38,866 nt of DNA from Gammaproteobacteria bacterium (GTDB lineage Bacteria; Pseudomonadota; Gammaproteobacteria; Pseudomonadales; Azotimanducaceae). Numbering within the stretch: position 1 is the stretch's first letter; each line of letters starts with the position of its first letter. The notes under the pieces are model-generated. The model had not been told where the DNA came from. It made no database searches and saw nothing but the letters and a program-made list of their open reading frames with translations. A program made the position numbers and the translations under genes. Shown in pieces: positions 1 through 38,866 of this stretch. Where the stretch lies: the NCBI GenBank assembly GCA_026705345.1, contig JAPPAV010000111.1:1-38866 (forward strand), given 5' to 3'.

Positions 1-2
1 GG

Positions 3-101
3 GAGGAACGCAGGGCCGCCATGGTCAGCAATCTCCTCGTCGTGCTGTGCGGCGACAAGGGCACCCAACCCGTGCTCAACACGGGCACGCTCTACCAGTA
101 G
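3..101 (+). CDS. SPFH/band-7 domain protein, C-terminal end only (partial)
   Basis: An open frame enters from the left edge and ends in TAG at 99-101. The 32 visible residues end in V-V-L-C-G-D-K-G, then [11 protein letters not shown]. From memory this matches the C-terminus of bacterial SPFH (stomatin/prohibitin-like) membrane proteins, which are often followed directly by a small ribbon-helix-helix gene containing S-V-N-A-Q-I, exactly as here. The SPFH domain itself lies outside the window, so the call rests on the tail and the neighbour. Confidence 0.6.
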
Positions 102-126
102 CGGCCGGCGGCGGCCGGCGTAACGG

Positions 127-354
127 ATGGCCACTACCCGCAAGCCATTCCTGCTGCGTACCGACCCGGAAGTCGTCGCGGCATTGCAACGCTGGGCGGC
201 GGACGAGCTGCGCAGCGTCAACGCGCAGATCGACTTCCTGCTGCGACGTGCGTTGCGCGACGCGGGCCGCTTCCCGGACCGGCTGGATGGGGGTGCCGGT
301 GGAACGCCGGCAACGGATTCGGACAAGGCCGCCGGATCCCGCTCGGGTGGCTAA
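127..354 (+). CDS. Arc/MetJ-type ribbon-helix-helix small protein
   Basis: This 75-residue protein starts with a basic stretch and a beta-strand-like F-L-L-R-T segment. Two helices follow, the second containing [14 protein letters not shown], the classic arrangement of Arc-like ribbon-helix-helix DNA-binding proteins. The C-terminal 25 residues are Gly/Ala/Asp-rich and probably disordered. It begins 25 bp after the SPFH gene, so the two are probably co-transcribed. A DNA-binding role follows from the fold; the target is unknown. No toxin partner is visible next to it, so I do not call it an antitoxin. Confidence 0.75.
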
Positions 355-520
355 GTTGCATTATGAACGCGCTGCAACTTGCCATGCGTGACTTCAATCA
401 TCGCGGTTCCGTCCGTCATCCATCCTGCCGCTGAACTCGGCACTGGCCCGGTAGTCGAATTGGGCAATAGGCCTTGCCATGATGATGTTGGCGAAGCCGG
501 TTTTTCTAGAGCGAGGAACT

Positions 521-841
521 ATGGATACGGATCCCGCCGCCGATCACGAAAACCCCCGTCGGGTTGAAGAGACCGCCGTAGCCCTTCTGCTTCGGTCAAC
601 TCACCTTGAAGTCGGTCAGATCATGGAGCTGATGGACATCGGGGATCGCGAGTTTCGCGACATGGCCTCGCGCAACGGCGATATTGCGCGGCGCCTCGAA
701 GAACGTCGCCTGGGCACGCTGCGACCGATCCAGTCGGAACCGCGGCGCTGCAAATCCTGCCGGGAGTGGTTCCTGCCGTACGGCCACGATCGCTACTGTT
801 CGGATGCCTGCAAGCGCACCGCGCAGTGCCACAAGCGATGA
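521..841 (+). CDS. Small protein with C-terminal CX2C-X12-CX3C zinc-finger motif
   Basis: The protein has 106 residues. I chose the ATG at 521 over an in-frame upstream ATG because GAGG sits 6 bases before it. The N-terminal two thirds are helical and acidic/basic. The C-terminus carries C77-K-S-C80 and C93-S-D-A-C97 with 12 residues between the pairs, plus a trailing C103-H104, which suggests one zinc site. The helical part could be a helix-turn-helix-like segment, but I do not recognise a family. It stands alone between an RHH gene and a REP pair, and the function is unknown. Confidence 0.65.
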   Translation: MDTDPAADHENPRRVEETAVALLLRSTHLEVGQIMELMDIGDREFRDMASRNGDIARRLEERRLGTLRPIQSEPRRCKSCREWFLPYGHDRYCSDACKRTAQCHKR

Positions 842-872
842 GATCCCCTAACGGTCGTTTTCGCGAAGCATT

Positions 873-965
873 GTAGGGGCGACCCTTGTGGTCGCCCGGT
901 CGTCGCCCCCTCGACCCGATCGCGCCCGCTAGGGCGCGCCGGGACGGGACAAGCCCGTCCCCTAC
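873..965. repeat. REP-like inverted pair (BIME), locus 1
   Basis: A forward hairpin at 873-897 has a GTAG foot, stem GGGCGACC, loop CTTGT and stem GGTCGCCC. An inverted partner lies at 941-965 (stem GGGACGGG, loop ACAAG, stem CCCGTCCC, then CTAC). Between them, about 921-938, is a third GC palindrome. The CTA of the right end is also the arsC stop codon on the minus strand. The same family recurs at seven other places in the window. Confidence 0.9.
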
Positions 966-1393
966 GACCCCAGTTCGCTGGCGAGCAGCTCCCGGCTGAA
1001 AGCGCCGATCGCATCCCGGATTCGACGGAACACGGCCGTGAACGCTTCGTCGTCCATCCACGGATAGTCTGGATCCTCGAAGGCGCGGTGCAGCGTTCGC
1101 TTTGCACCGGGAAAAACGGGACAGGCTTCCTTCGCCTGGTCGCACACCGTCACGACTAGGTCGAAGTCGTCGTCGAGGTAGTCGTCGACGTGATCGGAAG
1201 TGTGCCCGGCAATGTCGATGCCGATTTCGGCCATCACCTTGATCGCCACCGGGTGAACGCCCTTGGGTGCCGTTCCCGCGCTCTCGACCTCAACCCGCTC
1301 GCCCCCGAGGTGCCGGAGCCAACCGTGTGCCATTTGCGAGCGAGCGCGGTTGCCGGTGCAGATGACGAGTATCCGAAACGGCGTGCGGCTCAC
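962..1393 (-). CDS. arsC: Arsenate reductase / low-molecular-weight phosphatase family (ArsC, thioredoxin type)
   Basis: The 143-residue protein has the LMW-phosphatase signature C12-T-G-N-R-A-R18 (CX5R) after a beta-strand, a later Cys pair C84 and C91 as in the three-cysteine relay of thioredoxin-coupled ArsC, and an E-D-P-D loop near residue 107 carrying the general-acid Asp. The family reduces arsenate to arsenite in the cytoplasm. I chose the GTG at 1391-1393 because it overlaps the TGA of the upstream dioxygenase gene (GTGA), which indicates translational coupling; a longer frame would run through that gene. No arsB, acr3 or arsR lies nearby, which is unusual. The stop codon lies inside a REP hairpin. 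A protein-tyrosine-phosphatase role is less likely given the Cys pair. Confidence 0.88.
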   Translation of the reverse strand: MSRTPFRILVICTGNRARSQMAHGWLRHLGGERVEVESAGTAPKGVHPVAIKVMAEIGIDIAGHTSDHVDDYLDDDFDLVVTVCDQAKEACPVFPGAKRTLHRAFEDPDYPWMDDEAFTAVFRRIRDAIGAFSRELLASELGS

Positions 1394-2544
1394 AGCCGCG
1401 GAGACTTCGTCAGAACACTGATGGCGTGCTTGAGATGCAGCGCGAGTTCGAGGTCGTCCGCGGCTAGGGCCGTGGCTTTGCGTTCTTGCAGGGACCGCAG
1501 TTTCGCCGCGAAGGCGTCGTTGTCGACGGGTGCGTAGGTGGGGCCGTCCATGTTCGCGTCCATCGGGTGGCCGTGAGCACCTGGCACCAGCACGTCGAAG
1601 TCCTCTTTCAACACCGAGTCCGCCGGTGCCTGGCACTCCGCGACGTAGTTCAGCGCCCCGGCGGGTTGCCGGTAGCCGATCAGCCGCTGCAACTCTACCG
1701 GCAGCTTGCGGGCGATGGGCGGCGGACAGGCCAGCAGCTGGTTCTCCTCCTGGGCGAGAAACCCCAACGCGTAGTTGATGTTCATACCGATGCGGCGTTC
1801 GGTGGATGTGTTGATCCCCGCGCCGTGAACCGACCAGCCTGTCCAGACCAGCGCGCTGCCCTTGGGCATGGTCGCCTGGACCGTCGGCTGCCGATGGCTT
1901 AAGTGTCCGCCCCGGGGTTCCTCGCGATGGCTGCCGAGGACGACGTGGGTGGCGCCGTTGTCTTCAGTGAAATCGGACAGCGCCCACATCACCTCGACCT
2001 GCGGGTCGAGGCGGGCGTCCTGGAAATCATGGACCCACATCCCGTTGGCCCGGTGCAGCTTGAGATGGTGCGGCATGGCCTCGGTGCCGGCGCCTGGACC
2101 CACGTCGATGATCTGCGTCAGGTGCAGTTGCCACGGATAGCGAAAGCCCTTCTCGCCCTTGCCCGATTTGCCGTTGATCTGCACGGCATCGCCGGACAGG
2201 CGCTGTTCGCCCAGGATCGCATTGGCGAGGCGGAGGATCGCCGGGTGGGCGATCATCTTGTGGCTCGCGGGCGACCTCGCCACCAACGCACCGACGCGGC
2301 GGGTGCCGCCAAGCCCGTGCAAACCGTGCGGCGTGGCGTCGATGTAGGGACGCATCTCCCCGACCAGGGCATCGCAGTCGGTGCCCTCCACCGCGTTCTC
2401 GATCACCACGAAGCCGTGGCGGTCGACGGCGTTTAAGACGTGCCGGTCGAAGTCCTCTTCCGACCCTGCCGATCTGGCGCGGGCGAAGTCGAAGCGGAGC
2501 AGTTCGTGGGTGCCGAACGCGTTGGTGACTGTGGATGCGCGCAT
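1390..2544 (-). CDS. Phytanoyl-CoA dioxygenase (PhyH) family protein with an H-x-A iron motif; possible halogenase-like enzyme
   Basis: The 384-residue protein has clear PhyH-family landmarks: W-A-L-S-D-F-T-E-D-N-G-A-T at 187-199 followed by V-V-L-G-S-H, the distal iron ligand H240 in S-V-H-G-A-G, and E-R-R-I-G at 249-253 with the likely 2-oxoglutarate-binding Arg. Where family members have L-H-R-D, this protein reads L-H164-R-A166-N, so the carboxylate of the HxD facial triad is replaced by Ala. In Fe(II)/2OG halogenases such as SyrB2 the same Asp-to-Ala/Gly change opens the chloride site. Halogenase activity here is inference; an inactive or altered oxygenase is the alternative. About 100 C-terminal residues extend beyond the core and end in helical segments. 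The gene is translationally coupled to arsC. Confidence 0.85.
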   Translation of the reverse strand: MRASTVTNAFGTHELLRFDFARARSAGSEEDFDRHVLNAVDRHGFVVIENAVEGTDCDALVGEMRPYIDATPHGLHGLGGTRRVGALVARSPASHKMIAHPAILRLANAILGEQRLSGDAVQINGKSGKGEKGFRYPWQLHLTQIIDVGPGAGTEAMPHHLKLHRANGMWVHDFQDARLDPQVEVMWALSDFTEDNGATHVVLGSHREEPRGGHLSHRQPTVQATMPKGSALVWTGWSVHGAGINTSTERRIGMNINYALGFLAQEENQLLACPPPIARKLPVELQRLIGYRQPAGALNYVAECQAPADSVLKEDFDVLVPGAHGHPMDANMDGPTYAPVDNDAFAAKLRSLQERKATALAADDLELALHLKHAISVLTKSPRL

Positions 2545-2660
2545 GATCTGGTCTTTCCCGTCGCCGCCGCATTATCGGCGGGAACGGGCGAGCGCGCCAC
2601 GGTACGAGAACGTGCAGGTATGCTGTGTCGCTTTCGGCAACCCAGCGAGATGAGGCGAAG

Positions 2661-3599
2661 ATGGCGAGTGAACCAGGGGCCAAAGACAATGCACACCCCG
2701 ACTTGGGTGTGCTCGCGGGAGGCGTGGCGGTTGTCACCGGCGGTGCCTCGGGCATCGGCCTCGCCTTGGTGGAGAAGGCGATCGCCAGCGGAATGCACGC
2801 GGTGATCGCCGACATCGAAGCCGCTGCGATCGACGAGGCGGAATCCCGCTTGGCCGACGCCGCAAGGGCAGCGGGAGTCGAGGTCTTCGGGCACCGCGTC
2901 GACGTCTCCTCGGAGGCGGATGTCCTCGACTTGGAAGCGGCCGTATCGGCTCGTTTTCCGGACAGCCCGGTGTCGCTCCTGTGCTGCAATGCGGGTGTCG
3001 GCGGCGGGGGTCCCGTGTCCAGGGCCAGCGACGTCGACTGGGACTTCGTGCTCGGCGTCAATGTCAAGGGTGTTGCGAACTGCGTGCGCGCATTCGTCCC
3101 CAAGATGGCGGCGGGCGACGCCCCCGGATCCGTAATGGCGACGTCGTCGCAGGACGGGTTGTGCGCCGCCCAAGGCGTCTACGGCGTCTCGAAGCACGCC
3201 TGCGTGGCGTTGATGGAAGCCCTCTACCAGGAACTCCGCGGGCGCCTCACGGTGCATGTGCTATGTCCGAACGTCGTAGCCACCAACATCGTGACCTCCG
3301 AACGCAACCGACCGGCGCGTTTCGGCGGCCCGCGCGCAACCGGCGCCGCGAATTCCATCCAGGAACGCTTCAAGGCGTTCGGCATGCCCCCATCGCGCTG
3401 CGCGGATTTCGTGTTCGACGCCATCCGCACGGGCACGTTCTACGTCATGGCCGAGTCGGAGGACGATCCCGGCTACGTCCGCCTAGAAGCCGAGACGCGC
3501 ATGAAGGCGATCCTCGAGGACGGCTTGCCCTACCGTCCCCGCAGCGCCTACATCGCCAGCGTGTTCAATCCGCGGACCCCGATGCCGCCAAAGCGCTGA
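2661..3599 (+). CDS. Short-chain dehydrogenase/reductase (SDR)
   Basis: A 312-residue NAD(P)-dependent oxidoreductase with classical SDR motifs in order: T26-G-G-A-S-G-I-G33 for the cofactor, N110-A-G-V, a Ser at 162-163, and the catalytic Y174-G-V-S-K178. The acidic residue D51, after the second strand (I-A-D51), suggests NAD(H) preference. I chose the ATG at 2661 over a GTG 36 bases upstream because GAGG is correctly spaced before it. The C-terminal 60 residues extend past the usual 250-residue core. The gene diverges from the PhyH gene, with about 115 bp between the two starts, so both may be served by one intergenic region. The substrate cannot be predicted. Confidence 0.92.
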   Translation: MASEPGAKDNAHPDLGVLAGGVAVVTGGASGIGLALVEKAIASGMHAVIADIEAAAIDEAESRLADAARAAGVEVFGHRVDVSSEADVLDLEAAVSARFPDSPVSLLCCNAGVGGGGPVSRASDVDWDFVLGVNVKGVANCVRAFVPKMAAGDAPGSVMATSSQDGLCAAQGVYGVSKHACVALMEALYQELRGRLTVHVLCPNVVATNIVTSERNRPARFGGPRATGAANSIQERFKAFGMPPSRCADFVFDAIRTGTFYVMAESEDDPGYVRLEAETRMKAILEDGLPYRPRSAYIASVFNPRTPMPPKR

Positions 3600-3653
3600 A
3601 TACCGTTGGCGGGGGACGCGCTTGCCTGTCACGCGCCGAACCCTTGTCGACGC

Positions 3654-3734
3654 GGGCGACGACAAGGGTCGCCCCTACGGTCAACGCGTGACGTTCGATG
3701 GAGCCAACCGTAGGGGACGGGCTTGTCCCGTCCC
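3654..3734. repeat. REP-like pair in tail-to-tail topology, locus 2
   Basis: The left hairpin (3654-3678) ends in CTAC. The right one (3710-3734) starts with GTAG, stem GGGACGGG and loop CTTGT. The GTAG feet face each other across 31 bp, the reverse of the usual arrangement in this window. The pair lies between the convergent SDR and serine-hydrolase genes, 37 bp from the latter's stop. Confidence 0.85.
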
Positions 3735-3771
3735 GACTTGCGCTTGGCCATGGAACGTACCCCGTTGCCGG

Positions 3772-5019
3772 TCAAACGAGCGCTTGGTACACCAACCGCT
3801 GGAAGTCCTCCTGGTAGGTGTTGTTCGGCATCATGCCGGCGGACATCACCTGGGTCAGGCACACGCCGATGAGCTCTTCCGCCGGGTCCGCGAAGTAGGT
3901 GGTTCCGGCAGCGCCGCCCCAGCCGTACGTGCCCACCGAGCGGATCAGCGGCGGCCGCCCGCGGCCGTGGTACATGGCGACGCCGAGACCCCAATGGAAC
4001 CCCGGTCCCGTCATCGGAATGACCATGTCGCCGGTGTGGTTGCCGATCATCATGTCGACGGTTTTCCGGCCTAGTATCCGCACGCCGTCCAACTCGCCGC
4101 CGTTGAGAAGCATCTGGCCGAAGCGCGCGTAGTCGCCTGCCGTCGACAGCACGCCGCCCATGTCGCCGCCGGCCGAGAACTCGGTCTTGGGGCCGACGAC
4201 CTTCTCGCTGCTCTCGGCCTTTTCGACTGCCACTAGGCGAATCTCGCCGTCCACTTCCCGGGGCGCGTAGTTGGCACCGAAGCGGTGGACCGCGTCGTCG
4301 GCGACATAGAAGCCGGTGTCGTCCATGCCCAGGGGCTCGAAGATCGCCTCCCGGAAGAAGACGTCCAGAGGCTGGCCGCTCGCTTCCTCGAGCACAGCGG
4401 TGAGCACGGGATAGCCGACATGGTAGCCGAACTGTTCGCCGGGCTGCGCGGCCAGCGGTAGCTCCGCCAGCGCTCGGATCCGCTCCCGGTTGTTCGGACG
4501 CGGCGCGTCTTCGTCGGTAGGTATCCAGCCAAGCTTGGTGAGGGTGTCGCGATACTGCTGGCGATAGAAATGCGGCATCGTGCCCGGATTGGCAAGCCCC
4601 GTGGTGTTGGTCAGGCAGTCGCGGATGGTGATGCCGCGCCGGGCGCGCTCGGTCAGCATCGGCTCGTCGGCCCGGCGCACCTGCAGATCCCGCCACTCGG
4701 GCAGGTACCGGCCGACGGAATCGTCCTGGGTCAGCACGCCGCGTTCGTACAGCACCATCGTCGCCGCGCCGGCGATGGGCTTGGTATTCGAGTACATCCG
4801 GAACAACGTATCGAGCCCGGCGGGCGCATCGTCGTCCAAGTCCAGCACCCCGCAGGCATGGTGGTGGACGATCTGGCCGTGACGGGCAACGAGCGTGACG
4901 AGGTTCGGGACGCGCCGATCGTCGACAAACGCCTGCATCGCAGGCCCGATTTGGGCCAGGCGGTCCGGGTCGAAACCAAGCGCCGACGGGTCGCCGACGG
5001 GCAAGGGGGAGTCTGACAT
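3772..5019 (-). CDS. Serine hydrolase, class C beta-lactamase / family VIII esterase fold
   Basis: The 415-residue protein has the nucleophile motif S77-N-T-K80 (SxxK) at the usual place after M-Y. The second motif, normally Y-x-N, reads Y199-H-V, and the third is a Gly-rich G-W-G-G-A-A-G-T-T strand near the C-terminus. Such proteins include esterases, D-aminopeptidases and true beta-lactamases. Loss of the Asn and absence of a signal peptide favour a cytoplasmic esterase or amidase over antibiotic resistance. I prefer the ATG at 5019, preceded by an AAGAGAG stretch, to an ATG 18 bases upstream that has no ribosome site. No neighbour shares its strand closely, so it is probably monocistronic. 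Confidence 0.9.
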   Translation of the reverse strand: MSDSPLPVGDPSALGFDPDRLAQIGPAMQAFVDDRRVPNLVTLVARHGQIVHHHACGVLDLDDDAPAGLDTLFRMYSNTKPIAGAATMVLYERGVLTQDDSVGRYLPEWRDLQVRRADEPMLTERARRGITIRDCLTNTTGLANPGTMPHFYRQQYRDTLTKLGWIPTDEDAPRPNNRERIRALAELPLAAQPGEQFGYHVGYPVLTAVLEEASGQPLDVFFREAIFEPLGMDDTGFYVADDAVHRFGANYAPREVDGEIRLVAVEKAESSEKVVGPKTEFSAGGDMGGVLSTAGDYARFGQMLLNGGELDGVRILGRKTVDMMIGNHTGDMVIPMTGPGFHWGLGVAMYHGRGRPPLIRSVGTYGWGGAAGTTYFADPAEELIGVCLTQVMSAGMMPNNTYQEDFQRLVYQALV

Positions 5020-5138
5020 GCGTGCTCTCTTGGACATTCAACGAGTGGAACGCGCCATTGTCGCAGGTTTTGCCTGGGGCCTTGGCACCATCGGACTGTC
5101 CTCCGTGCAACGGCAACGCAAGCCTGCGGCGTGGCCTC

Positions 5139-5216
5139 GTAGGGGCGACCCTTGTGGTCGCCCGCCCGGTCGCGACGCAGTGATTCGGCACGGGACGGGG
5201 CAAGCCCGTCCCCTAC
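5139..5216. repeat. REP-like inverted pair (BIME), locus 3
   Basis: A forward hairpin with GTAG foot, stem GGGCGACC and loop CTTGT at 5139-5163 is followed by an inverted GGGACGGG hairpin ending in CTAC at 5216. The pair lies between the serine-hydrolase start and the end of the hipT-like gene. Confidence 0.88.
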
Positions 5217-5241
5217 GCGCAGGATCAGAGGGCGACGCCCA

Positions 5242-6192
5242 CTAGCTCCATTCGAGCGAGTCGAGACGTCTGCCGATCAGCGACAGGTAGTGCGTCTGCT
5301 GGTCGGTCGGGACAAAGGATTCCGCGATTCGCCGCCGCCATGCGGGAACGGACGTCAGCAACTCTTTCCGCACGCGCTCGACGACCTTGGGCGGAACTCG
5401 CAGACGCTCGTTGGCGTAGTAGCCGATCCAGTCCTTGGCGCCGAGTCGCCGCTTCTTGCCATGGAGCGGCAGCGCGACTTCCTCCAGGGTCTCTAGGCGT
5501 TTGCCGAGTGCGAGGAACGCCACGGTGGTGTTGAGGTAGTCGTACGCGGGGGCGAGTTCGACCTTGCCGTGCCGGGCGATCACCGAGAGGTTCTTGAGAT
5601 GCATGTCCTCGTTGCCGACGAGGAAATTGAACAGGCTCCTCTTTAGGAGCTTGACCTTCTCGATGGCCGGAAACGTGCAATAGGCGTCGAGCAAGCCGAC
5701 CACGCGTTCCATGCTGAAGTCGTACTTCGTGTCCCGGCCCAATCCCGCGAGCTGGGCAAAGTCCTCCACCGCCACCTTGCCATCGTGCCCGACGCGATCG
5801 AACCTTCGCACGAAATAGGACCATGATCCGTCGACGCAACGGACGAGGCCGGACACCGGCACCTCGATGCCGGCGAGTTTCGCCAGTTGCATCGTGAGGC
5901 CCTCGTTTTCCGGTAAGTTCGGGTAGATCTCGTGCTGGGGTTTGAGCACGAAACGCCCGCCTCGGTCCGTGACCACGAATACACCGGCCTTGGCATCCAA
6001 GCGGACGCCGAGCTTGGGTTGGACACCCTGGATCGACATGTTTCCCGCCCGGACCACGGCCTCGCGCCGTTGTTGCGGGGCGTCGTAGGGAAAGTCGTTC
6101 AGCACAGCCAGATTGGGCGAGAGCGCCCGCAGGCCTGCCTTCGAATACCGCGCATCGCCACAGAGCGCGTAGGTGATCGGGCAGCGATTCAA
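5242..6192 (-). CDS. hipT: HipT-like serine/threonine kinase toxin (kinase core of a split HipA)
   Basis: The 316-residue protein covers the HipA kinase core but lacks the N-terminal HipA subdomain, which is encoded by the preceding gene. Visible elements are the Gly-rich loop N-M-S53-I-Q-G-V-Q-P-K60, nucleotide-site K84 (F-V-L-K-P), catalytic G-N-E-D196 with K200-N201, and metal-binding D218 (A-Y-D-Y). Known HipA and HipT kinases phosphorylate aminoacyl-tRNA synthetases: GltX for E. coli HipA and TrpS for HipT of E. coli O127:H6. S53 aligns with the autophosphorylated loop Ser; the second Ser of the SxS type is Gln here. The start ATG overlaps the hipS stop (ATGA). The target of this kinase is unknown. 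Confidence 0.9.
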   Translation of the reverse strand: MNRCPITYALCGDARYSKAGLRALSPNLAVLNDFPYDAPQQRREAVVRAGNMSIQGVQPKLGVRLDAKAGVFVVTDRGGRFVLKPQHEIYPNLPENEGLTMQLAKLAGIEVPVSGLVRCVDGSWSYFVRRFDRVGHDGKVAVEDFAQLAGLGRDTKYDFSMERVVGLLDAYCTFPAIEKVKLLKRSLFNFLVGNEDMHLKNLSVIARHGKVELAPAYDYLNTTVAFLALGKRLETLEEVALPLHGKKRRLGAKDWIGYYANERLRVPPKVVERVRKELLTSVPAWRRRIAESFVPTDQQTHYLSLIGRRLDSLEWS

Positions 6193-6500
6193 GAGAGCTG
6201 TTCCCGAACCGTCACCGCGCCGACGACATCCTCGCCCACCGCCAACAGCTGTCCGAACAGGTCGTTGCGGTCGATCTTCCGCTGGCGCAGCAGGCCATCA
6301 AGCATGACCCCTTCCGGCAGCAGGCCCTCGAAGAAAGGCGGGAAGGCGTCGAACCAGATCGTTCCCGCCGACACGGGCATGGTCAGCGACACGGCGGGTC
6401 CGGTGTAGCCGTCGAGGTAGCGAAAAAGGAATCGCGACGATTCGTGCTCCTCCAGCAGTCCGGCCGGTTCGCCCGCGACGAAGACCGTGGCCCGCCTCAT
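6189..6500 (-). CDS. hipS: HipS-like protein (HipA N-terminal subdomain as a separate gene)
   Basis: The 103-residue protein matches the N-subdomain of HipA: the early strand pair with G-E-P-A-G-L-L, then P-A-V-S-L-T-M-P, then P-P-F-F-E-G-L-L-P-E-G, the diagnostic motif. In HipBST of E. coli O127:H6 the equivalent HipS neutralises HipT. The ATG at 6500 overlaps the hipB stop and its own stop overlaps the hipT start, both as ATGA, so the three proteins are probably made in fixed ratio. Length and order (B, S, T) fit HipBST rather than a recent frameshift of hipA, because both junctions are clean stop/start overlaps. Confidence 0.9.
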   Translation of the reverse strand: MRRATVFVAGEPAGLLEEHESSRFLFRYLDGYTGPAVSLTMPVSAGTIWFDAFPPFFEGLLPEGVMLDGLLRQRKIDRNDLFGQLLAVGEDVVGAVTVREQLS

Positions 6501-6769
6501 GGCCCGGTGTCCGTGTCCGGTTCGGCCGGGTCTCCCAGTGCAGCACGGCACTCGTCCATGAGCGGCCCGTCGAGCATCAAGTCGATGTTGAGGACACCCA
6601 AGACCGCCATTAACGTGGCCAGGCGAACCGTGGGTTTCCCCTTTTCGATGTCGAACACCGAGGTCTTGCCGATCCGTGCCAAATCAGCCAACTCGTGCTG
6701 GCTCAAACCTCCGCGACGCCGGTGAAATCGAACGATGTCGCCCAGAACGTTGGACGTGTTCGCTTTCAT
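6497..6769 (-). CDS. hipB: HipB-like XRE-family antitoxin/repressor
   Basis: The 90-residue protein has an XRE helix-turn-helix at about residues 9-65: L-S-Q-H-E-L-A-D-L-A, then G-K-T-S-V-F-D-I-E-K-G-K-P-T-V. I chose the ATG at 6769 rather than the longer frame to 6814 because the longer version would read through an operator and the -10 region. The C-terminal tail is acidic and probably flexible. Three palindromes upstream are its likely binding sites, implying autorepression. It is the first gene of the hipB-hipS-hipT operon. Confidence 0.9.
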   Translation of the reverse strand: MKANTSNVLGDIVRFHRRRGGLSQHELADLARIGKTSVFDIEKGKPTVRLATLMAVLGVLNIDLMLDGPLMDECRAALGDPAEPDTDTGP

Positions 6770-6781
6770 GACCACATCTCG

Positions 6782-6797
6782 TACTGGTATAGCGGTA
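6782..6797. promoter_or_regulatory. hipBST operator O1 (imperfect palindrome)
   Basis: TACTGGTATAGCGGTA is a two-mismatch version of the perfect palindrome at 6914. It directly abuts the predicted -10 element of the hipB promoter and lies 12 bp upstream of the hipB start. Binding here would block initiation. Confidence 0.7.
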
Positions 6798-6825
6798 TAA
6801 TGCGCCTGAAACACTGCGCCATCAA
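6797..6825 (-). promoter_or_regulatory. Predicted sigma-70-type promoter of hipBST
   Basis: On the minus strand, TTGATG (6825-6820) and CATTAT (6802-6797) are separated by 17 bp. Transcription would start near 6790, leaving a leader of about 20 bases to the hipB ATG. The -10 shares its edge with operator O1. Confidence 0.55.
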
Positions 6826-6842
6826 CCTATTTCGGGATAATT

Positions 6843-6858
6843 TACCGATATAGCGGTA
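6843..6858. promoter_or_regulatory. hipBST operator O2
   Basis: TACCGATATAGCGGTA differs from the perfect palindrome at one position. It lies 61 bp from O1, close to six helical turns, and just upstream of the -35 region. Confidence 0.75.
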
Positions 6859-6913
6859 ATCGGAGGCTGATCCACCGGCTGAGGTCGCGTCCGGCAACTT
6901 TTTACAAAGATAA

Positions 6914-6929
6914 TACCGCTATAGCGGTA
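6914..6929. promoter_or_regulatory. hipBST operator O3 (perfect 16-bp palindrome)
   Basis: TACCGCTATAGCGGTA equals its own reverse complement. Its TACC-N8-GGTA form resembles the TATCC-N8-GGATA operators known for E. coli HipB. It lies 71 bp beyond O2, so looping or cooperative binding along the region is plausible. Confidence 0.8.
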
Positions 6930-6985
6930 ACGTCGTGAGGAGTATGCGCGCCCGTCTGTCGCAGCTGCTTTGAGGACGGTGGACG

Positions 6986-7017
6986 GTGGAGAATGCCTAT
7001 AGTGGAGAATGCCTATA
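6986..7017 (+). repeat. Perfect tandem duplication of a 16-bp unit
   Basis: GTGGAGAATGCCTATA occurs twice without a gap, immediately upstream of the ribosome site of the VOC gene. Each copy contains an ATG. The second copy places TATA just before GGGAGG. Confidence 0.9.
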
Positions 7018-7034
7018 AAGGGAGGCAACTGAAG

Positions 7035-7430
7035 ATGAGGATTCACCTAGCCAGCGTCTTCGTAGACGACCAACAGAAGGCGCTCCGTTTTTACACGGAA
7101 ACGTTGGGCTTCAAGCTGAAGCACAACATTTCCCTAGGACGTCATGCTTGGATCACTGTTGTATCTGAGGAAGCTCCAGAGGGGATGGAGCTGGTGCTCG
7201 AGCCCGACGAACATCCGGCGGTCCGTCCGTACAGGACGGCGCTCGTGAAGGACGGCATCCCCAGTACGTCGTTCGCTGTGGACGACTTGGAAGCCGAACA
7301 CGAGCGACTCGTTGCCAAAGGCGTTCGATTCGTCCAGCCGCCAACAGACCTCGGGACTGTGATTACCGCCGTCTTTGACGATACGTGCGGCAACTTGATC
7401 CAGATCGCGGAGGAGAAACGTCAGGGCTAA
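7035..7430 (+). CDS. VOC family protein (glyoxalase/bleomycin-resistance fold)
   Basis: The 131-residue protein has the paired beta-alpha-beta-beta-beta modules of the VOC superfamily: S-V-F-V-D-D-Q-Q-K-A-L-R-F-Y at the start and D-L-E-A-E-H-E-R-L-V-A-K-G-V-R-F in the second half, ending in T-C-G-N-L-I-Q-I. Members bind a divalent metal and act as lyases, dioxygenases or binding proteins. I chose the ATG at 7035 because GGGAGG lies 9 bases upstream; an earlier in-frame ATG at 6993 sits inside the tandem duplication. The substrate cannot be assigned. A sulfatase gene follows after 41 bp. Confidence 0.9.
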   Translation: MRIHLASVFVDDQQKALRFYTETLGFKLKHNISLGRHAWITVVSEEAPEGMELVLEPDEHPAVRPYRTALVKDGIPSTSFAVDDLEAEHERLVAKGVRFVQPPTDLGTVITAVFDDTCGNLIQIAEEKRQG

Positions 7431-7471
7431 CCGCCGCCAAGCAAACTAGCCGGCAACATGGACCAGGCAGC

Positions 7472-8971
7472 ATGACCGAGAGACCGAACATTCTGTTCAT
7501 CCTCACCGACGACCAAGGCTATTGGGCCATGGGATGCGCTGGCAACGAGGAGATCCGCACTCCGAATCTCGACCGGCTGGCAGCCAGCGGATTGCGTTTC
7601 ACCAGCTTCTTCTGTACCTCCCCGGTCTGCTCGCCCGCGCGGGCGTCGATCCTGACCGGGCGGATCCCGTCGCAGCACGGCATCCATGACTTCCTGAGCG
7701 CAGGGAACACGAACCTGGCCTTCGGGGCGGGCGCGAAGCCGGGAGACGAGGCGATCGAATACCTTGCGGGCATCCCGGCCTACACCGATCTCCTGGCCGC
7801 GGCCGGCTACACGTGCGCCTTGAGCGGCAAGTGGCACATGGGCTTCTCCGAGAAGCCGCAGAAGAGCTTCGAGTTCTGGGACGTGCACGCATACGGCGCC
7901 GGGGCGTACTTCGCGCCGTCGATGATTCGCGATGGGGCTGCCTACGAGACGAACCAATACGCGAGCGATCTGTTTACGGACAATGCGTTGCGGTTCCTCA
8001 CGCAGCAGAAGGACACCGGCCGGCCGTTCTGCCTGAATGTCCACTTCACGGCGCCGCATGCGCCTTGGCAGCGAGAACATCACCCGGCCGAGTTGTGGGA
8101 CGACTACTACGCGAACTGCCCGTTCGAGTCCACGCCGGACCTTCCCATGCACCCGCATCAACTGGCCAAGGAGGGCCCGTCCGGTTCGCTCGGCTTCACG
8201 GCCCAGGGTAGGAAAGAGGCCCTAAGCGGCTATTTCTCCGCGCTGACGAAAATGGATGAGAACGTCGGACGCCTGCTCGACTGGCTCGAGCGGAACGGGG
8301 AACGCGAGAACACGCTCGTGGTGTTCTCTAGCGACAACGGCATGAACATGGGGCACCACGGCATCTACGGCAAGGGCAACGGCACGTTTCCGCCGAACAT
8401 GTTCGATACGTCGGTCAAGGTCCCGATGCTGATGTCTCGACCGGGGCACATTCCCGAGGGCCGCCTTGTCGCCACGCTCCACAGCCACTACGACCTGATG
8501 CCCACGCTGCTTGAATATGTCGGGGTCGAGAATCCGGAAGCGGACTCGTTGCCGGGACTGAGCTTCCGGGATGCGCTCGACGGCAGGGAGTTGGCCGGTG
8601 ACGACTACGTCGTGGTGTTCGACGAATACGGCCCGACGCGCATGGTCCGCACGGCCGACTGGAAATACGTGCATCGCTACCCCTACGGCGACCACGAACT
8701 CTACGATCTCGCCAACGATCCGGACGAGCAATACAACCTCATCGACCGGGACGAACACAGGGAGATGCACAAGTCCCTGCAGGCCAGGCTCGATGCGTTC
8801 TTCGCACGGTTCGCGGATCCGGCGCGCGACGGTTCGCGCGAGGCGGTGATCGGCAGGGGTCAGATCGACGTGGTCGGCCCGGCCGCCCAAGGCAGGAAGC
8901 GGTTCGGGGACGATCTGCTCTTCGAGGCGGACCGGCTCAAGGGGACTGTCCGCGGTACCGTGAAGGACTAG
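7472..8971 (+). CDS. Type I (Cys-type) sulfatase
   Basis: The 499-residue protein begins with the alkaline-phosphatase-superfamily strand and metal site D13-D14-Q. It contains the maturation motif C53-S-P-A-R57 followed by A-S-I-L-T-G-R, so C53 would become formylglycine. A second metal-site segment S-S-D-N-G lies near residue 288. It hydrolyses a sulfate ester, possibly on a polysaccharide or small arylsulfate. No signal peptide is evident, so it is predicted cytoplasmic. A formylglycine-generating enzyme must be encoded elsewhere. A second, broken sulfatase gene lies at 35.4-36.2 kb. Confidence 0.93.
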   Translation: MTERPNILFILTDDQGYWAMGCAGNEEIRTPNLDRLAASGLRFTSFFCTSPVCSPARASILTGRIPSQHGIHDFLSAGNTNLAFGAGAKPGDEAIEYLAGIPAYTDLLAAAGYTCALSGKWHMGFSEKPQKSFEFWDVHAYGAGAYFAPSMIRDGAAYETNQYASDLFTDNALRFLTQQKDTGRPFCLNVHFTAPHAPWQREHHPAELWDDYYANCPFESTPDLPMHPHQLAKEGPSGSLGFTAQGRKEALSGYFSALTKMDENVGRLLDWLERNGERENTLVVFSSDNGMNMGHHGIYGKGNGTFPPNMFDTSVKVPMLMSRPGHIPEGRLVATLHSHYDLMPTLLEYVGVENPEADSLPGLSFRDALDGRELAGDDYVVVFDEYGPTRMVRTADWKYVHRYPYGDHELYDLANDPDEQYNLIDRDEHREMHKSLQARLDAFFARFADPARDGSREAVIGRGQIDVVGPAAQGRKRFGDDLLFEADRLKGTVRGTVKD

Positions 8972-8998
8972 CGGGACTCCCCCTCAGACCGACGAGCC

Positions 8999-9123
8999 GT
9001 AGGGGCGACCCTTGTGGTCGCCCGCTCGACCCTTGGGGTCGCCCGCGCCAGCCGAACCGAGACCGTCTTTTCGATGAACACGGGCGAGGGCGCGCCCTAT
9101 AGGCGCGATAGCCTAGCCCCTAC
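8999..9123. repeat. REP-like cluster, locus 4
   Basis: A forward GTAG hairpin (stem GGGCGACC, loop CTTGT) at 8999-9023 is followed by a decayed copy of its distal half (CCCTTGGGGTCGCCCG) and a palindromic stem built on GGGCGCGCCCTATAGGCGCG, ending in CCCCTAC at 9123. The rest of the 384-bp gap between the sulfatase and Uma2 genes holds only the Uma2 promoter region. Confidence 0.8.
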
Positions 9124-9278
9124 GCCGTTCGCCGACCTTCTGCCCAGCGTTTGAACTTGTGGCAACGCCAAAATGCGGGCAAGGAGGTCCACGCACCGTT
9201 TGGGCGCACGTTCGCGCGTAATCGAGAACGCCAGCGAGATCAGTGGCTTGGCGATGGGTCGGCGTACAGTCGTGTGCG

Positions 9279-9308
9279 TTACCCTTAAACTACTGACTCC
9301 GCTATACT
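9279..9308 (+). promoter_or_regulatory. Possible sigma-70 promoter of the Uma2 gene
   Basis: TATACT at 9303-9308 is a good -10 in an AT-rich pocket. The -35 candidate TTACCC (9279-9284) is weak, with an 18-bp spacer. The start codon is about 40 bp downstream of the predicted initiation site. Confidence 0.4.
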
Positions 9309-9355
9309 TTTTTCGCGTCTCACCTGTCCCTGGGGCAATCCCAAAGGAGTCGGAC

Positions 9356-10438
9356 ATGGCGGAAACCGCATTGTCGGTCGCACCCGGCCGACCCAGCTAC
9401 GAGACTGCGGACGGTCGGTTCGACGAGGATCGTCTGCGCGAATTCGTCGAGGACTACGACGGCCCGGAAGACCCGGATTTCCCGGGCTGCGTCCCCATCC
9501 CGATGACGCTCGAGCAATTCGACAACTACGAGGGCGGCGTCGAGTACTGGAGCCGTGAGCGCGGTACCGCGTTGATCTGCCGCGATGGCTCGCCGGTGCA
9601 CGAGATCCCGGGCGGCCGGTTGCCGGGCCTCCTCACGCGGGTCGAGATGGAGCGTGGCTCGCCGATCCTTTGTTGCGGTGCCTTGAAGATGGTCACCGCG
9701 GACGGGGCCGGGCAAACGGCTGAAGGGATGCACCCGGATCAATCGGTGTACTTGCGCCCTGGCGTGTGGATACCGAGCGGGCGCAGGACAGTCATCGGCC
9801 GGGATCCGCGACCGGACGCAGTCCTCGAAGTCGACAACACGACGGACGTGCGCCGCCACAAGCTTGGGGTCTACGCTCGCTGGGGGTTCCCGGAGGTCTG
9901 GGTGGAGACGCCCGACGAGCCGACGCCGAGCCGCCCGCGCCGGGTGGTCCCCGGGCTCACGATCTACGTCCTCGACCGGGGCGACTACCGCGACAGTGCC
10001 GAGAGCGTGGCACTGCCGACTTGGCGGGCGCATGAGATTCACTCGGCGCTGAACGAGGCGCCCGTATCGCCGTCCACCATCGAGTGCCTGGTGCGAGTCG
10101 GTCGGACTCTAGGCGACCGCGACGGCACCGGGCCGATGGACGACGTGCAGATCGCCGGCTACATGCGCCGCTCGCACGACGTTGGCCAGAGGACAGGATT
10201 CGAGCGCGGCTTGGAGCAAGGTCAGGAAACGGCACGCCGCGAAGCGCTCGCTTACGCAGCGAGCGAGACGTTGCGACTGCGGGGTATCCCTTTGTCCGAA
10301 GACTTCGACCGGCGCCTAGCTGCAACCACCATCTCGCCGCAGGCGTTGCTCCGCGCAGCGCAACTGGGCGCGACCGAGGCCGACTTCTGGACGCGGCTGC
10401 GTGGCGGACAACCAGCGACGGACGAGAGCCACGCCTGA
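9356..10438 (+). CDS. Uma2 family (DUF820) restriction-endonuclease-like protein
   Basis: The 360-residue protein has the Uma2 PD-(D/E)XK core: P-D154-A-V-L-E158-V-D followed by R-R-H-K169-L-G-V-Y-A-R-W-G-F-P-E-V-W-V. The C-terminal third is an Ala/Arg/Glu-rich helix with a G-x-E-x-G-x-E pattern, common in this family. The ATG at 9356 follows AAAGGAG at ideal spacing, so an in-frame extension to 9173 is rejected. Uma2 proteins are abundant in cyanobacteria and other genomes with mobile DNA; their role is unknown beyond a predicted nuclease fold. It opens the accessory island. Confidence 0.88.
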   Translation: MAETALSVAPGRPSYETADGRFDEDRLREFVEDYDGPEDPDFPGCVPIPMTLEQFDNYEGGVEYWSRERGTALICRDGSPVHEIPGGRLPGLLTRVEMERGSPILCCGALKMVTADGAGQTAEGMHPDQSVYLRPGVWIPSGRRTVIGRDPRPDAVLEVDNTTDVRRHKLGVYARWGFPEVWVETPDEPTPSRPRRVVPGLTIYVLDRGDYRDSAESVALPTWRAHEIHSALNEAPVSPSTIECLVRVGRTLGDRDGTGPMDDVQIAGYMRRSHDVGQRTGFERGLEQGQETARREALAYAASETLRLRGIPLSEDFDRRLAATTISPQALLRAAQLGATEADFWTRLRGGQPATDESHA

Positions 10439-10460
10439 GCCTGGCCAACGAGGCCGTTAC

Positions 10461-10817
10461 ATGAGTCGCGCAACAACGAACGATGAGGCAGCAGCCGGGG
10501 TCTCGGGTGCGGCGGTCGTCGTCTATGAAGCCGCAGACGGCGAGGCGAGGGTGGACGTGAGGTTGGAACGGGAGACAGTCTGGCTGACGCAGCGTCAAAT
10601 GGCCGATGTGTTTCTGACCTCGACCGACAACGTGGGTCTCCACCTCAAGAACATCTTCGGTGATGGAGAACTGCAGGAGAAGGCAACTACCGAGGATTTC
10701 TCGGTAGTCAAATGGAGGGCGGACGGCGCGTGCGTCGAAGCCTGCGGCACCTACAACTTGGACCCGATCATCTCCGAATTTCTTGGTCGAGCCGAATGTC
10801 TAGCGTCAGCCATCTGA
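10461..10817 (+). pseudogene. RhuM family protein, 3'-truncated
   Basis: The 118-residue product matches the RhuM N-terminus: V-V-V-Y-E-A-A-D-G-E, R-L-E-R-E-T-V-W-L-T-Q-R-Q-M-A-D-V-F, N-V-G-L-H-L-K-N-I-F and Y-N-L-D-P-I-I-S. Full-length RhuM proteins are about 330 residues. The match stops immediately after I-I-S and the frame then runs into the start of the ATPase gene, so about two thirds of the protein is missing. GAGG precedes the ATG at 10461. The junction near 10770 is a deletion or recombination scar. RhuM was named in a Salmonella pathogenicity island; its biochemical role is unclear. Confidence 0.75.
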
Positions 10818-11856
10818 CCGTCCGAGGCTTCAAGTCGATCGCTTCGCTCGAACGGTTCGAACCCGGATCGGAACGTCCTCATCGGACCCAACGGGGCTGG
10901 CAAGTCGAATCTGCTTGACCTCTTCCGCATGTTCGGGTCGATGGCCAGTGAGCGGCTTCGGTTGTTCGTGGCGAAGGAGGACGGCGCGGAAGCGCTGCTC
11001 CATCGCGGTCGCAAGCATACGTCCGAGATGGAGATTGAACTTGCCTTCCCCAACATCACCTACCGGGTCGGTATGACGGCGGCTGGACAGGATCTGGTAC
11101 TCACCCATGAAGAGACCAGCCTGGGTTGGGTCGGACACGGTCACTACGAGTCGGATCTTGCAGTGGTTGAGAGAACGGATTCTGACCCGTTTGCCCGTTT
11201 GCTCCGGGAGGCCATGTCCGAATGGCGCGTGTACCACTTCCGCAACACGTCCATCAGTACCGGAATGCGTCAATCGCAACCGGTTCGGGACAACCTCAGA
11301 CTGCACGCCGACGGAAGCAATCTCGCGCCGTTCCTCCGCCACATAAGGGAGCGCCACCCCGAAGACTACCGCCAGATTCCCCATACCGTGCGTCTTGCGG
11401 TGCCGTTCATCGAGGACTTCCTCTATCGCGAAGAACCGGGCGAGAGGGTGGATCTGGAATGGCTCGAACGGCGTTGAGAACGGCAGAACCTTCGGGCCCC
11501 GCCAGCTTTCCGACGGAACGATGCGGTTCATCTGCCTTGCGACGCTCCTCCTACAACCGGTGCACATGCAGCCATCGACAATACTGATCGACCAGCCGGA
11601 ACTGGGCATTCATCCTGCAACGATCACGATTCTCGCCGAGTTGCTAAGTGCGGCCAGCGAGGCGCGACAGGTGATTGTGGCCACGCAGTCGGCGGATCTG
11701 CTCAGCGAAATGCGACCTGAGGATGTTGTCGTCACGGAACGATGCGATGGTGCCTCGGCATTTCGCCGACTGGACTTGGACCAGTTGGCGGAATGGCTGA
11801 GCGACACCTCGCTCGGCGATCTGTGGAAGATGAATACCTTCGGCGGACGGCCCTGA
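10796..11856 (+). pseudogene. AAA/SMC-like ATPase (AAA_21 type), interrupted by two frameshifts
   Basis: Three consecutive reading frames together give one RecF/OLD-like ATPase of about 350 residues. Frame 1 from the ATG at 10796 gives L-T-V-R-G-F-K-S-I. After a shift near 10860, frame 2 gives Walker A (G-P-N-G-A-G-K-S-N) and runs to a stop at 11475. After a shift near 11470, frame 3 gives F-G-P-R-Q-L-S-D-G-T, Walker B I-L-I-D-Q-P-E-L-G-I-H-P and the V-A-T-Q-S switch. Each step equals one inserted base. Walker B has Gln where Glu is usual. The gene overlaps the RhuM remnant. Real decay and assembly error cannot be separated from the sequence. Relatives often act in defence modules. Confidence 0.8.
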
Positions 11857-12256
11857 CGATGATCGAACTGGTGGAACGCACGGGGATGCTAAGGACGACG
11901 CTCCCGTCGTGGCGCGCGGTCTCGCGCGGGGCCGGGGCAGCGCCTCCGGCACGTCCCTGTGGACACCCGCAACGGACCGCGTTCGCCGAAGCGCTGGCGC
12001 GCCGACTGCCGGGAACGGCACGCCGCCAGCCGCCGCGCGTGGGACGGCGGACCGGGCCTGCGGCCTGCCGGTCCTCTACGACCGCATGAAGACCGCGGCG
12101 GTAAAGGCTGGAAATTTGTTCCGCGACAATCAAGGTGGCGCGTCTTCGGCGGCGGGAGGCGGTAAGGGCTGGGTGGCCGGACGCACCGTGACGCCGATGG
12201 TGGTTCTCGTCCCATTGTGATTAGCTTGCGGCTGTTTCCTGCGTCGAGGAACCCGG
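11857..12256. other. 400-bp gap with no recognisable gene
   Basis: A short frame from the ATG at 11859 (M-I-E-L-V-E-R-T-G) runs about 75 codons but turns into low-complexity Arg/Pro/Ala sequence and matches nothing I know. The stretch is probably decayed DNA of the partner gene that usually follows such ATPases. No REP hairpin is present. Confidence 0.5.
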
Positions 12257-13594
12257 ATGCACGACGAACTTCCTTCAATGCTGACGGGCGGCGAGCCAGC
12301 GCGACTGTTCCCAGTCCTGGCGGACACGTCCAAGGAAGGGCGTGCGACATCCGTGCTGCTGGCGTCCATGGCTATCGTGGATGATTTGTCCAAAACGATG
12401 CTTGCTACGGTGGGTCAACGCACGGGCGTGCGCACCCGCGTCCGAACTTTCACCGAAGTGGTACCCGCGAACATGCCGGACGTGATAGCAGGACGGCCGG
12501 ATGGGCTTGTCGTGGTCGAAACCGGGCGACGGTCTTGGAGTGCCCTGATCGAAGCGAAGGTTCGACGCGCCCGTCTGGACGCGGATCAGATCGAGACGTA
12601 TCTGAAGCTAGCCAAAGCCAACAGGATCGACGCGGTCGTTACCGTCTCAAACGAGTTCGCCGCTGTCCCACACCACCATCCGGTGCGCAAGCTCCGGATT
12701 CCGAAGGGCGTCGGACTGTTCCACTGGTCGTGGACAAGCATCCTGACCCACGCGAAGGTGCTGCTTGCGGACAAGGACGTGGACGATCGGGAGCAACGGT
12801 TCCTGCTCGGCGAACTCGTCAGGTTCCTCGAACACGGCAGCACCGGGGTGATGCGGTTCGACCGCATGAACGGCAACTGGAAGGACATCGTCGGGTCGGT
12901 CGTTTCGGGCGCGCCGCTCTCGGATGCCGATGCCGTTGCCGACACCGTTGCGAACTGGCATCAGGAGTGCCGCGACCTCGCATTGAAGCTCATGGAGGAG
13001 GTAAACTCGAAGGTCTCGATTCGGTTGCCGCGAGCTCATCTGAACGACGCGCACCGAAGGGTGTTGGACGAAGGGGAGAAGTTGCGCAGGGATGCGACGC
13101 TGGAGGTGGAGTTCGTCGTTCCCGATGCTGCCGCGCCCATCAAGGTCGAAGCGGACCTCAGAGCCCGTTCGATTCACGTCCACATGACGCTCCGTGCGCC
13201 ACGTGACCGGAGGTCGGCGCGGGCAAGGACGAACTGGCTGGTGCGGCAACTGTCGTCGAGCAAGCCCGACGACCTCCATGTCAAGGCGGACTATCCCAAT
13301 CGCCGGTACGACCCGCAAGACACTCTCGCGGCTGTACGCGCGAATCCCGACGTGCTTCGCCACGAGAACGCCAGCATCGCGCCTTCCGCGTTCGAAGTGC
13401 GCATGGTGCGCGATGCGGGACACCGCTTCGCAGGAGCGAAGACCTTCGTCGATGAAGTGGATGCGACCGTTCTACGGTTCTACGCGGAGGCGGGACAGAG
13501 ACTTAAGAACTGGCAGCCGACCGCGCCGAAAATGGCCGCGCCGCCTTACGCGGGAACCGAGGAACCGGGCGACACTGAACAGGCTGCCGACTGA
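12257..13594 (+). CDS. PD-(D/E)XK nuclease-fold protein with QxxxY motif
   Basis: The 445-residue protein carries R-P81-D82-G, then E99-A-K101 at the end of a hydrophobic strand (W-S-A-L-I-E-A-K), and Q111-I-E-T-Y115. This is the catalytic set of PD-(D/E)XK nucleases with the RecB-like QxxxY motif. The C-terminal 200 residues (about 230-430) are a second, mainly beta region that I cannot assign. Similar proteins are sometimes annotated as stress-response proteins. The ATG follows GAGGA at good spacing. Position inside the island beside a broken ATPase suggests a defence or restriction role, which is inference. Confidence 0.75.
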   Translation: MHDELPSMLTGGEPARLFPVLADTSKEGRATSVLLASMAIVDDLSKTMLATVGQRTGVRTRVRTFTEVVPANMPDVIAGRPDGLVVVETGRRSWSALIEAKVRRARLDADQIETYLKLAKANRIDAVVTVSNEFAAVPHHHPVRKLRIPKGVGLFHWSWTSILTHAKVLLADKDVDDREQRFLLGELVRFLEHGSTGVMRFDRMNGNWKDIVGSVVSGAPLSDADAVADTVANWHQECRDLALKLMEEVNSKVSIRLPRAHLNDAHRRVLDEGEKLRRDATLEVEFVVPDAAAPIKVEADLRARSIHVHMTLRAPRDRRSARARTNWLVRQLSSSKPDDLHVKADYPNRRYDPQDTLAAVRANPDVLRHENASIAPSAFEVRMVRDAGHRFAGAKTFVDEVDATVLRFYAEAGQRLKNWQPTAPKMAAPPYAGTEEPGDTEQAAD

Positions 13595-13764
13595 GGAATG
13601 GCCCGCAGGCGGCGGGCAACGACGAAAGCTGTCGTGGACAACGGTGGCGCTTTGGTGTTCGTTTGTGGGATCGACCCAAGGTCCGATACCACGCTACCGA
13701 CTGAATCAATGACATTTTTGCGGTTTGATAGCGCTGTCGCGCGTTCAGCAGCACGCACGCTACT

Positions 13765-14070
13765 AACGCGTGCGAGCCTCCATCGGCGTCAGGTTCACCA
13801 CGGGGTCGAACCGCATCGCCAGCAGCCGCCCCGTGCGCCAGCCACCCGGTTCACGCACAGCGCAAACGGCGCGCCGACGCTCTCATGCCGTTGCCGAGGC
13901 ATTCCCCCTCGTCCGCCTCGACCAGAAAGTGGGCGTGGTCGTCTTGGACGTGCGCAGTGCACCGCCCGGCACCCGGTCCGCTCGGCGGCCCAGCAGAGCG
14001 ACTCCCGGAACGCCCGCACGAAGCGCGCCCGGCGGGGATTGCGAGCATGGTCAGCCTGCCACCTCGTGTA
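13765..14070 (-). pseudogene. RAYT (REP-associated tyrosine transposase, Y1_Tnp) relic
   Basis: No intact frame exists, but two minus-strand frames joined by a shift near 13950 give F-R-E-S-L-C-W-A-A-E-R-T-G-C-R-A-V-H-C and then V-Q-D-D-H-A-H-F-L-V-E-A-D-E, followed by L-G-N-G-M and C-V-N-R-V. This reproduces the centre of RAYT/TnpA-REP proteins, including the HUH metal motif (H-A-H) and the F-L-V-E-A strand. The 5' and 3' parts are missing or unreadable. RAYTs mobilise REP hairpins with a GTAG foot, the type found throughout this window. The rest of the 685-bp gap (13595-14279) shows no other gene. Confidence 0.6.
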
Positions 14071-14279
14071 GAATCCACGAACAGCGAGTAGCACTGCAAT
14101 GGCTAAGGGACTGTGCAACACAAACACCTAGACTCGGAAGAGGAGTGGCTTCGCATGAAGGAACTGCGGCACCGTGTATATGGCGGACCGCTCCAACACC
14201 TTCGGTCGCGCGAGCGAGCGAAACGACGGACCTTGGATAAGCGCTCGCGATAGGCCTAGCGCGACACCTTGCCTAGCGT

Positions 14280-15155
14280 GTGACGGCGAGAGAGACCCCG
14301 CCAACCCGCCTAAGACTGGTCAAAGGTACAGTTGACAGTGCTCAAGTTATATTCGAGTCTCCCCGGCCCGCGTTAATCCGGGGAAGGTCTCCCATTTTTC
14401 AAAAGGCGTGCAATGAGCTTGCCGGCGCGGTGATGCCTATCGTCGTGGCAAGAAGACTTGAGGACGGTAGCATAGGTGCCGGTATTGGCGCTGGGATGGT
14501 CATCAACGAGGACGGTTGGTTTGTCACCGCCGGACACATCCTGCTGGAAGTTGCGGCACTGGAACAGACCGTCAGCAATCCAAAGTCATATGACGGACCA
14601 AAAGGGAAGCGGGCGACGCACTATGGCGCGATGTTCGGAACCCATGCCGGTTTAAGTAAGGCTCTGGTGCAGAAGGAAGTGGATTTGGGTGTCGGCAAGC
14701 TAGAGGGCTACCATCCGCCCGATGGGCATGTCATTCCACGGTTTCGCGACCACCAAGTAGAACAAGGCGAGTTGCTTTGCCGAATTGGTTTCCCATTCGT
14801 TGACGACCCGGGTACGAAGTGGGACAAGGCTAAGGGCTTCACCTTCACAAACCTATTTCCTATCCCAACCTTCGTCAACGAGGCCTTAGTCAGCAGATTT
14901 GGACAACTCGATTCGGGTCTGTGGATCGAAACGAGTTCGCCGGGTCTAATAGGACAAAGTGGTGGGCCGTTAGCCGACACGTACGGCCTGATATGTGGCA
15001 TTCAAGTCAATACGCATCACTACCCACTAGGATTTAGTGGAAACGCACAGAACCAAACCATGAATGTTGGGAGAGCCGTGCATGTTGACACCGTGAAGAC
15101 GTTCCTCAATGAACATGGCATCGCACACCACACAGAGGGAAAGAACGATGGCTGA
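14280..15155 (+). CDS. Trypsin-like serine protease, first gene of a protease-antitoxin-YoeB operon
   Basis: The 291-residue protein has the S1-type triad in family order and spacing: H86 in F-V-T-A-G-H86, D135 in E-V-D135-L-G-V and S227 in G-L-I-G-Q-S227-G-G-P. There is no signal peptide or membrane segment, so it is predicted cytoplasmic. The GTG at 14280 is the first usable start; no ATG occurs before the core, so the exact start is uncertain. Its stop overlaps the antitoxin start by 8 bases, so the protease and toxin-antitoxin genes are translationally linked. Such caspase-like or trypsin-like proteases are known as effectors in several defence systems. Cleavage of the antitoxin is a hypothesis. 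Confidence 0.85.
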   Translation: MTARETPPTRLRLVKGTVDSAQVIFESPRPALIRGRSPIFQKACNELAGAVMPIVVARRLEDGSIGAGIGAGMVINEDGWFVTAGHILLEVAALEQTVSNPKSYDGPKGKRATHYGAMFGTHAGLSKALVQKEVDLGVGKLEGYHPPDGHVIPRFRDHQVEQGELLCRIGFPFVDDPGTKWDKAKGFTFTNLFPIPTFVNEALVSRFGQLDSGLWIETSSPGLIGQSGGPLADTYGLICGIQVNTHHYPLGFSGNAQNQTMNVGRAVHVDTVKTFLNEHGIAHHTEGKNDG

Positions 15156-15405
15156 CACAACCCTGACGTTTACATCTTGGACGAGCCAAGCACCTGTGGA
15201 GATAGTCGACGACCCATCTATGCCTGGGTGGCCAGAGGATTTCGGAGAGCGAGGCCGACAAGAGTTGTTGAGCAACAGCATCGTATTGATGGAAGACGAA
15301 ACGGACCATCTGTTGCGCTCTAAGGCGAATGCTGCACACCTAAGGCGTTCCATTGAGCAGCATCGGAAAGGGGAGGTATTCCCCGATCCTGTAACAAGGG
15401 AATGA
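15148..15405 (+). CDS. YefM/Phd-like antitoxin with atypical N-terminus
   Basis: The 85-residue protein has a C-terminal half resembling the toxin-binding part of YefM: V-L-M-E-D-E-T-D-H-L-L-R-S-K-A-N-A, then L-R-R-S-I-E-Q-H. The N-terminal 45 residues do not show the usual Phd/YefM DNA-binding pattern (S-E-A-R-x-x-L) and are Pro/Trp/Asp-containing. It may lack the autorepressor domain, or that domain has diverged. GAGGGA lies upstream of the ATG at 15148. Its TGA overlaps the toxin ATG (ATGA). Confidence 0.8.
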   Translation: MADTTLTFTSWTSQAPVEIVDDPSMPGWPEDFGERGRQELLSNSIVLMEDETDHLLRSKANAAHLRRSIEQHRKGEVFPDPVTRE

Positions 15406-15686
15406 CCCGTAGGGTGTCCTTCACTACCGAGGCACTTGACCAGTTCCGTTATTGGGCGCGACGAGACAACAAGAGGTGGGAGAAGATCAATGAACTTATC
15501 GACTCCGCATGCCGTACCCCCTTCGACGGCATAGGACATCCGGAAGCCCTGAAGGCAGACCTACACGGTTACTTCTCAAGGCGCATAGCGGAAGATGACA
15601 GACTCGTCTACGGGGTCTCTGACGACGAGATCACCATAATCTCCTGCCGTTATCACTACGACAGAATCAGGCTTCCCGACGATTGA
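15402..15686 (+). CDS. yoeB: Txe/YoeB family mRNA interferase toxin
   Basis: The 94-residue protein aligns along its length with E. coli YoeB (84 residues). Shared segments are I-N-E-L-I, C-R-T-P-F-D-G-I-G-H-P-E48-A-L-K, S-R-R-I, D-R67-L-V-Y and C-R-Y-H85-Y86. The catalytic residues E46, R65, H83 and Y84 of YoeB are all conserved with an offset of two. The family cleaves mRNA at the ribosomal A site. Eight extra residues follow the usual end. It is the last gene of the protease-antitoxin-toxin operon, and its key residues suggest it is active. Confidence 0.93.
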   Translation: MTRRVSFTTEALDQFRYWARRDNKRWEKINELIDSACRTPFDGIGHPEALKADLHGYFSRRIAEDDRLVYGVSDDEITIISCRYHYDRIRLPDD

Positions 15687-16203
15687 CGAACGATCCAACG
15701 CTTCGATGACTTCGCGCCGCTGATCCTCAATTAGGTCGCTCCGAAGGGTAGGCGGAGACCTCTGGCATCCCCGTTCCCGCCACCTCTGCGCCGTGAACGA
15801 CCAATGACGGCAAATGTGGCAAGGTTCCGCGTTGGCGCATCAAGCGGCGCATAAGAGTGGAGGCACCTCCAGGGTGCCGCAAAACCCGCCAGATCCCGCC
15901 GACGAGGACCGCCCGAAAAACCCACCGGCCGCGCGCTCCTTCGATTCCCAATCTGCGACGGATCGAATCGGTCGCGCTCGACGAGTTCTTGCTCCGGGCT
16001 GACCGGACCGAACGAATGCGCCGCCAGAAATCCGCCTTCCGGCAGTCTCCTGGGCGTTCCTGTTTGCCGGTTTTCCGTACTCGGAGTCAAGTACGGCGGT
16101 ACTGCGCGGTCGCCCGTGCTGCGGCGCGCTCGAAGATCCCAGCAATCCTTTCACTCTCCGAACTCTAATCGAGTTCTGCTTCGCGTGGTATTGATCCAAA
16201 CCA
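15687..16203. other. 517-bp gap, no intact gene
   Basis: Several overlapping open frames exist on both strands but none has a plausible start or sustained family-like sequence. Minus-strand frames around 15730-16000 faintly recall IS5-type transposase N-termini, too weakly to assign. There is no REP hairpin. The stretch separates the YoeB gene from the convergent nuclease gene. Confidence 0.4.
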
Positions 16204-17241
16204 TCATTCGTCCGCGCCGGTCTGCTCATGCGTCGCGTCTGGCTGCCCGCCGCCATCCTTTCCATCCAGAATCTTCACCAAGTCGTCCAGCGCCTCGGCG
16301 AAAAAGCTTAGATAGAAGTCGGTCCACGGTCGGGTAAACGAAACCGGCCCACGTATGTGCTTGACCCAGGTATATCCAACCCAGCCGGCTTTGGCCCATC
16401 CATCCGGGCAGCTCAATGCCTCCTCGCTCCTATCGGAGATCGTGAAATATGCGGAAGGGATTTGCATGACATCGACGCTCCAGTCCTCGTCGTCCCGCTC
16501 GAAATCGAACCCGTATTCGAGCCGTACACCTTCGAGATCCCGCAATCCAGGAGACTGACGACTCAGATATCTGGGCGACTCGCTCGGAACCCAGCGCGAA
16601 CCCCCTCCCAGTCTTACCCGCTGCCTAACCTGGGCTTGGACAAGCGCCAAGAGCTCATTGAGGCTATTCTGGGTTGATTTCTTCCATACGGTCGCGGCCG
16701 CGAGCTCCCTGGTTGTCACCGTGACATCCATGTTCCAATCCTCCATCAGTTCCACGACCTCGCCAACGAGCGCGTCCTCCTCCCGTGCGGCAATCCAATC
16801 CTTCAACCAGCCGTACACCTGAAACCATGTGCGATGGACGACTCTCGGGTCTTCCGGCGGACTCGCCGAAGCATGGGTGATGTAGGCGAGCGTCTTTGTC
16901 GCGGCCTGCTCTCGATCTAGCATTGCCCTGTAGCGTTCGAGCTGCCGATGCCCTTCCGGGGCACCAAGCTTATTCTCCACAATCAGGACGTGTCGTCGAC
17001 CAGAGGTGTCCTCCGCGTCAATCCGCATATCCGGCTGGTCACCCTCCACGCGCGTTTGCGCAGTGATCGACGTGCTATCTTGCAGTAGCTGCTGGTCTTC
17101 CGGCATAAGCCAGTTCGCGAAGCCAGCCGCCAGACTCTGCCGCTTGCCGAGCACTCCGCAGAGCACGTCCGTCAGGAAATCTTCCTGTCTCATCCTTCTC
17201 TCTGTCCGATAACGCAGCAAGGGTGCGAATACGCTTGTCAC
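16204..17241 (-). CDS. PD-(D/E)XK nuclease superfamily protein with QxxxY motif
   Basis: The 345-residue protein has P70-D71-M-R-I, then V-L-I-V-E89-N-K91 and R-Q100-L-E-R-Y104, the PD-(D/E)XK core with the QxxxY helix seen in RecB-like and PDDEXK_4 nucleases. The second half is unassigned, with Trp-rich beta segments. I chose the GTG at 17241 because GAGGGA stands 6 bases before it; a TTG at 17277 and an ATG at 17193 are alternatives. It is the second nuclease of this class in the island, though the two differ in sequence. A role against foreign DNA is inferred from fold and context only. Confidence 0.8.
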   Translation of the reverse strand: MTSVFAPLLRYRTERRMRQEDFLTDVLCGVLGKRQSLAAGFANWLMPEDQQLLQDSTSITAQTRVEGDQPDMRIDAEDTSGRRHVLIVENKLGAPEGHRQLERYRAMLDREQAATKTLAYITHASASPPEDPRVVHRTWFQVYGWLKDWIAAREEDALVGEVVELMEDWNMDVTVTTRELAAATVWKKSTQNSLNELLALVQAQVRQRVRLGGGSRWVPSESPRYLSRQSPGLRDLEGVRLEYGFDFERDDEDWSVDVMQIPSAYFTISDRSEEALSCPDGWAKAGWVGYTWVKHIRGPVSFTRPWTDFYLSFFAEALDDLVKILDGKDGGGQPDATHEQTGADE

Positions 17242-17357
17242 GGTTTGTCCCTCGGAGTAAATCGTCGCCTTGAACAAAACAGGATCGTCAGCGGAGATGG
17301 CGTCGTTGCACGGCAGTCCAAGTCAGCATAGAGCATCTTACGGCGACCGGCGCACCT

Positions 17358-18551
17358 TCATCGGAACAGTCCGCGTACAGCCTTCAGCCAAGAGCCCGGT
17401 GTCACGGCACGAACTGCAATCTCGTGGCACCCAGTGAACGCAGCGTAGTCCACCACCGCAGTCGCGAACGCGTCGAAAAACGGCTCGGAGACTTCGTCTT
17501 CCACGTACAACGCCTTGATTTTAAACAGTCCTTCCGAGCGATGCGCCTTGCAGTCCATCCGCCCGATCAGGCGATCCCGGTAGAGGAGGGGCAGGGCGAA
17601 GTAGCCGTAGCGGCGCTTGGCGGCAGGTGTGTAGCACTCAATCGTGTAGTCGAAGCCGAACACCTGTAAGGCGCGTTTCCGCTGAATGACCACGTTGTCG
17701 AAGGGCGACAGGATGTGGACGGCGTGGGGGAATCGTCTCGGTGGCCGGTCGAACGTGCCGGGTATCGCGTAGATGGTCTCGCCGGCGGCACCACGATGGG
17801 CGACGAGGTCGCCTGCCCGTGCTTTCTCGGCCAAACGCTGCCGCACCCGGGCACGTAGATTCGCATCGCGGCGGATGTAGTTGACCGTTCGCGCCGTGGC
17901 GAAGCCGTGGGCCCGCAGGGCGAACTCGATGAGGTAGTCGGCGTATTCCTCGATTCCCGGCTCGCGGGTGTCCACGTCCGGCGGCAGGAAACGTTCGGCG
18001 AGTTCGTAGCGCTTCTCGAGGCCCTGGCGTTCGATGCACATCAATTCGCCTTCCATGAACAGGTGCTCGAGCGCCCGTTTTGCGGGCTTCCAGTCCCACC
18101 AGCCGCTGCGCCGTTTGTTTGGGTTCTCGAAGTCGCGGGCGAACAGGGGCCCCTCGGCGCGAATTCGATCGAGCACCCAGGCACGCGCCCGGGCGTCGGC
18201 GCCGTGGTGCCACCATCCCCATTCGCCGTGTGCCACGCCGCGCATCATCGGCAGCACGAAGCGGTAGTCCCGCATCGGCAGGTAGGCTGCCGCGTGGGCC
18301 CAGTACTCGAACGCCCGTCGTGACTTGACCAAACGGTTCAGGAGCGATTCCTCGTACCTGTTGACCCGGTTGTAGAGGATGTGATGGTGCGCCCGGGCCA
18401 CCACCGAGATGGTGTCGATCTGCGCGTGGCCGATCTGGTTGAGCGCCTTCTCCACCCCCGCCAAGGCGGTCCCGAACTTGCGTTTGCCCGCGAGTCCCTG
18501 GTGCTCAAGCGCCAGGCTCCGCAACCTGGCCGGGGAGGGCGATCGGCTCAT
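17358..18551 (-). CDS. ycaQ: YcaQ/AlkX-like winged-helix DNA glycosylase
   Basis: The 397-residue protein belongs to the HTH_42 family. It shows Q-I-D-T-I-S-V-V-A-R-A-H-H near residue 45, H-I-L-S-P-F-D-N-V-V and I-G-R-M-D-C-K-A-H-R. In this family YcaQ types carry Q-x-D at the first motif and AlkZ types carry Q-x-Q; this one reads Q-I-D. E. coli YcaQ unhooks interstrand DNA crosslinks and removes N7-alkylguanine. The length is normal. Its ATG overlaps the stop of the small membrane protein gene (ATGA), making it the last gene of a five-gene operon that otherwise looks metabolic. Confidence 0.9.
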   Translation of the reverse strand: MSRSPSPARLRSLALEHQGLAGKRKFGTALAGVEKALNQIGHAQIDTISVVARAHHHILYNRVNRYEESLLNRLVKSRRAFEYWAHAAAYLPMRDYRFVLPMMRGVAHGEWGWWHHGADARARAWVLDRIRAEGPLFARDFENPNKRRSGWWDWKPAKRALEHLFMEGELMCIERQGLEKRYELAERFLPPDVDTREPGIEEYADYLIEFALRAHGFATARTVNYIRRDANLRARVRQRLAEKARAGDLVAHRGAAGETIYAIPGTFDRPPRRFPHAVHILSPFDNVVIQRKRALQVFGFDYTIECYTPAAKRRYGYFALPLLYRDRLIGRMDCKAHRSEGLFKIKALYVEDEVSEPFFDAFATAVVDYAAFTGCHEIAVRAVTPGSWLKAVRGLFR

Positions 18552-18991
18552 GGCGATTGGGCTGCCGACTCGCGCGCTGCACGCGTGCGGTCGTAGGCAC
18601 CGATCAGGATCACCGCGCTGGCGAGGACCAGGTGGAAACTCGCAGGGATCGGCGCGGCAAACCACTTGTCGTCGGCGAGGATCGTGAGGCCGAGCACGAG
18701 CCGGGCGGTCATCACGAGGAAGTAGATCACGCCGAGCGCAATTGCCGGGTAGGTCCATCGCAAGGCAATGACCCTACGGCCCTCAGCCATCCGCCTCACC
18801 ACCACGACGAACAGGATCAGAATGACGATCTGCGCGGCGAGCAGGACCGGATCAGGAAGTTCGCTGCCTTTGAAGCTCTCGAGGGGCGGCAGGAACGCCA
18901 CCGGCATCGTGATCTGAATGATGTGGCCCACAACACGGCCGAAGAAGGCGATCCCGAGCACGGCCATTGCGATTGCATAGGCGCGGTTCAT
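18548..18991 (-). CDS. Small integral membrane protein, four predicted helices
   Basis: The 147-residue protein has hydrophobic segments at about 5-30, 48-68, 82-103 and 118-135, with short basic loops (R-R-M-A-E-G-R-R) between them and a charged C-terminus. I recognise no family. Both ends overlap neighbours by ATGA, so its synthesis is tied to the enolase-like enzyme and YcaQ-like glycosylase. It may be a membrane partner for lipid chemistry of the upstream genes; that is speculation. Confidence 0.8.
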   Translation of the reverse strand: MNRAYAIAMAVLGIAFFGRVVGHIIQITMPVAFLPPLESFKGSELPDPVLLAAQIVILILFVVVVRRMAEGRRVIALRWTYPAIALGVIYFLVMTARLVLGLTILADDKWFAAPIPASFHLVLASAVILIGAYDRTRAARESAAQSP

Positions 18992-20106
18992 GGCTCATCC
19001 AAAGGCATGAGTTGGTCCGCAGCAACCGTTAGCCCGAATCCGGGACCGTCGGGTACCTGATCCGGACCCAACTGACCCCGGTGACCGAACATCAGGCAAG
19101 GAGTGGACAGGTCTCGTTGCAGAAGGTAGGTGCCGAAGGCGCCTTCGGCTGCGAGCAGGTCATCCCCGGCCGCCTGCATGATCGGCATTGCGGCTCGGGT
19201 GAGCAGGCTGGTTTCGCCCACCTGGCAACCGACGATGATGCCGACGCCGAGTCGTGAAGCGCGTTGCGCGAGCGCCATGGATCGAAGAATCCCACCCATC
19301 TTCGACACCCGGATGTTGACGATCCAGCGATCGGGATCGGTCAGCGTCTCTAGCTGCCCGATCCTGACGAGGCTCTCGTCGAGCACGATACGGGCATCCC
19401 TCGCCTCGCCGACTGCGCGAAACCCCGCCAAGTCGCCGGCCTCCAAGGGCTCTTCGATGGCGAACACCTTACCGGGGAGGCGGGCCAAATGACGGATACA
19501 GTCGTCGGCGGACGTCCACAGGTTGTTGGCGTCCAGCCGGACGCGCTCGGCGGTTTCCAATGCCCCGAGCTTTCGCCCGTCGCGCCGGGCGTCGCCGGAG
19601 AGTTTGACCTTGAAGTCGTCGAATCCGCGCTGGCGGTAGCGGCGAAGCTGCCAGAGATAGGCGAGGTGCGGGGCGTTCCCGAGTACTGCCGAGTACTTGA
19701 AGGCCGTGCAGGGTCGCGGCAGGTCGACGAGTAGCTCGATGCACTCGTCCGACATCCGGCCGAGCAGGTCGAGCAACGCGGTTTCGACGGCGCAGAACGC
19801 CGCCGGGTTCCGGTCGATGTCGTCGGCGTGGTCGACGATCCACGCGCGAAGATCCGCTGTATCGCGAACCTCGGCGATGAGCGAATCCGCGTGGCGGCGA
19901 ATGAAATCGAGGCCGCTGGCGGTCGTTTCGCCGGTCACGTAGTCGCGGGGGCAGCCCTCGCCGTAGCCGACGGTGCCGTCCTCGGAATGGGCGGCGACGA
20001 TCAGGTTCTCGGTGCGGTCGCGGCTTGCCGACGCGTGTCGGAACACGACCTTGAAAGGCACGGGAAACGTGAACACGGAGATTCGAGCAAGGCGCATCCC
20101 GTTCAT
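18988..20106 (-). CDS. Enolase-superfamily enzyme (MLE / dipeptide epimerase-like)
   Basis: The 372-residue protein shows the enolase-superfamily metal ligands D192 (L-D-A-N-N), E218 (I-E-E-P-L-E) and D243 (L-D-E-S), plus K166-V-K168 on the second barrel strand as in the muconate-lactonizing/dipeptide-epimerase subgroup. On the sixth strand the usual N-I-K reads V-N-I-R266-V-S-K269, so the second acid/base is not certain. Substrates could be N-acyl amino acids, dipeptides or o-succinylbenzoate-type acids. The ATG at 20106 overlaps the GH3 stop (ATGA). Pairing with an acyl-amide ligase makes an amidated acyl-amino-acid product a plausible substrate, by inference. Confidence 0.85.
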   Translation of the reverse strand: MNGMRLARISVFTFPVPFKVVFRHASASRDRTENLIVAAHSEDGTVGYGEGCPRDYVTGETTASGLDFIRRHADSLIAEVRDTADLRAWIVDHADDIDRNPAAFCAVETALLDLLGRMSDECIELLVDLPRPCTAFKYSAVLGNAPHLAYLWQLRRYRQRGFDDFKVKLSGDARRDGRKLGALETAERVRLDANNLWTSADDCIRHLARLPGKVFAIEEPLEAGDLAGFRAVGEARDARIVLDESLVRIGQLETLTDPDRWIVNIRVSKMGGILRSMALAQRASRLGVGIIVGCQVGETSLLTRAAMPIMQAAGDDLLAAEGAFGTYLLQRDLSTPCLMFGHRGQLGPDQVPDGPGFGLTVAADQLMPLDEP

Positions 20107-21755
20107 TCCGGCCGGTGGAACGGCTCGAAGTCGAACCCGCACTCCTCGGCGAGTTGGAGATGCAGGTACTTGAACTGCGTGTCGCGTTGGCCACCGGCGA
20201 CGCGGTGCTCCCGGAACGCATCCCCGGCACCACGTTTCAGCCAACGCATCTGCAGTTCGCCGAGCCGCCCGCTGGCGCGCTTGCCGTCGTACTCGATGTT
20301 GCCCGTGCGCAGCGCCGCATCGATCAGCGGTGCGAGGCGCGGGAGGGGTGCCAAGTCCCCGCGCGGTTCGAGGTAGAGCGTGTAGCTGGCCGTTGCCGGG
20401 TCCGCCAGTATGATGAAGAACTCCGCCTCGACATCGGTCTTTCCGAGCGCCTCGCCAACGGCATTGAGCACCTGCACCTCGTGGAGTTTCTCGCCCGTGA
20501 TGCTGGTGACGCCCTTGCCTTTCTGCAGGAACTCCAGGGTCGGCGTGTCGTGGACGCGGCCGTTCACCCTCACGATGTCGTTCATGTCGTAGCGGTAAAG
20601 CCCGTCGGCGGTCGTGACGATCACGTAGTAGTCCTCGCCTTCCTCCAGGTCGGCGAGATTCAGCAACTCCGTGTCGGTGTCCGCCTCCCAGTCGGCCCGG
20701 GGCGCGAACTCGAAAAACGTGTGATCGAGGGGCGGTAGGCACAGGTTGCGCCATGGATCGACGTTGACGGTGCCGTGCACCTCGCTCGCCACGTAGCCCA
20801 ACTCGATGATTGCGCAACCGGTGGTCAACGTTGGAACCAAGTTGCGGATGGCCACGCCGCAACTGCCGCCGGTCCAGGTAACCAAGCCGACTAGCCCCGG
20901 CCAGACGTCGGCGTAGGTGAGCTTGCCGGTAGTCTCGACTCGGCGCTCCAGTTCTGATGCCCGGCGCGGCTGGGGGTTGAGCCTTGCGCCGATCCCGGCT
21001 GGCACGCCGACGGGCAGTCGTCCGTCGGCAACGAGGCGCAGGAGTTCGTCGGCACGCCGGTTCACGATGTCGAGCAGCCGCAGCAGCGTCGAGGAATTCG
21101 GCATGGCGGCCACGGTCACGCGGGACTCGGCAACGCCGAACACGGCCATCGACAGGTAGCGGTCCTCGTAGTCTTCGATGGCCGTCAGTTCCGCGGGCAA
21201 TACGTAGCGGGCTCGGAGCAGCTTGGGCTGGTTCTGGTACAAGAGGCCCGAAGCCGACCCGAAAGGCGTGCCGCCGGGCATGTGGCCTTCCACCGCTGCG
21301 CCGGTGACCGCGAACATTTTGCCGCCGAAGAGCCCGGGCCACCGCGAGAACGAATACGCCGCAAGCTGCTGGTTTCCCCGAATCCGCTTCAATCCACTTG
21401 CCGTCACCGGGATGTTCTTGGGTGCGGCGACGGTGCCGCTGGTCCGGTTGTAGTAGACGGGTCGTTCTCGGGTCAGCCGAGGTTCGCCGCTTGCCTCCTG
21501 CGCCTCGATCTCGTCACGAAGATCCTCGTAGGATTGCACCGGGACGGCGCGGCGGTAGTCGGCAGCGTTCTTGATCGAGTCGAATCCGTGGCGTTCGCCG
21601 AAGGCGGTGTCCGCGTTCGCCGCGAGTATTCCCGAGAGGACTTTCTGCTGTGCCGTTGCCGGCGACTTTGCTGCAGCGTGCAGCCGTCGGAAACGATGGC
21701 CGTGCATCGCGGCCAGACCGGCCCTGGCGATGAGATGTCGTGCTTTCCGGGCCAT
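20103..21755 (-). CDS. GH3-family acyl acid-amido synthetase
   Basis: The 550-residue protein has the GH3 hallmarks: Y-Y-N-R-T-S-G-T (104-108 is R-T-S-G-T, the ATP phosphate-binding loop), Y-V-A-S-E-V-H-G-T, and Y-R-Y-D-M-N-D-I-V-R-V near 430 (adenine/hinge region), then a C-terminal lid ending at F-D-F-E-P-F. Plant GH3 enzymes adenylate carboxylic acids and join them to amino acids. Bacterial members are less studied. The ATG overlaps the desaturase stop as TGATG. Together with the flanking enzymes this suggests synthesis of a hydroxylated acyl-amino-acid lipid. Confidence 0.9.
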   Translation of the reverse strand: MARKARHLIARAGLAAMHGHRFRRLHAAAKSPATAQQKVLSGILAANADTAFGERHGFDSIKNAADYRRAVPVQSYEDLRDEIEAQEASGEPRLTRERPVYYNRTSGTVAAPKNIPVTASGLKRIRGNQQLAAYSFSRWPGLFGGKMFAVTGAAVEGHMPGGTPFGSASGLLYQNQPKLLRARYVLPAELTAIEDYEDRYLSMAVFGVAESRVTVAAMPNSSTLLRLLDIVNRRADELLRLVADGRLPVGVPAGIGARLNPQPRRASELERRVETTGKLTYADVWPGLVGLVTWTGGSCGVAIRNLVPTLTTGCAIIELGYVASEVHGTVNVDPWRNLCLPPLDHTFFEFAPRADWEADTDTELLNLADLEEGEDYYVIVTTADGLYRYDMNDIVRVNGRVHDTPTLEFLQKGKGVTSITGEKLHEVQVLNAVGEALGKTDVEAEFFIILADPATASYTLYLEPRGDLAPLPRLAPLIDAALRTGNIEYDGKRASGRLGELQMRWLKRGAGDAFREHRVAGGQRDTQFKYLHLQLAEECGFDFEPFHRPE

Positions 21756-22642
21756 CAGCGCTTGTCGAGACCGGGCACGAACGGCGTGGACATCTGGGCG
21801 AGGAACCCCAAGGGGTAGTTGCGGTTGACGAGCCCCAAGCGTCCGACCTCGCGGTCGGGGGGGAGGAATCGCGTGCCGAAGACCAGGTCCCAGATGATCA
21901 GGTTGTTGCCGAAGTTGGTGTCCGACTCCTCGGCGAACTCCGAGTGGTGCCATCTGTGCAGTTCGGGGCCGCTGACGAGGTAGTTGAGCGGCCCTAAGCG
22001 CACGTCGCAGTTCGAGTGCTGGAAGAAGCCGTTGACCGCGTAGAACACGAAGTAGGCGGCGAGCACCTCGGTCGAGACGCCGAGCAGTGCAAACGGCAGG
22101 GTGTCGACGCCGAACTGGATGGCCTTTTCGATCGGATGGAAGCGCCCCACGTTCAGCCAGTAGAGGCGGTGCGGCGAATGGTGCACGGCGTGGTAGCGCC
22201 ACATGAACTCGAACTTGTGGAACGCCCGATGCAGCCAGTAGCGCGGAAAATCCGCCGCGAGGAGCATCAGCGCGGCTTGCACGGCCACCGGGAGTTCGTG
22301 CGGCCAGAAGCCCTGTATGGTGATGCCCGTTGTGCGGAGTTGCTCGGCAAGGAAGATCACCAGGGTGATCGACAGCAGATAGGGGAGGGCGACCTGAACG
22401 ACGAGCATGAACACCAGATCGGCACGCGCATCGATCAAGGCCGGGTGCCATTGACGTCGGTACGGGAACTTGAACTCGTGCAGCGTGACGAGGGCCGCAC
22501 CGGCGAGTCCGGCGACATACGAGGTGACGGTGACATGCACTCCGGCACCGACCATCGCAGCGAAGACGGCGAACGCGATGGCCAGCACACCCGGGTAGGA
22601 GATCCGCGCGACGAGACCGGATGCCCGGGTTTCGATACTCAC
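21755..22642 (-). CDS. Sterol desaturase / fatty acid hydroxylase family di-iron membrane enzyme
   Basis: The 295-residue membrane protein has three His clusters: H138-R-A-F-H142, H151-A-V-H-H155 and H229-R-W-H-H233, the di-iron site of the fatty-acid-hydroxylase superfamily. Hydrophobic segments lie at about 12-34, 40-52, 76-100 and 118-134. The only sensible start is the GTG at 22642, because a REP pair lies directly upstream at 22663; the Shine-Dalgarno is poor. The enzyme would hydroxylate or desaturate a lipid acyl chain or sterol in the membrane. It is the first gene of the operon that continues with GH3. Confidence 0.9.
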   Translation of the reverse strand: MSIETRASGLVARISYPGVLAIAFAVFAAMVGAGVHVTVTSYVAGLAGAALVTLHEFKFPYRRQWHPALIDARADLVFMLVVQVALPYLLSITLVIFLAEQLRTTGITIQGFWPHELPVAVQAALMLLAADFPRYWLHRAFHKFEFMWRYHAVHHSPHRLYWLNVGRFHPIEKAIQFGVDTLPFALLGVSTEVLAAYFVFYAVNGFFQHSNCDVRLGPLNYLVSGPELHRWHHSEFAEESDTNFGNNLIIWDLVFGTRFLPPDREVGRLGLVNRNYPLGFLAQMSTPFVPGLDKR

Positions 22643-22662
22643 GGGCCGAGGGAAATCGCCTC

Positions 22663-22737
22663 GTAGGGGCGACCCTTGTGGTCGCCCGCGACAAGCACGC
22701 GCATGGGTCTGCGGGACGGGACAAGCCCGTCCCCTAC
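22663..22737. repeat. REP-like inverted pair (BIME), locus 5
   Basis: A GTAG hairpin (stem GGGCGACC, loop CTTGT) at 22663-22687 and an inverted GGGACGGG hairpin ending in CTAC at 22737. The pair lies 21 bp upstream of the desaturase start, between two minus-strand transcription units. Confidence 0.9.
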
Positions 22738-22811
22738 GAGTCGTTGTCCCTCGCACGTCCGCCTTGTCCCGAGAGAACGGGATGCCGGTCTCTGGCCTGC
22801 CATAGGTCGTA

Positions 22812-25800
22812 TTATGGCTGCGCCGTGCCGTCGAAATAAGACTCCGCCAAGGCGAATGCGTCTTGGCCCACTTCGATGCCGATCAACCGGCCCGGGATGT
22901 CGTCGGCGGGCGGGTGGATACCGCCCCAGATCCGGGACAGGCTGGTCTGGTCGGAGGCGTCCTGGTACGTGGCCCACTGCAGGGTCATGTCCACCGAGGG
23001 GCCTTCCTCGAAGACCAGGAATTCGTTGGCGCGGATCTCGAAGCCGCTCATGCCGCCGGGAAAGTACTCGCTGCCGGTGAGCGCCGTCATCACTTCGGCG
23101 GCCGCCCGGGAGTAGGTTGAGTGTCCCGAGATGTAGCCCGCAAAGGGCGGGGTGACGAACGTCGGTCGCTGGTAGGGCCACCAGTTCTCGGCGAGGATCC
23201 AGTCGACGCCGGCCTGGTCCGTTTCCGGGTCGTCGATGAAGTCCGGACCCCTCCAGGCCAAGAGCTTGATCTTGTCGACATGCTCGCCGTCCTCGCCGGC
23301 CAAGTCGTCGTCGGCCGCCACGAGTTCGACGTAGCCGTCCTCGAGGGGAATGCCGTCGACGTCGTAGGCGGCACGTTCGGAATCGGTACTCTGCCCCCGG
23401 TCCGCCATCGCCCGAATGGCGGAAATCGGCCGGATGTAGTCGTACCAGCCCTTTATCCCCCACGCCGTGATGGCCGCGTCGTGCATGGCGCCGCCGAGGG
23501 TGAAGTAGGCCTTGATGTCCCATTCCAAGTGGCCGAGTTCCGGGCCCGTGCCCCGGTAGCGGCGCACCAGGAGTTCGTGGTCGTTGACCTCGTTAAGTAT
23601 CGTGAACCAATGCCCGGGCGGGGTCTCGGAGTCCGGTCCGTCCGCCCAGAACTCGGCGAGCACCCGGCTGTAGTCGCCGCGCGGGACGACCTGCGGGGCG
23701 TACGGCGCGCCGGTGACCGGATTGGTGTCGTAGCCGGTACCCGGATCGCCGCCCTGGAGGGTGTTGTAGAAGTCGGGGTAGTCCTCGAAGTTCCGGGGAT
23801 AGTCGTCGATGTTGCCGAGGCTTGCCGGGGAGATGTCCATCGTCACGCCGTCGTCCGGGCTCAGGTGCGCCGACCAGATGGAAACCAGCGAGAACCCCCA
23901 CTTGTAGCTGTCGGACAGCGTGCCGTCGATGGTCGGCGGCATGCCCGGATCGTGGTAGACCCAGTACTCGAAGCCGTCGCGCTCGTAGATCGTCACGTCG
24001 TCTTCGACGAGAGCGAAGGGTACGACGATGCCCCACTCGGGACTTAGGAATTCCGGTTCGGACTGGGCGGGGTTGCCTGCCTGGTCGATGAACGTCTCCA
24101 GCGACAGGGGCTGCCAGCGGTTGAGGTCGACGATGTTGGGATTGCCGGGCAGATGGGGTTCCAAGCCGGGATTCACGGGTTCGTAGACCGTGTTCACGTA
24201 GTCGTCTTCCTCGTTGGCGCCGTCGGCCAGGCCGAAGTCGAGATAGCAACGCGCTATGTGGTTGCCGAGCCCCGCCGCGGAACCCGATGCGTAGTCGGTG
24301 GAGTCGACGGCCGGGTCGTAGCCCAGCGCACCCATCAGCGTGTTGATGTCGCGGCGGATGCGCCCGACGCCCGGCGAACGCCGGAAGCGCTGGAAGATGA
24401 TCCGGTAGACGGCGTAGCTGATGGCTTCTTTCCTGGCCGCGTCCACATCGTCCGGTGCCTCGAGGGTCGAGAACTCGCAGGTCGACCCGGCCCGGGTACG
24501 GCCCAGCAGCCAGGGCGTCGCCAAGTCCGAATGCGCTGCCCAGATGTCGTACATGGCGGCGGAGGTGTGGAACAGGTTGCGGGCGTGGACGGTCGGGCGT
24601 GCCCAGTCGTTGCGGATCGACTGCAGCAGCACCTCGTTCCAGCGTCGCGCCACCGACACGTCGTCGTCCAACGCGACACCGGGCAGGTAGTTGGCGATCA
24701 GGGTCGTCGAATTGCCGGGCATGGTGAATACGGTCGCCGAGGCGAAGCGGTCGGCGAAGGTGCCGCCTTCGCTGCTCGTCCAGTGGCTGAAATGGTAGTT
24801 GTGGACCGGGGGAGCGGCATCGATCGCGATCTCGTCGCCCTCGGCGTAGATGCCGTCGCCGTCGCCTTGCACGACATTCAGGCGCAGTACCACGTCCCGG
24901 CCTTGGCTGACGGTGAGTAGCTGGTCGGCCTCGACCGCGCGCAGTCGGTTGGTCGTGCCGTCGGGCCAGTCCACGACGACGTCCGCAAAGCGAGCGTTGC
25001 CGAGTCCGTAGTGGACCTCAAGGGGATTCTGCGAGACGTAGTTGCTGCCGGCGCGCATCTCGCGCAATTGCTCCTCCTGGGGTGTCGAGACAGTGATCTT
25101 CGCGCCGATGCCGTGGGGGTTGGTGCCGTCTGCGGCGAGTTTGATGCCGAGATATCGGTTGGTCGTGTCGGTGTCGTTGCGGTAGTAGACCAGGTGGTCG
25201 GAACTGTTGTTCACGATGAGAATGTCGATGTCGCCGTCGCGTTCGGCGTCGAAGCATGCGACGCCGCGACCCTGGCTCTTGTTGACGAGACCGACCTCCT
25301 CTGCGCGTTCGTCGAAGATGCCGTTGCCCCGGGAATGGAAAAACCGGATCTGGTCGATGGTGAAGTCCTTGTTGAGTTCGTGGTGCCAGCCGTTGACATG
25401 GAAGATGTCGAGATGGCCATCGTTGTCGAAGTCCGCGAAGCAGCTGCCCCATCCCCATCCCCCGTCCTCGACCTGGGCCTCGGTCGTGACATCGGTGAAG
25501 ACTCCCGTGCCGTCGTTGCGGTAGAGCCGGTTGCCGAAGTGCTGGCCGCCCACGTCGAGGTTGTAGATGGATGTGACGAACCAGTCCATGTCGCCGTCGT
25601 TGTCGTAGTCGCCGACGGCGGCCCCCATGCCCGCTTGGTCATCGATGACGGCGGAGTCCGTCGCCCTCGTGAACGTGCCGTCGCCGTTGTTGATCAGAAC
25701 CTCGCTGTTGTTCCCGTCGGAAACCATCAGGAGGTCGCCGTCCCCATCGCCGTCGATATCGGAGAGGTTCGGGGTGAAGGACCAGTCCCGGCCGCCTGCG

Positions 25801-26519
25801 ACGATAGCGTCGGCGATACCGGTCTCGACACTGGTGCTGGTGAACGTGAAGTCGCCGTTGTTGCGCCACACGGTCTCGGTGTCGGCCCCGCGTTCGCGCA
25901 TGGCCCCCCAGTGTGCTAGGAAGAGATCCAGATAGCCGTCGCGGTCGTAGTCGTGGAATGCGGCGGAGACCGTGTTGTCGGTGGTGATGGTGATGCCGGA
26001 GTCGGCCGTACGGTCGACGAAGACGCCAGTGGGCGCCTCGGCAGCGTTCAGCCGGTTCTCGAACAGGTACACCGGATCGCCGTCGCCCGAACCGATGAAC
26101 AGGTCCAGATCGCCGTCGCCGTCCACGTCCCCGAACACGGGGCCGCTGCCCCAGTGGCTGACGTTCAAGTCGACGTCGCCGCCCACCTCGATGAACGTTC
26201 CGCCTCCTTGGTTCTGGTAGAGGTGGTTGGGTTGCGTCCGGCCGCCCACGATGTACAGGTCGACGTCGCCGTCTGCGTCGTAGTCCGCTGCAGCGATGCC
26301 GTTGCTGAACCGCTCAGGGCCCTTGATGCCCACAAAGCGCGCGACGAACGCCCGGTCGAGTCCCGAATCGAGGACCCGGGTGAATCGAATGCCGGTTTCG
26401 GAGACGGGCGGTGTGGGGGGCTCGGGCGGTGGTGGCGGTTCAGGAGTACCACTACCACCGCCGCCACAGCCGGCAATCGTAGCGAATATGAAAGCGATGC
26501 AAACCCGGGTCGTGGCCAC
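22812..26519 (-). CDS. Lipoprotein fusion: FG-GAP/VCBS repeats, ASPIC/UnbV, InlB-type repeat, vanadium haloperoxidase
   Basis: From a GTG at 26519 the product is 1235 residues. Residues 1-18 form a lipoprotein signal (T-I-A-G-C18), followed by a Gly- and Pro-rich linker. About 50-450 hold at least six FG-GAP repeats with D-x-D-x-D-G-D calcium loops. About 455-545 is an ASPIC/UnbV domain ending in D-V-V-V-D-W-P-D-G-T. About 545-610 resembles a divergent InlB repeat. About 620-1235 is a vanadium-dependent haloperoxidase/PAP2 domain with K-G-W-Y-D-Y-I-R-P near 1025, S-G-H-S-T-Y-S near 1133 and S-R-I-W-G-G-I-H-P-P-A-D-D near 1196. It is probably anchored in the outer membrane. Oxidation of halide by H2O2 is expected from the motifs. 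Confidence 0.9.
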   Translation of the reverse strand: MATTRVCIAFIFATIAGCGGGGSGTPEPPPPPEPPTPPVSETGIRFTRVLDSGLDRAFVARFVGIKGPERFSNGIAAADYDADGDVDLYIVGGRTQPNHLYQNQGGGTFIEVGGDVDLNVSHWGSGPVFGDVDGDGDLDLFIGSGDGDPVYLFENRLNAAEAPTGVFVDRTADSGITITTDNTVSAAFHDYDRDGYLDLFLAHWGAMRERGADTETVWRNNGDFTFTSTSVETGIADAIVAGGRDWSFTPNLSDIDGDGDGDLLMVSDGNNSEVLINNGDGTFTRATDSAVIDDQAGMGAAVGDYDNDGDMDWFVTSIYNLDVGGQHFGNRLYRNDGTGVFTDVTTEAQVEDGGWGWGSCFADFDNDGHLDIFHVNGWHHELNKDFTIDQIRFFHSRGNGIFDERAEEVGLVNKSQGRGVACFDAERDGDIDILIVNNSSDHLVYYRNDTDTTNRYLGIKLAADGTNPHGIGAKITVSTPQEEQLREMRAGSNYVSQNPLEVHYGLGNARFADVVVDWPDGTTNRLRAVEADQLLTVSQGRDVVLRLNVVQGDGDGIYAEGDEIAIDAAPPVHNYHFSHWTSSEGGTFADRFASATVFTMPGNSTTLIANYLPGVALDDDVSVARRWNEVLLQSIRNDWARPTVHARNLFHTSAAMYDIWAAHSDLATPWLLGRTRAGSTCEFSTLEAPDDVDAARKEAISYAVYRIIFQRFRRSPGVGRIRRDINTLMGALGYDPAVDSTDYASGSAAGLGNHIARCYLDFGLADGANEEDDYVNTVYEPVNPGLEPHLPGNPNIVDLNRWQPLSLETFIDQAGNPAQSEPEFLSPEWGIVVPFALVEDDVTIYERDGFEYWVYHDPGMPPTIDGTLSDSYKWGFSLVSIWSAHLSPDDGVTMDISPASLGNIDDYPRNFEDYPDFYNTLQGGDPGTGYDTNPVTGAPYAPQVVPRGDYSRVLAEFWADGPDSETPPGHWFTILNEVNDHELLVRRYRGTGPELGHLEWDIKAYFTLGGAMHDAAITAWGIKGWYDYIRPISAIRAMADRGQSTDSERAAYDVDGIPLEDGYVELVAADDDLAGEDGEHVDKIKLLAWRGPDFIDDPETDQAGVDWILAENWWPYQRPTFVTPPFAGYISGHSTYSRAAAEVMTALTGSEYFPGGMSGFEIRANEFLVFEEGPSVDMTLQWATYQDASDQTSLSRIWGGIHPPADDIPGRLIGIEVGQDAFALAESYFDGTAQP

Positions 26520-26663
26520 ACACCCCGGCGTGCCCGTAGCGCCCCATGGCCGGGTCGGCGCTTCGCTTCGCTGCGCGCCGACTCCGCCTCCGGCCCAGCC
26601 ACGCCGACCTCCCATGAAACCAACGCCACGGTCGCAAGCTCCCTTTGGCGTTTGTTCCATGCA

Positions 26664-26759
26664 AGGGGCGGGGCTTGTCCCCGCCCGGACCGACAGCGCC
26701 TCGCTCCACGTTTCTCGTGCGACAACGCGCCCTGGCGGGCGCGTTAGGGTCGCCCCTAC
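26664..26759. repeat. REP-like pair with variant foot, locus 6
   Basis: The left hairpin has stem GGGGCGGGG and loop CTTGT but begins GCAAG instead of GTAG. The right part has a stem ACGCGCCC..GGGCGCGT and ends in GGTCGCCCCTAC at 26759. It lies 28 bp from the end of the truncated receptor gene. The remaining 26520-26660 carries another GC palindrome around 26555-26585 but no gene. Confidence 0.75.
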
Positions 26760-26787
26760 GCGTTGTACCAATCCTTGCCGCGCCTCC

Positions 26788-27117
26788 CTACAGCTGGGGC
26801 CGATAGCGGACCTGTATCCCGATTTGCCGCGGCCCTGTCAACCAGCCCCAGTCGCAGGCGAACTGCAGGCCCGGAACGAGTTGCTCGAGGACTTCGTCGC
26901 CGGTCATGCCGAGTTCCTCGAGCATGTCCTGGCTGAACGCGGTCATGGTGACCGGCACCGAGAGGATGTCCTCCTCGGGGTTCTCGGCCGTGACGATGAT
27001 GACTTCGTGGACCCGGTCGTCGTCGATGCCTTCCTCGGCGGTTCCGGGAACCGCCAGTACGACGGCGCCAAAGAGAGCCGCCTTGCGGCTTAGCCATTGC
27101 TGGTTGGGTTCGCACAA
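26788..27117 (-). pseudogene. TonB-dependent receptor with internal deletion (plug start joined to C-terminus)
   Basis: The 109-residue frame starts with a signal-like segment (K-A-A-L-F-G-A-V-V-L-A-V-P-G). The typical TonB box/plug entry follows: H-E-V-I-I-V-T-A-E-N-P-E-E-D, V-P-V-T-M-T-A-F-S, and L-E-Q-L-V-P-G-L-Q-F. The last eleven residues, R-Q-I-G-I-Q-V-R-Y-R-P, look like the final beta-strand of the barrel. More than 600 central residues are therefore missing. The start is a TTG, so translation is doubtful. Calling it a pseudogene is inference; a small secreted plug-only protein is the alternative. Confidence 0.65.
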
Positions 27118-27211
27118 TGCGTGGTTGGCAACATCTCGGAGTCGCCCCGTGGCTGCCTTTGTGCCCGGCTAGGCTAGACTAAACGGCGTATTTCTTCAAT
27201 TCGGCGGGTGC

Positions 27212-29152
27212 TTGGAGGCTTCGACGAATCGCTCGGCACAGTCATCCGCGACGTTCGGACTGCTGGGCGTCGTGCGGGTTTTCGTCCGCACCTGGCCGTA
27301 TCTCAAGCCCCAGTTCCTGCACATCCTGTGTTGGTTAGCGCTGCAACTGACGTCGTATACCGCCGTTGGCCTCGTCATGGTGCTCGTGGACGACGTCCTG
27401 GCCAACAAGATCATGCTCGGCCACCCCCTGGAGCCCGCCCAGACGACGCTCTTGATGGTCGATTCGCGCTATGCGGAGGTCGAGGAACTCAGCGAGGAAC
27501 AACGCTTCGTGGTCCGCAATCGTTTCGTGCTCTACGTCGCCGTCGGCTACTTCCTCAACACGGTGTTGCTGCAGCTCGGCTTCCTGCACTACTACTACAC
27601 GTGGATCATCCAGCGCATCAACCAGCGGCTCCGGGTGACCATGGTGGAGAAGGCCGAGCACCTGTCGCTCCGCTACCACAGCCATGCCCGGACCGGCGAT
27701 GCGATCTACCGGGTCTACCAGGACAGCGCGACCATCACCGCGATCATCGATACCGCGATCCTCGATCCCATCAACATGATCTGGAAGCTCGCGCTGGCGT
27801 TCTTCATCCTGTGGCTGTTCAACCCCGTGCTCGGGCTCATCTGCATCCTGGCGACGGTCCCCATCGTCTTGGTGGTCGCCGGGTATACGCCGCGTTTGCA
27901 GCGCCTGGCCCGCCGTGCTCGGGAGGCCAACAGCAACCTGACATCCCGGATCCAGGAGGCCTTCGCCGCGATCCGCGTCATCAAGGCGAACCAGGTGGAG
28001 GCGACGGCGATGCGCCGCTTCGACGCGGACTCGAACCACGCCCTGAACGCCGCGCTAAGGGTGCGGATGGAGATGATCCTGCTGTGGATGATCGTGCTCG
28101 CCATCGCCGGGGCCGCCATGTACACCGCCGACTACCTGATGGCCGGGTGGACCGTCGACGAGGAGACGACCTGGCTCGCCGGCGCGATCACCCTGGTTGG
28201 TTTCGCGGTGTGGAACCTCGGTGCCTTTCAGCAGGCCAGTGGGCGGGTCCAGGAGTATTTCGACTGGGGTCGCGGCCTCATCAACAAATGGAGCCTGATG
28301 CAGGACATGGCCGTGGGGCTCAATCGGGCCTACCACTTGCTGGATGTCGAGCCCGAGGTGTCGGATCCGACCAGACCGGCCCGCCTGCCGACGCCGATCC
28401 GGGAAGTCCGGTACCGGGACGTGCGCTTTGCATACGACGCCGGTCAGACGGTACTCGACGGTGTGGATCTCACGGCCCGCGCGGGCACGGTGACCGCGTT
28501 GGTCGGGGCGACGGGTTCCGGCAAGTCGACCTTGATGTCGCTGCTGTTGCGGCTCTACGACCCCGCCGTCGGCAGCGTGTGCTTGAACGGCGTGGATGTT
28601 CGCGACGTGGCTGTTGACGACCTGCGCGGCCATATCGCCATCGCGCTGCAGCAGAACGTGCTGTTCGCCGCCACTGTCGCGGACAACATCGGTTACGCGA
28701 GTCGCGAGGCGACGCGGCGCGACATCGAAGCGGCGGCCCGGGTCGCCTGCGCGGACGAGTTCATTCGCGACATGGCCGGCGGCTACGATACGGAACTGGG
28801 CGAACGCGGGGGCAAGCTCTCCTCCGGTCAGCGCCAGCGGCTGTCCATCGCCCGGGCGATCGTCCGGAACACGCCGATCCTGATTCTCGACGAACCCACG
28901 GCGTCGCTGGACGCCGAGACCGAGCAGAGGCTGCTCGCCAACCTTTCGGATTGGGGGCGTGACCGCATCGTGTTCCTTATCACGCACCGGCTGTCGACGA
29001 TCCGCAACGCGGACCAGATCGCCTTCCTGGAGGATGGGCGGATTGGCGAGGTCGGCAGTCACGCCGCCTTGATGGCAATCCCGGATGGACGCTACCGGCG
29101 TTTCGTCGCTGCCGAGACCGAAGATGCGGCCAGGTCGGAGACGCCGCCGTGA
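27212..29152 (+). CDS. ABC exporter half-transporter 1 (TMD-NBD fusion)
   Basis: The 646-residue protein has an ABC transmembrane domain at about 20-370 and a nucleotide-binding domain after that. The NBD shows Walker A G-A-T-G-S-G-K-S-T near 431, signature L-S-S-G-Q near 536, Walker B I-L-I-L-D-E-P near 556 and switch I-T-H-R. All are canonical, so it should hydrolyse ATP. The TTG at 27212 is the only start that keeps the N-terminus; no ATG occurs before the membrane domain. Its stop overlaps the GTG of a second half-transporter, so the two very probably form a heterodimeric exporter. The cargo could be a lipid, peptide or drug. Confidence 0.92.
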   Translation: MEASTNRSAQSSATFGLLGVVRVFVRTWPYLKPQFLHILCWLALQLTSYTAVGLVMVLVDDVLANKIMLGHPLEPAQTTLLMVDSRYAEVEELSEEQRFVVRNRFVLYVAVGYFLNTVLLQLGFLHYYYTWIIQRINQRLRVTMVEKAEHLSLRYHSHARTGDAIYRVYQDSATITAIIDTAILDPINMIWKLALAFFILWLFNPVLGLICILATVPIVLVVAGYTPRLQRLARRAREANSNLTSRIQEAFAAIRVIKANQVEATAMRRFDADSNHALNAALRVRMEMILLWMIVLAIAGAAMYTADYLMAGWTVDEETTWLAGAITLVGFAVWNLGAFQQASGRVQEYFDWGRGLINKWSLMQDMAVGLNRAYHLLDVEPEVSDPTRPARLPTPIREVRYRDVRFAYDAGQTVLDGVDLTARAGTVTALVGATGSGKSTLMSLLLRLYDPAVGSVCLNGVDVRDVAVDDLRGHIAIALQQNVLFAATVADNIGYASREATRRDIEAAARVACADEFIRDMAGGYDTELGERGGKLSSGQRQRLSIARAIVRNTPILILDEPTASLDAETEQRLLANLSDWGRDRIVFLITHRLSTIRNADQIAFLEDGRIGEVGSHAALMAIPDGRYRRFVAAETEDAARSETPP

Positions 29153-31164
29153 GCGAGGGCGCAACCGTCGAGTCGGGACGAGGACTCGCGTCGTTCGGAA
29201 GGGATGCCCGGTTCGACGACCGCATCGACTTGGCGACGAACATCACCAACATCCAGGCGCTCTGGCTCATTGGCCGCGCCTTGGTTCTGCTCAGGAACGT
29301 CAAGGCCTTGTTCGCGGGCAAGATGGTCCTCGCGGCGCTCGCGCTCATCCCCGGCCTCACGCTCCCGTTCCTCGCCAAGATCACCATCGATCAGGTGATC
29401 CTCGGCAAGTCCTTCGAGGACATCGAGATTCCGTTCCCGCCGCACATCGTCCCGTTCGTCGACGCGGTTTCGGGCTTAGGCCAGATGGAGATCATGCTTG
29501 CGGTAATCGCCTTCTCCGCAGTGCTGCTGTTCCTGTTTGGCCGCGGTGGACTGTTCGTCTGGATCGGCGGGGGCGCGGACAGCGCCAGCACGTCCGAACT
29601 CAAGCTCAACGCGGGGAGCAGTGCAGCGTCCGGCGTGTTCGGGGTGGTCGAGACCTGGATCAACATCCGGCTTACCCAGCGCCTGGCGAACGGCTTGCGC
29701 ACCCGCCTGTTCAACAGACTCGCTCAACTGCCCATGAGTCGCCTGGACGACCACCGGATCGGCGATTCCGTCTACCGGGTCATGTACGACGCGCCGGACG
29801 TGCCGGAGATTTCCCTAGGCCTCACCTTGGAGCCGATCTTCACGCTGATCGGGGTTGTCGTCACGCTCTACCTCCTGCAATACAGCTACGACCAGGCGTT
29901 GCCGAACCTGGTCTGGGTCGCCGGTCTGCTGGTGCCGGCCGGACTCTTGGCCACGCTACCAGCGTCGGGCCTGATCCGCCGGGTCCAGCAGGCGAGCCGC
30001 GCCGCCGGCACCGCGACCACGAACGCCATCGAGGAAAGCATGAGCAACATCGCTGCCGTGCAGAGTCTTGGAGGCATGGCGCGGGACAAGGAACGCATCG
30101 AGGCGAAGAGCGACGAGTCGTACCGGCGCTACCGGCACGTCGTGCTGATGCAGATCGCCATGTGGGCGTTGTCGACGCTCTTGACCCTCGGCCTCGGCAT
30201 CTACGTCGCCGTCTCGGTGCTTGGCGGCATCATCGAGGAGTCGATGACGCCGGGGGACTTCGGGGCCGTGTTCGGTTTCGCGCTGTCGATCGGCGGCGCG
30301 GGCCTTGCCATCGGCATGGCCTGGATCAACCTGCAGGGCAACACCGCGGCGATCCGGCGCGTGTTCTTCTTCCTGGACATGGACGCGGAGGACGCCTTCG
30401 AGCGAATGCCCGGTCTCTCGCCGGTCCGCCAGGGCGTGCGCTTCGAGAACGTCGACTTCGACTATCCCAACGGCCAGGTCGCGCTGCGGGGCGTCGACTT
30501 GGACTTGCGCCTCGGCGAACTCGTGGCCGTAGTGGGACCTACGGGCGCCGGCAAGACAAGCCTTGCCTATCTCATCCCCGGCTTCTACCGCCCGACCCGT
30601 GGGCGCGTGCTCGTCGACGGCGAGGACATCCACCGCGTGAACCTCGCTTCGCTACGCCGGCAGGTGTCCTACGTCTTCCAGGAGCACCTGCTGATGAGCG
30701 AGTCCATCGGGTCCAACCTGCTGCTGGTCAATCCCTCGGCATCCGAGTCCGACATGCGCGCGGCGTGCCGCACGGCGGGGGCGCTCGAATTCATCGATGC
30801 GTTGCCGGAGGGCTTCGACACGGTGCTCGGACGATCCGGCGACACCCTCTCGGTGGGGCAGAAGCAGCGGCTGTGCATCGCCCGCGGCCTGATCCGGGAT
30901 ACGCCCATCCTCATCCTGGACGAACCCACGGCCGCGCTCGATCCAGCCACGGAGCATGCCCTGGTTCGTTCGCTTCGAGAGGCGACCGAGGGCCGGCTGG
31001 TGGTCGTCATCGCCCATCGCCTGTCGACGATCCGCCGCGCCGACCGGATCGTCTTCCTCGAAGACGGGGAGGTTCGCGGTATCGGTAGCCACGACGACCT
31101 GATGGCGGACCCCGAGAGTCGATACCGGCGGTTCGTCGAGTTGCAGGGCGGCGCACAGCGGTAA
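29149..31164 (+). CDS. ABC exporter half-transporter 2 (TMD-NBD fusion)
   Basis: The 671-residue protein has the same architecture as its neighbour: membrane domain at about 50-400, Walker A G-P-T-G-A-G-K-T-S near 463, signature L-S-V-G-Q near 566, Walker B I-L-I-L-D-E-P-T-A-A near 586 and switch I-A-H-R. Both NBDs keep the catalytic Glu, unlike many heterodimeric exporters in which one site is degenerate. The GTG at 29149 overlaps the preceding stop (GTGA). A hydrophobic insertion around 105-150 interrupts the first part of the membrane domain. A VOC gene follows after 14 bp and may be co-transcribed. Confidence 0.92.
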   Translation: MSEGATVESGRGLASFGRDARFDDRIDLATNITNIQALWLIGRALVLLRNVKALFAGKMVLAALALIPGLTLPFLAKITIDQVILGKSFEDIEIPFPPHIVPFVDAVSGLGQMEIMLAVIAFSAVLLFLFGRGGLFVWIGGGADSASTSELKLNAGSSAASGVFGVVETWINIRLTQRLANGLRTRLFNRLAQLPMSRLDDHRIGDSVYRVMYDAPDVPEISLGLTLEPIFTLIGVVVTLYLLQYSYDQALPNLVWVAGLLVPAGLLATLPASGLIRRVQQASRAAGTATTNAIEESMSNIAAVQSLGGMARDKERIEAKSDESYRRYRHVVLMQIAMWALSTLLTLGLGIYVAVSVLGGIIEESMTPGDFGAVFGFALSIGGAGLAIGMAWINLQGNTAAIRRVFFFLDMDAEDAFERMPGLSPVRQGVRFENVDFDYPNGQVALRGVDLDLRLGELVAVVGPTGAGKTSLAYLIPGFYRPTRGRVLVDGEDIHRVNLASLRRQVSYVFQEHLLMSESIGSNLLLVNPSASESDMRAACRTAGALEFIDALPEGFDTVLGRSGDTLSVGQKQRLCIARGLIRDTPILILDEPTAALDPATEHALVRSLREATEGRLVVVIAHRLSTIRRADRIVFLEDGEVRGIGSHDDLMADPESRYRRFVELQGGAQR

Positions 31165-31178
31165 CGGAGGAGCGATCC

Positions 31179-31553
31179 ATGCAGATCTACCAAATCGCCA
31201 TGCATGTCGAGGATCTCGACGCCGCGGAGGCGTTCTATCGCGATGTCGTCGGTGCCAGGTTCATCGCCCGTTTCGATCCGCCTGGGCTGGTTTTCTTCGA
31301 CTTCGACGGCGCCCGGGTGCTGTTCGAGAGCGGCGACGAGGCGAAGGGGAACTCGATTCTCTATCTCTGGACCGACGACATCGACGCGCGCGTCGCGGAA
31401 CTCGAAGCCAAGGGGGTCCGATTCGTCCACCGCCCGCAAGCTGTCCACAAGGACGAGGACGGCACCTTCGGGCAGGCGGGCGAGACGGAGTGGATGGCGT
31501 TCTTCGAGGATCCCGAGGGCAACACGGTTGCGTTGGTGACCCGGCGGGAGTGA
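31179..31553 (+). CDS. VOC family protein (glyoxalase/bleomycin-resistance fold)
   Basis: The 124-residue protein begins with I-A-M-H-V-E-D-L-D-A-A-E-A-F-Y and ends with F-F-E-D-P-E-G-N-T-V-A-L-V, the two halves of a VOC fold with likely metal ligands H9 and an acidic residue near 113 (E-D-P-E-G-N). GGAGG lies 9 bases before the ATG. It follows the ABC exporter genes closely, so a role in modifying or binding the exported compound is possible. The substrate is unknown. Confidence 0.9.
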   Translation: MQIYQIAMHVEDLDAAEAFYRDVVGARFIARFDPPGLVFFDFDGARVLFESGDEAKGNSILYLWTDDIDARVAELEAKGVRFVHRPQAVHKDEDGTFGQAGETEWMAFFEDPEGNTVALVTRRE

Positions 31554-31560
31554 CGTGTCC

Positions 31561-31866
31561 GTAGGGCGACCCTATCGCGCCCGAAGGGCGCGCGGTCGCC
31601 CGTGCCGGACGTATTGGCTCCCGTGGTAACGGGACGGGACAAACCCGTCCCCTACGGAATGCCCCAGCATGCGGCGAAGACCCCGTAGGGGCGGGGCTTG
31701 TCCCCGCCCGCACCGGACATTGTCGATGCGACGGAAACGGGACGAGCCCGTCCCCTACGGAATGCTCCAGCATGCGGCGAAGACCCCGTAGGGGCGGGGC
31801 TTGTCCCCGCCCGCACCGGACACTGTCGATGCGACGGAAACGGGACGGGACGAGCCCGTCCCCTAC
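31561..31866. repeat. REP-like cluster with a tandemly duplicated unit, locus 7
   Basis: Three inverted hairpin pairs lie in a row. The first (31561-31655) joins a GTAG-initiated hairpin carrying an inserted GC palindrome to a GGGACGGG hairpin with loop ACAAA. The second and third are copies of one unit, 31658-31760 and 31761-31868, each starting AATGCYCCAGCATGCGG and containing a GTAG hairpin with stem GGGGCGGGG and an inverted partner. They differ by two substitutions and a 5-bp GGGAC expansion in the second copy. This fills the whole gap between the VOC and MerR genes. Confidence 0.92.
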
Positions 31867-31871
31867 GGCTG

Positions 31872-33272
31872 CTAGCGGGGCTCTAGGAGCGCGTTCAACA
31901 GGTCTTCTTTGTCCGCCTCTGCCGAGAGCAGCGAATCCTCGTTGAAGATCCGCATCGCATCGGCGGACTCGAGGCGTCGGCCCGCTTCGGCTAGAAGCTC
32001 CGTGACGCGTTCCCGGGGAGCGCCGCTACCGAGCGACGCGGAAGCGAACCAGGCGTACCCGTAGCCGTCGAGTTCGCCGTCCTGCTGGGCGCGCACGAAG
32101 CACTCGACGGCGACTTCGTCGCGGCCATCCCAATGCATGATCGCGCCGAGGTTGCTGTAGGCCGTGGCGATGAATTCGTCCGGCCAGTCGCATTGTTCGA
32201 GGTATGACCGGTAGGCGTTGACGACGTCCGTCACCGCCTCGGGGTCGCCGCTGCGAACCGCGTTGCCGACCTTTTGTTGTTCGAACCGCTGTTCGGCCCA
32301 GCGGCGTTCGGACCAGTTCGGGTCTTCGGCGATTATCTCGGCCATCCGCCCGGTTAGCTCCACGATGTCGTCCGCGTACCTCCCGTTGTCCCCGCCCATC
32401 ACCATGATGGCCGTGTGGCATAGCTCGTAGCGCGAAGCGCGGTTCTCGGCGGTTGGGGCGACGCCGGCGTTGACGGAGCGGAACAAACGCACCCATTCGT
32501 CGCGCCGGTCGGTTACGTTCCAGGACGCGCCGGTCGACGAGATGTCCATTGTGTCGGCCCATTCCGTGGCGGGTCGGTTTGCCATGACATGCTCGATGTG
32601 CGCCCGATGCGAGGCCACCGCGTCTTCGTGTCGCTCGAGGAACGTCAGCGCATTGACCAGGTTGATCGCGGCGAATGCACGGTCGTCGGGGTTCGGGTCC
32701 TGGTCCAGGAACCGTTGGCACAGGTCGGCCAGGTTGGCGTTGTCGTTGCGGCAGTGGTGGATGAGAGCGGCCAACTTGACCGCGCCGGGGTCCATCGACT
32801 GGGTCCCGGTGAGCGGGCGCAATAGGTCGAGAGCCTCGCCGAGCAATGGCGAAAGGCTCCGAACAGGTTCGGATTTCGACCGTTCCCGGTATTCGCGAAA
32901 GAGCGCTTGGGCGCGTCCCAGTCGATCGGTCGGTTCCCTCTCGCCGTTGCTTTCGATGGTGATCTCCTGGTTGATCGTTCGCACGATCACCGCTGTGTCC
33001 GACGCCCGTTGTCGAACCGCGTCGCGTTGGCTGCGCAGGGCGTGGAGCCGATCCGGTGCCTTGGCGGTGAGCAGTTCCCCGATCTCGTCGAGCGAGAAAC
33101 CGAATCCCTGGTAGCGCCGGATTCGCTGCAGAGCCTCGACGTCGTCGTTGCCGTAGAGGCGGTAGCCGGCGTCCGAGCGCGTGGCGGGTTGCAGCAGCCC
33201 GATGGCGTCGTAGTGACGCAAGGCACGAACGGTGAGTCCCGACAAGGCCGCCGCTTCACTGATCTGGTACAT
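31872..33272 (-). CDS. MerR family regulator with long TPR-like C-terminal domain
   Basis: The 466-residue protein has an N-terminal MerR winged helix at 1-70 (Y-Q-I-S-E-A-A-A-L-S-G-L-T-V-R-A-L-R-H-Y-D) and a linker helix at about 75-110. About 350 residues of helical repeats follow, with patterns such as A-Y-S-N-L-G-A-I-M and E-R-H-E-D-A-V-A-S-H resembling tetratricopeptide units. Most MerR proteins are under 280 residues. The ATG follows AGAGGAG. A promoter with a 19-bp spacer lies upstream, so autoregulation is likely. The effector could be a ligand or peptide bound by the helical domain. It diverges from an acyl-CoA dehydrogenase gene. Confidence 0.9.
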   Translation of the reverse strand: MYQISEAAALSGLTVRALRHYDAIGLLQPATRSDAGYRLYGNDDVEALQRIRRYQGFGFSLDEIGELLTAKAPDRLHALRSQRDAVRQRASDTAVIVRTINQEITIESNGEREPTDRLGRAQALFREYRERSKSEPVRSLSPLLGEALDLLRPLTGTQSMDPGAVKLAALIHHCRNDNANLADLCQRFLDQDPNPDDRAFAAINLVNALTFLERHEDAVASHRAHIEHVMANRPATEWADTMDISSTGASWNVTDRRDEWVRLFRSVNAGVAPTAENRASRYELCHTAIMVMGGDNGRYADDIVELTGRMAEIIAEDPNWSERRWAEQRFEQQKVGNAVRSGDPEAVTDVVNAYRSYLEQCDWPDEFIATAYSNLGAIMHWDGRDEVAVECFVRAQQDGELDGYGYAWFASASLGSGAPRERVTELLAEAGRRLESADAMRIFNEDSLLSAEADKEDLLNALLEPR

Positions 33273-33316
33273 CCCTTTCTCCTCTTTTCAGGCCGCTTTT
33301 TGGGCCGGTCGAGCGG

Positions 33317-33347
33317 ACTGTAGGGGCTGACGTGACGAGAGGGTCAA
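33317..33347 (-). promoter_or_regulatory. MerR-type promoter with 19-bp spacer
   Basis: On the minus strand, TTGACC (33347-33342) and TACAGT (33322-33317) are separated by 19 bp, the over-long spacer typical of promoters that MerR-family proteins untwist. It lies 44 bp upstream of the MerR start codon. Confidence 0.7.
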
Positions 33348-33459
33348 GCGTTTCTTTTCGACGAGGTTTTGGCGGCACCGACAGCGGTCGTGGCGCGTAT
33401 GCGCCGACTTCGATTAAATTAGCCCCTTTGCCCGTTGGGAACTAGAGGGAGGGGCCACC

Positions 33460-34716
33460 ATGCCCATGAACGTCAAACCCGTGCCGACCTTGGACGACGA
33501 GGTCAACGAGGTGCGGCTGGCCACGGCGGAGATCGTCAACAACGACATCCTGCCCGTCGAAGACAAGCTCTGGGCGCGCCGCGGCGACGGCGGTCGCCCC
33601 AGTCGCGAGCAGCAGGAGGAGTCCCATGAACTGCGCGTCGGTGTGCAGAACAAGGTCAAGCAGGCGAACCTGTGGGCGCCGCACCTGCCACCGGAGTTCG
33701 GCGGCATGGGGCTGTCTTTCATGCAGCATGCCTATATGAACGAAGTGCTGGCCTACAGCCCGGGCGCGGCATCGCTCTTTGGGGTGGTCGCCCCGAATTC
33801 CGGCAACCAGAAGATCCTCGTCAAGTACGGGTCGCCTGAGCAGCACGAGAAATGGCTGAAGCCGTTGACCGAAGGCCGGATGCAATCGGGCTTCTCCATG
33901 ACCGAGCCGCACAACGCCGGATCGGATCCGCGCTCCATCCAGACCCGCGCCGAGTTAGACGGCGACGAGTGGGTGATCAACGGCCACAAGTGGTTCACCT
34001 CCAACGGGCACGCGGCCCATTTCTTCATCGTCATGTGCCGAACGGCGGACCCGGACGATCCCGGCGGCGTCAACGAGAAGATGACGCAGATCATTGTTCC
34101 CAAGGACACCCCGGGGGTGAACATCGTCCGCGGCGTACCGGTCTGGGGCAAGGCGTCGTCGCACTGCGAGATCATCTACGACAACGTTCGGGTGCCGAAG
34201 TCGAACCAGCTCGGCAGCACAGGCACTGGCCACCAGGCCGCCCAGGACCGCCTGGGCGCGGGGCGCATCTACCACTGCATGAACTCGGTGGGTTCCATGT
34301 GGCGCTGTTTCGACCTGATGGTGGACCGGATCATGACCCGCGAGGTGCACGGCGGCGAGAAGCTCGAGGAGAAGCAGTTCATGCAGGGCTTCATCGCCGA
34401 CTCCTACATGGACATCCAGGCCTCGAGGCTGATGGTCGTGGACTGCGCCCGCAAGATGGAGGAGGGCGCCGACTCCCGAACGGACATCTCGTCGATCAAG
34501 GTCTACGTTCCCAACGCCTACCACCGGGTGGTCGACCGGGCCATCCAGGTCTACGGCGCAGCCGGTGTCTCCGGCGACTTCCCTTTCGCCGGTATGTACG
34601 AGGGGGCGCGAACGCTCCGCATCGCTGACGGCCCGGACGAGGTTCACAAGATACTCATCGCCAAGAACGTGCTCCGCCGCTATCACGCTGGCGAGTCCTG
34701 GGACTTCGGGAACTAG
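33460..34716 (+). CDS. Acyl-CoA dehydrogenase family protein
   Basis: The 418-residue flavoprotein has the ACAD central motif M-T-E-P-H-N-A-G-S-D-P, the substrate-side W-F-T-S-N-G-H-A, and a C-terminal L-R-I-A-D-G-P-D-E-V-H-K typical of ACAD11-like enzymes. It would oxidise a CoA-thioester at the alpha-beta position with FAD, passing electrons to ETF. The ATG at 33460 follows GGGAGGGG. The next gene, an FAH/hydratase-family protein, starts one base after its stop, so they form one operon. The substrate class is not predictable. Confidence 0.95.
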   Translation: MPMNVKPVPTLDDEVNEVRLATAEIVNNDILPVEDKLWARRGDGGRPSREQQEESHELRVGVQNKVKQANLWAPHLPPEFGGMGLSFMQHAYMNEVLAYSPGAASLFGVVAPNSGNQKILVKYGSPEQHEKWLKPLTEGRMQSGFSMTEPHNAGSDPRSIQTRAELDGDEWVINGHKWFTSNGHAAHFFIVMCRTADPDDPGGVNEKMTQIIVPKDTPGVNIVRGVPVWGKASSHCEIIYDNVRVPKSNQLGSTGTGHQAAQDRLGAGRIYHCMNSVGSMWRCFDLMVDRIMTREVHGGEKLEEKQFMQGFIADSYMDIQASRLMVVDCARKMEEGADSRTDISSIKVYVPNAYHRVVDRAIQVYGAAGVSGDFPFAGMYEGARTLRIADGPDEVHKILIAKNVLRRYHAGESWDFGN

Positions 34717-34717
34717 C

Positions 34718-35422
34718 ATGGGAGATCTCGTCGCCAACATGGCAGCCGCGATCCGGGACGGCGGGTTGCTGCCGAAGATGCCTGCCGGTCTCACTCTCGA
34801 AGATGCCTACGCATTGCAGAAAAGAGTCGTCGCCGCCGTAGCTGGCGGCGCCGTCGCTGGGCTCAAGGCGGGGATGACCGCTGCCGCGGGGCAGCAGGCG
34901 TTCGGTCTCACCCATCCGTTGATCGGCAGCCTCTACGAATCCGGTCGGCTGGCACCGGCTGTGTCGTTTTCCAGCGCACCGGGGGTGAGCCTCGAATGCG
35001 AAATCGGCCTCGTCGTCGACGAGAACGGCGCGCCGAAGACCGCCGGACCCGTAATCGAGGTGCCGCGCATGGCGTTCGTGGACGAGGAGGACAGGAACGG
35101 CGCCAATCTCACCGCCTGCAATATCGCCGCCGACCGCTACATCGTCGGCGAGCAGCAGCCGCTACGGGACGCCTACGGGGACATCCAGATCACGTTGACG
35201 CGTGACGGCGAGGCGGTGTGTTCGGCACCGGCTTCCGATGCCTTGGGCGGGCCCCAGGCGGCGCTAGCCTGGATGCTGAACGAGGCCCGGGAACGGGGCC
35301 TGCAGATCGAAGACGGCATGTTGCTCATCACGGGTGCCTGCGGGGGCATACATCCCGCGGTGCCCGGCCACTATGTCGCCGACTACGGGGATTTCGGCAG
35401 GATCGAGTTCACGGTGACCTGA
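34718..35422 (+). CDS. 2-keto-4-pentenoate hydratase / fumarylacetoacetate hydrolase family protein
   Basis: The 234-residue protein matches the MhpD-like branch of the FAH superfamily: an N-terminal helical L-T-L-E-D-A-Y-A-L-Q-K segment, G-A-V-A-G-L-K-A-G-M, the metal-site strand L-E-C-E-I-G-L-V-V-D, and G-A-C-G-G-I-H-P near the end. Members hydrate or cleave 2-oxo-enoic acids with a divalent metal. The ATG at 34718 lies one base after the acyl-CoA dehydrogenase stop; GGGAAC nearby is a weak ribosome site. Coupling suggests a shared degradation pathway. Confidence 0.9.
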   Translation: MGDLVANMAAAIRDGGLLPKMPAGLTLEDAYALQKRVVAAVAGGAVAGLKAGMTAAAGQQAFGLTHPLIGSLYESGRLAPAVSFSSAPGVSLECEIGLVVDENGAPKTAGPVIEVPRMAFVDEEDRNGANLTACNIAADRYIVGEQQPLRDAYGDIQITLTRDGEAVCSAPASDALGGPQAALAWMLNEARERGLQIEDGMLLITGACGGIHPAVPGHYVADYGDFGRIEFTVT

Positions 35423-35427
35423 ACGGA

Positions 35428-36197
35428 TCAGGCGCTCGCGTAACGCTTTTCGAGCCTCGCGACAACGCCGGGATTGGCCGCGGCGACGTTCTTCGTCTCC
35501 ATCGGGTCGCGCTCGAGATCGAGCAGCGTTCGGTCCTCGAAGAAGCCGTCGATGAGTTTGTAGCGCGGATCCGCCACCATGCGCCAGCGGCCGTGGGCGG
35601 CTTTCTTCGTGACCAGCGCCGATCGCACACAGTCCCGATGGTCGGCGCGCTCGCCCGTCAACAGTGGCTTGACGGACCGGCTTTCGTAGGTTTGCGGGAT
35701 GGGCTCGCCTGCGAAGTCGAGGCATGTTGCCGCGAGGTCCACGAAACTGACAGGGCATCGTTTTGCTCGCCCTGCAGGATGTCCGGCCCCGCCATGACGA
35801 GCGGGACGTTGGTGGGGTCGGTTCAGTGATTCCATGAAAGTTTCCACCCCGTGGCCGGGCCGCGGACGGCAGGGAACAACGGGCCGTAGGGGACGGGCTT
35901 GTCCCGTCCCGCCAGCCCACGGGCGCATATGACGTGGGCGACCACAAGGGTCGCCCCTACGAATCTTCAGGCGATTCAACGGGTTGCGGACTCATTCCAT
36001 GCGAGGCACGATCTTGCGGGACCGCACAACGGCGATGGCACGATCGCGCCACGCGAGAAGTCCATGCCGCGAGCGGCAAGCCGGTCGAAATTCGGTGTCG
36101 GCACGGGGTTCGCCGGGTTGCGACCGATCCAGTCGTAGCGGTGGGCCATCGCTTCGCTCCGCGCCTGGCCACCTAGGCGGTATCGATTTGGCTGCAA
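35428..36197 (-). pseudogene. Sulfatase pseudogene split by a deletion that now holds a REP pair
   Basis: The 5' remnant (about 36170-35990) reads R-Y-D-W-I-G, T-P-N-F-D-R-L-A-A-R-G and S-P-L-C-G-P-A-R-S-C-L, the formylglycine motif region of a sulfatase. The 3' remnant (about 35860-35428) gives N-V-P-L-V-M-A-G-P-D-I in one frame and, after a shift near 35760, F-V-D-L-A-A-T-C-L-D-F-A-G through to L-D-L-E-R-D-P-M-E-T-K-N. Roughly 250-300 central residues are missing. The gap between the remnants is occupied by the REP pair at 35886-35960. Confidence 0.8.
35886..35960. repeat. REP-like inverted pair (BIME), locus 8, inside a sulfatase pseudogene
   Basis: A GTAG hairpin with stem GGGACGGG and loop CTTGT is followed by an inverted hairpin with loop CACAAGG that ends in CCCCTAC. 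The order of the two hairpin types is reversed relative to loci 1, 3 and 5, meaning the whole pair is inverted. It sits exactly between the two sulfatase fragments. Confidence 0.9.
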
Positions 36198-36200
36198 GGG

Positions 36201-36968
36201 TCACTCGCGAACGTAGCGTTCGGCATCCTCCAAGAACACTCGGTCCGCATGGTGAAGGAACAACTCGCCGAGGTACTCGCTGGGCAGATGCAGGGCGATG
36301 CAAGTTCTCATCTTGGTCAACTCCCGGTAGGGATCGACCTCCCGACCAGTGAGTTCCGCCAGCGCCTTGACAACGTCTCTGCGTGTCTGGTGGTCCAGTG
36401 TGGCGAGAATCTTCGCCTGCAGGTCGTTGCCCAAGGGCTCTTTCAAGTCGTTCCAGAACTTCGCCCACAGGGCTTCGGTGGCCTTGTCGCCAACACACTC
36501 GGCCACCGTCGTCACCTGCATCTGCATCTCGGCCCCACGGAGTTCCTCTTCCGCAACACGACCGAATAGATCGACGTCAATCCCCTGCACGAGCACACTG
36601 TTTTCGGCACCTTGGGTCACTCGCAGAAACCCGAATCCCGTCCCCTCGGGCCGTCGGCCATCTTCACTGAAGGTGTCCATTCTCACTTGCAGGACGTGTA
36701 GGGAACCGGAAGCGAGCAGATCGGCAATGAAAGTGTCCGGCGGGTCGCTGTCATCGGAGGATGCCTCCTCGAACCGCAACGCGCCGTTGTCGGCGCGGGA
36801 GACCTTTATGCGGTCTTCGCCTTCGGCCGCCCGCCACGTACCCACGAGTTGCCCAGCCATGGGACTCTCGCTCCAGTTCAGCGGGTTCTCGAAGGTTTGG
36901 CACGCCGACAGCAACATGGTGCCGACAAGCAGGATGAATTCGGCGAGGAGCCTTCGACTCCCGATCAT
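36201..36968 (-). CDS. Hypothetical lipoprotein
   Basis: The 255-residue protein has a basic start (M-I-G-S-R-R), a hydrophobic stretch and lipobox L-L-S-A-C near residue 23, so it should be lipid-anchored. A beta-rich section follows (about 35-135, beginning L-V-G-T-W-R-A), then a helical C-terminus from about 140. G-T-W near the start of the mature part resembles lipocalin-type entry segments, but I would not assign a family. I chose the ATG at 36968 because it gives a normal signal peptide; the longer frame to 37031 does not. It is transcribed towards the sulfatase pseudogene. Confidence 0.8.
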   Translation of the reverse strand: MIGSRRLLAEFILLVGTMLLSACQTFENPLNWSESPMAGQLVGTWRAAEGEDRIKVSRADNGALRFEEASSDDSDPPDTFIADLLASGSLHVLQVRMDTFSEDGRRPEGTGFGFLRVTQGAENSVLVQGIDVDLFGRVAEEELRGAEMQMQVTTVAECVGDKATEALWAKFWNDLKEPLGNDLQAKILATLDHQTRRDVVKALAELTGREVDPYRELTKMRTCIALHLPSEYLGELFLHHADRVFLEDAERYVRE

Positions 36969-37080
36969 TCGGCGTCCCGTGGTGCGCACAGCGTACCGAG
37001 CATCCCCGGTAGTGTTTGACAAGTCAACCACAGCCCTGGCCGGAGAGCGGCCTCGTTCGTACCGGTCGACAATCGCCGTA

Positions 37081-37479
37081 TCAATGTGCAGACCGCAACT
37101 CCGGGAAGTACGTCCCGAAGAAACCCCGGTCGCGCGTCAAGAGGGTGTCCGCGACGGCAAGCGCGTGTGCACCGATCAGAAAGTCGGTGATGATGCGCGT
37201 TCGCGGTCCACCGGCCTCGCGATAGCGCTTCCACCGCACCCCGGCCTCGAACGCGATGTTCGTGTTGATCGGCGAGGTCGTCGCGTTGATCTCGCGCAGT
37301 GCCCGGTCGAGGGTTGCGCGGTCCGGGAATGCCGCCGTCAACTCCGCATAGACGACATCGGACACGACGACGGCGCCCGCGTCGTAGGCCGCACGCAGGC
37401 GTTCCTGGGATTCTCGACCGTACCGCTCATCGGGTAGGAACACGTCGAGTAGAGCGCTCGTATCCACTGCGGCAATCAC
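37081..37479 (-). CDS. vapC: PIN-domain toxin, VapC family
   Basis: The 132-residue protein has the four acidic PIN residues D6 (A-V-D-T-S-A-L-L-D), E46 (V-Y-A-E-L), D99 (I-I-T-D-F-L-I-G-A-H-A) and D117 (L-T-R-D-R-G-F-F). VapC proteins are Mg-dependent RNases that cut tRNA or rRNA. Its ATG overlaps the stop of the AbrB-type antitoxin gene (ATGA). All catalytic residues are present, so it is probably active. Confidence 0.93.
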   Translation of the reverse strand: MIAAVDTSALLDVFLPDERYGRESQERLRAAYDAGAVVVSDVVYAELTAAFPDRATLDRALREINATTSPINTNIAFEAGVRWKRYREAGGPRTRIITDFLIGAHALAVADTLLTRDRGFFGTYFPELRSAH

Positions 37480-37691
37480 CGTCCGCGGATCTCCTCGATC
37501 AGGTCGTCCGTATTGCCGCCGCCGCCGAGCACCCCGTAGATACGTTCGACCGGATGTGCCGTCGTGGTGCGTTTCTGGATAAGCAACCCGCGTTTGGTGG
37601 GAATCATCTCGACCTCCACGTTGTGATTCATCCCGAACTGGTCTCGCAAGGTCTTGGGAATGGTGACTTGGCCTCGTTCGGATACGCGCAT
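37476..37691 (-). CDS. vapB: AbrB/MazE-type antitoxin (VapB)
   Basis: The 71-residue protein begins M-R-V-S-E-R-G-Q-V-T-I-P-K, the swapped-hairpin AbrB fold, with I-P-T-K-R-G-L-L-I in the second half. The C-terminal 25 residues are the likely VapC-binding tail. I chose the ATG at 37691 over an upstream in-frame ATG because the AbrB fold starts here. It is the first gene of a vapBC operon and probably an autorepressor. Confidence 0.92.
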   Translation of the reverse strand: MRVSERGQVTIPKTLRDQFGMNHNVEVEMIPTKRGLLIQKRTTTAHPVERIYGVLGGGGNTDDLIEEIRGR

Positions 37692-37700
37692 GTCAAATCC

Positions 37701-37729
37701 GTATGAAAAGAATACGCTGCAAATCATAC
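37701..37729. promoter_or_regulatory. Possible VapB operator (GTAT/ATAC inverted repeats)
   Basis: GTATGAAAAGAATAC at 37701-37715 has GTAT...ATAC ends, and a further TCATAC at 37724-37729 pairs with the leading GTATGA. They stand 10 bp upstream of the vapB start in an AT-rich pocket, the position expected for autoregulation. Confidence 0.4.
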
Positions 37730-37841
37730 TCAATGCTCCTGAATCACTCCAACCCCGAAGAGCGCTCGCGGCCAGCCTCGCAGTTGACCCGGTCCCCTGC
37801 CTCGCGCACAGTTCGCCGCTTGTTCCAGATCGAGTTCCGCC

Positions 37842-38866
37842 ATGGCGCCGCTATCCCGCTTCCGTGTCGTCGAGTTGGGTGTTGGTCCCGTCACGGGATT
37901 GGCGACCATGGTGCTCGCCGATTTTGGTGCGGATGTCGTCAAGGTGGTGCCACGAGGGGGTGACCCGTTCCGGGGTATGGGATCGTGGCCGTTGTGGACC
38001 CGGGGCAAACGGATCGTCGAGGCGAGTCTCGACGATCCGGACGACCTGGCGGCGTTGCGCAGCCTGATCGTCGACTCGGCCGACGCCGTGCTGACCAACC
38101 TTGATCGGGCCACCCGGGAAGTCATTGGCCTCGATGCCGAGTCCCTGGGCCGACCCGACCTCGTCTTGGGCATCGTGTCAGGGTTTGGCGAGGACGGCCC
38201 CTACGCGAACTATCCCGCCTATGAACAGGTGGTGGCGGCGAAGTCCGGTCGAATGCTCAACTTCGCCGGCGTCGCGGACCGGCCGGGCCCGAACTACGCA
38301 GCGTTGCAGGTCGGCACCCATGCCACGGCGCAGAGTGCAGCCTTCGGCCTCCTGGCGGCCCTGATCGGACGCGAGGCGACGGGCCACGGCTTCACGTTCG
38401 ATACGTCGCTGTTGCGCGGCATGATGCCCTACGAGATGGGCATCATGGCGATGGCCCAACTGTGGGACAAGGGCATCTTGGAGCGACCCAAGATCACCCG
38501 CGACCGAACCGTGTCGATGCCGACCTTCAATTACCACCCGGTGCGCACCAAGGACGGCAAGTGGCTGCAACTCGGCAACCTTCTCCCGCACCTTCTCGAC
38601 AATTTCTTCCGGGCATCCGGGCTCGACGCCGTGATCGCACAAAGCGAGCACCCGGGCGATCCGTTCCGCTGGCCTCGGCAGGCGGTCGAGGAGTTCCGCG
38701 ACTACCTCTTCGAACACATGCAGTCGAAGACGCTGGCCGAATGGACCGACATCTTCGTCGCCGACGGCGGCGTTGCCTCGCACCCCTACCAGACGACCCA
38801 GGAGGCGCTGGCCGACCCGGATGTCACGGCGAATGGCCATGCGGTCGATCGCGATGGCGTGACCCA
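37842..38866 (+). CDS. CaiB/BaiF family CoA-transferase, 5' part (runs off the window)
   Basis: The open frame from the ATG at 37842 continues past the right edge with 341 complete codons. It shows the type III CoA-transferase start (R-V-V-E-L-G-V-G-P-V-T-G-L-A), A-D-F-G-A-D-V-V-K-V, and the catalytic-Asp region F-T-F-D187-T-S-L-L-R-G. Such enzymes move CoA between carboxylic acids. The usual G-P-x-x-D-P motif near the N-terminus reads R-G-G-D-P-F-R-G-M-G. No clear Shine-Dalgarno precedes the ATG. It may work with the acyl-CoA dehydrogenase operon, though unrelated genes lie between them. Confidence 0.9.
   Translation, partial: MAPLSRFRVVELGVGPVTGLATMVLADFGADVVKVVPRGGDPFRGMGSWPLWTRGKRIVEASLDDPDDLAALRSLIVDSADAVLTNLDRATREVIGLDAESLGRPDLVLGIVSGFGEDGPYANYPAYEQVVAAKSGRMLNFAGVADRPGPNYAALQVGTHATAQSAAFGLLAALIGREATGHGFTFDTSLLRGMMPYEMGIMAMAQLWDKGILERPKITRDRTVSMPTFNYHPVRTKDGKWLQLGNLLPHLLDNFFRASGLDAVIAQSEHPGDPFRWPRQAVEEFRDYLFEHMQSKTLAEWTDIFVADGGVASHPYQTTQEALADPDVTANGHAVDRDGVT

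Follow-up and report, generated by a model that had tools for sequence, protein, structure and literature searches.

Loss of the iron-binding aspartate in a gammaproteobacterial clade of PhyH-family proteins: a tentative case for a free-standing halogenase

Proteins of the PhyH family have the H-x-D/E...H triad as their hallmark, and the replacement of the Asp by Gly or Ala (HxG/A) is taken as a mark of Fe/2-oxoglutarate (2OG) halogenases in PMC11186838 and PMC13244439. The window analysed here, i.e., the whole stretch of 38,866 nucleotides at positions 1 to 38,866 of contig JAPPAV010000111.1 (assembly GCA_026705345.1, Azotimanducaceae), encodes a PhyH-family protein in which H-x-D reads H-R-A, and the question that it raises is whether such a protein is a halogenase, an oxygenase with a rearranged iron site or no longer an enzyme of this kind at all. 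The gene and the residues under discussion are the following:

1390..2544, minus strand: PhyH-family Fe(II)/2OG-type protein of 384 amino acids, the subject of this report (open reading frame with ATG start; Pfam)
1789..2424, minus strand: PhyH domain, residues 41-252 (Pfam PF05721)
2104..2106, minus strand: D147, invariant in 25 HxA/HxG rows (row comparison)
2047..2055, minus strand: H164-R165-A166 in place of H-x-D, the first iron His and the absent carboxylate ligand (alignments)
2041..2046, minus strand: N167-G168, invariant in the HxA/HxG rows (row comparison)
1993..1995, minus strand: E184, invariant in the HxA/HxG rows, a candidate relocated carboxylate (row comparison and alignments)
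1825..1827, minus strand: H240, the distal iron His (alignments)
1792..1794, minus strand: R251, opposite the 2OG-binding Arg226 of PrhA (HMM alignment)

PhyH was the sole Pfam model to match the window protein over its cut-off (PF05721, E 2.6e-21, 77.3 bits against a curated cut-off of 22, residues 41-252), and the triad of the family is incomplete, with Ala or Gly for Asp in all clade rows read and the distal His kept. The original prediction had matched H164-R-A166 to the H-R-D of the family, and two alignments confirm this placement. In a profile-profile comparison by hhalign of the clade alignment A1 (21 rows) with the alignment A2 of 13 HxD relatives, HRA lies opposite HRD (probability 100, 248 columns), and in an HMM alignment with PrhA it lies opposite His130-Arg-Asp132, with R251 opposite Arg226. 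The iron triad of PrhA is described as His130-Asp132-His214, with Arg226 as a 2OG contact (PMC5760668). The distal His (H240) and the 2OG Arg (R251), which had been said to be kept, are indeed present in the window protein and in all HxA/HxG rows that extend over these positions, and the protein has the residue set of an Fe/2OG halogenase, i.e., HxG/HxA for HxD/E with the distal His and 2OG Arg retained. The further claim that 22 residues separate the first His from the M-W-A-L motif, as in ordinary members, is right for the window protein (22), but the spacing in sister proteins, read by eye, is 20-22 and not uniform.

The H-R-A subgroup that was proposed as a check among homologues does exist, since all 23 related loci and all 35 family matches are HxA/HxG. 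The related loci, found at 54-92% identity in a scan of genome contigs, have Ala at position 166 in 21 cases (20 with HRA, L015 with HKA) and Gly in two (L022 and L023, about 54% identical to the window protein). A profile search (E up to 1e-70) gave close matches in 35 of the 206 genomes of the family, own included, and in six of its 37 genera. Across these matches (rows L103-L119 and L148-L166, where L119 and L162 are one gene) residue 166 is Ala in 25 and Gly in 10, N167 and E184 are found in all 35, and H240 and R251 in all 34 that cover those positions. Within the window's genus the gene is carried by 15 of 16 genomes, own included. No further HxA/HxG member was seen among the matches read from a class sample of 369 genomes (E up to 1e-20; also with the HxD profile) or a phylum sample of 398 genomes (E up to 1e-25), and the three HxA/HxG matches in an order sample of 194 genomes (E up to 1e-30) were the own genome and two family members already counted. 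The clade was likewise absent from the viral contigs searched; HxD queries of these contigs returned L144-L147, and the motif was read in L144-L146. No publication title among the literature matches listed concerns an HxA/HxG PhyH clade. Several record titles of clade members are marine (Tara Red Sea, ALOHA, MED-G24), which points to a halide-rich setting, and the RHO, COS, IRC and SB isolates are, we presume, sponge-derived.

A maximum-likelihood tree of 59 rows places the 25 HxA and three HxG rows in one clade (support 100/100, with a long stem of 2.06), divided into HxA (98/97) and HxG (94/90) subgroups, with 31 HxD/HxE rows outside, so that a single loss of the carboxylate explains these rows. 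Between the window gene and L001-L004, dN/dS is 0.11-0.14. The codons have turned over among 24 sequences, with A166 written as GCC, GCG, GCA and GCT and Gly as GGC and GGA, and Glu184 is likewise encoded by differing synonymous codons across members. One in-frame stop occurs in L019 and ambiguous bases in L020 and L021, and the other 20 of the 23 loci have neither. A pseudogene or sequencing error was rejected because the variant is fixed across loci and genomes, dN/dS lies in the range just given and the codons turn over synonymously. Being shared by all related loci, confined to one supported clade and under purifying selection, the HxA/HxG site is, on the evidence of the sequences, an inherited and maintained variant of the triad in a gammaproteobacterial clade, not decay or error. 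The expectation of an enzyme altered rather than decayed agrees with this picture of an old, selected variant that retains the other ligands. Loss of a ligand often marks a pseudoenzyme, and the protein might now serve in binding or regulation, or work as an enzyme with another metal or without 2OG; but this is quite improbable given that H164, H240 and R251 are invariant, as are many residues of the core, that dN/dS is as stated, and that position 166 holds only Ala or Gly and not the spread of a dead site.

The window protein is one of many PhyH proteins in its own genome, where 75 PhyH matches were counted in 5.07 Mb, as against a match in one of 14 control genomes. Position 166 is Asp in 67 of the 75, Ala in the window protein, Gly in L070 and His in L066; L092, L094, L099 and L102 have no aligned residue there, and L101 is doubtful. 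The window protein is the sole HxA among those that can be read at 166. The motif L-H-G-G stands at the H-x-D site in L070, L094 and L101 of this genome (G000), by eye in the latter two, and these paralogues may form a further PhyH subgroup that lacks the Asp ligand; L078, which is related to them, has H-A-D. L066 (G000:C103:35789-36382, minus strand) has H-Q-H for H-x-D, possibly a three-His site.

Close relatives of the clade keep the Asp. The HxD PhyH sisters (L120-L128, L134 and L135, mostly LHRDRWAW-like) and the phytanoyl-CoA dioxygenase family proteins of plasmids, L202-L205, share with the clade the core motifs, the distal His and the Arg, at 32-43% identity in the comparisons made, and differ from it in having Asp at 166 and, for the most part, Asn at 184. 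Compared with HxD relatives, the clade also has an insert of about 20 residues near 113-135, and in its HxA members the loop that precedes H164 is longer and the C-terminus is extended by about 75 residues. On a plasmid of Sphingobium, one HxD relative, L205 (1-1149), comes directly after the gene of an acyl-homoserine-lactone synthase, and the same pairing is described for Novosphingobium (PMC3704786).

Among the matches listed, the best solved relatives by sequence and predicted fold are the fungal PhyH-type oxygenases AsqJ, PrhA/AusE, AndA, SptF, TlxJ and OkaE, at 17-24% identity in the fold matches listed. Unlike the clade, PrhA/AusE (His130-Asp132-His214) and AsqJ (Asp-136) are described as having the triad intact (PMC5760668, PMC6015105). 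Two AlphaFold2 models were built, with mean pLDDT of 64.7 and 71.5, and L144-L146 were added for depth in the second, in which the HRA loop is weakly predicted (block means of 63 and 67 for residues 161-180). Searched by fold, the second model had AsqJ as its best match (4.8e-18), then AndA and PrhA, among the matches listed. No entry described as a halogenase was found in the best 50 of its 526 fold matches (E up to 0.001), nor among the 50 fold matches listed for the first model.

The best single reading, which we put forward tentatively, is that the clade represents an independently evolved, free-standing Fe/2OG radical halogenase. An ancestral PhyH enzyme would have lost its Asp ligand once and gone on working as a free-standing Fe(II)/2OG enzyme; iron would be held by H164 and H240 and 2OG by R251, both bindings being predicted from the alignments, chloride or bromide would occupy the vacated Asp site, and a ferryl species would take a hydrogen from a small free substrate, upon which the halide would then rebound. 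The restriction of residue 166 to Ala or Gly in all 23 loci and all 35 family matches suggests that the space there has been kept. Known Fe/2OG halogenases are reported as HxG/A proteins of several families with very low mutual similarity (PMC11186838, PMC13244439, PMC12871659), and since they span dissimilar families a further independent origin would not be strange. SyrB2 and CytC3 have HxA and the distal His, like the clade, and their substrates are described as carrier-bound (PMC4227530). BesD, WelO5, AdaV and the DAH halogenases, likened to the clade here by their description, are of the HxG/A class and act on free substrates (PMC11186838, PMC13244439); none of them was retrieved by the sequence and fold searches made with the clade.

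Several observations count against the halogenase reading, among them the want of closeness, in sequence or fold, to any known halogenase. The 49 PDB sequences that match the clade profile (E up to 10) include neither SyrB2 nor CytC3 nor any other entry named as a known halogenase; the window protein matched no NCBIfam model up to E 0.1, the SyrB2-type model TIGR01762 included, and no PHROGs family. Across 174 genomes of the order TIGR01762 matched nothing over its cut-off; in the own genome, where 13 of 39 first-look candidates were scored, it had 13 matches, and the window gene is not one of them. The presence of the gene in nearly the whole genus is also unlike what would be expected of a specialised natural-product enzyme. 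Changing the Asp of a prolyl hydroxylase to Ala or Gly is reported to have given neither hydroxylation nor halogenation (PMC2767507), and in a hydroxylase homologue of BesD one such change was insufficient for halogenation (PMC13244439); these failed conversions, together with the existence of the two-His hydroxylase AspH, weigh on the same side.

A further objection comes from residue 184, which is Glu in all 25 HxA/HxG rows as compared to Asn (20), Ser (two), Gln (one) and Glu (one) in the 24 HxD rows. Other positions separate the same two sets of rows: N167 occurs in none of the 24 HxD relatives and G168 in one, D147 in none (four have Glu, and Asp recurs in the more distant rows L132 and L177), and W234 and W237 are further clade-wide changes. 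E184 falls in a well-predicted strand of the second AlphaFold2 model (182-188, block mean pLDDT 92). Aligned through the own-genome paralogue L029, it lies opposite SyrB2 Thr-143 and its CytC3 counterpart, so that Glu184 stands in all clade rows where the SyrB2 type has its second-sphere Thr. In SyrB2, Thr-143 is part of a chloride/water network. This Thr is residue 146 of the chain, numbered 143 after subtraction of an offset of three residues that was confirmed with His116 and His235, the His numbering being that of PMC4227530. In AsqJ the aligned residue is Asn-157 (position 157 of the 308-residue chain), which a QM/MM study counts among the polar residues that hydrogen-bond to the substrate or to metal ligands (PMC6015105). 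An invariant Glu at this place would repel a halide unless protonated. Judged by its aligned residues, the candidate enzyme resembles halogenases in the first shell, differs from the SyrB2 type in the second and is PhyH by descent. The halogenase envisaged in the original prediction is in this respect upheld in part: the Asp is replaced, the other ligands are kept and the site holds only Ala or Gly, as in halogenases, but closeness to known halogenases is lacking and E184 opposes a simple SyrB2-like chloride site.

E184 could reach the iron in the space left by the Asp, hold a water or contact the substrate. If it were to bind iron from the strand after the HxD loop, a 2-His-1-carboxylate site would be rebuilt with its carboxylate moved from position 166, and the protein would be an oxygenase of altered geometry, for instance a hydroxylase or a desaturase. 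This we regard as doubtful. The near-exclusive pairing of E184 with HxA/HxG (25 of 25 rows against one of 24 HxD rows), its alignment with residues beside the iron in AsqJ and SyrB2, the side chain of Glu, which is one CH2 longer than that of Asn, and the gain of Glu on the same stem as the loss of Asp, as suggested by the tree and the row comparison, all speak for such a ligand. Relocation of the carboxylate between strands is not known to us from any natural 2OG oxygenase. On the other side, L181 and L182 have Glu at 184 alongside an intact H-R-D...H triad, and two paralogues of the own genome combine H-Q-D with Glu (L024) and Asp (L027) at this position; because of these intact triads E184 is no proof of a ligand role, and the Glu-ligand reading is not ranked above the halogenase. 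Studies of engineered enzymes point both ways, a carboxylate at a His position being partly tolerated in AspH and TauD, and a rearrangement of ligands having abolished prolyl hydroxylase activity (PMC2767507). The distal iron His of L057 (G361:C64) has become Gln, and sisters 75-77% identical to it keep the His; L057, which has E184, was considered as a second case of a Glu ligand and dropped, as its sisters L181 and L182 combine E184 with an intact triad. The fallback first proposed, with D173 or D176 as the ligand, fails because neither is conserved: Asn replaces D173 in L007, L008 and L014, and several residues occur at D176 across the related loci.

A site with two His ligands might also suffice for normal hydroxylation, with a water at the third protein site, perhaps held by E184 and N167, both polar and invariant. 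AspH, the aspartate/asparagine beta-hydroxylase, which hydroxylates EGF-like domains, is described as active with two His only (PMC10947486), and the sister proteins of the clade are HxD oxygenase-like. AspH, however, is from another family, the Asp/Arg beta-hydroxylases, to which the window protein with PhyH as its sole Pfam match over cut-off does not belong, and the two-His set is a likeness only; loss of the Asp is further reported to have ended hydroxylation in an engineered prolyl hydroxylase and in TauD (PMC2767507). We consider an AspH-like oxygenase unlikely.

The surroundings of the gene were also compared between loci. Its neighbour in the window is:

2625..3599, plus strand: short-chain dehydrogenase (SDR, adh_short), divergent from the PhyH gene (Pfam)

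The SDR also touches the related KR model of Pfam. Of the 23 related loci, 11 have an orthologue of it (73-95% identity) in the vicinity of the PhyH gene, eight of them directly beside it; on this side of the gene some loci are short. The start codon of the PhyH gene and the stop codon of a 782-784-codon upstream ORF overlap as ATGA in L007, L008 and L014 (around 3600-7143), where the SDR lies beyond that ORF; the ORF of L007, the one scanned with Pfam, is a penicillin amidase. In planktonic loci such as L012 the neighbours include enoyl-CoA hydratases. As the neighbours differ between loci, no common pathway emerges. Also near the gene in the window are a Beta-lactamase (PF00144) gene at 3772-5037 that recurs in L001-L006, a HipA_C gene at 5242-6192 that recurs in L001 and L004, and a sulfatase gene at 7385-8971 that recurs in L001-L004. 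Pfam detected no NRPS/PKS or carrier-protein gene among the ORFs scanned, 19 others of the window and 10 neighbours in related loci, which fits a free-standing enzyme acting on a small molecule and, at the same time, has to be listed against the halogenase reading.

If the clade is a halogenase, aliphatic C-H halogenation would have arisen independently once more, in an enzyme carried by 15 of the 16 genomes of one genus and by marine relatives, and its close HxD sisters would make the switch from hydroxylase to halogenase directly testable. If it is not, it would be a conserved counter-example to the equation of HxG/A with halogenases, which a current annotation pipeline applies as a rule (PMC12871659), and it may show that a carboxylate ligand has moved between strands.
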